Assembly (NCBI GenBank): GCA_016458225.1
Contig: JAEMGR010000005.1
Coordinates: 372,001-436,000 of the forward strand
DNA length: 64,000 nt
DNA from: Myxococcaceae bacterium JPH2
Lineage (GTDB): Bacteria > Myxococcota > Myxococcia > Myxococcales > Myxococcaceae
Direction: 5' to 3'
Every line of letters begins with the position of its first letter. Position 1 is the stretch's first letter. Shown here piece by piece: positions 1 through 64,000 of this stretch. A model generated the notes under the pieces. The model made no database searches, had not been told where the DNA came from, and worked only from the letters and a program-made list of their open reading frames with translations. The translations under genes and the position numbers were made by a program.

Positions 1-1214
<1,214 letters not shown>

Positions 1215-1368
1215 GGTCCCTCGACCTGTATTCATTCTCGTCGGGAATGGCTACCACTGGAGCGAGGGCGTGCCGGATGCTGGACCGCCCCGAGCGTCCG
1301 ACTCCAGTACCAGGAGACTGTCACCCAACAGGGCCACGCGCGCGCGGGTGAGGTATGAACGGCCCATC

Positions 1369-2624
1369 ATGCGCGGCCCTCCGTCGCTCTCCGCGTCCTC
1401 CACTGCGAACCTCGAACCGGGCGTGCCCGGGCCCGAGCGGCCGCCCCTGCGTTTCCGGCGGCGGTTGCTCGCGGTGATGCTCGTGACGGGGCTCGTTCCC
1501 CTCGTCCTCTTGGGCCTGCTCGCGCAGGGTGCGCTGGAGCGCGTGCTCTCCGTGTCCATCGCGCCCGTGGAGCGCGTGCTGGAGGACGTCGCCTCCGAGA
1601 TGGATGCGCGAGGGCTTCCTCAAGATGCGCTGCGCGAAGCGCGGCTCAACCTCGCGCAGGCGGAGCTGGCACGGCGCGCCCTCGCGCGGAGGGTCCCCGC
1701 GTTCATCGCGGGCCTCGTGCTCGTCGCGGCCGTGCTGCTCGCGGGGGCGGCCGTGCTGCTGGGCCGCGCCCTCACCCGCCCCATCGTCACGCTCACCGAC
1801 GGTATGTGGGCCTACGCGCGCGGAGACCTGGGCGTTCGACTGCCCACCCCGGAGCCTCCACGCGACGAGCTTCAGTTCCTCCTCGCGCGCTTCAACCACA
1901 TGGGCCAGGAGCTGCTCGCCCAGCGAGATCGCCTCCGCGCCGCCGAGCAGATCGCCGCGTGGCAGGACGTGGCCCGCGCGCTCGCACACGAGCTGAAGAA
2001 TCCGCTCACGGCAATGAAGTTGTCGCTCGCGCGTCTGTCCCGGACGGATGCGAGCACCGCCCCCGACCCCACCCGCATCGCCGAGGCCGTGGCCCTCCTC
2101 CAGGAAGAGGTGGACCTCCTGATGCGCATGACGCAGAGCTTCTCCACCTTCGCGAGACTGCCGGCCGCGCGCTTCCAGCCCGTCGCGCTGAGGCCGCTGC
2201 TCGCCGAGGTGTGCGCGCTCTATCAGGGCACCTCGCCCGTTCCGGTGGAGCTGCTCTCGGATGAGGACACCGCGCTGCACGCCGACCCCGATGGCCTGCG
2301 CCGCCTCTTCGGCAATCTCGTGAAGAACGCCACCGAGGCCTCGCTGCCCGGCGCGGGCCCCGTGCGCGTGCGCATCGAGCCGCGTGACGCTCGCGCGGTG
2401 CGCGTCATCATCCACGACCGGGGCCCCGGCATCCCGCATGTGGTGGAAGGCCCCGCGCTCACCCGCGGACTCTTCAGCACCAAGCCCGAGGGCAGCGGAC
2501 TGGGCTTGCCCATCGCGCAGAAAATCGTCCACGAGCACGGCGGCGTGTTGCGCCTGGAGCCCTCACCCGAGGGCGGTACGCTGGCGCTGGTGGACCTCCC
2601 CCTCTCTCCGCCCACGCCCCTCGC

Positions 2625-2628
<4 letters not shown>
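1369..2628 (+). CDS. Membrane sensor histidine kinase (NtrY/NtrB-like)
   Basis: Sensor kinase of 419 residues. Two transmembrane helices (about 33-52 and 111-131) bracket a short periplasmic loop. A HAMP linker follows (about 132-185), then the phosphoacceptor box AHELKNPL with His207. The C-terminal HATPase shows NLVKNATEA (N box), DRGPGIP (G1) and GSGLGLPIA (G2). Its stop codon overlaps the start of the NtrC-type regulator by 4 bases (ATGA), so the two are almost certainly partners. The ATG at 1369 was chosen because it sits just before the first membrane segment; the frame stays open upstream but without a ribosome site. With only about 60 residues between the helices, the signal may be sensed in the membrane. 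Confidence 0.9.
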
Positions 2629-3980
<1,352 letters not shown>

Positions 3981-3982
3981 CC

Positions 3983-4016
3983 CGCGCTCACCAGCGCGAG
4001 GGCTGGGAGGCCAGCC
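3983..4016 (+). terminator. Tandem hairpins after the kinase-regulator pair
   Basis: Two perfect 6-bp stems lie back to back just after the stop at 3980: CGCGCT-CACC-AGCGCG (3983-3998) and GGCTGG-GAGG-CCAGCC (4001-4016). There is no T-run, as is common at this GC content, so termination is inferred from position and structure only. Confidence 0.45.
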
Positions 4017-4389
4017 AGTCCTCGCCTCCTCGAACAGATTCGACAGGCACCGCGTGCGCGCGGGCCCGCTTTCGCACCCAATGCTTGAAGTCATTCAATC
4101 ATCCACGACACGAGCGCCCCGGGTCCCAGCGTGCAGCGCGCCCGACGCAGCGCACTCGGACCTTCCCTGCCCTTCATGTCGTCCGCCGCCCATGTGTTAC
4201 GGCGGCACGAGCGAAGAGGCATGATGACGCCGCGCGGCCCCACTCCCTCAGGAACGTCCGATGTGGAACTCACATCGCGCGGGAACATCAGGATGTGGCC
4301 GTGACATCTCGCAGGCGAACTCTCGCCAGTCCTTTCGGGCACTTGCCCTGAACCTCCGGTTGGAACGGCCCGTGCTCTCTCTGTCGCGC
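4017..4389. other. Intergenic region ahead of the Omp85 gene
   Basis: Some 370 bases without a credible gene: the open frames here have no ribosome site and no family resemblance. I looked for a sigma-54 -24/-12 pair because an NtrC-type regulator lies upstream. The nearest is AGGCAC followed by a poor -12 element around 4045, which I do not accept. The leader probably carries the promoter of the next gene. Confidence 0.4.
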
Positions 4390-7032
4390 ATGAAACGCAC
4401 CGCGCTTCTGATCTCGCTCCTCTCGCTGACGGCCACCGCGCAGTCCCAGCCGAACGCGGCTCCACCGGCCCCAGCATCGGCCCCCACACAGCCCAAGGCT
4501 CCGGCCTCGTCCGCGAGCCCCGGAGCAACGACCTCCGCGCAGCCCAAGGCCGCATCCGCGAGCCCCGCAGCGCCGACCTCCGCGCAGCCCAAGGCCACGC
4601 CCGCGAGCCCCGGAACGCCGACCTCCGCACCCGCCGCGCAGCCCGAAGCGCCGGCCTCCGCACCCGCCGCTCGCGCCGAGGCGCCGACTTCCGCTCCCTC
4701 AGAACAGACAGAGACGCCGGCCACTCGCTCCGAAGCGGAGACGCTGACCGCACGTGCTCGCGCGGACGAGACGGGCGCGACCGTGTCTTTCTCCGTCCGG
4801 GGTTCGGCGAACCGGCACCGCTGCCCCGAGCCGGACTGGGACGACGACGAGGACACCGGGGGCAGCTCGGTCCTCGCGCCGCTGCGACTGAGCATCGATG
4901 GCCGCGCGCATGACGTCGGCCGCATCGAGCTGCATGGACTCCAGCGCCTCGACGCGGGCCAGGTGCGCGCGCTCGTGGGCATCCCCGAGGCGGGCGCGGT
5001 CGATGCGCGACAGGCGGATGTCCTGCTGCATCGGCTGGCCCGCACGGGACTCTTCGCGCGCGTGGAGCCTCGCGTGCAGATGGCGGAGGGCGCCCCCACG
5101 GTGCTCGACGTCATGCTGGAGGAGAACCCGCTCGTCACCAGCGTCACCTTCGAGGGCCTCCAGGACGTGCAGGCCCGCGAGCTGATGGACTCCCTCTTCT
5201 TCCGCACGGCGGACCTCCGCGACGACGACTCGGAGGACGAGGACGACGACGAGCGCCCCGCGGGCTTCGTGGCCACCCTGCGCATCCACGGAGCAACCGG
5301 CTCCCTGTCGGTGTCGCGTCCGTGCGCGTCCAGCGAGCCACCCGCCGCGTGGCTCGCGCATGTGGAGCACGGCGTCTTCCGTCCCGGCCTCGTGCTGGGA
5401 GGAATTCCGCGCGCGCTGGAGCATGCGCTGCGCGAGCTGCGCGACGACGGCTACCTGCTCGCGAACCTGGACGCGGAGCTGGATGCCCAAGGCCGCTTGC
5501 GCGTGCGGGTGGACGAGGGCCGCTTGGAAGACGTGGACGTGCGCGGCGTGGACGCGGACACCGCGGCGCAGGTGCGCGAGGCCCTCGGGTTGAACAAAGG
5601 CGATGTGTTCCTGCGCAGCGATGCCCGCCGCGCGGCCCGCCGCCTGGAGTCGAGGCTGCCTTTCCTCCGACTGCAGAACGTGGGCGATGACGGCCTGGAC
5701 CACAAGGGTGAGGTCCGCGCCACCGAGGAGTCCGTCCCCGACGGCGGCCGGCGCTATCACGCCGCCATCGCCGAGGAGCAACCGCGACACTCCACCCACG
5801 AGTCGACGGACGACGAGTGGAGATGGACGCGCTACTTCGGCGAGGGCTCGTGGGACTGGGACACGGAGGGCCTCTCGCTGGAGGGTCGCAAGCTCGTCGT
5901 CTACCTGCGCCCGCGCCCCATCTCGCTGCGGCTCCTCCCGCTGCCGGTCCACACGCAGGTGACGGGCTTCGCGCCCGGCGTGACGACGCAGCTTCGCGCC
6001 TGGGACCCGCGCAACCGAGTGAACCCCACGGTGGACGCGGCGCTCTTCATTCCGCTGCGCCTGCGGCACCAGGAGATTCCGGATGATCCCGAGGGCACGC
6101 GCCGGCAGCGCAAGCTGAACCTGTTGGCGGGCCTGAAGGTGCAGATTCCCGCCGCCGCCGTAGCGGAACTCGGCGTGCAGGCGCATGACTTCACCGACAC
6201 GGCCGACCGCTGGCGCATGGGCGACATCGACTCGGCGCTCTATTCGTTCCTCATCAACCGGCCGGACCGAGAGTACTTCCGACGCAAGGGCCTCGCGGCC
6301 TTCGCCACGGTGCGCTGGACGGACACCGCGCTCGTCGGCGTCGAGTACCGCAACGACCGCTACGAGTCGATGCAGCCCTTCGCGCCGCCCCTGAGCCTGT
6401 TCCGTCGCGACTCCGCGCCCTTCATCAACTCGCCGGTGAGCGAGGGCCGCTTCGAGTCCGTGGTGGCGCGCCTGGAGTACGCCAGCGAGGCCAAGGCCTC
6501 GACGAAGGTGGGCTCGCTCTTCCGCACGCCGGAGACGTCCCTGTTCCATCTGGAAGAGGACGATGACCGCCGCCTCTCGCTGCGCAGCCTCGTCACGCTG
6601 GAGGTGGGCCACGGCCCGAATGCGGACGGCGCGGATGCTCGCTTCTGGAAGCTGCTGGCGGACACGACGGCGGAGCTTCCGACGGGGTGGCACTCGGGCC
6701 TCCAGCTCCGCGCGCGCGTGGCGGGCGGTCATGCCCTGCCCTTGCAGAAGCAGGAGAGCCTGGGCGGATGGACCGCGCTGCGCGGCTACGGCTTCAAGGA
6801 GTTCCGCGGCGACGTGTCGGTGCTCGGCACCTGTGAGTACCGCTGGCACGCCTTCGGCCTCTTCGCCGACGTGGGCACGGTGCACGGCACCGAGGGCTGG
6901 ACGGATGCGCGGCTGGGCGCGGGCGGCAGCTTCCACTTCGGAGACGGCGTGCGCTTCGACGTCGCATGGCGCACGGACGACAAGGCTTCGGCGACGCCCG
7001 AGGCCCGCCTGTTCTTCGAGCGGACCTTCTGA
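4390..7032 (+). CDS. Omp85/BamA-like outer-membrane protein
   Basis: 880 residues with signal peptide MKRTALLISLLSLTATAQS. Residues of about 20-120 are a disordered Ala/Pro/Ser/Gln region made partly of 15-residue repeats. Two or more POTRA-like modules follow, with phrases such as IELHGLQRLDAGQVRALVGIP and VTSVTFEGLQDVQ. The C-terminal half reads as a surface-antigen beta-barrel with GGWTALRGYGFKEFRGD near the end (compare the G-x-RGY/F signature of the Omp85 superfamily) and a terminal aromatic residue (FERTF). Family members fold or translocate proteins at the outer membrane. Very acidic Asp/Glu inserts lie near residues 140 and 280. It follows the kinase-regulator pair and is 5 bases before the next gene. 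Too divergent to be the housekeeping BamA with confidence; it could be a TamA/TPS-like paralogue. Confidence 0.8.
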   Translation: MKRTALLISLLSLTATAQSQPNAAPPAPASAPTQPKAPASSASPGATTSAQPKAASASPAAPTSAQPKATPASPGTPTSAPAAQPEAPASAPAARAEAPTSAPSEQTETPATRSEAETLTARARADETGATVSFSVRGSANRHRCPEPDWDDDEDTGGSSVLAPLRLSIDGRAHDVGRIELHGLQRLDAGQVRALVGIPEAGAVDARQADVLLHRLARTGLFARVEPRVQMAEGAPTVLDVMLEENPLVTSVTFEGLQDVQARELMDSLFFRTADLRDDDSEDEDDDERPAGFVATLRIHGATGSLSVSRPCASSEPPAAWLAHVEHGVFRPGLVLGGIPRALEHALRELRDDGYLLANLDAELDAQGRLRVRVDEGRLEDVDVRGVDADTAAQVREALGLNKGDVFLRSDARRAARRLESRLPFLRLQNVGDDGLDHKGEVRATEESVPDGGRRYHAAIAEEQPRHSTHESTDDEWRWTRYFGEGSWDWDTEGLSLEGRKLVVYLRPRPISLRLLPLPVHTQVTGFAPGVTTQLRAWDPRNRVNPTVDAALFIPLRLRHQEIPDDPEGTRRQRKLNLLAGLKVQIPAAAVAELGVQAHDFTDTADRWRMGDIDSALYSFLINRPDREYFRRKGLAAFATVRWTDTALVGVEYRNDRYESMQPFAPPLSLFRRDSAPFINSPVSEGRFESVVARLEYASEAKASTKVGSLFRTPETSLFHLEEDDDRRLSLRSLVTLEVGHGPNADGADARFWKLLADTTAELPTGWHSGLQLRARVAGGHALPLQKQESLGGWTALRGYGFKEFRGDVSVLGTCEYRWHAFGLFADVGTVHGTEGWTDARLGAGGSFHFGDGVRFDVAWRTDDKASATPEARLFFERTF
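4511..4645 (+). repeat. 45-bp in-frame repeat in the Omp85 N-terminus
   Basis: The phrase CCGCGAGCCCCG recurs at 4511, 4556 and 4601, exactly 45 bp apart. It encodes 15-residue units of the type SASPGxxTSAQPKAx; the third copy diverges midway. It lies in the disordered linker between the signal peptide and the POTRA region, so copy-number change would alter linker length without breaking the frame. Confidence 0.8.
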
Positions 7033-7037
7033 GGCCC

Positions 7038-7640
7038 ATGCGACGTTACGTGAAGCGGACCGGGCAGTGGCTCGGCGCGGCGTGGATGGCCGCGACGGGA
7101 CTGCTCGCGTCCAACGCGCGCGCGGACGAGCCTCATGTCGCCTGCGTCGCGACGGTGTCCGGGCGGCGCGTGCTGGTGAAATCGCAGGCCTTCTCGTTCA
7201 TGTCGTCGGAGCTGGACCGGTTGGTGCGACTGGGGCTCGCCGGCAAGCTGGAGGTCGAACTCACGCTCCTGCGCAAGCGCGCGCTCTGGTTCGACACGCG
7301 GGTGGAGGGCGCCGTGCTCACGCAGGTGCTGGCCTTCACGCGCGGAGGCTATGTGCTCGACGGGAGACCCCTCGCCTCGGCGACGGAGCCACTGGATTTG
7401 GAGCGCGTGGCCTGGTCGCTGGAGACCACTCCCGCCGCCGATGAGCGCTGGGTGGTGCGGATCAACGTACGGCTCCACGTGGTGACCGCGGCGAGCCTGG
7501 GCCGAGTCGCCGAGTGGCTCACCCAGGGCCCGGACGATGGCGAAGCCCGCTCGCCCTTGTCGAAGACCTTGCTGAGGTCCGTGGCCGAGGACCTGGCGCG
7601 CGACGCCTCTGGCCGGTGCGACGTCACCCGCGTCCCCTGA
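7038..7640 (+). CDS. Exported protein, possibly DUF4390-like
   Basis: 200 residues. A signal peptide (about 1-29, with SNARADEP at the cleavage region) is followed by a compact soluble domain of alternating strands, for example LEVELTLLRKRALWFDTRV and RWVVRINVRLHVV. The length, the arginine-rich strand pattern and its place beside an NtrY/NtrX-like pair recall the DUF4390 family; I offer that as a resemblance only. It starts 5 bases after the Omp85 gene, so it is probably cotranscribed and may work in the envelope with that protein. No catalytic motif is visible. Confidence 0.75.
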   Translation: MRRYVKRTGQWLGAAWMAATGLLASNARADEPHVACVATVSGRRVLVKSQAFSFMSSELDRLVRLGLAGKLEVELTLLRKRALWFDTRVEGAVLTQVLAFTRGGYVLDGRPLASATEPLDLERVAWSLETTPAADERWVVRINVRLHVVTAASLGRVAEWLTQGPDDGEARSPLSKTLLRSVAEDLARDASGRCDVTRVP

Positions 7641-7670
7641 AAGTCCCAGCCGTCTCCACGTCAACTTTCA

Positions 7671-7696
7671 CGCGCCCGGCCTCGTCGCCGGGCGCG
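7671..7696 (+). terminator. Perfect 10-bp hairpin
   Basis: CGCGCCCGGC (7671-7680), loop CTCGTC, GCCGGGCGCG (7687-7696). It lies between the stop at 7640 and the ribosome site of the next gene. There is no T-run; it could end the Omp85 transcript or control access to the AAGGAG just downstream. Confidence 0.55.
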
Positions 7697-7706
7697 AAGG
7701 AGCGTC

Positions 7707-8069
7707 ATGCGCCTTCTCATTCCGCTGATGCTGCTGAGCCTCGGAGTCATCGAGCCACACCTGCCGCGCCTGCTGCGAGAGCCCGCGCGCAGCGCACGTC
7801 GCGCCCTGGAGACGCGCGACACCCCAGCCCCCGTCCCACCCGGAGCCGTGCGCGTCTTCATGCCCGACCCCTCAGCGCCGTTGGGAGCGCACGTGCCGGT
7901 CCTCTACCTGGGGGGAGGACAGGCGCTGTTCCTCCCCGAGGGCGCAAGAGAGGTCCGCGCGACCCGAGTGCCCTCCCCCAGCGAGTTGGTCTCACTCATC
8001 CGTCGCCGGGACATCGTCATCGTCACGATGGACGCGGAGGCGCCCTCGGCGGAGGTCATCCCGCGCTGA
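7707..8069 (+). CDS. Small membrane-anchored or secreted hypothetical protein
   Basis: 120 residues, not recognised. A hydrophobic N-terminus (MRLLIPLMLLSLGVIEPHLP) looks like a signal anchor, followed by an Arg/Pro-rich stretch. A short predicted beta domain (VPVLYLGGGQALFLP, then DIVIVTMDAEAP) follows. AAGGAG 4 bases before the ATG supports the start. It lies 66 bases after the previous gene, separated by a strong hairpin, and converges on the oxidoreductase gene. Confidence 0.65.
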   Translation: MRLLIPLMLLSLGVIEPHLPRLLREPARSARRALETRDTPAPVPPGAVRVFMPDPSAPLGAHVPVLYLGGGQALFLPEGAREVRATRVPSPSELVSLIRRRDIVIVTMDAEAPSAEVIPR

Positions 8070-8075
8070 CGCGCG

Positions 8076-9092
8076 CTAGGTCGCCACGCGCACGAGCGCG
8101 CGCCCGAAGTTCTCGCCTCGGAACAGGCCCGCGAAGCCCGCGGGCGCGGCGTCCAGTCCCTCCACCACGTGCTCGCGGTATCGCAAGCTCCCATCCCGCA
8201 ACCAGCCCGAGAGTTCGGCGCGCGCCGCGGCGAAGCGCTCCGCGTGGTCCAGCACCACGAAGCCCTCCATCCGCAAGCGGCGGGTGATGAGATGCGTCGT
8301 GTTCTTGAGGCCCACGCGCTCGCGCGGTGGCACGCCGTAGTCCGCCACGAGCCCGGACACCACGACGCGGCCCCGCATCGCCATGCACGCAAGGCCCGCG
8401 TCGAGCACCGCGCCGCCCACGTTGTCGAGGAAGACGCTGGCCCCCGCGGAGCAGGCCCGCTGAAGCGCGGCCTCCAGGTCCACCTCCGCGCGATGATCCA
8501 CGGCCACGTCGAAGCCCAGCGTGTCCACCAGCCAGCGGCACTTGGCGGCGCCGCCCGCGATGCCCACCACGCGCGCGCCCAGCCGCTTCGCGAGCTGCCC
8601 CGCGAGGGAGCCCACCGCGCCCGCCGCCGAGGACACCAGCACCGTGTCGCCTGCGTTCGGACGACCCAGCTCCAGGATGCTGAAGTGCGCCGTCATCCCG
8701 GGGATGCCCAACACGCCCAGCTCCGCGGACACCGGCTCCACGCCCGCCTCCACCTTGCGCAGCCCGCGAGTCCCCACCACCGCGTGCTCGCGCCACCCCC
8801 ACGCGCCCACCACTCGGTCGCCCGCCGCGTAGCGCGGATGCCGTGACTCCAGCACCTCGCCCACCGCCGCGCTGGGGATGACCTCGCCGGGCTTCAGCGC
8901 GGGAGCGTAGGAGTCCACGCCGCCCAGCCGCGCGAGCGTGCCGGGATCCAACGAAGAGAACAGCGTGCGCACGCGCAGCTCACCGTCCCCGGGCTCCGGC
9001 ACCGCGTCTGACTCGAGGCGGAACTGCTCCGGCTCCGGCAGCCCGGGAATGTGCCGAGCCAGGACGATCCGACGACTGGTGATGACACCCAT
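8076..9092 (-). CDS. NADP-dependent MDR-family oxidoreductase
   Basis: 338 residues, medium-chain dehydrogenase/reductase without the zinc ligands, of the CurA / prostaglandin-reductase-like group (NADPH reduction of enones or quinones). The N-terminal GroES-like half carries RTLFSSLDPGTLARL, close to the family's SxDPyxR segment. The Rossmann half has VLVSSAAGAVGSLAGQLAK, the AxxGxxG dinucleotide loop. A conserved LDNVGGAVLD follows, and the C-terminus has FRGENFGRALVRV, typical of this subgroup. Substrate unknown. It is divergent from the flavoprotein at 9179 with 86 bases between. Confidence 0.88.
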   Translation of the reverse strand: MGVITSRRIVLARHIPGLPEPEQFRLESDAVPEPGDGELRVRTLFSSLDPGTLARLGGVDSYAPALKPGEVIPSAAVGEVLESRHPRYAAGDRVVGAWGWREHAVVGTRGLRKVEAGVEPVSAELGVLGIPGMTAHFSILELGRPNAGDTVLVSSAAGAVGSLAGQLAKRLGARVVGIAGGAAKCRWLVDTLGFDVAVDHRAEVDLEAALQRACSAGASVFLDNVGGAVLDAGLACMAMRGRVVVSGLVADYGVPPRERVGLKNTTHLITRRLRMEGFVVLDHAERFAAARAELSGWLRDGSLRYREHVVEGLDAAPAGFAGLFRGENFGRALVRVAT

Positions 9093-9178
9093 GCGCGCCT
9101 CCCTCGTACCGAGGCGTCACCATGGTGTCTCCGTGGCCTCATGGCAACCGGACGGACGGCCCCCCTAGGCTGCCGCGC

Positions 9179-10357
9179 ATGACGAGCCCTGCCCGTGAGC
9201 TGCCCTCCGACACCCCGCTGTGGACCCGCCTCCAGACGCTCGCGCCCCAAGTGGCCGCGCGCTCGGAGGAGATCGAAGCGGCACGCACCCTGCCCAAGGA
9301 CCTCGTGCGAGCGCTGGCGGAGACGGGCCTCTTTCGCGCGGTGGTGCCCGAGGCCTATGGCGGCCTGGAGCTGCACCCCGCTCGGACCTTCGAGGCGCTG
9401 GAGCTGCTCGCGCGCGCGGATGGATCCGCGGGCTGGTGCGCGATGATTGGCGCGGCGACGGCGGTGACGTCAGGCTGGCTGCCCGAGTCGGCCGCGCGCG
9501 ACATCTTCTCCGCGCCGGAGGTCATCACCGGCGGCGTGGCGGCGCCCTTCGGACGCGCCGAACGCATCGACGGCGGCTACCGCGCCACGGGCCATTGGAC
9601 GTGGGCGAGCGGCAGCCAACACTGTGACTGGCTCGTGGGAGGCGTGGTGGTGACGGAGGGAGGCACGCCCCGCATGCAGGCCCCTGGCATCCCGGAGACC
9701 CGGCTGCTCTTCTTCCCCGCGAAGCACGTGGTGCTGCACGACACGTGGTTCGCGTCAGGACTCTGCGGCACGGGCAGCGGAGACATGGCGGTGACGGAGG
9801 TCTTCGTGCCCGAGACTCACGGCTTCTCGTTGATGACAGGGCGTCCCACCGTGGACCGCCCGCTGTTCCGCTTCCCCGTGTTCGGAATGCTCGCGCTGGG
9901 AATTCCCGCGGTCGCGTTGGGCATCGCGCGCCGGGCCATCGACGAACTCGTGGCGCTCGCGTCCCAGAAGAAGCTCCTCACGGAGCGGCGACTGCTGGCC
10001 GCGCGCCCCGCCGTGCAGGAGGCCGTGGCCGACGCCGAGGCCACCCTGCGCTCGGCCCGTGCGTTCGCGCTCGAAACCATCCACGCGGCCTTCGACGAGG
10101 CCACGCGTCAGGAGGTCTCGGTCCGCACGCGCGCGGAGCTGCGGCTCTCGCTCACCCACGCCACGCGGAGCGCCGCGCGCGTGGTGGACCGGATGTATGA
10201 GGCCGCGGGAGGCACCGCGGTCTTCCGCGCGAGCCCGCTCCAGCGCTGCTTCCGCGACATCCACACGGCCACCCAGCACGCCATGGTCGCACCGCCCACG
10301 CTGGAGTTGATTGGCGGCCATCTCCTGGGGCAGCCCACGGACACCTCGCGCCTGTGA
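9179..10357 (+). CDS. Acyl-CoA dehydrogenase-like flavoprotein (monooxygenase group)
   Basis: 392 residues with the acyl-CoA dehydrogenase fold. The N-terminal helical domain has ETGLFRAVVPEAYGGLE and ADGSAGWCAMIGA, the middle beta domain GYRATGHWTWASGSQHCDW, and the C-terminal helical domain RMYEAAGGTAVFRASPLQRCFRDIHTATQH. This arrangement is that of the HpaB/HsaA-type flavin-dependent hydroxylases and DszC-like enzymes rather than beta-oxidation enzymes: the usual catalytic Glu region is not evident. A reduced-flavin monooxygenase or nitroalkane-type oxidation is likely. ATG chosen because the family N-terminus begins soon after. Its stop is one base from the stop of the convergent MocR gene. 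Confidence 0.82.
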   Translation: MTSPARELPSDTPLWTRLQTLAPQVAARSEEIEAARTLPKDLVRALAETGLFRAVVPEAYGGLELHPARTFEALELLARADGSAGWCAMIGAATAVTSGWLPESAARDIFSAPEVITGGVAAPFGRAERIDGGYRATGHWTWASGSQHCDWLVGGVVVTEGGTPRMQAPGIPETRLLFFPAKHVVLHDTWFASGLCGTGSGDMAVTEVFVPETHGFSLMTGRPTVDRPLFRFPVFGMLALGIPAVALGIARRAIDELVALASQKKLLTERRLLAARPAVQEAVADAEATLRSARAFALETIHAAFDEATRQEVSVRTRAELRLSLTHATRSAARVVDRMYEAAGGTAVFRASPLQRCFRDIHTATQHAMVAPPTLELIGGHLLGQPTDTSRL

Positions 10358-10358
10358 C

Positions 10359-11834
10359 TTAGAGCACCGACGCCAGCGTGGCCACGGCGGTCCGCAGCGA
10401 GGCGGTCTCCACGCCGGAGAAGCCCAGCACGAGTCCTCGCGTTCGCCGGGGTCCCAGGTAGTGGATGGACAAGGGCCGTGGATCCAACCCGCGCTGGGCC
10501 GCCCGAGCAACGAGCGCCACATCGTCCTCGCGCCCCGCCAGCGTCACGGCCACATGCATCCCCGCGTCCGCCGACCCCACCGGCCGCAGGCGCTCCGAGG
10601 CCGCGCGGCGAAGGCCATCCAGCAGGGCCTCGCGGCGCTCGGCGTACAGCCCTCGCATGCGTCGCACGTGCGCGGTGAAGTGGCCGCGCTCCATGAAGTC
10701 CGCCATGGCGGCCTGGGAGAGCGGCGCCGTGTGTCCGTCCGTCAGGGCCTTCGCGCGACTGAACGGCTCCACGAGCGCCTCGGGCAGCACCAGGTACGCC
10801 AGCCGCAGCGAGGGAAACATCACCTTGTTGAAGGTGCCCACGTACAGCACGCGTCCCGCGTCGTCCAAGCACTGCATGGCGGAGAGCGGACGGGACGTGT
10901 AGCGGAACTCGCTGTCGTAGTCGTCCTCCACCACCCACGCTCCCGCGCGCCGCGCCCAGTCGAGCAGCGCCAGCCGACGCGGCAGGCTCATCGTGAGGCC
11001 GAGCGGGTATTGATAGGACGGCGTCACGTAGGCCAAGCGGGCCTCGGGCGCGCGCGCGATGCCGTGCTCCACGCGCAGCCCCTCGTCATCCACCGGAACG
11101 GAGATGAGTCGAGCCCCAGCGAGTGAGAACACGGCGCGCGCGCCCAGGTAGCCTGGCTCCTCCAGCCACACCGCGTCCCCGGCCTCCAGCAGCAGGCGCG
11201 CCACCAGGTCCAGCGCCTGTTGCGTGCTGGAGACGATGAGCACCTGCCGCCATCCGCAGCGAACCCCGCGAGACGCCGCCACGTAGGCGGCCACGGCCTC
11301 GCGCAAGGGACGCCAGCCCGCCTCGTCGCCATAGGCCAGCAGCCGCGCGCCCTGGCTCCGCCCCTGGCGCTGGAGCGAGCGCCGCCAGAGCGACAAGGGG
11401 AACGCCTCCAGCGCGGGCATGCACGGGGTGAGCGGGAGAAGGTCCGCGGGCTGCTCCGGGAGGATCAGCTCGGACACCCGTCGCGCCCGCCCCTTCAACA
11501 CAGGCGGGGGCACCGGGCGTCGCGAGGCCGCGCGAGTCGCCCCATGCGGCGGACGGGCGTGCTCGGGCAGCGCCACCACCGAGCCCGAGCCTACGCGCCG
11601 CTCCAACAGTCCCTCCGCGTCGAGCTGCGCGAAGGCCTGCTCCACCGTGTTGCGAGACAACCCCAGCCGCTCCGCCAACGCGCGCGTGGATGGCAAGCGG
11701 CTGCGCGGCGCCAGGCCGCCCGTGAGGATGGCCTCCCGCAGCCGCTCATAGAGCTGCCGATGCAGCGGGCCCTGCTCGTGGCGCAGCCCTTGGAGCGAGG
11801 GAAGGAAGAACGAGGGAGATGCGCCGCGTGGCAT
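10359..11834 (-). CDS. MocR/PdxR-family regulator (GntR HTH + aminotransferase fold)
   Basis: 491 residues. An N-terminal GntR-type winged helix (LHRQLYERLREAI ... LPSTRALAERLGLSRNTVEQAF) is joined by a linker to a fold-type I aminotransferase domain. The PLP lysine is in YVGTFNKVMFPSLRLAYL. Members bind PLP and regulate vitamin B6, GABA or amino-acid genes. No pdx genes lie next door, so the regulon is unknown; the nearest genes are the convergent flavoprotein and the upstream rhodanese gene on the same strand. The C-terminal half carries RTRGLVLGFSGV, typical of MocR proteins. Confidence 0.9.
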   Translation of the reverse strand: MPRGASPSFFLPSLQGLRHEQGPLHRQLYERLREAILTGGLAPRSRLPSTRALAERLGLSRNTVEQAFAQLDAEGLLERRVGSGSVVALPEHARPPHGATRAASRRPVPPPVLKGRARRVSELILPEQPADLLPLTPCMPALEAFPLSLWRRSLQRQGRSQGARLLAYGDEAGWRPLREAVAAYVAASRGVRCGWRQVLIVSSTQQALDLVARLLLEAGDAVWLEEPGYLGARAVFSLAGARLISVPVDDEGLRVEHGIARAPEARLAYVTPSYQYPLGLTMSLPRRLALLDWARRAGAWVVEDDYDSEFRYTSRPLSAMQCLDDAGRVLYVGTFNKVMFPSLRLAYLVLPEALVEPFSRAKALTDGHTAPLSQAAMADFMERGHFTAHVRRMRGLYAERREALLDGLRRAASERLRPVGSADAGMHVAVTLAGREDDVALVARAAQRGLDPRPLSIHYLGPRRTRGLVLGFSGVETASLRTAVATLASVL

Positions 11835-11852
11835 GTCGCGCGAGCCTAACGT

Positions 11853-11873
11853 GTCCCGAGCCCGAGCCGGGAC
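11853..11873 (-). terminator. Hairpin between rhodanese and mocR
   Basis: GTCCCG (11853-11858) pairs perfectly with CGGGAC (11868-11873) across a 9-base loop, just past the rhodanese stop on the minus strand. It could terminate that gene or be part of the mocR leader. No T-run. Confidence 0.3.
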
Positions 11874-11880
11874 CGAGCCG

Positions 11881-12348
11881 CTACACCTCGCCTTGCATCC
11901 CGAACACCGGGACGCCGCGCGGCAGCGTGCCCTCAGTGGGGAAGCCCTCCTTCACCCAATACTCGATGCCGCCCAGCAGCTCCTTCACGCGGAAGCCCAG
12001 CGCGGACAAACGCACGGCGGCCCGCGTGGCGCCGTTGCAGCCCGGGCTCCAGCAATACACGACGATGACATCCTCCTTGGACAGCGCCGCCGTCGTCTCG
12101 GCCGAGAGCGTGCGCGTCGGCAGGTTGAGCGCGCCCGGAATGTGTCGCCGCGCGTAGGCCTCGGGTGAGCGGGTGTCCACCACGACGAAGCCCTTGCACC
12201 CGCGCTCCAGGTCCAGCTTCAGGTCGGCCGCGTCCGTCTCCACCGACAGCTTGGCCAGGAAGTGCTCGCGCGCGGCCTCCGGCGACGCCGCGGGGGTTTC
12301 CAGCACGAAGGAGAAGTGGGGCGTGTGACTCGGGGTGGCGGGACGCAT
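11881..12348 (-). CDS. Rhodanese-like sulfurtransferase
   Basis: 155 residues, single rhodanese domain from about 35 to 140. KGFVVVDTRSPEAYARRHIPGALN is the CH2A-type entry segment. The active-site loop begins at Cys99 in YCWSPGCNGA, at the end of the core strand, with a second Cys at 104. Probable cytoplasmic persulfide carrier or thiosulfate sulfurtransferase. The ATG at 12348 has CAGGAG 8 bases upstream; the longer in-frame extension to 12441 has no such support. Divergent from the cupin gene across a 331-base intergenic region holding repeated AAGTGG-type motifs. Confidence 0.85.
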   Translation of the reverse strand: MRPATPSHTPHFSFVLETPAASPEAAREHFLAKLSVETDAADLKLDLERGCKGFVVVDTRSPEAYARRHIPGALNLPTRTLSAETTAALSKEDVIVVYCWSPGCNGATRAAVRLSALGFRVKELLGGIEYWVKEGFPTEGTLPRGVPVFGMQGEV

Positions 12349-12679
12349 GATGGGCTCCTGGGCGGAACGACGAACGGGCGGCACTATCGTCCCGAAGTGG
12401 TCTCCCCAAAAGGTCCACTTCCGCTCGGAAGATGGGACCACTTTCGCTCGCCTGCTCGCTCAGTCACGGGCACCCCACGGGTTCCCCTGCTACCGCATGA
12501 GAAAATGCGACCCACGTCGTCACTCGGCGGACAGCATGCGTGAAATCTTCTGTTCCATGTCTTTGATTGAAGCCTGACGTGAAACACCGACACATTCCGT
12601 GTTGACCGAACTTGCAAGGTTTTCTGGTTGGAGCGTTAGAATGGTTGTCGCAACACGACGGTCAACCAAGGAGGCTGTC
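12349..12679. promoter_or_regulatory. Divergent promoter region, rhodanese/cupin
   Basis: No gene seen; more A+T than its surroundings. It holds three copies of a 9-base motif AAGTGG(T/A)CC: forward at 12395-12403, where the last two bases read CT, and reversed at 12412-12420 and 12435-12443. Nearer the cupin gene is ACAC-ATTCC-GTGT (12590-12602). A weak sigma-70-like pair is TTGCAA (12612-12617) and TAGAAT (12637-12642), spaced 19 bp. AAGGAGG at 12668-12674 is the cupin ribosome site. Confidence 0.45.
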
Positions 12680-13111
12680 ATGGCCAACAGGCAGATGATG
12701 GATGTCCTGGTGCACAGCTCGGAGCTCCCGTGGAAGCCGCTGGGCCCGGGAACGGCATACCGGCTGCTGAGGGTGAGCGCGGAGACGGGGGTGTGGACCG
12801 TGATGCTGAAGATGGAGGCAGGCGCCGTCTTCGCTCCGCACAAGCACCTGGGCGCCGCGGAGATCTTCATGCTCCAGGGCCTCACTCGAGACAGGCAGGG
12901 TCTGACCCGCACGGGGGACTACCTGTACGAGCCCATCGGCGTGGAGCACGAGGCCACCACGGCCATCGAGGACTCGCTCATCCTCTTCACCGCGCACGGC
13001 CCCATCGCCTTCTACAACGACAAGGGCGGCATCGGCATGGTGCTGGACTGGGAGTTCTTCGCACAGGCGGAGTCCCAGGACCCGAACCTGAGCATCAAGA
13101 AGGCCGCCTGA
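12680..13111 (+). CDS. Cupin-domain protein (ChrR / DAD-dioxygenase-like)
   Basis: 143 residues forming one cupin barrel. The metal-binding first motif is seen as APHKHLGAAEIFMLQG (two His and Glu), and the second motif as GVEHEATTAIEDSLILFTAHGPI. Related proteins are the cupins of ChrR-type anti-sigma factors and 2,4'-dihydroxyacetophenone dioxygenase-like enzymes; without a zinc-binding N-terminal domain this is a stand-alone cupin, possibly a small dioxygenase or ligand sensor. A strong AAGGAGG ribosome site fixes the start. Monocistronic by position. Confidence 0.8.
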   Translation: MANRQMMDVLVHSSELPWKPLGPGTAYRLLRVSAETGVWTVMLKMEAGAVFAPHKHLGAAEIFMLQGLTRDRQGLTRTGDYLYEPIGVEHEATTAIEDSLILFTAHGPIAFYNDKGGIGMVLDWEFFAQAESQDPNLSIKKAA

Positions 13112-13292
13112 GACGGATTGCCACACACCTCACGGGCTGACTCGGGGTGTCTGGCTATCACCGGCGGTGTCTGTCTTTACCTGTCGTCCCCCCGCACGGC
13201 CGCGTCCTCTTCGTTCCATCGGGAACGGAGGGACAGGCCGCCTCGCATTCCGCGCCGCGCGCGCCCTCAAAGCAGCATAGGATGCGCGCGCC

Positions 13293-13994
13293 ATGCGCAC
13301 TCGCCTCCTGACCCTGGGTTTCCTCTGCCTCGCACTGACCGCCTGCTCCAAGGACAAGGAGAAGGAAGGACAGTCTGGGGGCAAGCCGTCCACGACGACC
13401 GCGCCGCAGAGCGTGGAGTTGAACACCGACGCCGCCACCGCCAAGGGCTGGCAGAAGAAGGCCCTGGAGGGCCAGGAGCTCTTCGCGACCCTGACGACGA
13501 ACCAGGGCGTCATCGTCGTGAAGCTCTTCTCCAAGGACGCGCCCAAGACGGTGTCCAACTTCGTGGGCCTGGCCAGCGGCGAGCAGCCGTGGATTGACCC
13601 GGCCACGGGCCAGCGCGTGGAGGGACGCCCGCTGTACAACGGCCTCACCTTCCACCGCGTCATCCCCGGCTTCATGATTCAGGGCGGCGACCCCACCGGC
13701 ACGGGCCGGGGCAGCCCGGGCTACCGCTTCGAGGATGAGTTCCAGGGCACCCACTCGTTCGACAAGCCGGGCATCCTGGCCATGGCCAACGCGGGCCCGC
13801 GCACGAACGGCAGCCAGTTCTTCATCACCACCTCCACGCCCGCGTACCTCAACGGCCGCCACACCATCTTCGGTGAGGTGGTGAAGGGCTACGAGGTGGT
13901 GGAGAAGATCGCCAACGTGGCCCGGGACGCGCAGGACAAGCCCGCGGAGCCGGTGGTCATCCAGTCCATCCAGGTGAGCGACTCGCAGCCGTGA
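13293..13994 (+). CDS. Lipoprotein peptidyl-prolyl isomerase (cyclophilin)
   Basis: 233 residues. The lipobox LTAC (Cys18) implies export and lipid anchoring, followed by a charged Lys/Glu linker. The cyclophilin domain spans about 55-230. Diagnostic segments are FVGLASGEQPW, LTFHRVIPGFMIQGGDPTGTGRG, GILAMANAGPRTNGSQFFITT and LNGRHTIFGEVVKGYEVV. Arg and Phe of FHRVIPGFMIQ are the usual catalytic residues. It catalyses proline isomerisation during folding of envelope proteins. The stop overlaps the next gene's GTG by 4 bases. Confidence 0.93.
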   Translation: MRTRLLTLGFLCLALTACSKDKEKEGQSGGKPSTTTAPQSVELNTDAATAKGWQKKALEGQELFATLTTNQGVIVVKLFSKDAPKTVSNFVGLASGEQPWIDPATGQRVEGRPLYNGLTFHRVIPGFMIQGGDPTGTGRGSPGYRFEDEFQGTHSFDKPGILAMANAGPRTNGSQFFITTSTPAYLNGRHTIFGEVVKGYEVVEKIANVARDAQDKPAEPVVIQSIQVSDSQP

Positions 13995-14731
13995 CGAACC
14001 TGCGCATGCGCCAGGTCGCGACGCGACTCGGTGACCTGGAGTGCCGCGTGGTGGACGCGCTGCCCGAGGGCGCCACGCCCTCGCTGGCCGTCGTCCTGTG
14101 CCATGGCTTCGGCGCGCCGGGGACGGACCTCGTCTCCCTGGCGCCGGAGCTGGCTTCGCTGGAGCCTCGGCTCGCCGAGTCCGTCCGCTTCGTGTTCCCC
14201 GCCGCGCCGCTGACGCTCGCCGAGTTGGGCATGCCCGCGGGGCGCGCGTGGTTCCACCTGCCGCCCGAGCTGCTCATGGGGCAGGAGCGGGACTGGACGC
14301 GCTTCACGCAGGAAGTGCCCGCGGGGATGCCAGCCGCGCGCCGCGCCGTGATGAACACCGTGTCCGCGCTGTCCGCCGCCACTCGGCTTCCTTACGGCCG
14401 CATCGTGCTGGGCGGCTTCAGCCAGGGCGCCATGGTGACGACGGACGTCTCGCTGCGATTGGAGGAGGCTCCCGCGGGCTTGAGCATCCTCTCCGGCACG
14501 CTCACGGCGGAGCCGGAGTGGCGGACTCGCGCCGCGGCTCGCAAGGGGCTGCCCGTGTTCCAGGCCCATGGCCGCTACGACCCGGTGCTGCCCTTCCAGG
14601 AGGCCGAGCGGCTGCGCGACCTGCTGGTGGAGGCCGGCCTGGCGATGGAGTTCCTACCTTTCGACGGGCCCCACACGATTGCGTCCGAGGAGCTGGAGCG
14701 ACTGGCCGCCTTCCTCGTGGCGCGGCTGTAG
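13991..14731 (+). CDS. Alpha/beta-hydrolase, carboxylesterase/phospholipase family
   Basis: 246 residues, GTG start overlapping the cyclophilin stop (GTGA). The nucleophile elbow GGFSQGA gives Ser144; Asp197 (HGRYDPVLP) and His228 (DGPHTI) complete the triad. LCHGFGAPGTDLVSL carries the oxyanion loop. This is the YpfH/carboxylesterase-2 type, acting on short acyl esters or lysophospholipids. No signal peptide, so probably cytoplasmic. Translationally coupled to the cyclophilin, though a shared function is not obvious. Confidence 0.88.
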   Translation: MTNLRMRQVATRLGDLECRVVDALPEGATPSLAVVLCHGFGAPGTDLVSLAPELASLEPRLAESVRFVFPAAPLTLAELGMPAGRAWFHLPPELLMGQERDWTRFTQEVPAGMPAARRAVMNTVSALSAATRLPYGRIVLGGFSQGAMVTTDVSLRLEEAPAGLSILSGTLTAEPEWRTRAAARKGLPVFQAHGRYDPVLPFQEAERLRDLLVEAGLAMEFLPFDGPHTIASEELERLAAFLVARL

Positions 14732-14758
14732 CGGGCGCGAGCGACGCGGGAGGCGCGC

Positions 14759-15175
14759 ATGTACCACGCGAGGGAGCTGACGGTGTCCACCCGAGGTCGC
14801 GACTTCGTGGACATCACCCGCGACGTGCAGGAGGCGGTGCGCGAGAGCGGCGCGAAGCAGGGCCTGTGCACCGTGTTCCTGCATCACACCAGCGCGTCGC
14901 TCATCCTCTGCGAGAACGCCGACCCAGACGTGCGCCGCGACCTGGAGGCGTTCTGCTCGCGGCTCGTGCGAGATGGGGATCCGCTGTTCCAGCATGACGC
15001 GGAGGGGCCGGATGACATGGCCGCGCACATCCGCACGGTGCTGACGCACAGCTCGCTCACCGTGCCGGTGAAGCATGGCGCGGCGGACCTGGGCACCTGG
15101 CAGGGCGTCTACGTCTGGGAGCACCGCACGTCGCCCCACCGGCGTCGCGTCACCGTGTCGGTGCTCGGCGGCTGA
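14759..15175 (+). CDS. YjbQ/UPF0047 family protein
   Basis: 138 residues, about the usual family length. Family marks are TVFLHHTSASLILCENADPDV, RDGDPLFQHDAEGPDDMAAHIRTVL and GTWQGVYVWEHR. The conserved His residues and Glu suggest a metal site. The Escherichia coli homologue has weak thiamine-phosphate-synthase activity, but the physiological role of the family is not settled. GGGAGG before the ATG supports the start. It lies 27 bases after the hydrolase gene. Confidence 0.88.
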   Translation: MYHARELTVSTRGRDFVDITRDVQEAVRESGAKQGLCTVFLHHTSASLILCENADPDVRRDLEAFCSRLVRDGDPLFQHDAEGPDDMAAHIRTVLTHSSLTVPVKHGAADLGTWQGVYVWEHRTSPHRRRVTVSVLGG

Positions 15176-15186
15176 ACGTCGCGCGG

Positions 15187-15819
15187 CTACTTTCGCTCCA
15201 GCAGCGCGAGCCGCAGCCCCAGGCCCACGAACACCGCGCCCGTGACGCGCTGGAACCACGGCGTGCCGCCGAGCCGCTGCTTCGTCCACCGCCCCGCCCC
15301 GCTCGCCACCCACGCCACGCACGCGAGCACCAGCGTGCCGGACACGTTGAACATCACGCCGAGCAGCACGAACTGCCCCGTCACCGCCCCGCGCGCCGGG
15401 TCCACGAACTGAGGCAGGAAGGCGAGGAAGAACAGCGCCACCTTCGGGTTCAGCACGCTGGTGACGATGCCCTGGCGGAAGATGGCGCCCATGCGCGCGC
15501 GCTCCACGACGGGGGCCTGGAGCGTGGCGGGCACCTTGCTCAACAGGGACTTGAGCCCGAGGAACACGAGATACGCGGCGCCAGCGTACTTCACGACCGC
15601 GAAGGCGAACGGCACCGCCATCAGCATGCCGGACAGGCCCGCCGCGATGGCGAACGTGTGCACCAGGCCACCCATCGCGATGCCGAACGCGGAGACGAAG
15701 CCCGCCTTGCGTCCCTCGCTGGCCGAGCGCGCGAGGACATAGAGCATGTCCGGCCCCGGCGTGACGTTGAGGGTGAGCGTCGCGGCGAGGAACACCAGGA
15801 GCGTGGAGATGGGGGGCAT
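15187..15819 (-). CDS. LysE/RhtB-family amino-acid exporter
   Basis: 210 residues with about six hydrophobic helices. The family signature is near the N-terminus (LTLNVTPGPDMLYVLARSASEGRKAG), followed by GIAMGGLVHTFAIAAGLS. FRQGIVTSVLNPKVALFFLAFLPQF in the middle is the second conserved block. Exports amino acids or their derivatives across the inner membrane; substrate not predictable. It converges on the YjbQ gene and lies 42 bases downstream of the L,D-transpeptidase gene on the same strand. Confidence 0.92.
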   Translation of the reverse strand: MPPISTLLVFLAATLTLNVTPGPDMLYVLARSASEGRKAGFVSAFGIAMGGLVHTFAIAAGLSGMLMAVPFAFAVVKYAGAAYLVFLGLKSLLSKVPATLQAPVVERARMGAIFRQGIVTSVLNPKVALFFLAFLPQFVDPARGAVTGQFVLLGVMFNVSGTLVLACVAWVASGAGRWTKQRLGGTPWFQRVTGAVFVGLGLRLALLERK

Positions 15820-15861
15820 GGGCTCACTCTAATCCGAGCAAGTCCCTGTGGCCGTACCCGC

Positions 15862-17928
15862 TCAGCGCGTGTTCACCGCGACGGACACCTTGCGGCCGGG
15901 CTTGGACATGACGCGCGACTGCCCACGGATGCGCACCCAGGAGCCTGGGACGTCGTGCGTCGCATGGACCATGGACCAGCCCAGGGGAACCTCCGGTGCG
16001 GTCCACGCGTAGAGGGCCCGTGCGTCCTTGGGCGCCAGGTTGATGCAGCCATGGCTCACGGGCTCGCCGAAGCGGTCATGCCAGTAGGCCGTGTGCAGCG
16101 CGAAGTCGCCCTGGAAGAACATGGTCCACGGCACCGTGGCCACCGTGTACGAGGCCATGCCCGTGCGGCCTCGCATGTCGGCCTCCGCGAACTTGACCCA
16201 GATGCGATAGAGGCCCTCGGGCGTGTCGGTGCCCGGAGCGCCGGACGAGATGAGCGTCGCGTAGACAGGCCGCTCGCCCTCGTAGGCCACGAGCACCTGC
16301 GCATCCAGGTCCACGTCCAGCCAGCGCTCGCCGGGCTCGACCTGCGGCGGAGCCGGCAGATACCAGGCGACGTGCAGATCATCGCGCGCCACCCAGTGCT
16401 CCTCGGCGATGCGCACCCAGCGACCATCGGCGGACAGCTCGTGCATCGCGACCAGCGTGCGCGGAGGAAGCTGCGTCGCGCGAGGGGCCCGCGCATCGGG
16501 GGCACGGCGAACCTCCACGGCGGCGCGCGGCGTGACGCGAGACTGGGCCCACGCGAACGGGTTGGGCAGCTCGGCGAGCGTGTCCGCGTCAAGCCCGCTG
16601 AAGTCCGAGGGTCGGTACTCGCGCAGCGCGCGCGCCTCGAAGTAGCGGCCATCGGTGGTGCGCCAGAACGTGCGCCGCCCCACCTTCACCTGCCCACTCA
16701 ACTTCACGGTCACCGAGCCCTTCAGGAGCACGCCTTTGCGACGCGCGCGAGCGAGTCCGAGGCTCGGGTACGCGCGCACGCGATGGCCCACCACGCGCGC
16801 GTAGATGCCCGGGGTCAGCTCGCCCTCCAGGACACGGGGCAGCTCGCGCACACGGGGCTCGCGGAAGTTGGGCTCCAGGTAGCGCTCGCAGACCCAACCC
16901 TGGGGCTCTATCTCCACCCACGCCTCGCAGTCAGGTCCACGCATGGCACCCTTCCAGCGCACGCGCATGTCCTGCGCCACCGTGCCCAGCGGCTCCGAGT
17001 CCTGCCGAGGCGCCGAGCGCACCGCGATGGAGCGGCGAACCCGCAGCGAGCCCGCATCGGGGGCATACGCGATGACCTCCACGCCCGCGTCCCCGCCCGA
17101 TGTCGCCACGCGAGGCTCCGGCTCCAACGGAGGGACCTCGGACTCGACGGGAGCCTCGGCGTCCACGAGGGGCTCTCCATCCGGGCCCAGCGGCAGGATG
17201 GGGACATCGTCTTCGGTGATGACGACGGGAGCGTCCTCGCCGGGCAGGGCTTCCTCCTGCTCGGAGTGGGACGCGCCAGAAGCGTGAGGGCCCGCGCTGA
17301 GGGACAGCTCCTCCGCACCTGCGTGCGCGCCCTCTGGCTCGGAGGCGAGGTCCACCACGGGCGAAGGCTCACCCCGAGGCCGCCCTGACTCCGACTGCGG
17401 CTCCGTGCGGCGCCAGGTGGACAGCAAGTCACCATTGCCGCGCGGTGGAGCAGCAGCCGTGCCGCCCGCCATCGCATGCGGATCCGCGGAGGCCGCCACC
17501 ACGTCCGAGACCGCGCCAGGAGCGCCCAGTGTCGTGGCCGCAGTCGCTCCCGGTCCTCCCGTTGGCGCCACAGCCGAAGGCGCCCCACCTGTTCCCTGTG
17601 GTGCACCTACCGCGGCAGGTGGATCCGACGGCGCAGGCCCGCCCCCTTCAGGATGCGCATGGCTGTCCCCCGCCGTGGCATCTGCTCCCGCCACGGCAGC
17701 GGGCCCATTCGGCTCGCGCATGCCCGGTGTGGCAGCAGTCGCCGGAGCGTCGCCCGAGGGGGGCGGTCGCTCCTCGCGGAGGCTGGCCTCCGTCGCATCC
17801 TCATGCGGAGAACGCGAGTCAGAGCCTCCTCTCAGGGAGGATGCACCCGGAGCGGCGGGAGCATCGGGAGCAGGAGCGGAACACGCGGCGATGAACAACG
17901 GCAGAGCGAGCGAGAGCCAACGCGTCAT
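15862..17928 (-). CDS. Large L,D-transpeptidase lipoprotein (YkuD)
   Basis: 688 residues. A lipobox IAAC (Cys16) is followed by some 250 residues of Pro/Ala/Gly/Thr-rich, low-complexity sequence. Next come SH3-like segments (IAVRSAPRQDSEPLGTVAQD and a second around AAVEVRRAPDARAP), then the YkuD domain in the last 170 residues. The catalytic motif is SHGCINLAPKDA with Cys628, and upstream His in FALHTAYWHDRFG. YkuD enzymes form 3-3 peptidoglycan cross-links or attach lipoproteins to the wall. The lipid anchor plus long linker suggests a reach from membrane to peptidoglycan. Far longer than the usual 300 residues. Confidence 0.92.
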   Translation of the reverse strand: MTRWLSLALPLFIAACSAPAPDAPAAPGASSLRGGSDSRSPHEDATEASLREERPPPSGDAPATAATPGMREPNGPAAVAGADATAGDSHAHPEGGGPAPSDPPAAVGAPQGTGGAPSAVAPTGGPGATAATTLGAPGAVSDVVAASADPHAMAGGTAAAPPRGNGDLLSTWRRTEPQSESGRPRGEPSPVVDLASEPEGAHAGAEELSLSAGPHASGASHSEQEEALPGEDAPVVITEDDVPILPLGPDGEPLVDAEAPVESEVPPLEPEPRVATSGGDAGVEVIAYAPDAGSLRVRRSIAVRSAPRQDSEPLGTVAQDMRVRWKGAMRGPDCEAWVEIEPQGWVCERYLEPNFREPRVRELPRVLEGELTPGIYARVVGHRVRAYPSLGLARARRKGVLLKGSVTVKLSGQVKVGRRTFWRTTDGRYFEARALREYRPSDFSGLDADTLAELPNPFAWAQSRVTPRAAVEVRRAPDARAPRATQLPPRTLVAMHELSADGRWVRIAEEHWVARDDLHVAWYLPAPPQVEPGERWLDVDLDAQVLVAYEGERPVYATLISSGAPGTDTPEGLYRIWVKFAEADMRGRTGMASYTVATVPWTMFFQGDFALHTAYWHDRFGEPVSHGCINLAPKDARALYAWTAPEVPLGWSMVHATHDVPGSWVRIRGQSRVMSKPGRKVSVAVNTR

Positions 17929-18120
17929 CTGCGAGACACGGTACGGATCCGCGCTGACAGTCTCAACGTCGTCTCAGGTGCGATCGCCTGCGCGGGACTC
18001 GGCGGGAGTGCGTATCCCGTGCGCCCTCAACGGTGCTTGCCGCGAGGAGTGGAAAGTCCGCCACCTCCCGTCGCATTGCAGGCAGCGACCCACGACCCGC
18101 GGGCGGGCCGGACGCCGCGC

Positions 18121-18933
18121 TCAGCTCAAACTTTCCGCGCTGTATCGAGCAATCAGTCCCGTGCGCACCGCGTGCCGGTACACCCGCGTGAAGAACCCAC
18201 ACGCGAGCAGGATGTGCAGCACCGCGAGCCCCGTGCCCCACACCAGCGACGACGCGGGGAACGTCTCACCGGCGAGGATGGCGCGCATGCCCTCGAACAC
18301 ATACGACGGCGGCAGCACGCGCGAGATGGCCTGCATCCAGGGAGGCAGCGTGGACACCGGATAGAAGACCCCGGCGAACGGCGACAGCAGGCTGGGGATG
18401 GGCCACACGAACCACTCCGACGCGGGCCCGAAGCGCAGCACCAGCGCACTGCCGAACACGCCGAGCGCGATGCCGAACAGGAACAGGATGAGCAGGAACG
18501 GCAGCAGCGCCAGCCCGTAGGCGGAGAAGGACAGCCCGAAGCCCGCCGTCGTCAGCACCAGCATCACGACGAGCCCCACCGAGCTGGTCGCGATGCTCGA
18601 CGCCACCAGGCCCGTGACGTACTCGGAGATGGAGAGCGGCGTGGCGAAGAAGTTGAGGAAGTTGCGCGACCAGACGTCCTCGAAGAAGGCCATCGTCACC
18701 CCCTGCATCACGCGGGTGAAGAAGTCCCAGAGGAGCACCGCGCCCAGCAGCACCGGCACGAAGTTGAAGCCCGACGCCGTGACGCTGTTGAGGTAGCGGG
18801 TGATGAACCCCCACAGCACCATGTCGATGGCCACCCACGCGAACAGGGGCAGCACGCGCGCGGGGCTCCCACGCAGGAGGTAGAACTGGCGCAGCGCGAT
18901 GGCGGCGACTCGGCCCAGACGCATGGCGCTCAC
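18121..18933 (-). CDS. ABC-2 type transporter permease
   Basis: 270 residues with about six hydrophobic helices. The motif IPSLLSPFAGVFYPVSTLPPWMQAISRVLPPSYVFEGMRAI is the diagnostic ABC-2 segment before the last helices. GTG start overlapping the ATPase stop by 4 bases (GTGA); an internal ATG 9 bases later is an alternative. It forms an exporter with the upstream-transcribed ATPase; substrates of this class include lipids, polysaccharides and small toxic compounds. The permease ends at the bottom of the operon. Confidence 0.9.
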   Translation of the reverse strand: MSAMRLGRVAAIALRQFYLLRGSPARVLPLFAWVAIDMVLWGFITRYLNSVTASGFNFVPVLLGAVLLWDFFTRVMQGVTMAFFEDVWSRNFLNFFATPLSISEYVTGLVASSIATSSVGLVVMLVLTTAGFGLSFSAYGLALLPFLLILFLFGIALGVFGSALVLRFGPASEWFVWPIPSLLSPFAGVFYPVSTLPPWMQAISRVLPPSYVFEGMRAILAGETFPASSLVWGTGLAVLHILLACGFFTRVYRHAVRTGLIARYSAESLS

Positions 18934-19700
18934 GCCTTTCCCAGCGCGAGCGGCTCGCGCGCGACGGTGATGAAGAGTTCCTCCAGCGTCTGCTTGCCGT
19001 GCTCGCGCGGAAGCGTCCGCGGGTTCCCCTCGAGAAGGATGCGTCCCCGCGCGAGGAACAACACGCGGTCACACACCTCCTCGACCTCGTACATGTTGTG
19101 CGACGTCCAGAGGACACCGCCCGGCCCCTCGGCGGCGAACGCACGAATCTTCGCGCGCAGGTCCTGCGCCGTCGCGGGGTCCAACGACGCGGTGGGCTCG
19201 TCGAGCAACAGGAGGTGAGGACGGTTCAACAGCGCCTTGGCCAGCGCCACGCGCGTCTGCTCGCCCGAGGAGAGCACGCCGCACTTCACGTCCCGGAACG
19301 CCTGGAGGTCGAACTGCGCCAGCACCTCCTCGATGCGGGCCGCGAGCGCGGGCACCCCGTACAGCAACCCGAAGATGCGCAGGTTCTGGACGACGGTGAG
19401 GTTGCCGGGAAGCGGCGCGTACACAGCCGCGAAGTTCGTGCGCGCGAGCGCTCGCGAGCGCTCGGTGGCGAGGTTCACGCCCTCGATGTGGATGCTGCCC
19501 TCGCTGGGCTCCAGCACCCCGAGCAGCATGTTGATGGTCGTGCTCTTCCCCGCGCCGTTGGGCCCCAGGAGCCCGACAATCTCGCGAGGCTTCACGTGGA
19601 ACGACAAACCCTCCACGGCCACGGCGTCGCCATAGCGCTTGCGCAGCGCCGCGACCGCCAGCACCGGGCGCGTGGAGACTTCTTCGGAAGGTGAGGACAT
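18930..19700 (-). CDS. ABC transporter ATP-binding protein
   Basis: 256 residues, CcmA/DrrA-like. Walker A is GPNGAGKST, the signature reads LSSGEQTRVALAK (instead of LSGGQ), Walker B is LLLLDEPTASLDP, and the switch His is in WTSHNMYEVEEVCDR. Energises the ABC-2 permease encoded by the overlapping next gene. It begins 12 bases after the NtrC-type regulator, on the same strand, so both may share a transcript from the kinase gene; the transporter could then be an output of that signalling pair. Confidence 0.92.
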   Translation of the reverse strand: MSSPSEEVSTRPVLAVAALRKRYGDAVAVEGLSFHVKPREIVGLLGPNGAGKSTTINMLLGVLEPSEGSIHIEGVNLATERSRALARTNFAAVYAPLPGNLTVVQNLRIFGLLYGVPALAARIEEVLAQFDLQAFRDVKCGVLSSGEQTRVALAKALLNRPHLLLLDEPTASLDPATAQDLRAKIRAFAAEGPGGVLWTSHNMYEVEEVCDRVLFLARGRILLEGNPRTLPREHGKQTLEELFITVAREPLALGKA

Positions 19701-19711
19701 GGGAACGGCCT

Positions 19712-21079
19712 TCAGCTCCGCCCCTCTCCCGAGGGAAGGGGGGGCTCGCCCTGCTCGGGCGTCTCCAGCAGTTTGTAGAGCGTCTTGCGATCCACCGCGA
19801 GCAGCCGCGCCGCCTCGCTCTTGTTGCCGCCCACGTGCTGGAGCACGTGCGCCGCATAGCGCCGCGACAGCTCGGCCAGGCTGGGGAGGTCTCCGGCCAG
19901 TCCGCCCGTGAGCCGCTTGGGCGCGTCCCCGATGGGCTCGGGGAAGTCCTGCGGCCCCAGCACGCCCGTCACGTTGAGCGCGAGCGCGCGCGCCACCACG
20001 TTCTCCAACTGGCGCACGTTGCCCGGCCAGTCATACGCGGTCAGCCGAGACATGGCGTCCGCGGTCACCACCGGCCGGGCCCCGCCGCGCGCGTGCAGCG
20101 ACGCGAAGTGATCCACCAGCGAGGGGATGTCCTCGCGCCGCTCGCGCAACGGGGGCAGGTGCAAGTGCACCACGTCCAGCCGGTACAGGAGGTCCTCGCG
20201 GAACAGCCCCTCGGCCACGCGCGCCTTGAGGTCCTTGTTCGTCGCCGCGAGCACGCGCACGTCCACCTTCACGGGGACGCTCTCGCCCACGCGGCGAATC
20301 TCGCCCTCCTGGAGCACGCGCAGCAACTGGGACTGCACCTTCATCCCCACGTCGCCAATCTCGTCCAGGAACAGCGTGCCGCCGTGGGCCTCCTCGAAGA
20401 GGCCGCGCCGCGCGCCCGAGGCGCCCGTGAAGCTGCCCTTCGCGTGGCCGAACAGCTCGCTCTCCATCAGCGACTCGGTGATGGCGCCGCAGTCCACCGG
20501 GATGAACGCCGCCTGCGCGCGCGTGGAGCGCCGGTGCAGCGCGCGGGCCACCATCTCCTTGCCAGTGCCCGTCTCGCCCGTAATCAACACCGGGACGTTG
20601 CTCGTGGCCGCGCGAGCCACCTGCTTGTAGACCTCCAGCAGCGCGGGGCTGCGGCCCACCAGCGACGTGCGCTCCACCTGCTTGCGCAGCGTGCGGTTCT
20701 CCTCCACCAACCGCTTCTGCTCCAGCGCCCGCCGCGCCACGCGCAGGATGGCGTCCACGTCGAAGGGCTTGGGAAGGTAGTCGAACGCGCCCTGCTGGAT
20801 GCTGTCGAGCGCGCCCTCGATGTTGCCAAACGCCGTCACCACGATGACGGGCGTGTCCGGCAGGTTCGTGCGCACCGCCTGGAGCACCTTGAGCCCGTCG
20901 CCCGGCTCCGGCATGGCCATGTCGGTGAGCACCAGGTCGAAGGGCTGCTCGGCGATGCGCTCGGCCGCGCTCTTCGGATCCGCCGCCTGCGTCACCGGCC
21001 CCAGCATGCCCAAGAGCCGCTGCAGCAGGTCCCGCGCATGCGGGTCATCGTCCACGACCAGGATTCGCGCTGTGCTCAT
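19712..21079 (-). CDS. NtrC-family sigma-54 response regulator
   Basis: 455 residues. The receiver has phosphoacceptor Asp53 in LVLTDMAMPEPGDG and Lys in YLPKPFD. The AAA+ domain has GETGTGKE, the full sigma-54 loop GSFTGA, and Walker B GGTLFLDEIGD. The Fis-type HTH is in NKSEAARLLAVDRKTLYKLL. The start overlaps the kinase stop by one base (TGATG), showing the pair is cotranscribed and coupled. Promoters controlled through sigma-54 cannot be located from this window alone. Confidence 0.94.
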   Translation of the reverse strand: MSTARILVVDDDPHARDLLQRLLGMLGPVTQAADPKSAAERIAEQPFDLVLTDMAMPEPGDGLKVLQAVRTNLPDTPVIVVTAFGNIEGALDSIQQGAFDYLPKPFDVDAILRVARRALEQKRLVEENRTLRKQVERTSLVGRSPALLEVYKQVARAATSNVPVLITGETGTGKEMVARALHRRSTRAQAAFIPVDCGAITESLMESELFGHAKGSFTGASGARRGLFEEAHGGTLFLDEIGDVGMKVQSQLLRVLQEGEIRRVGESVPVKVDVRVLAATNKDLKARVAEGLFREDLLYRLDVVHLHLPPLRERREDIPSLVDHFASLHARGGARPVVTADAMSRLTAYDWPGNVRQLENVVARALALNVTGVLGPQDFPEPIGDAPKRLTGGLAGDLPSLAELSRRYAAHVLQHVGGNKSEAARLLAVDRKTLYKLLETPEQGEPPLPSGEGRS

Positions 21080-22515
21080 CAGGGGGCCTTGCGCGCTGCA
21101 CTAGCACGGTTCTGTCCGGACTCCACGGTCGCGAGTGCTCCCGCGGACAACGTGGAACCGGAGACCTTGGGGAAGCGCACCGTCATGCGGGTGCCCTTTC
21201 CCTCCTCGGAGTTCACCACCAACGCGCCGCCATGCGCCTCCACCACGCGCCGGGTGGTGGCCAGGCCGAGTCCGTGGCCTGGGATGCCGCGCACTTCGGG
21301 CGCCCGGAAGAACGGCTGGAACAGCGAGGCCTGCGTGGCGGCGCTCATGCCCAGGCCGTTGTCCGTCACCTCCAGCACCGCGTCCGTGCCCTCGGTGGCC
21401 ACCCGCACCGTCACCCGAGGCTCCGGCCGGCCCGCCGTGTACTTCACCGCGTTGGACAAGAGGTTGCGCGCCACCACCTGCAAGAGCTGGCCGGGGCAAT
21501 CCACCTCCACGCCCGCCTCCAGCTCGCGCTCCAGCGCCACGCCCTGCGCGGCGGCCGTCTGGCTCACCTCCAGGAGCAGCGTGCTCACCGCCGTGTCCAG
21601 CTCTCCCGCCGTGCGCTCGCCGCGCGTGCCGGCCCGACAGAAGCGCAGGAGCGCCTCGATGAGTTCGCCCATGCGCACCGCGCTCGACTCGCACTGGGCC
21701 AGCATCTCCAGCACGCCCGGGTTCTTCACCTCGCCCGAGCGCCGCACCAGCGTCAGGTAGCCCTTGAGCGGCGCCAGCGGGCTCATCAGGTCATGCGCCA
21801 CGCGTCGGGTGAACGCGTCCAGCTCCTGGTTGTGCCGCCCCAGTTCCTCCAGCTGGCCCTGGATGGTGGCGTCCTGGCGGCGCAGCACGGACATGATGTG
21901 CAGGCCCACCATCAGGGACACGAGGATGGCCAGCAGCGTGGCCCCCGCGCCCAGCGCCGTGTTGCGCACGCGCAGCGTGGCCAGGTGGCCCAACAGCTCG
22001 CGCGTGCCATCCGAGTTCTCCTGCGCGAGCTGCCCCGCCAGCGCATCCACCTCGATGGCCATGGGGCGGATGCCCTCCACCAGGTGCCGGCGCGCGCGCT
22101 CCGCCTCGCGTTGGCGAGAGAACACCGCCGCCGCGCGGACCTGATCCGCCAGCCCCTGGCAGGCCGCGTTGAAGCGCAACCACACCGCCTTCTCCCCCAA
22201 CGGCATGTCGCGCGTGTACGCGTCCGAGGCCAGCCGGATGTCGGAGAGGATCTCCTCCATCACCGCGTCGGCCTCCTTGCGCTCGGCGTCGTCCGTGGCG
22301 CGGATGTGCGCCTCGATGGCGGACTCCAGCGACATCACGTACACGCGAATGCGCCCGATGAGGTCCGCGCGGTTGAGCGCCTCGCGCACCAACCCGTCCA
22401 CCTGGCGCCCGGTGCGCATCTCCGTCCACAGCGTGAAGCCGGTGACGGCCGACAGCAGCACCACCACGAAGAAGAAGCCCGCGCGGTAGCCGCGCAGCGG
22501 TGTCCGGGAGTTCAT
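21079..22515 (-). CDS. Membrane sensor histidine kinase
   Basis: 478 residues. Helices at about 11-30 and 187-208 enclose a 155-residue, mostly helical extracytoplasmic sensor (four-helix CHASE3-like pattern). Coiled coil follows, then the H box RRVAHDLMSPLAPLKGYL with His241. The ATPase has NLLSNAVKYT, EVTDNGLGMS and GHGLGLATTRRVVEAHGG. The ATG at 22515 precedes the first helix; the frame runs further upstream but with no membrane or family sequence there. Coupled to the NtrC-type regulator. Confidence 0.9.
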   Translation of the reverse strand: MNSRTPLRGYRAGFFFVVVLLSAVTGFTLWTEMRTGRQVDGLVREALNRADLIGRIRVYVMSLESAIEAHIRATDDAERKEADAVMEEILSDIRLASDAYTRDMPLGEKAVWLRFNAACQGLADQVRAAAVFSRQREAERARRHLVEGIRPMAIEVDALAGQLAQENSDGTRELLGHLATLRVRNTALGAGATLLAILVSLMVGLHIMSVLRRQDATIQGQLEELGRHNQELDAFTRRVAHDLMSPLAPLKGYLTLVRRSGEVKNPGVLEMLAQCESSAVRMGELIEALLRFCRAGTRGERTAGELDTAVSTLLLEVSQTAAAQGVALERELEAGVEVDCPGQLLQVVARNLLSNAVKYTAGRPEPRVTVRVATEGTDAVLEVTDNGLGMSAATQASLFQPFFRAPEVRGIPGHGLGLATTRRVVEAHGGALVVNSEEGKGTRMTVRFPKVSGSTLSAGALATVESGQNRASAARKAP

Positions 22516-22567
22516 CACCACAGCGACTCCACCGGGCACGGCCCTTGGCGCCTCGGCCCTCGTTCCA

Positions 22568-23032
22568 TCAATGAGAGGTCCCGTCCTCAGCACCCGCCGC
22601 CCCCCCATCCTCTCCCTGGCGATGAGGGAGCGGCGGCAAGGTCCGACGGCGCGCGCGCTCCAGCGCGGACTCGTACCAGACGTCCGACAGCTCCTCGTGC
22701 ATCGCGGCCAGCTCGCGCTGCTTCGCCTGAAGCTGCGCGTTGTGCTCCTCCAGGGCGTGGCGCTCCAGCTCCGCGCGTCCCAGCTCGTCCATCCGCAGCG
22801 CGCGCTCCAGCAGCTCGGCCTCCGCTCGCTCCTGCGCCTGCTCCTCCAGCGCGGACTCCGTCGCGGCCAGGCGCACCGCCAGGGCCTCTGTGCGCTCACG
22901 CTCCAGTTGGTAGGCGCGCTGCCACCGGTCCGCCTCCATCACCTGGGCCTCCAGCCGCTCGGGTGCAATGCCCACCGCGGCACACCCCATCCCGACCCAT
23001 GCCACGCCCGTTGCGACCAGGAGGTACCGCAT
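22568..23032 (-). CDS. Coiled-coil lipoprotein
   Basis: 154 residues. The hydrophobic N-terminus ends in VGMGC (Cys17), a likely lipobox. Residues 30-125 are an uninterrupted Glu/Leu/Ala/Arg-rich helix with heptad character, followed by a short Arg/Pro tail. Not recognised beyond that; such proteins often act as envelope spacers or signalling adaptors. GGGAGA lies about 10 bases before the ATG. It sits 52 bases upstream of the histidine kinase on the same strand and may be its accessory protein. Confidence 0.7.
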   Translation of the reverse strand: MRYLLVATGVAWVGMGCAAVGIAPERLEAQVMEADRWQRAYQLERERTEALAVRLAATESALEEQAQERAEAELLERALRMDELGRAELERHALEEHNAQLQAKQRELAAMHEELSDVWYESALERARRRTLPPLPHRQGEDGGAAGAEDGTSH

Positions 23033-23349
23033 ACACCGTCTCTCCCTGCCCCTGGCCCCGCGACATGCGGAGCGAGAACGGGCCGGGCCTGCCATCGCAT
23101 GATTCTGACGCGGACGGCCGACGCAGCTTGCTCAAGAGAGGGGGTGTCGTCAAAGCAACCCGCGCCTGCTTGGGGAGCCTGCACCCAATGTTTGCATTCC
23201 AACTGAGGAGTTTCTCCCCAGGCGCAACGGGAGGGCAACGCGCGAACCCAGCGGAGTTGCTGTGAATGCCGTCCTGGCATGGCGGGTGCTCAAGCCCCCG
23301 TCCGCAAGCCGACGCAATCCCGCGCCGGACCGTCGCATCGGAGCGTTCC
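23033..23349. other. Divergent intergenic region
   Basis: 317 bases between the coiled-coil lipoprotein (minus) and the Ala/Lys-rich protein (plus). No gene is supported. The stretch 23180-23240 is less GC-rich, as expected for promoters. One small inverted repeat, ATGCC-GTCCT-GGCAT, lies at 23266-23280. I could not assign a -35/-10 pair with confidence. Confidence 0.4.
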
Positions 23350-23583
23350 ATGAAGACCCTGATCGTCGCCGCTGTCCTCGCCGCCACCACCGCGTTTGCC
23401 AACACCCCGGCCCCGGCCGCCGCCGAGACCAAGCCGGCCGCCGCCGAGGCGAAGACGGAGGCCGCTGCCCCCGCTCCCGAGGCTGCTCCTGCCGCCGAGG
23501 CCAAGCCGGAGGCCAAGCCCGCGAAGAAGGGCACCAAGAAGGCCGCTGCCGCGAAGGACGCGGCCGCCCCGGCCACCAAGTAG
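23350..23583 (+). CDS. Small secreted Ala/Lys/Glu-rich protein
   Basis: 77 residues. A clean signal peptide (MKTLIVAAVLAATTAFANTP) is followed by a mature part built from Ala, Pro, Glu and Lys only, with AAAEAK/AEAKPEAKPAKK phrases, ending in a Lys-rich, then AAAPATK tail. Charge moves from acidic to basic along the chain. It resembles small abundant periplasmic Ala-Lys proteins of myxobacteria, but no family is claimed. The strong hairpin after the stop argues that this is a real, monocistronic gene. Confidence 0.7.
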   Translation: MKTLIVAAVLAATTAFANTPAPAAAETKPAAAEAKTEAAAPAPEAAPAAEAKPEAKPAKKGTKKAAAAKDAAAPATK

Positions 23584-23615
23584 TTCGCTGTCCTCCGCCT
23601 GTTCGCGGAGTCACC

Positions 23616-23645
23616 CGAGGGCGCCCTTTCAAAGGGGCGCCCTCG
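23616..23645 (+). terminator. Perfect 11-bp hairpin terminator
   Basis: CGAGGGCGCCC (23616-23626), loop TTTCAAAG, GGGCGCCCTCG (23635-23645), followed by TGGCGTTTC. It lies 33 bases after the stop of the small secreted protein. The strongest-looking intrinsic terminator in this part of the window. Confidence 0.75.
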
Positions 23646-23708
23646 TGGCGTTTCTGGGGATTCCCTGTCCTCTCGGCGGCTCTCCGAGCCTTCCAGCATT
23701 GCTGTGAT

Positions 23709-23748
23709 TTGACAGGACGGCGGGAAATCTGCTTAATACGACTTAAGC
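23709..23748 (+). promoter_or_regulatory. Sigma-70-like promoter with overlapping palindrome
   Basis: TTGACA (23709-23714) and TTAATA (23733-23738) are spaced 18 bp, a near-consensus housekeeping promoter and rare in this GC-rich window. GCTTAA-TACGAC-TTAAGC (23731-23748), a perfect 6-bp inverted repeat, overlies the -10 box and start site, as a repressor operator would. It lies 60-100 bases before the GAF-domain gene. Confidence 0.6.
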
Positions 23749-23809
23749 GAGTGACGTCTCATTCGCGACAGGTGTGGATCCCCCCCATCCCACCTATCGG
23801 GAGAGCCCC

Positions 23810-24403
23810 ATGGTCGAAGCCTTCGTCAAAGTGTCCGAAGCCTCGCGGTTGCTGCTGGAGAAGGGGCTCGTCCCCGCGACCGGCGCCGAGGCTCTGGGCA
23901 TGGTGGCGCACGCGCTGGGCGTTCACCGGGCCTTCATCTTCGAGAACCGCGCCCCCTCCTTCTCCACCAAGGGCCGCTTCGTGGCGGACCTGCGCCACGC
24001 GTGGGCCAAGCCCGGAATCGCCTCGCCGCTGGCGAACGCCTCCTTGCGCACCTTCGCCTTCCGGGACTTCGCGCCGGGCTGGGCGGACATGCTGGAGGGC
24101 GGGCTGGCGGTGGCGTGCCCCACGGTGGAGGCCCCGGTGATGATGCGCGAGCTGCTCGTGCAGCAGGGCGTGCACTCCTCGCTGCTCTGCCCCATCACCC
24201 CCGCCCGCGAGTGGTGGGGGTTCATCGGGTTCGAGGACTGTGAGCGCGCGCGGGTGTGGCGGCCGGAGGAGATCTCCATCCTCAAGTCGCTGGCCCGCGC
24301 CGTGGGCGCCTCCGTGCGCCAGGCGCAGATGCGCGCCTCGCTGAACCAGGTGCGCTCCACGCTGCGGGGCTCCGTGCTGCAGACGGCCTCCAGCGACTCG
24401 TGA
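23810..24403 (+). CDS. GAF-domain protein
   Basis: 197 residues. The length and pattern fit one GAF domain (about 10-165): GMVAHALGVHRAFIFENR opens it and LLCPITPAREWWGFIGFEDC, the typical late strand pair, closes the core. WRPEEISILKSLARAVGASV is the closing helix. A short coiled-coil helix follows. GAF domains bind small ligands such as cyclic nucleotides or haem; no output domain is attached, so it may act on a partner such as the kinase encoded 120 bases downstream. GGGAGAG before the ATG fixes the start. Confidence 0.8.
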   Translation: MVEAFVKVSEASRLLLEKGLVPATGAEALGMVAHALGVHRAFIFENRAPSFSTKGRFVADLRHAWAKPGIASPLANASLRTFAFRDFAPGWADMLEGGLAVACPTVEAPVMMRELLVQQGVHSSLLCPITPAREWWGFIGFEDCERARVWRPEEISILKSLARAVGASVRQAQMRASLNQVRSTLRGSVLQTASSDS

Positions 24404-24442
24404 GCCCGTCAGGCCCGCCTGCCTGACTGCTGGGGTGGGCTC
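24402..24442 (+). terminator. Nested hairpin after the GAF gene
   Basis: GTCAGGC (24408-24414) pairs with GCCTGAC (24421-24427) across a 6-base loop. An outer stem GAGCCC (24402-24407)/GGGCTC (24437-24442) encloses it. It begins at the stop codon. Likely terminator or attenuator before the kinase gene. Confidence 0.55.
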
Positions 24443-24523
24443 TACCCGGGCCCATCGTCGGGGCGACAGTGCGCCGCCGCGCCGCCGCGAATCTGTTAGC
24501 CTGCGGGCCGCGCACGCCCCCCC

Positions 24524-26377
24524 ATGTCCTCGATTGAACCCACGGCGATCAGCCGGCACCGCACCCCGGACCTCATCACCGGCTACCGCCTCGAGAAGCT
24601 CGTTGGAACGGGAGGCATGGGCGAGGTCCACAAGGCCACCCAGCTGTCACTCGGCCGAACCGTGGCGGTGAAGCTGCTCAACCCGGAGCTGGCGAAGGAC
24701 CCGTCCTTCATCGCGCGCTTCCAGAAGGAAGCCGCGGCCCTGGCCGCGCTGAGCCATCCCCACGTCGTCTCCATCGTCGACAAGGGCAACACCACCACCA
24801 CGTACTACCTGGTGATGGAGTTCGTGGACGGGCCCAGCCTGCGCGAACTCATGCGCACGCCCCCGCAGGACTCGCCTGTCCTCCTGCGGCGCATGTTGGA
24901 GATCTGTCGGGCCATCGAGTACGCGCACGGCCGCGGCGTCATCCACCGGGACCTGAAGCCGGAGAACATCCTGCTGGACCAGCAGGCCGGCGGCATCGCC
25001 AAGGTGTCTGACTTCGGACTGGCCTCCTTCCTCGACGACGCGAACGCCTCGTCGCGCTTCGCCCTCACGTCCACGCACGTGTCCATGGGCACCGTGTCGT
25101 ACATGGCGCCCGAGCAGCGCGTGGACGCCAAGAGCGCGGACGCGCGCGCGGACATCTTCTCGCTGGGCGTCATCCTCTACGAGATGTTCACCGGCGAGGT
25201 GCCGCTGGGCACCTTCGACCTGCCCTCGCGCCGCCGGCCGGGGTTGGATCCGCGGGTGGACGGCATCGTCACGCGCTGCCTCAAGCCAGACCCCGCGGAC
25301 CGCTATCAAACGGTGACCGCGCTCATCACGGACCTGGAGCCGCTGGTCCCAGGCAGCCTGCCGTCGCTGGCGCCGCTGCGGCTCACCCGCATGCAGCGCT
25401 TCCGCCACGCGATGCGCCGGCTGGTGGGCGCCACGCTGCGCGCCGCGGCCGTCGTGGTGGTGCTGGCCGCGCTGGCCGTGCTCGGCGTGGCGTGGCTGCG
25501 CGCCGGCGAGCGGCGCCCCTCGGTGGCACCGGGCGCCGCCATCATGGCGGACCTGGGGCCGCCCTCGCCGCGCACGGGCACGGGCCGCCTGGAGACGGGC
25601 TCGGAGAAGCGCAAGGTGGTGCTGGGCGAAGGCCCGGACGCCCCTTCCGTCCTGGTGGCGGGCCGCCCCGTGGCCTTCGAGGACAAGGCGCTGGTGTTCC
25701 CCGCCGTGGACGGGCAGTCGCGCGTGGGTCGCGCGCGCCTGGACGTGGTGGGCCTGGAGGGTGACATCGCGGAGCTGACCGCGCGCGTCCGCGCCGACGC
25801 GCCTCCGCCCACCTTCAGCCGCCGAGCGCGCGCCGTGCTGTATGGCCCCTCGCCGGAGCCCGTCGCCGCGCTGATGCTCGTGGGCAGCACGGGCCGCTAC
25901 GTGGCGCTCCTGCACAACGGCGCGGGCGCGCCGCTGGCGCTCGAGTGGGCGCTGGGCGAGCGCCGCGGCACCATGCTCGGGCTCGCCTCTCCCGAGGGCG
26001 AGGCCCGGCTGGAGCTGGCCGTGGACGCCGACGGCGTGCTCCAGGCCTACGTCGGCAGCGGCAAGGACCGCCGCGCCATCGCCGAGCCGCTGGACCTGGG
26101 GCCCGGCTGGCAGGAGCAGTTCGGCGAGGCCCCCACCCCCGCGTTCGGCTGCGTCGAGGGGACGTGCCGCGCGGAAGGCCTCACCTACGCGGTCCGGCGC
26201 GCGCCCCCGCCCCCCGTGGACGCGCCCCCGGTCATCGCGACGCCGCCCCCGCGCACGGTGGCCGTGGCGGTGCCCACCAAGGCCGTGGTGCCCACCAAGC
26301 GAGTGGCCACCCCGCCCCCCCCGCCCAAGCGCCAGCCCGTCAAGCAGCCTCCCCCCAAGCCCCCCAAACGCCGGTAG
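24524..26377 (+). CDS. Transmembrane Ser/Thr protein kinase
   Basis: 617 residues, eukaryote-like (PknB-type) kinase. The Gly-rich loop GTGGMGEV and Lys50 (VAVKLL) bind ATP; HRDLKPEN gives catalytic Asp143; DFGLAS begins at about 163; YMAPEQ is the APE motif. One transmembrane helix follows (about 305-325, AAAVVVVLAALAVLGVAWL). The extracytoplasmic part of about 290 residues appears beta-rich, resembling concanavalin-like folds (weak inference). It ends in a Pro/Lys-rich tail of about 60 residues that may contact the cell wall. The cytoplasmic kinase domain is complete and looks active. Confidence 0.93.
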   Translation: MSSIEPTAISRHRTPDLITGYRLEKLVGTGGMGEVHKATQLSLGRTVAVKLLNPELAKDPSFIARFQKEAAALAALSHPHVVSIVDKGNTTTTYYLVMEFVDGPSLRELMRTPPQDSPVLLRRMLEICRAIEYAHGRGVIHRDLKPENILLDQQAGGIAKVSDFGLASFLDDANASSRFALTSTHVSMGTVSYMAPEQRVDAKSADARADIFSLGVILYEMFTGEVPLGTFDLPSRRRPGLDPRVDGIVTRCLKPDPADRYQTVTALITDLEPLVPGSLPSLAPLRLTRMQRFRHAMRRLVGATLRAAAVVVVLAALAVLGVAWLRAGERRPSVAPGAAIMADLGPPSPRTGTGRLETGSEKRKVVLGEGPDAPSVLVAGRPVAFEDKALVFPAVDGQSRVGRARLDVVGLEGDIAELTARVRADAPPPTFSRRARAVLYGPSPEPVAALMLVGSTGRYVALLHNGAGAPLALEWALGERRGTMLGLASPEGEARLELAVDADGVLQAYVGSGKDRRAIAEPLDLGPGWQEQFGEAPTPAFGCVEGTCRAEGLTYAVRRAPPPPVDAPPVIATPPPRTVAVAVPTKAVVPTKRVATPPPPPKRQPVKQPPPKPPKRR

Positions 26378-26449
26378 CACCCGCGCGGTCGGAGAAGGCG
26401 CAGGGAATATGGCCTCGTGCGTGGGATTGCACTATCCCTCGACACTCCT

Positions 26450-29400
26450 ATGCGCACCCTCCACCGCGGACTCGCAGCGCTCGCTCTCGTCGCCGGACTG
26501 ACCGGCTGCCCCAAGCCCACCGTCACGCCCCGCGTCCTGGAGGCCGCCGCCGAGCGCGCGCAGAGCGGCTCCCCCGAGGCGCGTACCCTGGCCTTTGCCG
26601 GCTTCCACGCGTACCTCGTGGCGGGAGACGCGGCGCTCGCCCAGCAGCGCTTCGACGCGGCGCTCGCCAAGGATCCAAACGACCCGTACGCGCTCCAGGG
26701 CCAGGCCCTGCTGGCCCGCCGCGCGGGACGCACGGCGCCGGCGCTGACGGCCTCGCTGGAGCTGGTGAAGCGCGCGCCGAGACACCCGCTCGCGGTGCCC
26801 GCCGCGCGCTACGCGCTGGACCTGGTGGGCACCGCGCCCGCGATGGATGACGCCATCCTGGAAGGCGTCGAGGCCGCGCTGGCCGCGGGCGTCCAGGGCG
26901 AGGCGGCGTACCTCCTGCGAGGCGCGCGCCTGTCCATCCACAACTTCCGCGGCGACACCGCGCGCCAGGCCCAGGACCTGAAGGACCTGGGCGGGGTGAG
27001 CGAGGCGACGGTGGTGGGGCCCTTCTCGCCCTTCCACATCCTGTCCTTCCGGGATCAGCTCCCCCCCGAGAAGGACGGCTCGCTCGCGGGCCCGTTCACC
27101 GGCGCGTTCGGCCCGCTGGCCACGCGCACCGTGCACGCGCCGGACGGGCGCCTGGACCTGGGCGGTGAGCCGGGCCATGGGGACATGTACGTGCTCGCGT
27201 TCGACGCCGAGGTCACCGAGCCAGGTGACTACGTGGTGCGCTCGGTGAGCCAGACGTCGCACCGGGTGCTGCTGGATGGCACGCCCGTGCTGGAGCGCCA
27301 GCGGTGGACGCGCGCGGCCTCCACCGTGACGGCGCGCGCGGTGTCGCTGAAGGCGGGCAAGCACCGCATCGTGACCAGCGTGTCGCGCGACGAGACCACG
27401 GGCGTCTTCACCTTCGCGCTGCTGCGCGCGGACGGGAAGCCCTCCACCATTCGCTACACCGCGGCCACGGGCGCGGCCCCGGCGTGGGGCGGCGGCGTGA
27501 GCACCACCGAGGCCCCGCTCCACTACGCCACCACGGAGGACCTCGCGGCCGCGCTGCGCGGTGAGGCCGGCGACACCCTGGCCACCTTCCTCGCCGTGCG
27601 CGACGGCATGGGCCGCGATGGCGACGGCTCGCGGCGGCTCATGGGCACGCTGCAGCCCACCTCGCCCGCGCTGCTCGCCTTGCGCGCGGAGCTCGCGTCG
27701 CAGGACCGCACCATCCCCGCGAAGGTGGCCCGTGGCCGCGCCACGCGCGACCTGGAGGCCGTGCTCGCCAAGGACCCGGGCAACGTGGCCGCGCAGCTCC
27801 TGCGCGCGGACCTCTTCCTGGATGAAGGCCAGGCGGCGCAGGCCCTGGAGGCACTGAAGGCCGCGCGCGACGCGGCGAAGCCCACGGGCTCCGCCGTGCA
27901 CCTGATGCTGGCCCGCGCGGCGCTCGCGCTGGACGTGGATCCGCAGGCGGAGGTCGCGCTGGAAGCGGCCCTGGAGGCCCAGCCCGGCCTCTGTGACGCC
28001 GTGGCGCTCCAGTACAACCTCGCTCGCAAGCGCGACGCGGTGTCGCGCGCGGACGCGCTCATGAGCGCGCAGGAGAACTGCCCCGGCGCCCTCGCGCGGC
28101 AGGCGGACCATGCGCGCACCCGCGGAGAGCCGGAGGCCGCGGCCCAGGCCTACGCCACCATGCTGGCGCGGGACCCGGACAACGTCACCACCGGCGCCGC
28201 GCTCGCCAACGCGTACATCGGCCTGCGCCGCTTCGATGACGCCACCCGCGTGCTGCGCTCGCTCTTCGCCATCTGGCCGCGCAACAAGGAGCTGCTGGAG
28301 CGCCTGGCCGACGTGCGCGAGTACGCGGGCGACAAGGCCGAGGCCCTGACGCTGCGCGAGCAGGCGCTGATGCTGGACGGAAGCGACCTCACCCTGCGCC
28401 GAGCGGTCGAGCGCGCGAAGACGGGCAAGGAGCTGCTCCAGGCCCACGCCATCGACGGACGCGAGGCCATCCGCGCCTACGAGGCCGCACCCGTCACGGG
28501 CGGCAGCGCCGCGGCCTACGTCCTGGACGCGGCCGCCGTGCAGGCCTTCCCGGATGGCTCGCTGGTCAACCGCATCCACACCATCCAGAAGGCGCTGGAG
28601 CAGTCCGGCGTGCAGGAGATCGCCGAGGTCAACCTGCCTCGCGGCGCGCAGCTGCTCGCGCTGCGCACGCTGAAGGCGGACGGCCGCGTGCTGGAGCCGG
28701 AGAACATCGAGGGCAAGGACACCATGAGCCTGCCCGGCGTGCAGGTGGGCGACTACGTCGAGGTCGAGTACCTGCTGGCCGAGGGCGACCGTGGCCCCGC
28801 GCAGCCGGGCTTCGCCGCGTCCGCGTTCTATTTCCAGATCGCCAACCAGCCCAACGCGTGGTCCACGTACACGGTGGTGGCGCCCAAGGGCAGCAACCTG
28901 CGCGTCGACGCGCACAACATGAAGGCGTCGGAGCCGGTGGTGCAGGGAGACCAGGAGGTCTTCCACTACGACGCGCGCCGCGTGCCGCCCTTCATCCCCG
29001 AGCCGGACGCGCCGCCCTCTGGCAACGAGTACCTGCCGTTCGTCGTGGTGGGCACCGGGGCCACGGGCAATGACGGGCTCGTGCAGGTGTACGGCGACGC
29101 GTTCCAGGACCGCTGGCAGCGCACGGCCGAGGTGGAGGCCTTCGCGAAGCAGGCCACCGAGGGAAAGACGGGCATGGAGGCCGTCAAGGCGCTGCACGCG
29201 GCGGTGATGAAGCGCTTCTCCGGCCGCGACACGGGGCTGGGCCAGTCCGCGGCCTCCACGGTGGCGCAGGACCGCGGCAGCCGCCTCACGGTGCTGAAGG
29301 CGGGGCTGGACGCGCTGGGCATCCCCTCGCGCGTGGCCGCCGTGCGCACCTTCAACACGCCCCCCGCGCCGTACCTCTTCCCCAACGAGCAGCTCTTGCC

Positions 29401-30217
29401 CTACGCCGCGCTGCACGTGGAAGTCCCGGGCGAGGCGCCGGTATGGGTGGACACCTCGGTGCGCTTCGGCCCCTTCGGCGAGCTTCCCGAGACGGCCATG
29501 GGCGAGCGCGAGGCGTACCTGATGCCCGAGCCCGGCAAGGCGCAGCAGAAGGTCACCACGCCCGCGCTGAAGGAGCGGCCGGGCAAGCAGGTGAAGCTGG
29601 ACCTGGAGCTGTCCACGGACGGGAAGCTCACGGGCAAGGGCGACGAGGTCTACACGGGCTTCGAGGCGGCGCAGATCGCCGAGGCCTTCGAGCAGCTCTC
29701 CGCCGAGAGCCGCAACCAGGCGCTCCAGGGCGCGGTGTCGCGCTACTTCGGGGGCGCGGAGCTGTCCTCGGTGAAGCTGGACCGAGCGACCGAGGTGGGC
29801 GCGCCGTTCGTGCTGCACTACGAGTTCACCGTGCCGCGCTTCGGCCGCGTGGAGGGTGACCAGAAGATGGTGCTGGGCGCGCTGACCTTCCCCGCGCTCC
29901 TGGGGCGTCGCTACGTCGAGCTGAGCTCGCGAGACACGCCGCTGTTCATCGACAGCATGGAGGCCAGCCGCACGCAGGTGACGCTGACCATGCCCCAGGG
30001 CTGGAAGCTGGCGGATCCGCAGGCGTCGCTGAAGGTGGACAGCGACTTCGGTCACTTCGCCCGCACGGAGAAGCAGGAGGGCCGCACGCTGACCCTCAAC
30101 GAGTCGCTCCAGGTTCCGCGCAACCGCATCTCGCCGCGTGACTACGAGAAGTTCTCGGCCTTCGCCGGGGACGTGGACCTCATCCAGGTGCGCGAGATGT
30201 TCCTCGTGAAGCAGTAG
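26450..30217 (+). CDS. TPR / DUF3857 / transglutaminase-like lipoprotein
   Basis: 1255 residues. Lipobox LTGC (Cys20). TPR-like helices fill about 30-120 and 440-690 (for example RTRGEPEAAAQAYATMLARDPDN). A beta-rich insert lies between. A DUF3857 domain (about 730-880, LPRGAQLLALRTLKADGRVLEPENIEG) is followed by a transglutaminase-fold domain (about 900-1030). A last beta domain ends the protein. In the transglutaminase domain the usual GDCKDKA motif is replaced by DRGSRLT, so the nucleophilic Cys is absent and proteolytic or cross-linking activity is doubtful. Function unknown; the lipid anchor puts it in the periplasm. Confidence 0.88.
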   Translation: MRTLHRGLAALALVAGLTGCPKPTVTPRVLEAAAERAQSGSPEARTLAFAGFHAYLVAGDAALAQQRFDAALAKDPNDPYALQGQALLARRAGRTAPALTASLELVKRAPRHPLAVPAARYALDLVGTAPAMDDAILEGVEAALAAGVQGEAAYLLRGARLSIHNFRGDTARQAQDLKDLGGVSEATVVGPFSPFHILSFRDQLPPEKDGSLAGPFTGAFGPLATRTVHAPDGRLDLGGEPGHGDMYVLAFDAEVTEPGDYVVRSVSQTSHRVLLDGTPVLERQRWTRAASTVTARAVSLKAGKHRIVTSVSRDETTGVFTFALLRADGKPSTIRYTAATGAAPAWGGGVSTTEAPLHYATTEDLAAALRGEAGDTLATFLAVRDGMGRDGDGSRRLMGTLQPTSPALLALRAELASQDRTIPAKVARGRATRDLEAVLAKDPGNVAAQLLRADLFLDEGQAAQALEALKAARDAAKPTGSAVHLMLARAALALDVDPQAEVALEAALEAQPGLCDAVALQYNLARKRDAVSRADALMSAQENCPGALARQADHARTRGEPEAAAQAYATMLARDPDNVTTGAALANAYIGLRRFDDATRVLRSLFAIWPRNKELLERLADVREYAGDKAEALTLREQALMLDGSDLTLRRAVERAKTGKELLQAHAIDGREAIRAYEAAPVTGGSAAAYVLDAAAVQAFPDGSLVNRIHTIQKALEQSGVQEIAEVNLPRGAQLLALRTLKADGRVLEPENIEGKDTMSLPGVQVGDYVEVEYLLAEGDRGPAQPGFAASAFYFQIANQPNAWSTYTVVAPKGSNLRVDAHNMKASEPVVQGDQEVFHYDARRVPPFIPEPDAPPSGNEYLPFVVVGTGATGNDGLVQVYGDAFQDRWQRTAEVEAFAKQATEGKTGMEAVKALHAAVMKRFSGRDTGLGQSAASTVAQDRGSRLTVLKAGLDALGIPSRVAAVRTFNTPPAPYLFPNEQLLPYAALHVEVPGEAPVWVDTSVRFGPFGELPETAMGEREAYLMPEPGKAQQKVTTPALKERPGKQVKLDLELSTDGKLTGKGDEVYTGFEAAQIAEAFEQLSAESRNQALQGAVSRYFGGAELSSVKLDRATEVGAPFVLHYEFTVPRFGRVEGDQKMVLGALTFPALLGRRYVELSSRDTPLFIDSMEASRTQVTLTMPQGWKLADPQASLKVDSDFGHFARTEKQEGRTLTLNESLQVPRNRISPRDYEKFSAFAGDVDLIQVREMFLVKQ

Positions 30218-30243
30218 CGCCCACGACGGCGCGGTCATCTTCG

Positions 30244-30269
30244 GGGCCACGGGCACTCGCCCGTGGCCC
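30244..30269. terminator. Perfect 11-bp bidirectional terminator
   Basis: GGGCCACGGGC (30244-30254), loop ACTC, GCCCGTGGCCC (30259-30269), then TTCGTCATT. It lies between the convergent DUF3857 and DUF2277 genes and can serve both strands. Confidence 0.75.
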
Positions 30270-30273
30270 TTCG

Positions 30274-30555
30274 TCATTCCTGGGGACGCGCGCGCTCGGC
30301 CTTCTTGAAGCGCAGGCGCTTCATGGACTCGAAGCGGGCGCGGTCACGAGGCGGAGTCGTCGCCACGAGCCCCTCGAGCATGCGCTTGGAGCTGCGGTAG
30401 ATCTCCTCCACGGCGACCTCGAAGGCGTCGGTGTTCTGCTTCGACGGATTGCGAGTCCCGGCGATCTTCCGGACGAACTGGAGCGCCGCCGCACGGATGT
30501 CCTCGTCCGTGGCGGGCGGCGCGAAGTTGAACAGGGGCTTGATGTTGCGGCACAT
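30274..30555 (-). CDS. DUF2277 family protein
   Basis: 93 residues. The whole N-terminal half matches my memory of DUF2277: MCRNIKPLFNFAPPATDEDI, then AALQFVRKIAGTRNPSKQN and FEVAVEEIYRSSKRML. Helical, with a conserved Cys at position 2; function unknown. Members are usually small stand-alone cytosolic proteins. It begins 10 bases after the CHAT protein stop on the same strand, so it may be cotranscribed with that operon, though the family is widespread and the link may be accidental. Confidence 0.9.
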   Translation of the reverse strand: MCRNIKPLFNFAPPATDEDIRAAALQFVRKIAGTRNPSKQNTDAFEVAVEEIYRSSKRMLEGLVATTPPRDRARFESMKRLRFKKAERARPQE

Positions 30556-30564
30556 GCCTTCACC

Positions 30565-33561
30565 CTAACGCCCTTCATCGCGGCCGACATGCCTCCAACG
30601 CCAGCCCAGCCCTAGCGCGCTCGCGAGAACCAGCACGCCCACGACCCAGGCCCACTCCAGGCCGGCCCATCCACGCGCTGCGCGAGGTGTCACCGCGGCC
30701 CATGCCCCGTCGCCCAGGACGACGACACCCGCCCAGGCAGCGGCCGGCAGTCCCGCCTCTTGGGCATCCAGTTGGGCAGCACGCAGCGCGGCGGCGGCGC
30801 TCTGCCCCGAGGCCAGATGCGCGTGAAAGCTCCGCATGAGCGAGGCCGTCTCGTCGTCGCGCAGCGGCCACAAGCTCGCCACGACCGCGCGCGCCCCCGC
30901 CTCGAAGAACGCGCGGGCCAGACTGAAGACCCCTTCGCCCGGGAGCGCCGCACCCGAGGCACTGCGGCAGCTCGACAACACCACCAACGCATCCGAGAGC
31001 CCGAGCGAGACAATCTCGCGAGGCTGCAACATGCCGTCCTCGTCCGGCCCTCCTGGAGCGAGCACGAGGGCCGAGCGCTCGGGGTCCTCGGGGTCGACCG
31101 CCGCGTGCGCCGCCACGTGAAGCAAGCGGATACCGTCTGAAGCCGCCGTCTGCACGGAAGCGTCCGTCCCCCCGTGGCCTGGGGATGTCGCAGGCCGCGG
31201 CCCACCCGATGACGGTGCGGAAGCCTTCGAGACGGGCACGGCGGCACCCTCGCCCGGCCGTGCAGGCGGGACGGTCGCGGCCTCCTTCAGTGCTCGCTCG
31301 GAGGCTTCGGTGCCCACCAACAGGCGCGGAGTGAGCGAGGAGTCCCGCAGGATCTCCTCCACCGCGTGCCCCTCCGCGCGGGCCTGAGGGAGCGCACCGA
31401 GCTTCGTCACCTCATCGAAGACGCCTTCACGCGTCTGCGTCACGCGCTGCGCGGTCATGGTGCCCGCGCCTCGCTCCGGATCCGCCAGCACCAGCGCCTG
31501 CCCTCCCGGTGTGGGCATGGACCGCTCGCGCCAGTAACGCCACAGGCTCGCGGAGGGAACCCGCGCGAGCTCGTATCGCGCCACGAGCGGCGGTCCGTCC
31601 GGATGCTCGCGAAGCATGGCGAAGGGCATGTCATGCAGGGGACCATCTGGCACGAGCAACAGCCTGCGCACGCCCGGCGGGAGGTCCGTCAACGCGGGCG
31701 CGAGCAACTGCGCATACAGCGCCGAAGCCAGTCCCCCTTCCGAGCCATCCCGCCGCTCGATGAGCCCCGAGAGCAGCGCCGCCGCGGAAGTCAACGTGGA
31801 GCGCTCCGGCAGCCGATAGGCACGAGTGCCCGCACGCGTCACGGACATGACCCACGCCCCTCCCGCGGGCTCGTTGAACACGTCCCGCTCCGCGCCCACG
31901 AGAAAGACGAGCAGGGCCTCATCCTCGGCGAGCGCATGCTCCGTCGCGTCGAGCGAGACAATCTCCGAGACCGCGCGCCGAGGCCGGGGCCGCAGGTCGA
32001 GTTCCTCACGCTCCAAGTCGCTCACCTCGCGACGCGCCGCCTCACGAGCCTCCGCGGAGAGCGACGTCTCCAGCAGCTGCCGCTGCACCGCCACCAATCG
32101 ACGCATGACCGCCGCGCGGGCCGGCGCCGTGTCCTGTCGCTCCGGCAGCGCTCGCGCCGACGCCAGCGCATCCAGCAACGTCCTCGCGCGCAGCCGCTCG
32201 CTGATCTGAAACGCCCGGGAGAGCGCCTCACGCGGAGGCACCCGGGGCGTCGGAGCTGTCCCGGCCTCCAGCATCAGCCCCGCGAGTCGATGGTAGTCCC
32301 CTACCCAACGCGCGAAGAGCTCCGCCTGACTGAAGGCGTCACCTTGCAGCTCGCGAAGCGCCTCGATGGCCCCCAGGAGGTGCTCGGCCTCGTCGAGCGC
32401 TTGGGGAAGCGGTCGGCCCCGCAACGCCACCGTGGCCCGCGCCCGCCACGCCGAGAGCACATAGAACGCACGGCCATGGTCGAGCGCCTGCCGGAGCGCC
32501 TCATCCGCTTCGCGCTCGGCGGCCACGGGATTCTCCCGAGCCATCCGCTCCGCACGCGTCCAGAGACAGGCGATGCGACGCTCGGGCTGGGACAGCTCAT
32601 CTGCCAACGCCAGACAGCGCTGAAGACAGGCCTCCGCCTCGACCTTCGCGTCCGGAGTGTCGCCCAGAAGCTCGGCGATGAGCCGCAGCGCCTGGGCCTC
32701 GAAGACCTTGCTCCCCGCGGCTTCCGCGGCGCGAAGGGCCTCGCTCGCGAGCCCCAAGACCTCCGCCCGCACCCCAGGCTGCGGGTCCGTCTCTCCTCGG
32801 TACATCGCGAGGTTCGCGAGATCGAACCGCACCCGTGCCTCCGTCGCGGGCTCGCGGGTCGCGCGCGCGAGCTCCGCCAATCGGAGATAGACCTCGCTCG
32901 CCTCGTCCAGTCGCCCGAGCCGTTCGCTCACCCTGCCCAGCGCGGTGAGGCACTGCTTCTTCAAGCCGTCACTGCCCGAGGGGAACGTCAGCGCCTCCGC
33001 CTGCTTGAGCAGACGCCACGCATGCCCCAGGTCCCGCCCCGCGTCGGACAGCGCGGACGCCTCCAGGATGAGCGCACGCGCGCGAAGCTGAGGAACCCCG
33101 GACGCATTCGCGACCTCGCTCACCCGGAGTTCCCATTCCTTGGCCTCCTCCGTCCGTCCCTGCAGCGAGAGCACGTTGCGCAGGTTGATGCCCGCGAGCA
33201 CCTCCCCTTCCGCGTCGTGCTGGGAACGGAAGCCCAAGGCCGCGCGGCGGTACGAGGACTCGGCGACCTTCGGCGTGGCCAGCACCTCCACATGACCGAG
33301 GACCAACGACAACCACGGCCGCTCGGGATGACGCGGGATGAGGGACGTGAGGCGACGCCGAGCCTCCTCGCGCCCCTCGGCGCCCTGCGCGTTGCGGTAG
33401 AAGCACATCGCGGAGTCGGAGTCCTCCGGATGCGCGAGGAAGCGCGCCTCGCACTCGGCCAGCGCCGAGGGCGCATCGGCCCATGCCACACCCCGCCCGG
33501 CCACTCCCGTCACGAGGACGAGGAGGGCCGCATGGAAAAGGACCTGTCGCGCTTCGGGCAC
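30565..33561 (-). CDS. Exported TPR-CHAT domain putative protease
   Basis: 998 residues. Signal peptide (about 1-29, ending GVAWADAP), then some 450 residues of TPR-like helical repeats (for example EASEVYLRLAELARATREPA). A helical linker follows, then the CHAT (caspase HetF associated with TPRs) domain over the last 380 residues. The dyad is intact: His819 in LLHVAAHAAVD and Cys865 in VVLSSCRSASG. LLLVPDGPLHDMPFAML and ARAVVASLWPLRDDETA are other family blocks. A C-terminal helix (WAWVVGVLVLASALGLGW) would anchor the tail. GTG start two bases after the secreted-protein stop. The signal peptide suggests it works in the periplasm, unlike cytosolic CHAT effectors. Confidence 0.9.
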   Translation of the reverse strand: MPEARQVLFHAALLVLVTGVAGRGVAWADAPSALAECEARFLAHPEDSDSAMCFYRNAQGAEGREEARRRLTSLIPRHPERPWLSLVLGHVEVLATPKVAESSYRRAALGFRSQHDAEGEVLAGINLRNVLSLQGRTEEAKEWELRVSEVANASGVPQLRARALILEASALSDAGRDLGHAWRLLKQAEALTFPSGSDGLKKQCLTALGRVSERLGRLDEASEVYLRLAELARATREPATEARVRFDLANLAMYRGETDPQPGVRAEVLGLASEALRAAEAAGSKVFEAQALRLIAELLGDTPDAKVEAEACLQRCLALADELSQPERRIACLWTRAERMARENPVAAEREADEALRQALDHGRAFYVLSAWRARATVALRGRPLPQALDEAEHLLGAIEALRELQGDAFSQAELFARWVGDYHRLAGLMLEAGTAPTPRVPPREALSRAFQISERLRARTLLDALASARALPERQDTAPARAAVMRRLVAVQRQLLETSLSAEAREAARREVSDLEREELDLRPRPRRAVSEIVSLDATEHALAEDEALLVFLVGAERDVFNEPAGGAWVMSVTRAGTRAYRLPERSTLTSAAALLSGLIERRDGSEGGLASALYAQLLAPALTDLPPGVRRLLLVPDGPLHDMPFAMLREHPDGPPLVARYELARVPSASLWRYWRERSMPTPGGQALVLADPERGAGTMTAQRVTQTREGVFDEVTKLGALPQARAEGHAVEEILRDSSLTPRLLVGTEASERALKEAATVPPARPGEGAAVPVSKASAPSSGGPRPATSPGHGGTDASVQTAASDGIRLLHVAAHAAVDPEDPERSALVLAPGGPDEDGMLQPREIVSLGLSDALVVLSSCRSASGAALPGEGVFSLARAFFEAGARAVVASLWPLRDDETASLMRSFHAHLASGQSAAAALRAAQLDAQEAGLPAAAWAGVVVLGDGAWAAVTPRAARGWAGLEWAWVVGVLVLASALGLGWRWRHVGRDEGR

Positions 33562-33562
33562 A

Positions 33563-34066
33563 TCAGATTGTGAACGCGAGCTGCCAGTACTCGCAATCCG
33601 TCACCGGCTCAGGAGTCCCCCCGGTCTCCTCGCGCGTCGGAACAGGACAGACGCGGTGCGGTGAGGTGAGAGTCCCAGGTCCCGACCAGCGCTCGAAGGT
33701 CAGGACCGGAGCGGCGAGCTGAATCGTCCCCACCGGGACGAACACCTGCGCACGCACCCCGTCCGCCGTCGCGGCCCGGTGGCGCAGCCGCAGTGGCGTG
33801 CTCGCGCTCACCCACCCGGACGACTCCGCGAGCACCGCCCCCGCGCTGTCCACCAGCCGCACCGTCACCAGGACGCTCGCGTTGGTCCGCACGCCGGTCT
33901 CCACCAGCGAGGCCACCACCGAGTCCCCCGCGCTGCCCTCCAAGGGCCGTGTCCGCACGCTCACGAAAGGCCCCGAGGTCTGCGCGAACGCGCTCGCACT
34001 CATCAACAGCCCCACGCTCAGGACAAACGCCCCCCAACCACTGCTCCACTTGCCTCGTGCCGCCAT
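33563..34066 (-). CDS. Secreted hypothetical protein of the CHAT operon
   Basis: 167 residues, not recognised. Signal peptide with SASAFAQTSG at the cleavage region, leaving about 138 residues that read as a beta-sandwich (VRTRPLEGSAGDSVV, VLVTVRLVDSAGAVL, VRAQVFVPVGTIQLA). Two Cys near the C-terminus (in RVCPVPT and TDCEYWQ) could pair. GGGGAGACC before the ATG supports the start. It lies between the anti-sigma-like gene (26 bases) and the CHAT gene (2 bases), so it is a good candidate ligand, substrate or chaperone of the CHAT protein. Confidence 0.75.
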   Translation of the reverse strand: MAARGKWSSGWGAFVLSVGLLMSASAFAQTSGPFVSVRTRPLEGSAGDSVVASLVETGVRTNASVLVTVRLVDSAGAVLAESSGWVSASTPLRLRHRAATADGVRAQVFVPVGTIQLAAPVLTFERWSGPGTLTSPHRVCPVPTREETGGTPEPVTDCEYWQLAFTI

Positions 34067-34092
34067 GGTCTCCCCCTCTGTGAAACACCGAC

Positions 34093-34818
34093 TCAGTCGA
34101 GCCGGTTCATGAACGTCGCGCCGCGCCACACGCGGCCATCGGGCAGGTGCGCTTCCACCTGCCAGAACACACGGGCCCCCGACGGCAGGGGCGCGAGCAC
34201 CTCCGCCGGAACCCGATACACATTGCGCTCCAGCCGCTCCACGCGGTGCACCACGCGCAGGTCCTCCGAGGAGAACCGCACGCTCCAACGCGTCCCCTCC
34301 GGCCCGCCCCGCCAACGCAAGACACAGTCAGCCCGAGCGAGCACCGCCCCTTCGCTCAACTCCGACACCACCGTGGCCGTCTCGGCGCCGCGATACGTGC
34401 CGGACCCCTCATCCACGCGCGTCACCCACAACCCCGCGAGCCCCACCACGAGCATGGCCGCCATCGCGCTCCACAGCGGCCGACGCATGACGAAGCGGGT
34501 GCGTCCCTCGCGCGCTCCCGGCTCTCGGGCACGAGCCGCCGTGCGCTCCCCCAGCGCGGAGTCCATCGGCGTGGCACTCGCCGCCGCCACCGACAGGGCA
34601 TGCGCGAGCCGCCACGCCTGCGCCCAGGAGGGGTCCGCCGCGACACGCTCGAGCACCTCCGCGCGCTGCGCGGGCGTGGAGGCCCCCGTCACCACGAGCC
34701 AGATGCGCTCGGCCTCCTCGGAAGTGGGCACGACTCCCTCACCGGACTGGAATGCGGCGCGAAGCCGCGCGAGCGCGGCGCCATCGAGGACTGCGTCGTC
34801 GGGCGACTGCTCGCTCAT
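34093..34818 (-). CDS. Single-pass anti-sigma-factor-like protein
   Basis: 241 residues. An N-terminal cytosolic helical region of about 110 residues holds PTSEEAERIWLVVTGAST and AEVLERVAADPSWAQAWRLAH. One transmembrane helix (about 113-132, LWSAMAAMLVVGLAGLWV) leads to an exported beta-rich domain of about 105 residues ending in VFWQVEAHLPDGRVWRGATF. The cytosolic-helix/TM/periplasm plan and the 4-base overlap with the ECF sigma gene identify a probable anti-sigma factor. No zinc-binding His-Cys-Cys motif is present, so it is not a ZAS-type protein. The periplasmic part may sense an envelope signal or be cleaved. Confidence 0.8.
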   Translation of the reverse strand: MSEQSPDDAVLDGAALARLRAAFQSGEGVVPTSEEAERIWLVVTGASTPAQRAEVLERVAADPSWAQAWRLAHALSVAAASATPMDSALGERTAARAREPGAREGRTRFVMRRPLWSAMAAMLVVGLAGLWVTRVDEGSGTYRGAETATVVSELSEGAVLARADCVLRWRGGPEGTRWSVRFSSEDLRVVHRVERLERNVYRVPAEVLAPLPSGARVFWQVEAHLPDGRVWRGATFMNRLD

Positions 34819-35384
34819 GGTTCGATTCCCTTCTTGGAGAGGCACGCACGCAGCGCGCTCATGCCTCGGTAGACGAGGTTCTCCGTCCGCTTGTCCTCCC
34901 ACCCCAGGAGCGCGGCGGCCTCGGGGACGCTGTGTCCCTGCAAGTGGAGCGTCACCGCCTGCCTGCGGTCGGTCACCAACCGGGACAGGCAGTCGCGCAC
35001 GGCCCGACCAATCTGCGAGGCCCCCGCGGAGCGCTCGGGGTTATCCGGCGCCTCCGGCTGGGGTGCACCTGTCTCCAGGTCCTCGAGCGCCACCTCGCGC
35101 CGACGACTCTGCCGCCGCAGCTCGTCAATCAACGCGGTGTAGGCCACGCGGTACAGATAGGCCTGGGACAGCTGTGCGCGGTCCGGCTCGCGCCGCTGCA
35201 GCTCCACCACGCGAATCATCGCGGACTGGAGCAGGTCCTCTCGCCAGGCCCGCTGCGTCCCCGGACACACACTGGCCACCGCCCGTTCCAGGTCTCGCCG
35301 CAGCGCCTCGAGCCCTGGCTCTGGGACCACCGCCAGGGGCACGGCCATGCCATGTCTCGGTTCCACGTCGAGGACCTCCCTCAC
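34815..35384 (-). CDS. ECF-type RNA polymerase sigma factor
   Basis: 189 residues. Region 2 is recognisable in WREDLLQSAMIRVV and YLYRVAYTALIDELRRQSRRRE (the 2.3-2.4 DNA-melting and -10 part). Region 4 appears in CLSRLVTDRRQAVTLHLQGHSVPEAAALLGWEDKRTENLVYRGMSALRACL, a helix-turn-helix. The first 30 residues are poorly conserved; the GTG at 35384 and an ATG at 35348 are both possible starts. It heads an operon with the anti-sigma-like, secreted and CHAT genes and probably directs its own transcription. I could not define its promoter in the 97 bases upstream. Confidence 0.87.
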   Translation of the reverse strand: MREVLDVEPRHGMAVPLAVVPEPGLEALRRDLERAVASVCPGTQRAWREDLLQSAMIRVVELQRREPDRAQLSQAYLYRVAYTALIDELRRQSRRREVALEDLETGAPQPEAPDNPERSAGASQIGRAVRDCLSRLVTDRRQAVTLHLQGHSVPEAAALLGWEDKRTENLVYRGMSALRACLSKKGIEP

Positions 35385-35481
35385 AACCCCATCAACGTGG
35401 CTCGCGATTATTTCCCCTCACCCTCCCCCGCGAAAATCTCCGGGCCCCGCTGTCCCACATCAGAGCCGAGGCGGCGCGCGG

Positions 35482-36606
35482 TCACTCCTGGAAGATGGCC
35501 ACGTGCGGCACGCCATCCTCGCCGATGACGCCCCGGTACATGCCGCTGGAGTTGAAGGGCAGGGTCACGTTGCCCTGGCTGTCCATGGCGATGACCCCGC
35601 CCTCGCCGCCCGCCTTCACCAGCACGTCGTTGACGACGACGTGGGCGGCCTCGGCCAGCGGCAGGCCCTGGTACTCGACGCGCGCGCAGATGTCGCGCGC
35701 CACGGTGTAGCGGATGAAGAACTCACCATGCCCCGTGGCGGACACCGCGCAGCGCGGATCCGCGTAGGTGCCCGCGCCAATGACAGGCGAGTCGCCCACC
35801 CGTCCGAACCGCTTGTTCGTCATGCCGCCCGTGGACGTTCCCGCCGCCAGATTGCCCGAGGCATCGAGCGCCACCGCGCCCACCGTTCCGAACTTGTGGT
35901 CCCCCGTCACCGGATCCATCCCGGCCGGCAGCGACGACGAAGGAGATGTGCCCGGAGGCGCCGCTTGCTGCGTCTCGCGCTCCTTCTCCAGCGCGCGCTG
36001 AAGCGACTGCCAGCGCTCCTCCGTGTAGAAGTACTTCGGATCCACCCACTCCATGCCCTGCGCGCGCGCGAAGGCCTCCGCGCCATCGCCCACCATCATC
36101 ACGTGCGGCGACTTCTCCATCACCAGCCGCGCCAGGTCGATGGGATTGCGGATGTGACGCACGCCCGCCACCGCGCCCGCGGCCCGCGTGCGCCCATCCA
36201 TGATGGCGGCGTCCAGCTCGTTCACGCCATCGTGGTTGAAGACCGCGCCCTTGCCCGCGTTGAAGTACGGCGAGTCCTCCATCACATGAATCGCGGCGCT
36301 CACCGCATCCAGGCTGCTGCCGCCCCGAGCCAGCACGGCATGCCCCGCCTGCAGTGACTGAGCGAGCGCGGCACGCACCGCCGCCTCACGCTCGGGGGAC
36401 AGGTTCTCGCGCGAAATCACGCCCGCGCCGCCGTGGATGACGAGCCCCCACTTCGGCTTCGGCCGGGGCGTCGCCTCATCGTGCGCCATCGCCTCGTCTC
36501 GCCGCGCGGAGACGGACCGCGTGCTGGCGGCGCAGCCCAGGGTGAGCATCACCAGCGAGGCAGCCACCAGGTGGCTCCAGGAACCAGACGAGAGTGAAGC
36601 AAGCAT
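35482..36606 (-). CDS. Lipoprotein isoaspartyl peptidase/L-asparaginase (Ntn hydrolase)
   Basis: 374 residues, plant-type asparaginase family. Lipobox LTLGC gives Cys25, so the enzyme is exported and lipid-anchored, unusual for a family mostly found in the cytoplasm or free periplasm. The domain starts at WGLVIHGGAG. The autocleavage site is GTVGAVALD with Thr241 as the new N-terminal nucleophile; GRVGDSPVIGAGTYAD and ATGHGEFFIR are the substrate-binding strands. It hydrolyses isoaspartyl dipeptides or asparagine. The frame extends to 36717, but the ATG at 36606 gives the proper signal sequence. Confidence 0.92.
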   Translation of the reverse strand: MLASLSSGSWSHLVAASLVMLTLGCAASTRSVSARRDEAMAHDEATPRPKPKWGLVIHGGAGVISRENLSPEREAAVRAALAQSLQAGHAVLARGGSSLDAVSAAIHVMEDSPYFNAGKGAVFNHDGVNELDAAIMDGRTRAAGAVAGVRHIRNPIDLARLVMEKSPHVMMVGDGAEAFARAQGMEWVDPKYFYTEERWQSLQRALEKERETQQAAPPGTSPSSSLPAGMDPVTGDHKFGTVGAVALDASGNLAAGTSTGGMTNKRFGRVGDSPVIGAGTYADPRCAVSATGHGEFFIRYTVARDICARVEYQGLPLAEAAHVVVNDVLVKAGGEGGVIAMDSQGNVTLPFNSSGMYRGVIGEDGVPHVAIFQE

Positions 36607-36873
36607 GCGAAGGGCCTCCAAGGCAGCCAGCGGCCGAGCCTCGGCGGACAGGAGCCGGAGCGAAGCCGCGCACGAGCCCGGTCGGTAGCACGCCCGCCCC
36701 ACGCGGGACAACGCCACCTCGTCACAGCGCGCCCTCGACTGGACGCTGCCACGCCAGGGCGCGGGCAGGGGCTGGTCAGCGCAGCGCGGTGCGGTTCCCC
36801 TCGGCGCGCGCCATCCCCATCGTCTCGGACAGCAATGGGTCGTGCGACCACGCCCACCCCGAGGGAGGCCGCG

Positions 36874-37542
36874 ATGAAGAAGCTGTCAGGGATGCGAGTG
36901 GCCGTGCTGGCGGCCGAGGGCTTCGAGCAAGCCGAGCTGACGCGGCCCGTCAGGAAGCTGGAGCACGAGGGCGCGACGGTGACGCTCGTCTCGCTCAAGC
37001 CCGGCGCGGTGCAAGGAATGGCGCGCCACGCCCCGGGTCGAGCCAGGCACGTGGACGCGACGCTGCGCGAAGCGAAGGCAGCGGACTTCGACGCGCTGGT
37101 GCTACCGGGCGGATTCTTGAGTCCGGACCTGCTGCGCCAGAACGCGCTCGCCTTGGACTTCGTGCGCGACGCGGACACGCTGGACCTGCCCATGGCCATC
37201 ATCTGCCACGCGCCGTGGGTGCTCGTGTCCGCGGGGCTGGTGGAGGGACGCCGACTGACGTCGTGGCCCGGCATCCGCGACGACGTGCACAACGCGGGCG
37301 GCCTCTGGGTCGACGAGCCGGTGGTGCGCGACGGCAACTGGGTCACCAGCCGGGACCCTCACGACCTCGCGGCCCTGGAGCGCGCGATGGTGGACCTCTT
37401 CGCCGAGCACAGGGAGCGCAGGCCCGAGGTCGCCGACCGCGAGCCCTCACCCCCGAAGAAGCGCTGGCCCAAGTTCTTCGCGGGCGTCCTGGCCACGGCG
37501 GCGCTCGGTCTCACCGCGCGCCGTCTGGCCGCCGCGCGCTGA
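36874..37542 (+). CDS. DJ-1/PfpI family protein with C-terminal membrane tail
   Basis: 222 residues. The DJ-1/PfpI fold covers about 5-180. Glu15 (LAAEGFEQAEL), and Cys111-His112 at the nucleophile elbow AIICHAPW, are all present. WPGIRDDVHNAGGLWVDEPVV is the usual late segment. Members act as glyoxalases/deglycases or proteases. Unusually, a Pro/Lys-rich linker and a short hydrophobic segment (FFAGVLATAALGLTA) follow the domain, so it may be tail-anchored. GAGGGAGG before the ATG is a strong ribosome site. Monocistronic. Confidence 0.88.
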   Translation: MKKLSGMRVAVLAAEGFEQAELTRPVRKLEHEGATVTLVSLKPGAVQGMARHAPGRARHVDATLREAKAADFDALVLPGGFLSPDLLRQNALALDFVRDADTLDLPMAIICHAPWVLVSAGLVEGRRLTSWPGIRDDVHNAGGLWVDEPVVRDGNWVTSRDPHDLAALERAMVDLFAEHRERRPEVADREPSPPKKRWPKFFAGVLATAALGLTARRLAAAR

Positions 37543-37545
37543 CGC

Positions 37546-38106
37546 TCACATCCACCCGAGCTGGAGCCGCGCGACATCCGTCATGCGGCTCTGGTCCCAG
37601 GGCGGCTCCCACACCAGCTCCACCTGGGCCTCCTTCACGCCCGGCAGCGCGGACACCTTCGAGCGGACGTCCTCCACGAGCACCTGCCCCATGCCGCAGC
37701 CGGGCGCGGTGACCGTCATGTGGATGTCCACCCGCTGGCCACCTTCGGGCAGGGGCGTGGCCTTGCACACGTACACCAGGCCCAGCTCCACGATGTTCAC
37801 CGGAATCTCCGGGTCGAACACGGTGCGCAGCTGCTCCCAGACCTTCTCCTCGCTGAACTCCTCCGCCGCAGCGTCCGACGCCGGAGCGCCCGCTTCGGGG
37901 ACCTTCGCCGCGAAGTCCGCGCCCAGCGCGGAGGTGTCCTTCTCGTTGATGCGGAAGAGCTGACCGTAAGGGTCCTGAACGGTGACATTCCCGCCCAGCG
38001 TCTGCATCACCCGCAGCTCCGCGCCCGCGGGCAGCGACACCTTGTCCCCACTGGGGATGAGCATCGCGTCCACGTCGCGCTCGAGCACCGTCATCATGCC
38101 TCGCAT
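37546..38106 (-). CDS. sufT: SufT-like Fe-S assembly protein (DUF59/MIP18 domain)
   Basis: 186 residues. An N-terminal beta domain of about 75 residues precedes an acidic Ala-rich linker and the DUF59 domain (about 85-180). The domain shows EEKVWEQLRTVFDPEIPVNIVELGLVY and VTAPGCGMGQ with the conserved Cys137. This two-part layout is that of SufT, an accessory Fe-S cluster maturation factor. GGAGAGG lies before the ATG. Last gene of the SUF operon, 16 bases after sufU. Confidence 0.9.
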   Translation of the reverse strand: MRGMMTVLERDVDAMLIPSGDKVSLPAGAELRVMQTLGGNVTVQDPYGQLFRINEKDTSALGADFAAKVPEAGAPASDAAAEEFSEEKVWEQLRTVFDPEIPVNIVELGLVYVCKATPLPEGGQRVDIHMTVTAPGCGMGQVLVEDVRSKVSALPGVKEAQVELVWEPPWDQSRMTDVARLQLGWM

Positions 38107-38122
38107 GTCCGCCTCTCCTTCC

Positions 38123-38575
38123 CTATTCCGTGGACACCGAGGTCGAGCGGCCTTCCAGCGCGGCACGCAACGTGTGCCACGCCAGGCTCGCGCACTTCAC
38201 GCGCGCGGGGAACTCGCTCACACCGGAGAGCACGGCCAACTTTCCCAGTGACTCCACATCCACCGCGCCGGGACCTTCCGTCACCAGGGTGTGCACCCGC
38301 TCGAACAGCGCCACGGCCTCCGCGAGCGTCCGGTCTTTCACTGCGCCCGTCATCAGCGACGCGGACGCGCGAGAGATGGCGCAGCCCTGTCCCTGGAAGC
38401 CGATGTCGCGGATGACGTCTCCCTCCATGTGCAGCGTCACGGAGAGCTGGTCGCCACACAGCGGGTTGTAACCCTCGGCTTGGCGGTTGGCGTCCGGCAC
38501 CTCGCGGAAGTTGCGCGGGCGCTTGGAGTGCTCCAGCACCACCTCTTGATAGAGGTCCTGCAAGTCGGAGCTCAC
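38123..38575 (-). CDS. sufU: SufU scaffold / sulfur-transfer protein
   Basis: 150 residues. The three ligand cysteines and Asp are visible: Cys40 and Asp42 in NPLCGDQ, Cys65 in GQGCAISRASASLM, and Cys128 in RVKCASLAWHTL. The insertion between the second and third Cys is the SufU type rather than IscU. SufU binds zinc and takes sulfur from SufS. The GTG start overlaps the sufS stop by 3-4 bases (CAGTGAGC), so translation is coupled to the partner enzyme. Confidence 0.95.
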   Translation of the reverse strand: MSSDLQDLYQEVVLEHSKRPRNFREVPDANRQAEGYNPLCGDQLSVTLHMEGDVIRDIGFQGQGCAISRASASLMTGAVKDRTLAEAVALFERVHTLVTEGPGAVDVESLGKLAVLSGVSEFPARVKCASLAWHTLRAALEGRSTSVSTE

Positions 38576-39801
38576 TGGAACACCTCCCGCACCTTGTGCA
38601 GCCCTCGGACGAGCGCGTCCACGTCCTCGGTCGTGTTGTAGAAGGCCAGCGACGCGCGCGCCGTGGCCGCCACGCCGAAGCGCTTCATCAGCGGCTGCGC
38701 GCAGTGGTGGCCCGTGCGGATGCACACGCCCTCGCGGTCCAGGATGGTGCCCACGTCGTGGGGATGCACGTCCGCGAGAGTGAAGGACAGGACGCCCGTC
38801 TTCTCGCTCGCCGTGCCCACCAGCGACACGCCCGGCACGGCGCTCAGCGCCTGCGTCGCGTACGTCAGCAGCGCCTGATCATGCGCGGCAATCGCCGCCA
38901 TCCCCACCGACTCCAGATAGTGGATGGCCGCCGCCAGTCCCACCGCGCCGGCCATGTCCGGCGTGCCCGCCTCGAAGCGATGCGGCACGCGGTTGTAGAC
39001 CGTCTTCTCCATCGTGACGGAGAGGATCATGTCCCCGCCGCCCTGATATGGCGGCATCGCCTCCAGCACGTCCAGCCGGCCGTAGAGCACGCCGATGCCC
39101 GTGGGCCCGAAGAGCTTGTGGCCACTGAAGGCATAGAAGTCGCAGCCGAGGTCCTGCACGTCCACCGGCAGGTGCGTGACGGCCTGCGCCCCGTCGAGCA
39201 GCACGGGGATGTTCTTCGCGTGCGCCATGCGGACCAGCTCGCGCACGGGGTTCACGGTGCCCAGCGCGTTGGAGACATGCGTCACCGCGAGGATGCGCGT
39301 GCGCTCGGTGAGCAGCGCATCCACCGCGCCCATCACCAGCTCGCCCCGGTCATCCACCGGAATCACGCGCAGCTTCGCGCCCACCGCGTCGCAGACCATC
39401 TGCCACGGGACGATGTTGGAGTGATGCTCCATCGCGGAGATGAGCACCTCGTCGCCGGGGCCCACGTGCTTGCGCCCGTAGGTGGACGCCACCAGGTTGA
39501 TGGCCTCGGTGGTGCCGCGCACGAAGACAATCTCTTTCGCGTCGCGGGCATTGATGAACCGCCGCACCGACTCGCGCGCGTCCTCGTAGGCCTGCGTGGC
39601 GCGCTCGGAGAGGATGTGCACGCCGCGGTGCACGTTGGCGTTGTCGTGCGTGTAGAAGCGGGTCAGCGCGTCGATGACGGCCTGGGGCTTCTGCCCCGTG
39701 GCCGCGCTGTCCAGGTAGACCAGCGGTCGGCCCCGCACATCCTGATGCAGGATGGGGAAGTCCGCGCGGACGCGGCGCACATCGAATCCAGGCGTGCTCA
39801 T
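38572..39801 (-). CDS. sufS: Cysteine desulfurase SufS
   Basis: 409 residues, group II cysteine desulfurase. PLP-binding Lys229 lies in FSGHKLFGPTG. The catalytic Cys367 is in RTGHHCAQPLMKRFG. DSAATGQKPQAVIDAL and EHHSNIVPW are further family marks. It removes sulfur from L-cysteine and passes it to SufU. Overlaps sufD by 4 bases (ATGA) upstream and sufU downstream. Confidence 0.96.
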   Translation of the reverse strand: MSTPGFDVRRVRADFPILHQDVRGRPLVYLDSAATGQKPQAVIDALTRFYTHDNANVHRGVHILSERATQAYEDARESVRRFINARDAKEIVFVRGTTEAINLVASTYGRKHVGPGDEVLISAMEHHSNIVPWQMVCDAVGAKLRVIPVDDRGELVMGAVDALLTERTRILAVTHVSNALGTVNPVRELVRMAHAKNIPVLLDGAQAVTHLPVDVQDLGCDFYAFSGHKLFGPTGIGVLYGRLDVLEAMPPYQGGGDMILSVTMEKTVYNRVPHRFEAGTPDMAGAVGLAAAIHYLESVGMAAIAAHDQALLTYATQALSAVPGVSLVGTASEKTGVLSFTLADVHPHDVGTILDREGVCIRTGHHCAQPLMKRFGVAATARASLAFYNTTEDVDALVRGLHKVREVFQ

Positions 39802-41113
39802 GCCATCACCTCGAGCCGGGGCCCGCCCGGCAGCTTCAACGCCAGCATCGCTTCCACGCGAGCCCGGACGTCGCCCTCGGGCACGGCCCGCACCAGCTCA
39901 CTGGCGAAGGCGTGCGTGAGCAGCCGCTCGGCCTGGACGCGGTCGATGCCGCGCGAGCGCAGATAGAACAGCGCGTTCTCGTCCAACCGTCCCACCGCCG
40001 CGCCGTGGGCGCACTTCACGTCGTCCGCGAAAATCTCCAACTGCGGTCGCGCGTCCACCTGCGCCGTCTCCGACAGCAACAGGTTGCGGCTCGTCTGTCG
40101 CGCGTCCGTGCGCTGGGCGTTCTCGCGAACCCGCACGTGCCCGTGGAAGGCGCCGTGCGCGCGGTCATCCAGCACACCCTTGTACAGCTCACGGCTGGTG
40201 CAGCGAGGCACCGCATGGTCCAGGTCCGTGCGGTGATCCAGGTGCTGCGTGCCCTGCCCCACGAAGAGACCATTGAGGGTGCAGTCACCGCCCTCGCCCG
40301 CGAACGCCGCGTAGACCTCGTTGCGAGCCAGCGCCGCGCCCAGATTGAACGCATGCGACGCGAAGCGGCTGTCTCGGCCCAGGCGCGAGTGCAGCATGCC
40401 CAGGTGCAGCGCCGCGTCGCCCTCCACCTGGAGCTTCACGTGATGCAGGCTCGCGTTGTCGCCCAGCGTCACCTCGGTCACCGTGTTGGTGAAGCTGGCG
40501 CCCGCGCCGGCATACGTCTCCACCAGCGTCGCCTCGCTGCCCTCCTCGGCCAGGACGACGACACGCGGGCTGGACAGCACGGACTCGTCCCCCGCGCGAG
40601 ACAGGAAGAGCACCTGCACCGGCACCTCGCTGCGAACGCCACGCCCCAGCCGCAGGAACACGCCATCCTCCAGCAACGCGGCGTTGAGGGCGACGAAGGG
40701 ATGCGCCTCCGCCCGGGCACGTTGTCCCAGGACCTCGGCCAGCACCGCCTCGTCATCGCGCAGCGCATCGCGCAGGGGCTTGAGCGTCATCCCACGCGGC
40801 AGGCCGCTCAGCACCGACAGCGATGAGTCCAGCCGTCCATCCACGAAGACCAGCCGGGGACCCGCGCTCGACAGCCGCGCCACCTCGGCCGCCACGTCCG
40901 CGCCACCGACGACCTCGCGAGCGAGCACGAAAGGCCGCGCCTCCACGGGCGCCACGCTCGTGTACTTCCACTCCTCGTCGCGCGGCGTGGGGAGCCCCTG
41001 CCGCTCGAACTGGCGCAGCGCATCCTCACGCAGGCGCTTCAGCCAGGCGGGAGCATCCGCGCGCTCCGCCTGGAAGCGCGTCGCCACGTCCAGGTAGTGG
41101 GCGAGGCCAGACG

Positions 41114-41117
<4 letters not shown>
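39798..41117 (-). CDS. sufD: Fe-S assembly protein SufD
   Basis: 439 residues. The N-terminal helical part has PTPRDEEWKYTSVAP, typical of SufD. The beta-helix core carries TYAGAGASFTNTVTEV, VGQGTQHLDHRTDLDHAVPRCTS and KCAHGAAVGRLDENALFYLRSRG. The C-terminal His of the KCAHG segment is the one known to matter for cluster assembly in SufBCD. ATGA overlap with sufC at the start. Confidence 0.95.
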
Positions 41118-41893
<776 letters not shown>

Positions 41894-41897
41894 GGTG

Positions 41898-43330
<1,433 letters not shown>

Positions 43331-43334
<4 letters not shown>

Positions 43335-43843
43335 GAACGAACTCCTGGAACGGAAACAGAAACAGCGGCGGAGGCCGGAGCCACCGCGTTCGAGCCACGG
43401 CCCAGCTGCACCAGCCGCTCGGGCATCCGCGGCGCGGGCGCGCACAGGTCCGCCAGCGTCAAGCGCCCCAACGCCTCTTGAATGGCCTGGTTGATCAGCC
43501 GCCAGTGGCTGCGCACCTGGCACACGGATTCCAGCTCACACGGGGCGCCGCCCGACGTGTGCTGGCCACATTCCGTGAGGGACACGGGCCCTTCCAGCGA
43601 AGCCACCAGCTCCGCCAGGGAGATGTCCGGGGCCGGCCGGGACAGGCCGTAGCCTCCGCTCGCCCCACGGTGCGAAACCACCAGTCCCGCCGCCAGCAGG
43701 CCCTTGAGCACCTTGCTGGCCGAGGGCAGCGGCACGCGAGTCCGCGCCGCCAGCTCGCGCGTCGTCCGGGTCTCCCCGTCTGCGCGAGCCAACTCGGTCA
43801 TCAGCACGATGCCGTAGTCGGTCATCTTGCTCATCCGGAGCAT
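43331..43843 (-). CDS. Rrf2-family Fe-S regulator of the suf operon
   Basis: 170 residues. A winged helix ([15 protein letters not shown] ... [35 protein letters not shown]) is followed by the cluster-binding Cys92, Cys102 and Cys108 ([15 protein letters not shown]). This spacing is that of Rrf2 proteins which hold a [2Fe-2S] or [4Fe-4S] cluster. It heads the suf operon and overlaps sufB, so autoregulation by cluster status is expected. The C-terminal 40 residues are Ala/Val/Ser-rich. A second start at 43831 (MSKMTDYG) is possible. Often named SufR or IscR-like; I leave the symbol blank. Confidence 0.93.
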
Positions 43844-43900
43844 AGGTGCGGAGTTCTCCTTCCTTCGCCGAGGCCCTCGGGCCGCTGCGGGCTCTTACGT

Positions 43901-43925
43901 AATGTGGACTGCTCTAGTCCACATT
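43901..43925. promoter_or_regulatory. 25-bp perfect palindrome, probable Rrf2 operator
   Basis: AATGTGGACT-GCTCT-AGTCCACATT: 10-bp arms match perfectly around a 5-base centre. It lies 58 bases upstream of the rrf2 start in an A+T-rich pocket. Position at the head of an Fe-S-regulated operon, symmetry and length fit an Rrf2-dimer site. On the minus strand a weak -35 (TTGAAT) sits at its left edge, so binding would cover the promoter. Confidence 0.7.
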
Positions 43926-44051
43926 CAAATCAACGGGCAGCGCGGACCTGTCGGGAAGGAGGGCCTGCGCCCGAGGGGGCCCCCGGTGTTCCCGTCGGCG
44001 GGTAGGCGCTAGGGTGGGGCCTCGCCGCACTGCCCGTGAGGAGCACGAACA

Positions 44052-45239
44052 ATGCGTCTTCCCCTGCCGCTGCTGCTCGCCGCATTGGCCCTGCCAATGC
44101 TGGCCTGTGAGAAGAAAACCGCGTCCGCCGCGCCCGCCCCCGATGGCGCTCAGGCCGCCGCGCCCCAGGCCGATTCCGCCTCGGACACGATTCTCATCGG
44201 CGAGGTGGGCAGCCTGACCGGCAGCGAGGCCACGTTCGGCATCTCGGCGCGCAACGGCATCGAGCTGGCGCTGAACGAGGCGAACGCCGCGGGCGGAGTG
44301 AAGGGCAAGAAGGTCGCGGTGCGCGTCTATGACAGCCAGGGTCGCCCGGAAGAAGGCGCGCAGGCGGTGACGCGGCTCATCGCGCAGGACCACGTGTTGG
44401 CCGTGCTGGGCGAGGCGGCCTCGTCGGTGTCCATGGCCATGGCGGAGAAGGCGCAGGCGGCGAAGGTGCCGATGATTACGCCCACCTCGACGAGCCCCGA
44501 GGTGACGAAGAAGGGCGACTTCATCTTCCGCGTCTGCTTCATCGATCCGTTCCAGGGCCTGGTGATGGCGAAGTTCGCGCGTGAGAACCTCAAGCTCGAC
44601 AAGGTGGCGGTGCTCACGGACAACAAGAGCGCCTTCTCCGTGGGGCTCGCGGATGTCTTCAATCAGAAGTTCAAGGACTTCGGCGGCGAGGTGACGGGGA
44701 ACAAGAGCTACTCCAAGGGCGACACGGACTTCCGCGCCCAGCTCACCGCGTTGAAGAAGGTGAAGCCGCAGGCCGTGTTCGTGCCGGGCTACTACACGGA
44801 CGTGGGCATCATCGCGCGGCAGGCCCGCGAGATAGGGCTGACGGTGCCGCTGCTCGGCGGAGATGGCTGGGACTCGGACAAGCTGTTCGAGCTGGGCGGG
44901 TCGGCGTTGGAGGGCAGCTACTTCTCCAATCACTACTCACCGGATAATCCGGATCCGCGCATCCAGGACTTCCTCAAGAAGTACAAGCAGGCCTACGGCT
45001 CGGTGCCGGACAGCGTGGCGGTGCTCGCGTATGACGCCGCGCGGTTGCTGGTGGATGGCATGCGGCGCGCGCCCGACCTGAGCGGCCCGGCCATCCGCGA
45101 CGCCATCGCCGCGACGAAGAACTTCCCGGGCGTGGCGGGCACCGTGAACCTGGACGCGAACCGAGACGCCGTGAAGGAGGCCGTGGTGCTCAAGGTGGCC
45201 AACGGCAAGGCGGAGTTCGTCACCACCGTGGCGCCCTGA
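44052..45239 (+). CDS. Branched-chain amino-acid-type ABC binding lipoprotein
   Basis: 395 residues. Lipobox LPMLAC (Cys19) followed by an Ala-rich linker. The periplasmic binding fold (Leu/Ile/Val family) begins at ILIGEVGSLTGSEATFGISARNGIELALNEANAAGGVKGK. Later segments are GEAASSVSMAMAEKAQAAKVPMITPTSTSPEVT and AVFVPGYYTDVGIIARQAREIG. Binds amino acids, amides or similar ligands. No permease or ATPase gene is next to it, so it is an orphan that may feed a distant transporter or act as a sensor. A strong hairpin follows. Confidence 0.92.
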   Translation: MRLPLPLLLAALALPMLACEKKTASAAPAPDGAQAAAPQADSASDTILIGEVGSLTGSEATFGISARNGIELALNEANAAGGVKGKKVAVRVYDSQGRPEEGAQAVTRLIAQDHVLAVLGEAASSVSMAMAEKAQAAKVPMITPTSTSPEVTKKGDFIFRVCFIDPFQGLVMAKFARENLKLDKVAVLTDNKSAFSVGLADVFNQKFKDFGGEVTGNKSYSKGDTDFRAQLTALKKVKPQAVFVPGYYTDVGIIARQAREIGLTVPLLGGDGWDSDKLFELGGSALEGSYFSNHYSPDNPDPRIQDFLKKYKQAYGSVPDSVAVLAYDAARLLVDGMRRAPDLSGPAIRDAIAATKNFPGVAGTVNLDANRDAVKEAVVLKVANGKAEFVTTVAP

Positions 45240-45255
45240 AGCACCTGGAGCGCCG

Positions 45256-45284
45256 GCCCCGTCCCGCTCAGCGGGGGACGGGGC
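45256..45284. terminator. Perfect 10-bp bidirectional hairpin
   Basis: GCCCCGTCCC (45256-45265) pairs with GGGACGGGGC (45275-45284) across a 9-base loop, between the convergent binding-protein and Flp-type genes. No T-run on either side. Confidence 0.6.
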
Positions 45285-45296
45285 GCGGGCGAGACA

Positions 45297-45485
45297 TCAG
45301 GGCACGGGCGACTGGATGACGAAGTACATCGACTGGAAGTACTTGTTGAGGCCGTTGATGAGCGCGACGGTGTACGGCCAGCTCAACACGGTGAAGCCGA
45401 ACAGGGCCGCAGACACCACGGCATACTCCGTCATGGCTTGACCGCGACGGCGGCGGCGCAGCTCAGTGCGAGGAGTCGGCGTCAT
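45297..45485 (-). CDS. Flp-type mini-prepilin
   Basis: 62 residues. A short Arg-rich leader (ELRRRRRGQAMTEY) ends in the exact Flp processing motif G/xxxxEY: Gly15, then QAMT, Glu20, Tyr21. A hydrophobic helix (AVVSAALFGFTVLSWPYTVALI) and a short tail with aromatic residues (YFQSMYFVIQ) follow. This is the length and design of Tad/Flp major pilins. It is the last gene of the operon and its start overlaps the CX3C-protein gene by 23 bases. Confidence 0.82.
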   Translation of the reverse strand: MTPTPRTELRRRRRGQAMTEYAVVSAALFGFTVLSWPYTVALINGLNKYFQSMYFVIQSPVP

Positions 45486-45726
45486 CGGTGTCTCCCTTGC
45501 GCGGGGTGTAGCCCCCCGTCTTGCAGTCCTTCTGGCAAGCGTCCTTTTCCTCGACGCACGCTTCAATGCACTTACCCGCCATCTTGCCGGCGGTCTTCTT
45601 GCACACGGCCTTGCAGACTTCGGCGTCGCTCTCACACTGCTTCGAGCAGGATTGAGCGCGAGCGGGAGCGCTCGCCAACGTCAGGGCCAGGGCACCCGCC
45701 AGGGTCCACATTCCAAGCAGCTTCAT
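45463..45726 (-). CDS. Small secreted four-CX3C protein
   Basis: 87 residues. A signal peptide (ending about ASAPARA) leaves a 62-residue helical protein with eight Cys in four CX3C pairs: 27/31, 38/42, 53/57 and 64/68. The spacing (6, 10, 6 residues between pairs) is symmetrical, as in twin-CX3C helical hairpins stapled by disulfides. Acidic/Lys-rich tail. I do not know a named family. It lies in the pilin operon, between the 287-residue anchored protein and the Flp-type pilin, and may be a periplasmic chaperone or minor subunit. Confidence 0.8.
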   Translation of the reverse strand: MKLLGMWTLAGALALTLASAPARAQSCSKQCESDAEVCKAVCKKTAGKMAGKCIEACVEEKDACQKDCKTGGYTPRKGDTDDADSSH

Positions 45727-45748
45727 TTTCGCGTCCTCCGTTCGGCGC

Positions 45749-46612
45749 TCACTCAGAGGCCTGAGCGCGCTGCATCAGCGACAGGTTGAACTCCACGCCG
45801 GTGCCGGTCTGCCGCAGCAGCATCTGGCCCACGGTTCCATCATGGCTCACTTCAAACGAGCGGGACTGGCCCGCGGACTCTGCCGAGCTGCCCGCTTGCC
45901 AACCGCGAGCCTCCAGCGCCTTGCGCCAGTCTGACTCAGACTCGGCCAGCGAGTCCTCGGACATCTTGCCGGTCACGACGTGGTTGGTGGCGCCTTCCAT
46001 CTTCAGGGAGATGAGCTGAGGCGCAACCGCCGAGGCCGGCATGGGCATCCAGTCCGGCACCTTCGAACCGCGGTCGGCCAGATTGGCCATCTGCCCCGCG
46101 GACACGAACACCAGCGTCTCGCCGCCCTGCGCCAGCACGGACACCAGCCGGATCTCATCATCCGCCGGGCTCCAGTAGCCCACGTAGCCGCCGTTGGTCC
46201 CCAGGTCCGCGCTCAGCGGGGGAAGTCCTGCATCCACCAGCAGGCCGCGGTAGTGCGACAGCACCTGGCGAGGCGAGTCCTTGGTGGAGAACCACGCGAC
46301 CGCGATGGGGACATCCGGGCCCAGGTAGTCCGCCGCGAGGGCCTCGGGCGCTGTGGAGTCACCCGGGTACGGCGGGAAGCCCGACAAGGAGCGCTCCAGG
46401 ATCGCCTGATCCTCCCGCGAGCGCTCGGGCGAGCGGGAGGTCGGAGGCAGCATCGCGGAGGCCTTCTGCTCCACCTTCTCGAGTGGCGACTCCGACTCGC
46501 GAGAGTAGACGGCGTCCTCCCAGGCAAAGCCCAGGAGCGCGCCCGCCACCGTGACTGCGAACAGCAACAGCGACAGCCGGACCGGAAGACTGGTGCGAAG
46601 CAGCTTCAGCAC
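45749..46612 (-). CDS. Membrane-anchored hypothetical protein of the pilin operon
   Basis: 287 residues, not recognised. One N-terminal membrane helix (VRLSLLLFAVTVAGALLGFAW), an acidic linker, then a periplasmic region with two similar-looking alpha/beta parts: VPIAVAWFSTKDSPRQVLSHYRGLL (near 105) and a second around LKMEGATNHVVTGKMSEDSLAESESDWRKALEARGW (near 210). Internal duplication is possible. It overlaps the TadE-like gene by 7 bases and is therefore part of the same operon, possibly an assembly or anchoring factor. Confidence 0.72.
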   Translation of the reverse strand: MLKLLRTSLPVRLSLLLFAVTVAGALLGFAWEDAVYSRESESPLEKVEQKASAMLPPTSRSPERSREDQAILERSLSGFPPYPGDSTAPEALAADYLGPDVPIAVAWFSTKDSPRQVLSHYRGLLVDAGLPPLSADLGTNGGYVGYWSPADDEIRLVSVLAQGGETLVFVSAGQMANLADRGSKVPDWMPMPASAVAPQLISLKMEGATNHVVTGKMSEDSLAESESDWRKALEARGWQAGSSAESAGQSRSFEVSHDGTVGQMLLRQTGTGVEFNLSLMQRAQASE

Positions 46613-47733
46613 TTCTCAGCCTGCTTGCAGCCCATGTAGTTGTTCCCGCGCTTCTTGTAGCTGTCCCGGGTGCGGTTCTTGTCCCAGTCCTGCCACTCGG
46701 TGTTGAAGAAGCGGGTCTTCGAGCCTGCCACGGTGATCTCCTCCGTGGGCTCCGCGCCCTTCTGCGGGGCAATGGCCACGGCGGGCCGGGTCGGATCATC
46801 CGCCTCGAGGCCCATGATGGGACCCGTGAGCCGCGTCGCCAGCAGCGCTGGGCTCAGGAGCTGGTCGCTGATGGCGTTCGCGAAGAACTGCGCCGAGTAG
46901 GTGACCACCAGCGGGTAACCGATGTTGAACTTGTTCTGATAGATGTTCTCGACGCGATTATAGAACTCGCCCTTCTTGTCACCCGGGCGAATGTCCGCGT
47001 CGTCAGTCAGCGCCCACGTGTCCGTGAGGATCGCCAGCCTCTGTTCCTTGATGTAGTAGGCGTTGTCGCTGGACCCCTGCTGCGAGTTGGTGTGCGTCGC
47101 GGCGGCGCCGCCCTGCCAGTGCTTCTTGGTGAGCTTGTCCACCTCGCTGAACTGAGGGAACAGCGTCTCGGGCAAGAGGTAGTTCTCCACGATGGCGCGC
47201 GCGGAGCACTTGATGATGCCGCCGTTCGTGAACTTGCTCATGAACTCCTTGTGGATGGGCACGCCCAAGCCGCCCGCGCCCTTCTCAGGTGCCTCGCACG
47301 TGACCTGCTTCGCGTTGGCGTTGACCCAGCACACGTGGGCGACCAGCGCCTTGTGGTGGTCCGTGTCTGCGCAGTCCTTGTAATTCACCGTCTCATCGCC
47401 GTCCGGGTCGCTGCTGGGAACGGTGACGAACTCGGTGGGCCGGTCCGTGCCAGACTCGTGGTCGCAGAACATCAAGCGCGCCTGCTTCTGGACCACGCTG
47501 GCGCCACCCGCGGGCGCCTTGGCTCCGGCCTTCTTCAGGTCCTTCGAGTAGTCCTGCACGGTGAAGTCCCACACCGTGGAGAGCGCCGCTTCCTGCGAGT
47601 CCAGCGAGTAGCGCAGGAGGTCGTCCAGGAAGATGGCGTACATGAAGACGGGGATGAAGACGATCATGCTGAGGGCCGTCTCCACCGCCGCGGCCCCTCG
47701 CATGTGACGACGCTGACGCAGAAGCTTCTTCAC
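46606..47733 (-). CDS. TadE-like minor pilin with large C-terminal domain
   Basis: 375 residues. Leader MKKLLRQRRHMRG then AAAVETALSMIVFIPVFMYAIF: Gly13 at the cleavage point and Glu18 at +5, the TadE pattern. The remaining 335 residues are an unusually large exported domain (TadE is normally about 150-200 residues), containing several Cys (FCDHES, NYKDCADTD, HVCWVNANAKQVTCEA) that suggest disulfides. Ends NYMGCKQAEKC. Overlaps the TadG-like gene by 4 bases. Confidence 0.8.
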   Translation of the reverse strand: MKKLLRQRRHMRGAAAVETALSMIVFIPVFMYAIFLDDLLRYSLDSQEAALSTVWDFTVQDYSKDLKKAGAKAPAGGASVVQKQARLMFCDHESGTDRPTEFVTVPSSDPDGDETVNYKDCADTDHHKALVAHVCWVNANAKQVTCEAPEKGAGGLGVPIHKEFMSKFTNGGIIKCSARAIVENYLLPETLFPQFSEVDKLTKKHWQGGAAATHTNSQQGSSDNAYYIKEQRLAILTDTWALTDDADIRPGDKKGEFYNRVENIYQNKFNIGYPLVVTYSAQFFANAISDQLLSPALLATRLTGPIMGLEADDPTRPAVAIAPQKGAEPTEEITVAGSKTRFFNTEWQDWDKNRTRDSYKKRGNNYMGCKQAEKC

Positions 47734-49274
47734 AGGGACACCCCCGGAACGTTGGCGATCGTGGCGCCGTCCATGTTGCCCGCCAGCCCCAACACCTTGG
47801 CGGCCTCCTGGCCGTCACGGAACGGATGCAGCTTGGCGCGCCAGTACGGGTTGAAGAGCGTGGGCGCCTCCGCCCAGCCGTTCTGCCCGAAGCGATGGTA
47901 GTAGACGAGCGCCTTGGAGAGCGCAGCGCCCTCGTCCGCGGCGAGCACGAGCGTTCCGGTGCCCTGCGCGCCGTGGTTGAACTTGATGGTGGCGGAGGAG
48001 TTGATCTCCCAGTCCGCCTTCGACGCGTTGCCCACGCGCAGCTTCTTGGTGACGTAGCTGTAGGCGCGCGGCTGGCCGTAGTCCTTCTTCTCGTCCGTGC
48101 TCCCGCGGAACTTCATGAAGCAGTTGCCCGAGCCGATGCAGCTCGTCAGGGCCTTGGCCATCACGCCCTCGAACTTGTGGTTGCCCTTGTGCGCGTTGTT
48201 CGGCTTGTGACCGCCGTTGCCGCTGTCGCTGTAGACCTCAGCGCTAAAGGGCATCCACGGCGAGATGCCGTCCTTCCACTGGGCAAACATGGCGCCACCG
48301 TTCTCCCTGGACGTCACCACCTTGCCCTCCTTGCCGGACTTGCCCTTGAGCTTCCAGCCGCTCTTGTCCTCCGCGACAGAGCTGCCGCCCTTGCTGACGG
48401 CAGGAATGGGGAAGTGCAGTCCGTCCCCCGGGATGTCGTTCATCAGCTCCTGGAGGTAGGAGGGGTGCATGATCATCAAGGGGAGGATGGTGGCTGCGAA
48501 CCCCGTCGCTCGGGTGGAGGGCCAGACCGGGCGGCTCGCGTTGGCGATCTCCGTCATGGTCTTGCTCGCGGCCTGGCGAGAGGTACTGCCCTCACCGCCC
48601 ATGCACGGCAACCCATCCACGGCGCAGTTGAACTCGTTGGCGTTGAGCCCGCCCACGGCCGCCGAGAGCGTAGACGCGCCCGGGGCGTTGTAGTCGGTCA
48701 GATCCTTCAGGTTGCTCGAGCTTCCATCCAGCACCGTCTTCGCGGTCTTGAGATGCACCGCGTCCTGAGAGGCATGGATGGTGTCGATCATCCGATCCAG
48801 ATTTTCGACGACCTTCTCCATGGTCTCGTCGAGGTCCTTGACCTTGTTCCCGTAGTTTCGAGATTTGTTTCCGTACTTACTGGCGATGCGTATCGCCTTG
48901 ATGCCGTGGATGCAGTGCTTGATGCAGGTCCAGCAAGCGCACTGCGCGAACTCCATGGCGGCGATGATGTAGAAGTTGATCTTCTGTGCACTCATCATGT
49001 CCGAGGTCAGGCTCGCCGCGGACACGTACGCGTGCATGCTGGTCATCGCCACGTAGGAAGCGGCGATGGCCCGGTTGCTGGCCGCGTAGTAGTTCAGCGC
49101 GCGCGCCTCCATGACGGCCATGGAGTAGGCGAGGCTGTCGCTATGCTGTTGGAGGCTGACCTTCTCCCGCAGCGCGTGGCTGAGGTTGAAGCTCAACGTC
49201 GTCATCAGCGCCATGATGAGGAACGACAGGCAGGCCAGAACCAAGGACTGGCCACGCGCCTTGCGCTGCTTCAT
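47730..49274 (-). CDS. TadG-like pilus assembly protein
   Basis: 514 residues. N-terminus MKQRKARGQSLVLACLSFLIMALMTTLSF follows the TadG pattern (basic leader, GQS, membrane helix), but the +5 Glu is absent. The exported part is mostly helical at first (QQHSDSLAYSMAVMEARALNYYAASNRAIAAS), typical of the TadG N-terminal region, with Cys in FAQCACWTCIKHCIHG. The von Willebrand A domain of classical TadG is not evident. The ATG at 49274 overlaps the upstream TadE stop (ATGA); an ATG at 49292 lies inside that gene. Confidence 0.78.
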   Translation of the reverse strand: MKQRKARGQSLVLACLSFLIMALMTTLSFNLSHALREKVSLQQHSDSLAYSMAVMEARALNYYAASNRAIAASYVAMTSMHAYVSAASLTSDMMSAQKINFYIIAAMEFAQCACWTCIKHCIHGIKAIRIASKYGNKSRNYGNKVKDLDETMEKVVENLDRMIDTIHASQDAVHLKTAKTVLDGSSSNLKDLTDYNAPGASTLSAAVGGLNANEFNCAVDGLPCMGGEGSTSRQAASKTMTEIANASRPVWPSTRATGFAATILPLMIMHPSYLQELMNDIPGDGLHFPIPAVSKGGSSVAEDKSGWKLKGKSGKEGKVVTSRENGGAMFAQWKDGISPWMPFSAEVYSDSGNGGHKPNNAHKGNHKFEGVMAKALTSCIGSGNCFMKFRGSTDEKKDYGQPRAYSYVTKKLRVGNASKADWEINSSATIKFNHGAQGTGTLVLAADEGAALSKALVYYHRFGQNGWAEAPTLFNPYWRAKLHPFRDGQEAAKVLGLAGNMDGATIANVPGVSL

Positions 49275-50023
49275 TGCCAGGTGAAGACGCATTCGTTTCT
49301 CTGGGGCAGGGGGTTTTGGGAGAGGAAGAAGTTGGACTGCATCCGCATCGTGTAGGTCGCGCGGATGGGAAGGACGTAGTGGCGCTGCGCGGCCGCGGCC
49401 TCGTACTGGCCATCGTTCTTGCGGAACTTGCGCTCATTCTGAGGCGTCTTTCCCAAACGGAGCACGGGCGGCAGCTCCCGGGCTCGGACGATTTGGTAGA
49501 TCACCATGTCCGCGAAGGGGATGGGCATCCGATAGTTGAACGTGACCTGCACGCGCAGCTTGGTGCGCTGGCCCTGGGCCCAGTCATCGCTCGCGGAGTT
49601 CTTGGGGTTGTCGAAATCGAATTCCCCGCTCCCGCCACCCACCTCGTTGCGCAGGGGACCACAGATGGTCACCTCCGCGTACTTCAGGGCACTGTCCATC
49701 ATCTTGTTGGCCATGACTTCGGGCCAGGCGAACTTGGCCGCGAACTCCGACCCGCTGGTCACGGTCTTGATGTACTCGGCGCCGCCCGAGGGCTTGCTCA
49801 CCATGGGGAGCAGGACTCCGAGTGCGGCCTTTTCCATCTGCCCGACGTTGGCGCTGTGGATGGAGCCCGCTCGCACGGCCTTGTAGGCCGCGTACTTCGT
49901 CATCAGCCGAGCCTGATGCATCAGTCCAAGCTGGAGAGTCCCGAGGATCAGGAATACAAAGAGAGGCAGGACGATAGCCGTCTCGACGGCGGCCTGCCCA
50001 TCCTCACGATTTCGCGCCTTCAT
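49271..50023 (-). CDS. TadE-like minor pilin
   Basis: 250 residues. MKARNREDGQAAVETAIVLPLFVFLILGTLQLGLMHQARL: Gly9 cleavage point, Glu14 at +5, then a hydrophobic helix and a Tyr/Ala-rich helix (TKYAAYKAVRAGSIHSA), a textbook TadE N-terminus. The exported domain of about 200 residues ends with a Cys in NECVFTWQ. First gene of the pilin operon. An ATG at 50038 would add five residues; neither start has a clear ribosome site. Confidence 0.88.
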   Translation of the reverse strand: MKARNREDGQAAVETAIVLPLFVFLILGTLQLGLMHQARLMTKYAAYKAVRAGSIHSANVGQMEKAALGVLLPMVSKPSGGAEYIKTVTSGSEFAAKFAWPEVMANKMMDSALKYAEVTICGPLRNEVGGGSGEFDFDNPKNSASDDWAQGQRTKLRVQVTFNYRMPIPFADMVIYQIVRARELPPVLRLGKTPQNERKFRKNDGQYEAAAAQRHYVLPIRATYTMRMQSNFFLSQNPLPQRNECVFTWQ

Positions 50024-50088
50024 CCCTGGAATCCACATATGCCCGGAGTGTACCGGCACTCGGATGGAGGACTGGCGAGGGAAAGCAG

Positions 50089-50107
50089 ATGTCACACAAA
50101 TGTCACA
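50089..50107. promoter_or_regulatory. 11-bp-phased direct repeat ATGTCACA
   Basis: ATGTCACA occurs at 50089-50096 and 50100-50107, exactly one helical turn apart, in the divergent region between the pilin operon and the lipoprotein gene. The arrangement is that of response-regulator or similar tandem sites. Followed by an A+T-richer stretch (TTGTGTTTTTCCTC). Confidence 0.5.
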
Positions 50108-50219
50108 TACGACCCGTTGTGTTTTTCCTCAAGTCCATGGCAGCCGGCTACTCGACCGATAGACGGGCTCCACTGGGCCGTGCAGCGGAGCGGTAGGAAG
50201 CGGCAAAAAGGAGCAGGGC

Positions 50220-50882
50220 ATGAACTGGCACGTGGGTATGAAGGTGGGCCTGCTGGTGACGGTGTTGTGCGCGGTGGCCTGCAGCGACAAGAAGGATGAT
50301 CCCGGAACTCCAGGCGAGGGTGTTGAGCGTCCCGGCATGGGGACGTCGACGAAGCCTCCGGAGGGGGCACCCTTCACGCTGCCCGCGGGGGTGGAGTGGA
50401 TCAACCCCACCATCAAGAGCTACAACGCTGTATTCCCGGAGAAGTGCCACGACAAGAAGGAGTCGGACGGCCGAGGGAGCGGTGACCTGGTCCGGCTGTG
50501 CCTGGCGCTGCGCAACACGACGACCCAGCTCGTGCGCGTCACCTTCCCCGCCGGGATGATCTTCATCTCCGAGAGCCTGGACGTGCAGAACGGCGTCCTC
50601 GTCCAGGGAGAGACGGTGGAGTTGCCCCCCACGCAGGAGTTCTACGTCCCGCTGTTCCTCTACTGCCTCAACTCAGATCGCAGCGGCAGCTACCCGGATG
50701 ATGAGTTCCGTCCCGGCCCCATCACCCAGTACAAGGACTTCCTGGACTTCTTCACGCTGCTGGCGAACAAGAAGCTGCCGCCGTCCTCGGCTGAGCTGCA
50801 GCAGGCCGTGTGGCACCTGTCCACTGGCGACGGCCTCAGCGACAAGGACCGGAACGTCATCAACGGCTTCAGCGCCAAGTAG
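50220..50882 (+). CDS. Lipoprotein of unknown function
   Basis: 220 residues. Lipobox VAC with Cys21 after a hydrophobic helix. A Gly/Pro/Thr linker precedes a beta-rich domain (GDLVRLCLALRNTTTQLVRVTFPAGMIF, DVQNGVLVQGETVELPPTQEFYVPLFLYCLN), which recalls extracellular binding folds. The C-terminal part is helical (LQQAVWHLSTGDGLSDKDRNVINGF), a pattern seen in thioester/TQXA-type adhesin domains (weak resemblance). AAAAAGGAG before the ATG is a strong ribosome site. Divergent from the pilin operon. Confidence 0.75.
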   Translation: MNWHVGMKVGLLVTVLCAVACSDKKDDPGTPGEGVERPGMGTSTKPPEGAPFTLPAGVEWINPTIKSYNAVFPEKCHDKKESDGRGSGDLVRLCLALRNTTTQLVRVTFPAGMIFISESLDVQNGVLVQGETVELPPTQEFYVPLFLYCLNSDRSGSYPDDEFRPGPITQYKDFLDFFTLLANKKLPPSSAELQQAVWHLSTGDGLSDKDRNVINGFSAK

Positions 50883-50896
50883 CTGGCACAGTCCGC

Positions 50897-50922
50897 CCGA
50901 GGCGCTCCCGTGAGCGCCTCGG
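50897..50922. terminator. Perfect 11-bp hairpin, tetraloop
   Basis: CCGAGGCGCTC (50897-50907), loop CCGT, GAGCGCCTCGG (50912-50922). Lies between convergent stops at 50882 and 50931 and can terminate both transcripts. Confidence 0.75.
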
Positions 50923-50930
50923 CGCGGGTG

Positions 50931-51752
50931 TTAGTCTTCGGCGCCGGACTCGTCCGCGCTGTCACCGGCATAGCGGTTCATGCCGTAGCCATAGCCGCCA
51001 TTCGACGCGGGCGGGACGTAGTGGCGGGAGACGTAGATGCCCGCTCCCAGGACAATCAGCGCCAGCACCGCATACAGCGCGGGGCGGCTGGGATTGGCTC
51101 GCCATGCCCAGCCGCGCTCGCGACGGCGCTGGAAGCGCGGAGCTACCGAGTACTCGCGCCAGGCCTCCTCACGCATGTCCGCCGCGGCGTCCGCGTTGCC
51201 CTCCAGGGCCAGAGCGCGAGACAGGAGCCAGCGGCCCTCGACCGTTCCCTGACGGGCCTGAAGGAAGCGCGTGAGAGCTTCCTGCGCGCCCTTCGCGTCG
51301 CCTCGTGCCAGCCGGAAGCGACCGCGCTCCAGGTCGATGGCGCCTTGACGGTACGACTCATTCTGTCGCGCGGCCTCGTCCAGGAGGAGTTCGCCGCGAC
51401 GCGAATCCCCCGCTCCGAGGTACGCCACGCCCAACAGGAACAGCGTGTCCACGTCGTCGTCGCCCGCGTCCAGGTTGGGCTTGAGGATGTCCACCGCTTC
51501 CGCGTAGCGCTTCTGTCCCACTCGGATGTCCGCCAGCTCGGCGCGGGCGCGGCGATCATGCGGGTTGGTGAGGATGGCGCCCGCCAGCTCCCCGGCACGC
51601 TGCCAGCGCTTGAAGCTCCGCAGCGGACTGGGCAGCACCTGCAGGGTGAAGCGGTCCATGCCCCAGAGGGTCACCACCACGAGGACCAGCGACAGGAGCG
51701 GACGCCCCGTCAGCAGCGAGAAGAACATCCACAACATCCAGGAGCTCGACAT
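50931..51752 (-). CDS. TPR-repeat membrane protein
   Basis: 273 residues. Hydrophobic N-terminus (WMLWMFFSLLTGRPLLSLVLVVVTLWGM, one or two helices), then about four TPR units (for example RYAEAVDILKPNLDAGDDDVDTLFLLGVAYLGAGDSRRGELLLDEA). A second membrane helix (ALYAVLALIVLGAGIYV) and a Gly/Tyr-rich tail follow. Resembles YfgM/NrfG-type scaffold proteins; partner unknown. It lies 30 bases upstream-transcribed of hemW's stop and is probably in the same operon. Confidence 0.78.
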   Translation of the reverse strand: MSSSWMLWMFFSLLTGRPLLSLVLVVVTLWGMDRFTLQVLPSPLRSFKRWQRAGELAGAILTNPHDRRARAELADIRVGQKRYAEAVDILKPNLDAGDDDVDTLFLLGVAYLGAGDSRRGELLLDEAARQNESYRQGAIDLERGRFRLARGDAKGAQEALTRFLQARQGTVEGRWLLSRALALEGNADAAADMREEAWREYSVAPRFQRRRERGWAWRANPSRPALYAVLALIVLGAGIYVSRHYVPPASNGGYGYGMNRYAGDSADESGAED

Positions 51753-51782
51753 GGCGTTTCAGGTTCCCTCGGGCGCTGACCG

Positions 51783-52988
51783 CTAGAGCAGCCGGGCGCA
51801 AACGGCGCTGTGTACATCCAGGCCTCGGTCCGTCAAGGCCAGTCGCCCCTCTCGGAGCTTCGCGAATCCATGCTCAACCAACCGGGCTACCTCTTCCCGC
51901 CGCGACTCCACGGGTTGGCTGTATCGCGCACACACGGCCTCCCAGTCCACCCCTGACACCAGCCGCAACCCCATGGACAGTCGCTCCGCGAAGAGTTCCT
52001 CGGGCCCCAGGGACTCGCGGCTCGCTTCGGGCAAACGGCCCTCTTCCACCGCGCGGAGATAGACCTCTGGGCTGCGCTGATTCACGTACCGGTGCGGCTC
52101 GGGGGACAGCAGCATTCCCGTGGCGCCCACGCCCAGCGCGAGGTACTCGCCGCCCGTCCAGTAAAGCGCGTTGTGCCGCGAGCTGAGTCCTGGCCTCGCG
52201 TGGTTGGAGACCTCGTAGCGATTCAGGCCGTGCGCGCCGTAGACCTCGCGCAGCGTGCGCGCCATGGCCACGACCTCGTCGTCCTCGGGGAGATGGAGTT
52301 CGCCGCGCGCGAGCTGCTTCGCCAGCGGCGTGTCCTCCGCGAGCACCTCGCGCTCCACCGTCAGCGCGTAGGTAGACAGGTGCTCGGGATTGAGCGCGAC
52401 CGCGCGCAGGGCGTCCGCCTCCACCTGCTCGCGCGTCTGTCCGTGCACGCCGTAGATGAAGTCCAGGGCGACCACCGGGAAGTCCGCGCGCCGGGCCGCG
52501 TCCACCGCAGCTTCCACCATGGCCGCGTCATGCGCGCGCCCCAGGGCCTTGAGTGTCTGGGGTTGGAAGGACTGGACGCCCAACGTCAGTCGATTGACGC
52601 CGGCGGACCGGAAGCCCGCGAAGCGCTCGGCATCCGCGCGCTCTGGGTTGCCCTCCAGCGACACCTCCGCGCCGGGAGATAGGGACAGGCGCGCCGCGAG
52701 GCCATCCAGCACTCGAGCCACATAGCGGGGATGCCACAGCGACGGCGTGCCTCCGCCGAGGAAGACGGAGTCGAGCGGGCGTGTGCGCAGGTCGGGCTGG
52801 GCCGCCAGCCGCGCATCCAGCTCCGCGAGCACGGCCGTCGCGTAGCGCTCCTCGGGAACCTGCTTGGCCACCGCCACCGCGAAGTCGCAGTACGGGCACT
52901 TGGCCAGGCAGTAGGGAAAGTGCAGGTACAGCCCGAAGCGCGCGGCGGCCATGCCCGTCAGCGGGTCGATGGGGGACGAGAAAGGCAT
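51783..52988 (-). CDS. hemW: HemW (radical SAM haem chaperone)
   Basis: 401 residues. The radical SAM cluster motif CxxxCxxC is seen as YCLAKCPYC (Cys27, Cys31, Cys34). DSVFLGGGTPSLW is the SAM-binding GGGTP loop; VEVSLEGNPE, VNRLTLGVQSF and ALDFIYGVHGQT follow. HemW resembles oxygen-independent coproporphyrinogen oxidase but is a haem-binding chaperone; the extra leading Cys of HemN is absent, which favours HemW. An in-frame TTG 9 bases upstream is a less likely start. It lies 12 bases after the coiled-coil gene. Confidence 0.92.
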   Translation of the reverse strand: MPFSSPIDPLTGMAAARFGLYLHFPYCLAKCPYCDFAVAVAKQVPEERYATAVLAELDARLAAQPDLRTRPLDSVFLGGGTPSLWHPRYVARVLDGLAARLSLSPGAEVSLEGNPERADAERFAGFRSAGVNRLTLGVQSFQPQTLKALGRAHDAAMVEAAVDAARRADFPVVALDFIYGVHGQTREQVEADALRAVALNPEHLSTYALTVEREVLAEDTPLAKQLARGELHLPEDDEVVAMARTLREVYGAHGLNRYEVSNHARPGLSSRHNALYWTGGEYLALGVGATGMLLSPEPHRYVNQRSPEVYLRAVEEGRLPEASRESLGPEELFAERLSMGLRLVSGVDWEAVCARYSQPVESRREEVARLVEHGFAKLREGRLALTDRGLDVHSAVCARLL

Positions 52989-53000
52989 GCGGACCAAACC

Positions 53001-55490
53001 CTACTTCCCGCCCTTCAATTGCGCCTCCAGGCGCGCCACCTTCGCCTTCAGGCTGGCCGCTGTCTCCAGTGCCGTCTCGGCGGCCATGAGCTTGCGCTTC
53101 ATGGAGGCGACGTCCGCCTTGAGCTGGTCCCGCTCCGCCTCCCAGCCCGAAGGAGCGGCCGAACCCGCCGCGGCCGGCTTCGCCTCGACCGCCTGTCGCG
53201 CCGCCTGCTCGGCCTTCAGCGCGGCTTCCGCCTGCGCCAGCTTCGCTTCCAGCGTCGCTCGCGTCGCATCAACGTCCTTCGCTCGCGCCGCCTGCTCGGC
53301 CTTCAGCGCGGCTTCCGCCTGCGCCAGCTTCGCTTCCAGCGTCGCTCGCGTCGCATCAACGTCCTTCGCTCGCGCCGCCTGCTCGGCCTTCAGCGCGGCT
53401 TCCGCCTGCGCCAGCTTCGCTTCCAGCGTCGCTCGCGTCGCATCAACGTCCTTCGCTCGCGCGGCCTGCTCGGCCTTCAGCGCCGCTTCGGTCTGCGCGA
53501 GCTTTGCCTCGGCATCCTTGGCGCGCGCGGATTGAGCAGCCTGCGCCTCCGAGGCTCGGCGCTTGGACTCGGAGGTCTCCAGCGCTCCTTCCAACATCTT
53601 CACGCGCTGCTGGAGGCGATCCACCTTGTCGGCCTCCGCGCGCGCGGCGGCGAGCTGCTCGGTGATGGCCGCGAGTTGCTCTCGTGCGCCGTCCTCGCCC
53701 TGCGCGAGAGCGTCCACGCGGGCTTCGGTCTCCGCGGCTCGGAGCCGCTCGTCCTCGTGCGCGGCCTCGGCGGCTTCGCGGCGAGCCTGCTCCAGCGCGA
53801 GGTCTCCCTGCGCCTGCGAGACGACGCCCTGCAGTCGGGCCAGCTCCGCCTCGCGCTGCCCCGAGGCGGTCTCCAACATCGTCACGCGGGCCGACAGCCC
53901 CACGCGCTCCGCTTGCGTGGTGGCGACCTTCATCTCCACCACCGCGAGGTCCTTCTTCAGCGCATCCCGCTCGGCGCGCGCGGCCTCGACTCCGGCGGAC
54001 AGCTCCGCGACCTTCGCCTCCGCCTCGTGCACCGCTTCGCCCAGGGCGGCTGCGTCGGACTCCATCCGGTCGCGCAGCGAGACCTGCTCCACCTCGGCGG
54101 CCTCCAGGTGCTCCTTCAGCGCCGCAATCTCAGCCGTCAGCTCTTCGGCGCGCCCGGCCTGGGCCTGGGCCTCTTCGCGGGCTCGGGCCAGCTCCGCGTC
54201 GAGCGCCGTCACCCGCGCTTGCGCCTGGGTCAGCTCCGCGGTCCGGTTCTCCAGGGCCTTGCGCAGCGCGGGCAGCTCCGCCGCCTCGGTCGTGCGCGCG
54301 GTGAGCGCGGCCCGCAGCCCCACGGCATCCGCGTCCTTCAGCGCGAGCGCGCGCTCCAGCTCGGAGACCTGCCCCTGGAGTCCTCGGAGCCCCTCCTCCA
54401 CCACCGCGAGTTGGCGGCGCGCGTCGTCGCGCTCGGACTCCAGCGTCACCGCGCGCGACTGGGCTTCCTCGAGCGAGCTCTTGGACCAGTCGCTCTCGCT
54501 CTCCAGTGTTCCCAGTGCGCCTTGCGCCTCGGAGAGCGCGGCTTCCAATTGGGCGCTTCGCAGGGTCGCGGCGTCGCGCTCCTGGACGCTCGTGTCCAGC
54601 TCCGCCGTCAGCCGCTCCACGTCCGCCAGGTTGGCCTGGTACTGCTCCTGGACGGCCTCCAGGGCGCCCTTCGCCTCGGACTTCTCCGCGGCCAGTTCGG
54701 CGACCCGGTCCTGCGCCAACCCGAGGGCCTCCTTGGCTCCAACCAGCTCCTCGGCGAGCGCCCCACGGGACTCTCGCTCGGACTGGAGATCCGCGCCCAG
54801 CCGCGCCAGCTCGGCTTCGACTTCCGCCAGGGCCCGCGAGAGGTCCTTGCGGTCCGCCTCCACCGCGGCCAGCTCCGCTTCGGCCTGGTCGCGCTTCGCT
54901 TCCAGCTCGGCGGCCCGCGCCTCGGCCGCCGCGGCGCGCTTCTCCTCGCGCGCCGCCACCTCCGTGGCCTGCGTCAGCTTCACCGGCGAGTCCTTCACGC
55001 CGGCCAGGAGGGTGCGCGCCTCGATGGACTCCTTGCGCGCCTTCTCCAGGGACACCTTCACGCCGGCCAGCTCGCCCTCGCGCTCCGCGTACAGCGTGCG
55101 GGCCCGGGCCAGCGTCTCCGTCTTCTGCTTCACGACGGCGCGGAAGAACTCCAGCTTGTCCTCCGGCGAGGCGCCCATGGGCAGGCGCGGCTCGGGGGGC
55201 TCGCCGAAGGGGTCATTGCCCAGGGGTCGACGCACCACCGCGGCGGGGGCGGCCACGCTCGGGGCAGCCGGGGCCGGGCTCGCCGGGACGGCAGGAGCCG
55301 AAGCGGCCGGGCGACGCGGCGGCAGGGGCGGCGGAGCGGAAGCCGCGGGCGAAGGTGCGGAGACGGGCCTGGGAACCGAAGGAGGCCTGGGGGTTGCCGG
55401 AGGGGGGGAGGCAACGGCGGCGTTGCCATCGTCCAGCATGTCCCGCAGGTCCGCGAACGGATCCACCTCGTCCGAGGGTGACGACGGCAT
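53001..55490 (-). CDS. Long coiled-coil protein
   Basis: 829 residues. An acidic N-terminus (DEVDPFADLRDMLDDG) is followed by about 100 residues of Pro/Ala/Ser-rich linker with basic patches. Next comes a short segment PFGEPPEPRLPMGASPEDKLEFFRA, then more than 600 residues of unbroken Ala/Glu/Leu/Lys/Arg-rich coiled coil. It lacks signal peptide and membrane helix, so probably a cytoplasmic filament or scaffold like the coiled-coil parts of FrzS or AglZ, without their receiver domain. Near the C-terminus (about 677-763) a 29-residue unit is repeated three times identically. Function unknown. Confidence 0.82.
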   Translation of the reverse strand: MPSSPSDEVDPFADLRDMLDDGNAAVASPPPATPRPPSVPRPVSAPSPAASAPPPLPPRRPAASAPAVPASPAPAAPSVAAPAAVVRRPLGNDPFGEPPEPRLPMGASPEDKLEFFRAVVKQKTETLARARTLYAEREGELAGVKVSLEKARKESIEARTLLAGVKDSPVKLTQATEVAAREEKRAAAAEARAAELEAKRDQAEAELAAVEADRKDLSRALAEVEAELARLGADLQSERESRGALAEELVGAKEALGLAQDRVAELAAEKSEAKGALEAVQEQYQANLADVERLTAELDTSVQERDAATLRSAQLEAALSEAQGALGTLESESDWSKSSLEEAQSRAVTLESERDDARRQLAVVEEGLRGLQGQVSELERALALKDADAVGLRAALTARTTEAAELPALRKALENRTAELTQAQARVTALDAELARAREEAQAQAGRAEELTAEIAALKEHLEAAEVEQVSLRDRMESDAAALGEAVHEAEAKVAELSAGVEAARAERDALKKDLAVVEMKVATTQAERVGLSARVTMLETASGQREAELARLQGVVSQAQGDLALEQARREAAEAAHEDERLRAAETEARVDALAQGEDGAREQLAAITEQLAAARAEADKVDRLQQRVKMLEGALETSESKRRASEAQAAQSARAKDAEAKLAQTEAALKAEQAARAKDVDATRATLEAKLAQAEAALKAEQAARAKDVDATRATLEAKLAQAEAALKAEQAARAKDVDATRATLEAKLAQAEAALKAEQAARQAVEAKPAAAGSAAPSGWEAERDQLKADVASMKRKLMAAETALETAASLKAKVARLEAQLKGGK
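53201..53461 (-). repeat. Three identical 87-bp tandem repeats
   Basis: Copies start at 53201, 53288 and 53375 and are the same base for base; a degenerate fourth begins at 53462. Each encodes 29 residues of the type RAKDVDATRATLEAKLAQAE. In-frame, so copy-number change keeps the protein open. Identity at the DNA level points to recent duplication or gene conversion. Confidence 0.92.
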
Positions 55491-55604
55491 GTGCGTTCCG
55501 CAGGTTACCGGCCACGGGCGGTTTCCACCAGGGACGCGTGAAGCCCCCCAGCGCTTCCTCGCCCCCGAGGGAGTCCGGGTGCACAGTCTCCTCGACGCCA
55601 AGGC

Positions 55605-55623
55605 CACTGGACGTTAGCCAGTG
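55605..55623. promoter_or_regulatory. Small palindrome in divergent region
   Basis: CACTGG-ACGTTAG-CCAGTG (55605-55610 and 55618-55623), a perfect 6-bp inverted repeat about 65 bases before the M16 peptidase start and 115 bases before the coiled-coil gene. Possible operator; no known consensus matched. Confidence 0.3.
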
Positions 55624-55685
55624 AGGGAAACATCACACCTCGCCTTGCCTCACCGCAGGCGCGGTGACAGCTTCGGACGCTCCTT

Positions 55686-58286
55686 ATGGCCATCCGCTAC
55701 GCCCTGCCCAACGGGCTCACCGTCGTCTTCGAAGAGCAGCACGCCGCCAAGGTCGCGGCCTTCCAGGTCTGGGTCAAGGCCGGCAGCGCGGATGAGCGAC
55801 CCGACCAGGCCGGACTCGCCCACCTCCATGAGCACATGCTCTTCAAGGGCACCGAGCGCCGGGGACCCGGTGAGATTGCCCGCGACGTGGAGGCCCATGG
55901 CGGGGAGATCAACGCCTGGACGTCCTTTGACCAGACGGTCTACCACATCGTCATCGCCAGCCAGTTCGCGCGCACGGGCCTGGACATCCTCGGGGACGCG
56001 GTGCGCCGCTCGTCGTTCGATGCCGAGGAGCTGTCGCGCGAAATCGAGGTGGTGTGCGAGGAGATCAAGCGCAGCCTCGACACGCCCACGCGGCGCGCCT
56101 CGCGCGACCTGTTCTCCACCGTCTTCCAGCAGCACCCGTACCGGCTGCCCGTCATCGGCACCGAGCAGAGCGTGCGCAGCTTCACGCGCGACAAGGTGCT
56201 GGAGTTCTACCGGCGCCACTACACGCCCAAGAACCTGGTGCTCTCGGTCTGCGGAGACCTGACCGAGGCCGAGCTGCGCGAGTGGGTCGACGACATCTTC
56301 GGCGGGGACTGGGGCCGTCCCTACGAGGGTCCCGTCGCGCGCGCGGAGGAGCCCGCCCAGACGGGCCGGCGCATCTCCCTGCGCGAGGATCCGGTGAAGG
56401 AAGCCCACCTGCACCTGGCCTTCCGCATCCCTCAGTCGGAGCACCCGGACGTGCCCGCGCTGGACGTGCTGGCGATGATCGCCGGCCAGGGCGACGCCTC
56501 GTGGCTGGTGCGCGAGGTGAAGCGCCGGCAGAACCTGGTGAACGACGTGCACGCGTACGCGTACACGCCCAAGAACCCCGGGTTCTTCGCCGCCTCGCTG
56601 CAGTTCCCCGCGCAGCATGCCGCGCGCGCCCTGGAGGAGACGGCGCGCGTGCTGTCCACGCTGCGCACCACGCGAGTTTCCGAGGAGGAGCTGGCCACCG
56701 CCAAGGCGCTGGTGGAGGCCGAGGCCGTCTACCAGCGGGAGACGGTGCAGGGCACGGCGCGCAAGATGGGCTCGTACCAGACGAGCCCCGGCGGGCTGGA
56801 GGCCGAGGCCCGCTATCACGAGGACATCCGCCGCCTCACGCCCGAGAACCTGCGCGACGTGGCCGAGCGCTACCTGCGCCTGGAGCATGCGATCGTCACC
56901 GGGCTGATGCCGCCGGACACGGGCTTCACCGAGGCCCACGTGAACGAAGCGCTGGACCGAGCCGCGAGCGGCGCTCCGCTCACGCCTCCCGCGCGGCGGT
57001 CTCGGCCTGCTGCCTCGGGGCCGTCATCCCTGCCCGGCGTGTCTCGGACGGGCAGCGCGTCCGCTGTGGTGGAGGAGCGCCTGCCCTCGGGCGCCCGCAT
57101 CGTCGTGCGCGTGGAGCCCGCGGTGCCGCTGTTCGCCCTTCGCGCGGCGCTGCCCGGTGGCCTGCGCTACGAGACCGCCACGGACAACGGCATCTCCGCA
57201 TTGCTCGCACGCAGCATCACGCGCGGAACACCCACGCACAGCGCCGAGGATATCGCGCAGCTTGTGGACGCCTACGCGGGCACGCTCAGCGGGCAGAGCG
57301 GCCGCAACTCCGTGGGCCTGCGCGGCGACTTCCTCTCGCGTCACTTCGAGGCGGGCTTCCGCCTGTTCGCGGACTGTCTGACGAATCCGTCGTTCTCCGA
57401 GGAGGAGGTCGCGCGAGAGCGCACCCTGCTCCTGCAGGACATCCTCACGCGCGAGGACAAGCCGTCCGGCGTGGCGCTCGACCTCTTCTCGCGGACGCTC
57501 TTCCACGCGCATCCGTATCGCTTGCCCACCACGGGTGAGCAGGCGGCGGTGGAGAAGCTCACGCCCGAGTCCCTCCGCGCGTGGCACGCGGCCCACCTGG
57601 ACCCTTCACAGCTCACGCTGAGCGTGGTGGGTGACGTGAAGGTGGACGCGGTGCTCGCCCTGGCCAATGAGTACTTCGGCAAGTCGCGAGGCCGCGCCGC
57701 GCCGCCGCCCGTGATTCCCCTGGAGGCCCCGCCGAGCGCGGCCCGTCAGGAGAAGAAGCTCCTGGCGCGCGCGCAGTCCCACCTGGTGCTCGGGTTCCAG
57801 GCGGCGCGCATGAACGACCCGTGGCGATTCCCCCTGGAGGTGCTCTCCACCGTGCTGTCCGGTCAGGGCGGGCGGCTCTTCGTCGAGCTGCGCGACAAGC
57901 GGTCCATGGCCTACAGCGTGAGCAGCTTCTCCGTCGAGGGCGTCGACCCTGGCTACTTCGCCGTCTACATGGGCACCAGCCCGGAGAAGGTGGACGCGGC
58001 GCTGGCTGGCATCCGCGCGGAGTTGGAGCGCGTGCGTGACGAGCCCATCCCCGACGCGGAGCTGCTGCGCGCCAAGCGCAACCTCATCGGCGCGCATGAG
58101 ATTGGGCTCCAGCGCAATGGCGCCCGCGCCGCGTTGCTCGCGCTCGATACCTGCTACGGCCTCAACCAGGAGAACTTCCTCCACTACGCCGAGCGCGTGG
58201 CGGCGGTGACTCCCGAAGAGGTGCGCGACGTGGCGCGGAAGGTCATCGACTTCGACCGGTCCGCGCTCGCCATCGTCGGGCCCTGA
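55686..58286 (+). CDS. Double-domain M16 zinc metallopeptidase
   Basis: 866 residues, two M16 halves joined by a Pro/Ala/Ser-rich linker near 430-460. The first half has the inverted zinc motif HLHEH (His46, Glu49, His50) and the third ligand region EVVCEEIKRSLD. The second half keeps the fold (LPGGLRYETATDNGISALLARSITRG) but lacks HxxEH, as usual for the non-catalytic partner half, and holds the substrate-binding R/Y segment late (YSVSSFSVEGVDPGYFAVYMGTSPEK). No signal peptide is evident. Degrades peptides or processes exported proteins. The ATG has no strong ribosome site. Confidence 0.93.
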   Translation: MAIRYALPNGLTVVFEEQHAAKVAAFQVWVKAGSADERPDQAGLAHLHEHMLFKGTERRGPGEIARDVEAHGGEINAWTSFDQTVYHIVIASQFARTGLDILGDAVRRSSFDAEELSREIEVVCEEIKRSLDTPTRRASRDLFSTVFQQHPYRLPVIGTEQSVRSFTRDKVLEFYRRHYTPKNLVLSVCGDLTEAELREWVDDIFGGDWGRPYEGPVARAEEPAQTGRRISLREDPVKEAHLHLAFRIPQSEHPDVPALDVLAMIAGQGDASWLVREVKRRQNLVNDVHAYAYTPKNPGFFAASLQFPAQHAARALEETARVLSTLRTTRVSEEELATAKALVEAEAVYQRETVQGTARKMGSYQTSPGGLEAEARYHEDIRRLTPENLRDVAERYLRLEHAIVTGLMPPDTGFTEAHVNEALDRAASGAPLTPPARRSRPAASGPSSLPGVSRTGSASAVVEERLPSGARIVVRVEPAVPLFALRAALPGGLRYETATDNGISALLARSITRGTPTHSAEDIAQLVDAYAGTLSGQSGRNSVGLRGDFLSRHFEAGFRLFADCLTNPSFSEEEVARERTLLLQDILTREDKPSGVALDLFSRTLFHAHPYRLPTTGEQAAVEKLTPESLRAWHAAHLDPSQLTLSVVGDVKVDAVLALANEYFGKSRGRAAPPPVIPLEAPPSAARQEKKLLARAQSHLVLGFQAARMNDPWRFPLEVLSTVLSGQGGRLFVELRDKRSMAYSVSSFSVEGVDPGYFAVYMGTSPEKVDAALAGIRAELERVRDEPIPDAELLRAKRNLIGAHEIGLQRNGARAALLALDTCYGLNQENFLHYAERVAAVTPEEVRDVARKVIDFDRSALAIVGP

Positions 58287-58302
58287 GCGCACCGCGCGCG
58301 GT

Positions 58303-58334
58303 CACTCCTCTCGCGGCATGGCGCGATGGGAGTG
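58303..58334 (+). terminator. Imperfect hairpin after the M16 gene
   Basis: Outer stem CACTCC/GGAGTG (58303-58308 and 58329-58334) and inner stem TCGCG/CGCGA (58311-58315 and 58322-58326), separated by a small internal loop. 17 bases past the stop. Confidence 0.5.
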
Positions 58335-58477
58335 AGTCAGACAGCACCCGAGCCCATCACGCCCCTGAACGCGAGTCTGTCCGGCCTCTGGGCAGACCGC
58401 GTGTGGGGCTCGTGATAGGGATTGTGTGCTCCCTGGCACATCCGTCCCACTTTCATTGAACTGAAGGCCCGGGCTCC

Positions 58478-59995
58478 ATGCGGAAGCAATTCAGAGGTCT
58501 CTTTCTGCAGGTCGAGAAAGACAAAGACGCCTTCAACCCAAGCCAGCACTAGGCCAGCTCACGGTTCGGTCGCGACTTCTCCTCGATGAAGTACCGCGCG
58601 TTGCTGGAGCACTATCAGGAAGCAGCCGAGGCGATTTCAAAACAGTTCGGCTGCGCCAACTGTCGGGGCACGGAATCGCTGCGCAGTTGCCTCGAGGCGT
58701 ATCGGGTGCTCAAGCAAGTGAACGTCCAGGACGTCCCGGGCTGGACCCTGTTTCAGCAGAACCATGGGGGAACGCTCGACGGACTCACCCCGCTGCTCCA
58801 GAACACGTACGGCGCGAAATTCAGCGATGAGTTTGGCAAGACGTTCAGCCAGAAGACGCTGAAGGAGGGGATCTTCCACAACAAGCAGCCCGTCAACGCG
58901 CTGGGCAGCAAGTGGTACGGCGACCTCAAGGTGCTGCTGGTCTCGAAGAGCGGACAGCCGCCGCTGCGCAAGCACCTGCCCAAGGGCGTGGGTGTCGCCA
59001 TCACCCAGGCGTCCGCCAAGGCGCACGCGGTCGTGGCTCGGTGTATCGCGCCGTCATCCTGGCGTTCGCGAAGAAGCAGGCCCGCGCGGGCGGATGGTCG
59101 GGCGGCGAGCCGCGCAAGGTGCTGGACCGCGCTCGCGCGCTCATCAGCTACTACCCGAAGACGCAGCCCACGGGCTCCAATCCCTTCATCCACTTGAAGG
59201 AGTTCGAGACCGAGTGCAGCAAGTCCGGAACCGGCGACGTGCTCGACGTGGTGGAGAAGCACTGCACCTCGGCGAACAACTGGTTGTCCGCGGGCGAGGT
59301 CGAGTTCGCCAAGCAGTGCGGCGAATGTGAGAACAGCCAGGGCGCGCTCGACCTCGTCGGCCGCTTCGTGGACAGCCGCGTGTCCCAGGGCGCCACACTC
59401 GACCTCATGGTGGGGGTGCTCTACTCGACCATGACGGAGACGGCGTCAACGGGGGACACCCCGTTCGACCTCGCGTGCGCCATCGCCTGTTTCACGACGA
59501 CGACCATCTGCGAGAAGCTCCAGGGACTCGCGAAGAACTCGGACGTGGCGAAGCGGATGATGGAGACGTACCACGCCGAGGCGCCCCTCTTCGTCGCGTA
59601 CATGGAGACGCTCTTGCTGGGCATGGGCCTGCAAGGCACCACACACCTGCCCAAGGTGATGGAGGAGGTCCACGAGCGCGACAAGGCGGGCGCGACCTTC
59701 CTCGGCGTGCAGACCCGGCCGCTCTCTTCGCTCGAGCAGTACCGCGGGCCGACGGCCAAGGCCATGGAGCTGGCGGCGACCACGCTGGGCCTGTCGTGGA
59801 AGGACCTGCGCATCGACGAGGACGCCCTCAAGACCCTCACGCGCGTATCGCCGAGAGGGGTTGATTGCCCATCCGGACAGGCCGCTGGGCAGCACCATCA
59901 AGTTCCAGAACGTCCAGGGCGCGCTGGACATCCTCAAGGAGTACTTCGGCGACGAGAAGCGCGCCAAAGAGGTCCTCGCCATCACCTGCGAGTGA
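58478..59995 (+). pseudogene. Decayed gene: one nonsense codon, two or more frameshifts
   Basis: The gene seems to start at 58478 (MRKQFRGLFLQVEKDKDAF), with GAAGG about 10 bases upstream. An in-frame TAG at 58550-58552 stops it after 24 codons. The same frame continues at once as ASSRFGRDFSSMKYRALLEHYQEA. It runs to about 59037, where coding sense moves to another frame (VYRAVILAFAKKQARAGG). Near the GGGG at 59857-59860 it returns to the first frame (LIAHPDRPLGSTIKFQNVQG) and ends at 59995 (VLAITCE). About 500 codons in all. Two Cys pairs (CANCRG, CGECE) hint at metal binding. Family not recognised. Sequencing errors or programmed frameshifting are alternatives. Confidence 0.72.
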
Positions 59996-60004
59996 GCGCG
60001 CGGC

Positions 60005-61045
60005 TCACGGGTGAGGGGGACTCGGCGCTCCGGGAGCGGGCGGTGCCTCGGACGGAGGCACCGCGCCTGACGCGGGCGGTGAGCCTTGCGGCGTTGGCCC
60101 TGCTCCTGGCGGGGGCGCGGGCTGCTCCAGTCGCGAGGGCACCTCTCCCGCGAGCGCCGCATCCAGTGCTTGCAACCAAGGCCCCGTGGGCGCGCCTGGA
60201 ATCGCGGAGCAGCCGCGGATGAGCTGGCGCAGGCTTCGCAGTCGCTCGGGCGCGAGATGGGCCTCCTCCGCGAACTTCCGTGCGTCGGGCGATGACGTCA
60301 GCCAGGGCAGGCACGCGCGAAACAGCTCCAGCCGCGTCTGTCCATCGCCCATGAACAACACCGGGGCGGCATCCAGTTGCACCGCGGTCCACTCGCGGCG
60401 TCGCAGCTCGTCGGCCGTGAAGGTCACCTGTCCCTGCTGAGTCGCGCGGGGCTCGACCACGGGCCCCAGCGGGCCCGACAGTGTCACCGCACCTTCCGCG
60501 GGCGCGGGCTGACATGGCACTTCGCGCAGCGCGGTGAGTTCGTCCGCCGGACGGGTCTCGCGCTCCTCCTTCGCGGTGGCGAGCTGGATGATTCCGGTGA
60601 CGAGCGCGGGCACGCCGACAATCAGCACGCCCACGCCCCACCCTGTCGCCACCTTGCGGCTGGAGGCACCGTAGTGCCCGTCTTCGTCGAGGGTGTCTCG
60701 ATTGGGCTGATCCGAGAACAGCGTCCGGCCGATGACGAGGAAGCCACCCACCGCCGTGAGGATGCCTCCGGTGCTCACCGCCGCCGCCGCAGGCGTGGTG
60801 CGCCGCTGCGTGATGACGGTCTCCGTGTATTGCGTGTGCTGCTCGGTGCGGCAGATGTCCGCCGTGGAGAAGCGCAGCGTGAGCTGAGGCCAGGACGTCT
60901 CGACCGACGCGAACGTCACGCGCTCCCCCAGCGTGTGCTCGCGCGTCTCGGTGCGCAGCGCGGGGCCTCGTTCCACCCGGCGATCCGCGTCCAGCGAGGC
61001 ACAGCCCACGGACAGCCCCAGCAGCACCACGCCCAGCCGCTTCAT
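60005..61045 (-). CDS. Lipoprotein with two membrane-like helices
   Basis: 346 residues. Lipobox SVGC (Cys15). An N-terminal exported segment contains ICRTEQHTQYTETVITQRRTTP. Two hydrophobic stretches follow (AVSTGGILTAVGGFLVIGRTLF and WGVGVLIVGVPALVTGIIQLA). A beta-rich part (QVTFTADELRRREWTAVQLDAAPVLFMG) and a Pro/Ala-rich tail of about 45 residues end the protein. Family not recognised. It overlaps the Cys-rich lipoprotein gene by 4 bases (ATGA), so the two probably function together. Converges on the decayed gene. Confidence 0.75.
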   Translation of the reverse strand: MKRLGVVLLGLSVGCASLDADRRVERGPALRTETREHTLGERVTFASVETSWPQLTLRFSTADICRTEQHTQYTETVITQRRTTPAAAAVSTGGILTAVGGFLVIGRTLFSDQPNRDTLDEDGHYGASSRKVATGWGVGVLIVGVPALVTGIIQLATAKEERETRPADELTALREVPCQPAPAEGAVTLSGPLGPVVEPRATQQGQVTFTADELRRREWTAVQLDAAPVLFMGDGQTRLELFRACLPWLTSSPDARKFAEEAHLAPERLRSLRQLIRGCSAIPGAPTGPWLQALDAALAGEVPSRLEQPAPPPGAGPTPQGSPPASGAVPPSEAPPAPGAPSPPHP

Positions 61046-61407
61046 GGCGTCGCCCCCTGGAAGAAGGCCGCTATGTCCGGGCAGTCCGACAGCGCGCGCC
61101 GCACGTCCGAGCACGCGGGGAGCTGGTTCAGCTCCGTGCCCTGCCGGAGCAGCGGCTCGCGACACTCCAGGAAGCGCTCGCGCGAGGGGTCCACGAAGGT
61201 GAAGTCCTCCGCGCCGCAGCCCGTGCGCTCGCGCAGGGTGCCCGCGCAGTCCGCCGGGCCCACCGACAGCGTCCCCGCCACGCCCGGGCAGCTCAGCGAG
61301 GCGCACAGCCGGGTGATGACGTCCTGACAGACCGCGACGTCGGGGGCGGGGGGACCGGAGCAGGCGGTCAGGCACAGAAGGGGCCAGAAGACTTGAGCGA
61401 GTCTCAC
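61042..61407 (-). CDS. Small Cys-rich lipoprotein
   Basis: 121 residues. Lipobox LTAC (Cys16). The mature part has eight further Cys (in VAVCQD, RLCASLSCPG, ADCAGT, GCGAED, LECREP, PACSD, SDCPD), enough for about four disulfides. Many myxobacterial lipoproteins share this CQ-xx-xx-CxxxxC style, but no named family is claimed. First gene of a two-gene operon. Divergent from prmA with 40 bases between, so the promoters must overlap. Confidence 0.72.
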   Translation of the reverse strand: MRLAQVFWPLLCLTACSGPPAPDVAVCQDVITRLCASLSCPGVAGTLSVGPADCAGTLRERTGCGAEDFTFVDPSRERFLECREPLLRQGTELNQLPACSDVRRALSDCPDIAAFFQGATP

Positions 61408-61447
61408 GGCGCTCCCACGCTACGCACGGTGCGGTAGAAGGGCCCGC

Positions 61448-62317
61448 ATGTCCCAGACCTATCTGTCACTCACCGTGGAGTTGCCCGAGGAAGAGTCCGA
61501 GGCCGCACAGGACCTCCTCCACGAGGGCAACGCCCTGGGCCTGGAAGTCCGCGACCGCGAGCAGCCGACCATGCCGGGCGTGCGCGCCCCCGCCCCGGGC
61601 GAGGCCCTCATCGTCGCCTACTTCGAGGATCGCGAGACCGCCGAGGACGCCCAGGCCAGCATCGCCGAGTCCTTCCCCCACGCCCGCCACAGCCTGGAGG
61701 AGCAGCCCCAGCAGGACTGGAGCGAGCAGTGGAAGTCGCTCATCAAGTCCGTGCAGGTGGGCCGCCTCTGGGTGGGCCCGCCCTGGGAGGCGGACAAGGC
61801 GCCCCAGGACAAGGTGCGCATCGTCATCGAGCCGAAGATGGCCTTCGGCACCGGCGACCACCCCACCACCTCGCTGTGCCTCGCGGCCGTGGACACGTTC
61901 ATGGCCACCCACCCGGGCGCCACGGTGCTCGACGTGGGCACCGGCACGGGCGTGCTCGCCATCGCCGCCAAGAAGCTGGGCGCGAGCACCACGGTGGGCA
62001 CCGACAACGACCCCACCTCCGTGGAGCTGGCCCAGGAGAACTGCGTCGACAACGGCACCCCGGACATCGACGTGTCCGGCCGCGAGCTGACCCAGGTCTC
62101 CGGCACCTTCGACCTGGTGCTCGCCAACATCCTGGCCAACACGCTCATCGAGCTGGCGCCCCTCATCGTCGCCAAGGCCCACGGGCGGCTCATCCTGGCC
62201 GGAGTGCTGGCCCACCAGCGCCAGGACGTGGAGGACGCCTACCGCAAGCTGGGCTGCACCGTGCTCGAGGGCGCGCAGCAGGGCGAGTGGGTGCGCATCG
62301 ACTTGGACAAGCGCTGA
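61448..62317 (+). CDS. prmA: Ribosomal protein L11 methyltransferase
   Basis: 289 residues, full length. The N-terminal recognition domain (TVELPEEESEAAQDLLHEGNALGLEV) is joined to a Rossmann methyltransferase. The SAM site is VLDVGTGTGVLAIAAKKLG; FGTGDHPTTSLCL and LANILANTLIELAP are PrmA-specific blocks. Trimethylates several positions on L11. Housekeeping gene, apparently monocistronic. Confidence 0.94.
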   Translation: MSQTYLSLTVELPEEESEAAQDLLHEGNALGLEVRDREQPTMPGVRAPAPGEALIVAYFEDRETAEDAQASIAESFPHARHSLEEQPQQDWSEQWKSLIKSVQVGRLWVGPPWEADKAPQDKVRIVIEPKMAFGTGDHPTTSLCLAAVDTFMATHPGATVLDVGTGTGVLAIAAKKLGASTTVGTDNDPTSVELAQENCVDNGTPDIDVSGRELTQVSGTFDLVLANILANTLIELAPLIVAKAHGRLILAGVLAHQRQDVEDAYRKLGCTVLEGAQQGEWVRIDLDKR

Positions 62318-62371
62318 GCGCCATCCGCCCTTGGAACCTGGGGGGCGGGGCGCGCTAGCCTCCGCTCCCGC

Positions 62372-63436
62372 GTGGCGACGCCCCCCTCCTCCCAGCCTCC
62401 GCAGCCCTCGACCGAGGTGCGCTCCCAGCTCGTGGGACCGCTGCTCGCGCACCTGCGCGCGGCCGGACATGAGCCGGGAGCGCTGGTGCGTGAGTTCGGC
62501 CTGCCGCTCGACGCCCAGGCCCTGCCCGAAGTCCGCCTGCCCCTGCCCACCCTGCGCGCCCTGCTGGAGGCCGCCGAGCGCCTCAGCGGTGATGCCTTCC
62601 TCGGGCTGCACGTGGCGCAGGGGCTACCCCGAGGCACCTACGGCCTCGTCGAGTACATCGCCCGGGCCTGCTCCACGCTGCGCGACACGTTCCGCGCGCT
62701 GGCTCGCTACATGGCGCTGCTCGACCCGGCGTGGGCCTCGGCCTTCCGCGACCTGGGGCCCGAGGGCGGCACGTTCACCTATGGCATCCCCGGCGAGCCG
62801 CTCGCCTACGGGCGCCACGCCAGCGAGTTCGGGCTCGCGCTCTTCGTGCACACCGGACGTCAGCTCACCGAGCAGCCCTGGCGGCCCCGCGCTGTCGCCT
62901 TCGCGCATCCCGCGCCGGTGGACCTCACGCCGCTCGTGGAGCACTTCGGCGTGACGCCGACCTTCGGCGCCGGCCACAACGCGCTCACCCTGGACGCCGC
63001 CACGCTGGACCTGCGCGTGACCGGAGGAGATCCAGCCCTGCTCTCGGTCCTGGAGCGCGCGGCCACCGTCCCCCCGCCACCGCCCGCCCCCGAGCCCTCG
63101 CGCGGCGACTTCGCGGTCCGCGTGCGCGAGGCCATCCGGGCCACCCTCCAGGACGGCGCGCCCCAGATGGCCGAGGTGGCGCGGGGCCTCCACGTGAGCG
63201 CGCGCACGCTGCAGCGACGGCTGGCGGAGCAGGACACCACGTTCCAGGACGAGGTCGACGCGGTGCGCAACACGCTCGCGCGCCAGTACCTGGCGGATCC
63301 GCACCTGGGGGTGAGCGAGGTGGCGTTCCTCTTGGGGTTCGCGGAGCTGAGCACGTTCGACCGCGCGTTCAAGCGGTGGACGGGCAAGACGCCGAGGGCG
63401 TGGCGGGACGGGGCGGGCTCGGACGTGGCCCCCTGA
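62372..63436 (+). CDS. AraC-family regulator, OruR/ArgR-like subgroup
   Basis: 354 residues, GTG start. The N-terminal half (Arabinose_bd-type, about 25-210) has PLPTLRALLEAAERLSGDAFLGLHVAQGLPRGTYGLVEYIARACSTLRDTFRALARYMALL, typical of the 340-residue AraC regulators of the OruR/VirS type. The C-terminal double HTH includes MAEVARGLHVSARTLQRRLAEQDTTFQDEVDAVR and GVSEVAFLLGFAELSTFDRAFKRWTGKTPRAWR. Its ligand and targets are unknown. The next gene on the same strand is 101 bases away. Confidence 0.9.
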   Translation: MATPPSSQPPQPSTEVRSQLVGPLLAHLRAAGHEPGALVREFGLPLDAQALPEVRLPLPTLRALLEAAERLSGDAFLGLHVAQGLPRGTYGLVEYIARACSTLRDTFRALARYMALLDPAWASAFRDLGPEGGTFTYGIPGEPLAYGRHASEFGLALFVHTGRQLTEQPWRPRAVAFAHPAPVDLTPLVEHFGVTPTFGAGHNALTLDAATLDLRVTGGDPALLSVLERAATVPPPPPAPEPSRGDFAVRVREAIRATLQDGAPQMAEVARGLHVSARTLQRRLAEQDTTFQDEVDAVRNTLARQYLADPHLGVSEVAFLLGFAELSTFDRAFKRWTGKTPRAWRDGAGSDVAP

Positions 63437-63437
63437 A

Positions 63438-63479
63438 GTTGGCGTCCGGGGCCAGGAGTTTGGCGCGCCGGGCCAGGAA
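63438..63479 (+). repeat. Imperfect 21-bp tandem repeat
   Basis: GTTGGCGTCCGGGGCCAGGA (from 63438) and TTTGGCGCGCCGGGCCAGGA (from 63459) are adjacent near-copies. They lie between the AraC-type gene and the Mpo1-like gene, upstream of a small hairpin. A pair of regulator sites is possible. Confidence 0.45.
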
Positions 63480-63505
63480 ACCCGCGCGGACATCTCCTAG
63501 CTTAG

Positions 63506-63522
63506 AGAGTCGAAACGACTCT
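63506..63522 (+). terminator. Hairpin before the Mpo1-like gene
   Basis: AGAGTCG-AAA-CGACTCT (perfect 7-bp stem, 3-base loop) followed by TTCCTT. It is 7 bases from the GGAG ribosome site of the next gene, so it may end the regulator transcript or shape the leader. Confidence 0.45.
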
Positions 63523-63537
63523 TTCCTTGGAGACCCC

Positions 63538-64000
63538 ATGCTCAAGCCCCAGGTGGTCGCGCTCTTCGACGAGTACGCGTCCGCGCACCAGCACCCGACG
63601 AACCGGCTGACGCACAAGATTGCCATCCCCGTCATCGTGCTGCACATCGTGGCGATGCTCGACTGGGTGAAGCTTTTGGCCGTGCCAGTGCTGCCCGGCG
63701 GAATGCTGACGCTGGGGATGGTGGCGTGGGCGCTCGTGACGCTGTGGTACCTGCGCGCGGACGTGAAGCTGGGGCTGGCGGTGTCGCTCTACTTGGCGCT
63801 GTGCATTCCGCTGGGCCGCATGATGCCGATGTGGTCCGTGGTGGCCATCGCGGTGGGCGGCTGGGCCATCCAGTTCGCGGGCCACGCGGTGTGGGAGAAG
63901 AAGTCCCCGTCGTTCTTCACCAACCTGGTGCACGCGCTGGTGGGCCCGCTGTTCTTCGTGGCCCTGCTCACCGGGGACTACGCCCTGAAGTCGGAGACCA
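63538..64000 (+). CDS. Mpo1-like / DUF962 membrane protein, 3' end outside window
   Basis: 154 codons visible, open at the window edge. The DUF962 signature is clear: LFDEYASAHQHPTNRLTHKIAIP near the N-terminus, and GWAIQFAGHAVWEKKSPSFF later. The conserved His residues in these two blocks bind iron in yeast Mpo1, a 2-hydroxy fatty acid dioxygenase. Four hydrophobic helices (for example IAIPVIVLHIVAML and LAVSLYLALCIPLG) fit the family. Likely a role in alpha-oxidation of hydroxylated fatty acids. GGAG lies 5 bases before the ATG. Confidence 0.88.
   Translation, partial: MLKPQVVALFDEYASAHQHPTNRLTHKIAIPVIVLHIVAMLDWVKLLAVPVLPGGMLTLGMVAWALVTLWYLRADVKLGLAVSLYLALCIPLGRMMPMWSVVAIAVGGWAIQFAGHAVWEKKSPSFFTNLVHALVGPLFFVALLTGDYALKSET

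What the first reader, a model, noticed from the sequence alone, without database searches (positions are those of the whole stretch)
45297..50023. Orphan Tad/Flp-type pilin operon without secretion machinery
Six overlapping or adjacent genes encode two TadE-like proteins, a TadG-like protein, an Flp-type 62-residue pilin with an exact G/xxxxEY site, an anchored protein and a Cys-rich secreted protein. No TadA ATPase, TadB/C platform, RcpA secretin or prepilin peptidase gene is in the window. One TadE-like protein has a 335-residue Cys-containing exported domain, much larger than usual. Myxobacteria use a Tad-like (Kil) apparatus with large pilin-like tips for contact-dependent prey killing; this operon could supply alternative tip subunits.
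Basis: partly seen in the sequence, partly recalled or inferred. Interest (0 to 1): 0.65.

Follow-up and report, generated by a model that had tools for sequence, protein, structure and literature searches.

The report
Tip3/KilO pilus-tip operon of predatory myxobacterium
These six genes are this soil predator's copy of a published Myxococcus gene set (Tip3 plus KilO) that builds one of several interchangeable tips for the pilus used to detect and kill prey on contact, and the genes it carries between the tip and its adapter remain uncharacterised.

Summary
Six tightly packed minus-strand genes (45297-50023) encode three minor-pilin-like proteins, a membrane-anchored protein, an 8-Cys secreted protein and a 62-aa Flp with an exact G/QAMTEY site. 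No Tad machinery lies in the window, but the genome has a Kil system elsewhere: KilA, KilC and FHA-KilF on contig C32; KilB, KilK, two platform genes and Tip4 on C17; another tip on C3; a KilP-like pilin on C7. So the operon is orphan only locally.

It is the orthologue of the Myxococcus xanthus tip3 cluster plus kilO (mxan_1150), shown in 2025 (PMC12075869) to form one of four interchangeable tips of the Kil predation pilus. The synteny is the same (Flp, one gene, RisR, SufB), and the Flp next to RisR in M. vastator has KilO's published length, 59 aa.

Not described in the papers I could read: a 287-aa protein present in all 14 relatives (modelled as two Mog1/PsbP/DcrB-like domains, with a remote homologue in kil cluster II); a Cys-rich predicted helical hairpin found in half the relatives; and a divergent lipoprotein paralogous to one in kil cluster II.

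The parts
49271..50023 (-). KilM3-type minor pilin (TadE-like), first gene of operon; upstream starts possible to 50095
   Evidence: PF07811 E 7.8e-13; 27-31% identical to first genes of the other two tip clusters of this genome
47730..49292 (-). KilN3-type large minor pilin (TadG-like), 520 aa, 9 Cys; predicted distal tip subunit
   Evidence: full-length orthologues 49-81% identical in 14 named loci; N-terminus homologous to kil cluster II KilN4
46606..47733 (-). KilL3-type minor pilin (TadF position), 375 aa with long exported C-terminal region
   Evidence: orthologues in all 14 loci; N- and C-terminal motif shared with third gene of kil cluster II
45749..46612 (-). 287-aa inner-membrane-anchored periplasmic accessory protein, two Mog1/PsbP/DcrB-like domains (model)
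   Evidence: in all 14 loci; AF2 pLDDT 78.6; DcrB 6e8a Z 9.1; profile match to 268-aa kil cluster II protein
45463..45726 (-). 87-aa secreted Cys-rich protein, CX3C-X6-CX3C-X10-CX3C-X6-CX3C
   Evidence: pattern exact in 7 of 8 family members; helical hairpin model, low confidence at ends; homologue in 7 of 14 loci
45297..45485 (-). KilO-type Flp adapter minor pilin, 62 aa, G/QAMTEY
   Evidence: orthologue in all 14 loci, 52-98% identical; 59 aa in M. vastator, the published KilO length
50220..50882 (+). divergent lipoprotein (lipobox AVAC), paralogue of a kil cluster II lipoprotein
   Evidence: 30% identity over 179 aa, E 4e-25 to L063:13765-14430; at tip3 only in Citreicoccus and Corallococcus
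43331..45239 (.). syntenic markers: branched-chain amino-acid-binding-type protein (44052-45239 +) and RisR-type Rrf2 regulator (43331-43843 -), followed by SufB (41898- -)
   Evidence: same order in 11 of 14 loci (SufB off the contig in L054); M. xanthus RisR = MXAN_1152, SufB = MXAN_1153, KilO = mxan_1150

Best explanation
This is the tip3 + kilO operon of a Citreicoccus-type myxobacterium. KilM3, KilN3 and KilL3 are exported minor pilins that, after leader cleavage (by KilA in M. xanthus), form a spearhead-like heterotrimer. KilO couples that trimer to the end of the KilP pilus. The pilus is built by the Kil machinery encoded elsewhere, and the tip helps recognise and kill prey together with the needleless T3SS. 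For M. xanthus the genetics is published and the trimer is an AlphaFold model; for this genome the function is inferred from orthology and synteny. My best guess for the conserved 287-aa anchored protein is a periplasmic assembly or holding factor for the tip (roughly 50%). The Cys-rich secreted protein is probably an optional accessory or cargo of this tip (speculative).
For: Gene order and content match in all 14 named relatives. The Flp - one gene - RisR - SufB synteny matches mxan_1150, MXAN_1152 and MXAN_1153. The Flp is 59 aa in M. vastator and in the published KilO. The genome holds KilA, KilC and FHA-KilF in order on C32, and KilM/N/L4, KilK, CpaB/KilB and the only two Tad-type platform genes on C17, plus a further tip cluster on C3, a KilP-like Flp on C7 and two SctV-type T3SS proteins. 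Function in M. xanthus. Accessory protein: with controls.
Against: The M. xanthus DK1622 sequence itself was not compared; orthology rests on synteny, gene length and close Myxococcus relatives. KilN3 and KilL3 score below or without Pfam thresholds. Only three KilM-like loci were found here against four tips in M. xanthus, so the tip repertoire may differ. Prepilin processing and complex formation were not tested in this species.
Confidence: 0.93

Rival explanations
1. The operon is a set of minor pilins for another, non-predatory filament (an ordinary adhesive Tad pilus or the type IVa pilus) and not for Kil.
For: Pilin-like genes without local machinery could serve any type IV filament system in the genome; other T2SSE-type ATPases exist.
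Against: Only one pair of Tad-type platform genes was found, on C17 in the kil cluster; the other T2SSF matches are two tandem-domain proteins on C13 and C1, next to T2SS/T4P-type ATPases. The M. xanthus orthologue works with Kil.
Confidence: 0.04
2. The operon is a decaying duplicate of kil cluster II with no present function.
For: Its order parallels kil cluster II (KilM-KilN-KilL-accessory-...-Flp, and a lipoprotein paralogue).
Against: All frames are intact and conserved from Archangium and Corallococcus to Myxococcus, and tip3 is transcribed and functional in M. xanthus.
Confidence: 0.02
3. Sub-question: the 287-aa protein is a self-protection (immunity) factor rather than a tip-assembly factor.
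For: The top Foldseek hit is the T6SS immunity protein TplEi (E 5.4e-5, prob 0.99); Tsi3 resembles Mog1p/PsbP. It is inner-membrane anchored with a periplasmic domain, where self-intoxication would be met.
Against: TM-scores are low (about 0.2), the fold is common and shared with DcrB and PsbP, and there is no significant sequence match to any immunity family. No toxic partner is shown.
Confidence: 0.15

Closest known systems
M. xanthus tip3 cluster + KilO (mxan_1150), Kil pilus
   Same: KilLMN trimer genes plus an Flp adapter; same neighbours (one gene, then RisR, SufB); separate from the kil machinery clusters
   Different: This genome's operon adds an 87-aa Cys-rich gene between the 287-aa gene and kilO, and a divergent lipoprotein; the close relatives of M. 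xanthus examined lack both
kil gene cluster II / Tip4 (MXAN_4648-4661)
   Same: Same order KilM-KilN-KilL-accessory-...-Flp with a related lipoprotein further on
   Different: Cluster II carries CpaB and platform genes; its KilN is 696 aa against 520; its accessory looks secreted rather than anchored
Canonical Tad TadE/TadF/TadG
   Same: Pilin N-termini, gene trio, tip role proposed in PMC12075869
   Different: No local TadA/B/C, RcpA or RcpC; own Flp adapter; low sequence similarity
Mog1/PsbP/DcrB-like fold proteins (DcrB; T6SS immunity proteins TplEi, Tsi3)
   Same: Predicted fold of the 287-aa protein, in tandem
   Different: No sequence similarity; fixed in a pilus-tip operon; N-terminal membrane anchor
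Neurotoxin B-IV-like helical hairpins (Pfam Toxin_13)
   Same: Cys spacing and hairpin shape of the 87-aa protein; one relative scores E 2.3e-5
   Different: The window protein itself scores only E 0.29, below cut-off; structural Z 4.5 is weak; convergence is likely and no activity is implied

Membership tests
Kil-pilus Tip3 cluster with KilO | Three KilL/M/N-type minor pilin genes together | tested here: met
Kil-pilus Tip3 cluster with KilO | Cluster contains a short Flp (59 aa in M. xanthus) with G/xxxxE site | tested here: met
   62 aa, G/QAMTEY; 59 aa in M. vastator; published length
Kil-pilus Tip3 cluster with KilO | Genomic position next to MXAN_1151-1153 equivalents (RisR, SufB) | tested here: met
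Kil-pilus Tip3 cluster with KilO | Direct sequence orthology to the M. xanthus proteins | not tested
   M. xanthus record was not among the retrieved loci; M. vastator, M. eversor and other Myxococcus were used instead
Kil-pilus Tip3 cluster with KilO | Kil machinery (KilA, KilB, KilC, FHA-KilF, platform) present in genome | tested here: met
Kil-pilus Tip3 cluster with KilO | Heterotrimer formation and dependence on KilA, KilO and T3SS for killing | not testable with these tools
   shown only for M. xanthus
Stand-alone complete Tad locus | TadA, TadB/C, secretin and prepilin peptidase in the locus | tested here: not met
   no match within the window
Mog1/PsbP/DcrB-like proteins (287-aa protein) | Fold | tested here: inconclusive
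   DcrB 6e8a Z 9.1 over 87 residues, rmsd 2.6; other rows Z 8 or less; no sequence match
Neurotoxin B-IV-like (Toxin_13; 87-aa protein) | Pfam score over cut-off | tested here: not met
   window protein 11.8 bits against cut-off 21; best relative E 2.3e-5

The most novel reading that the evidence does not exclude
The Cys-rich 8-cysteine hairpin protein is a small secreted cargo (effector or receptor-binding cap) carried by the Tip3 pilus tip, with the tandem Mog1/PsbP-like protein as its chaperone or self-protection partner. This would be a first candidate for the tip-specific effectors postulated for the Kil system.
Probability: 0.1. Interest if true: 0.7.

Novelty: new member of a known kind. 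Interest (0 to 1): 0.35.

Why it matters
It shows that a locally orphan Tad-like pilin operon in a predatory bacterium is a swappable pilus tip, and it extends the tip3/kilO cluster to a Citreicoccus-type genome with an intact Kil apparatus. It also points to a conserved, uncharacterised protein in the same slot of two kil-related loci, and to a lineage-dependent disulfide-rich secreted protein. Both are concrete candidates for the open questions of how tips are assembled or chosen and what they deliver.

Tried and rejected
Direct BLASTP of the 287-aa protein against the 268-aa cluster II protein was not significant (E 0.12); only the profile comparison supported them. The 268-aa profile hit ribosomal S8 chains (best E 3e-4), judged chance. 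Fold search of the Cys-rich model gave no significant match. The viral structure library gave nothing with E at or below 0.001. The sigma-70 promoter scan found none and terminator counts equal chance, so operon boundaries rest on gene spacing. PF07811 sub-threshold hits on C1 and at C5:821223 were not pursued as a fourth tip: the ORFs there did not look like a tip cluster. Reading the 375-aa protein as an unusual giant TadE was rejected: KilL subunits normally have extended C-termini.

Full report
Observation. Stops and starts overlap by 22, 4, 7 and 23 bp, with one 22-nt gap, and codon-position GC is typical of coding DNA. TadE is certain by Pfam, TadG is sub-threshold, and the other four have no accepted family. 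The Flp ends its leader with RGQAMTEY, an exact G/xxxxEY.

Genome context. The window is G000:C5:372001-436000 of a 9.0-Mb myxobacterial genome in the same genus as the assembly matching Citreicoccus inhibens M34, a described predator. The rest of the genome contains a Kil apparatus split in two as in M. xanthus. KilA (A24 peptidase), KilC (secretin) and KilF (T2SSE with the Kil-typical FHA domain) follow each other on C32. KilM4, KilN4, KilL4, a 268-aa protein, KilK, a lipoprotein, CpaB/KilB and the only two Tad-type T2SSF genes follow on C17. A third tip-like trio is on C3, a KilP-like Flp (RGQGMTEY) on C7, and two SctV-type T3SS proteins on C12 and C1. I did not find a fourth tip.

Identification. 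Herrou et al. 2025 (PMC12075869) showed that M. xanthus has four kilLMN 'tip' clusters and that the tip3 cluster includes the 59-aa Flp KilO, mxan_1150. RisR is MXAN_1152 and sufB is MXAN_1153 (PMC9973013). In the window the Flp is followed by one transporter-protein gene, then an Rrf2 regulator, then SufB. This order is kept in 11 of 14 named relatives (SufB lies off the contig in L054), and the Flp beside RisR is 59 aa in Myxococcus vastator. The operon is therefore tip3 + kilO. The KilM/KilN/KilL assignment follows the gene order of cluster II (mxan_4660, 4659, 4658) and is an inference.

How it works. In M. xanthus, any single tip suffices for KilP polymerisation, loss of all four abolishes it, Tip3 needs KilA and the T3SS for killing, and KilO serves only Tip3. 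The heterotrimer and its docking are AlphaFold models in that paper. I infer the same mechanism here.

What the papers I could read do not describe (their supplements were not available). (a) The 287-aa protein lies between KilL3 and KilO in all 14 relatives. Its model (pLDDT 78.6) consists of an N-terminal helix and two similar alpha/beta domains. The best structural match is DcrB (Z 9.1, 87 residues), with PsbP and Mog1p lower down and the T6SS immunity protein TplEi as the top Foldseek row. The 268-aa protein of kil cluster II, which follows KilL4, is a remote relative by profile comparison (86.6%, E 4e-6), against control comparisons of 0.7% and 0.2%. (b) The 87-aa protein has four CX3C pairs with identical spacing in 7 of 8 family members. 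It models as a helical hairpin of moderate confidence and resembles neurotoxin B-IV-like hairpins only weakly, which I read as convergence. It occurs in 7 of 14 relatives and is missing from six of the seven loci named Myxococcus. (c) The divergent lipoprotein at 50220-50882 is a paralogue of a cluster II lipoprotein and is present at tip3 only in Citreicoccus and Corallococcus among the loci examined. Together these suggest that tip3 arose from a partial copy of kil cluster II; that is an inference without a tree.

Verdict. The remaining interest is in the accessory genes.

Noticed in passing
L053:9228-17723, L055:9264-17776, L056:7072-15611: Tandem duplication of the tip3 set (two KilM-KilN-KilL-Flp units) in three Myxococcus species; the second unit lacks the 287-aa gene.
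   Followed up: partly
L098:1453-1710 (G000:C7): KilP-like Flp (RGQGMTEY), candidate major pilin of the Kil pilus in this genome.
   Followed up: partly
L064:5708-8988 (G000:C3): A further tip-like trio with no Flp or 287-aa-type gene; could be Tip1 or Tip2.
   Followed up: no
window 53001-55607: Coiled-coil protein with near-identical tandem repeats near its C-terminus (about three copies of AKDVDATRATLEAKLAQAEAALKAEQAAR).
   Followed up: no
window 50931-51752: 273-aa TPR-like protein, at the same side of tip3 in 11 of 14 relatives.
   Followed up: no
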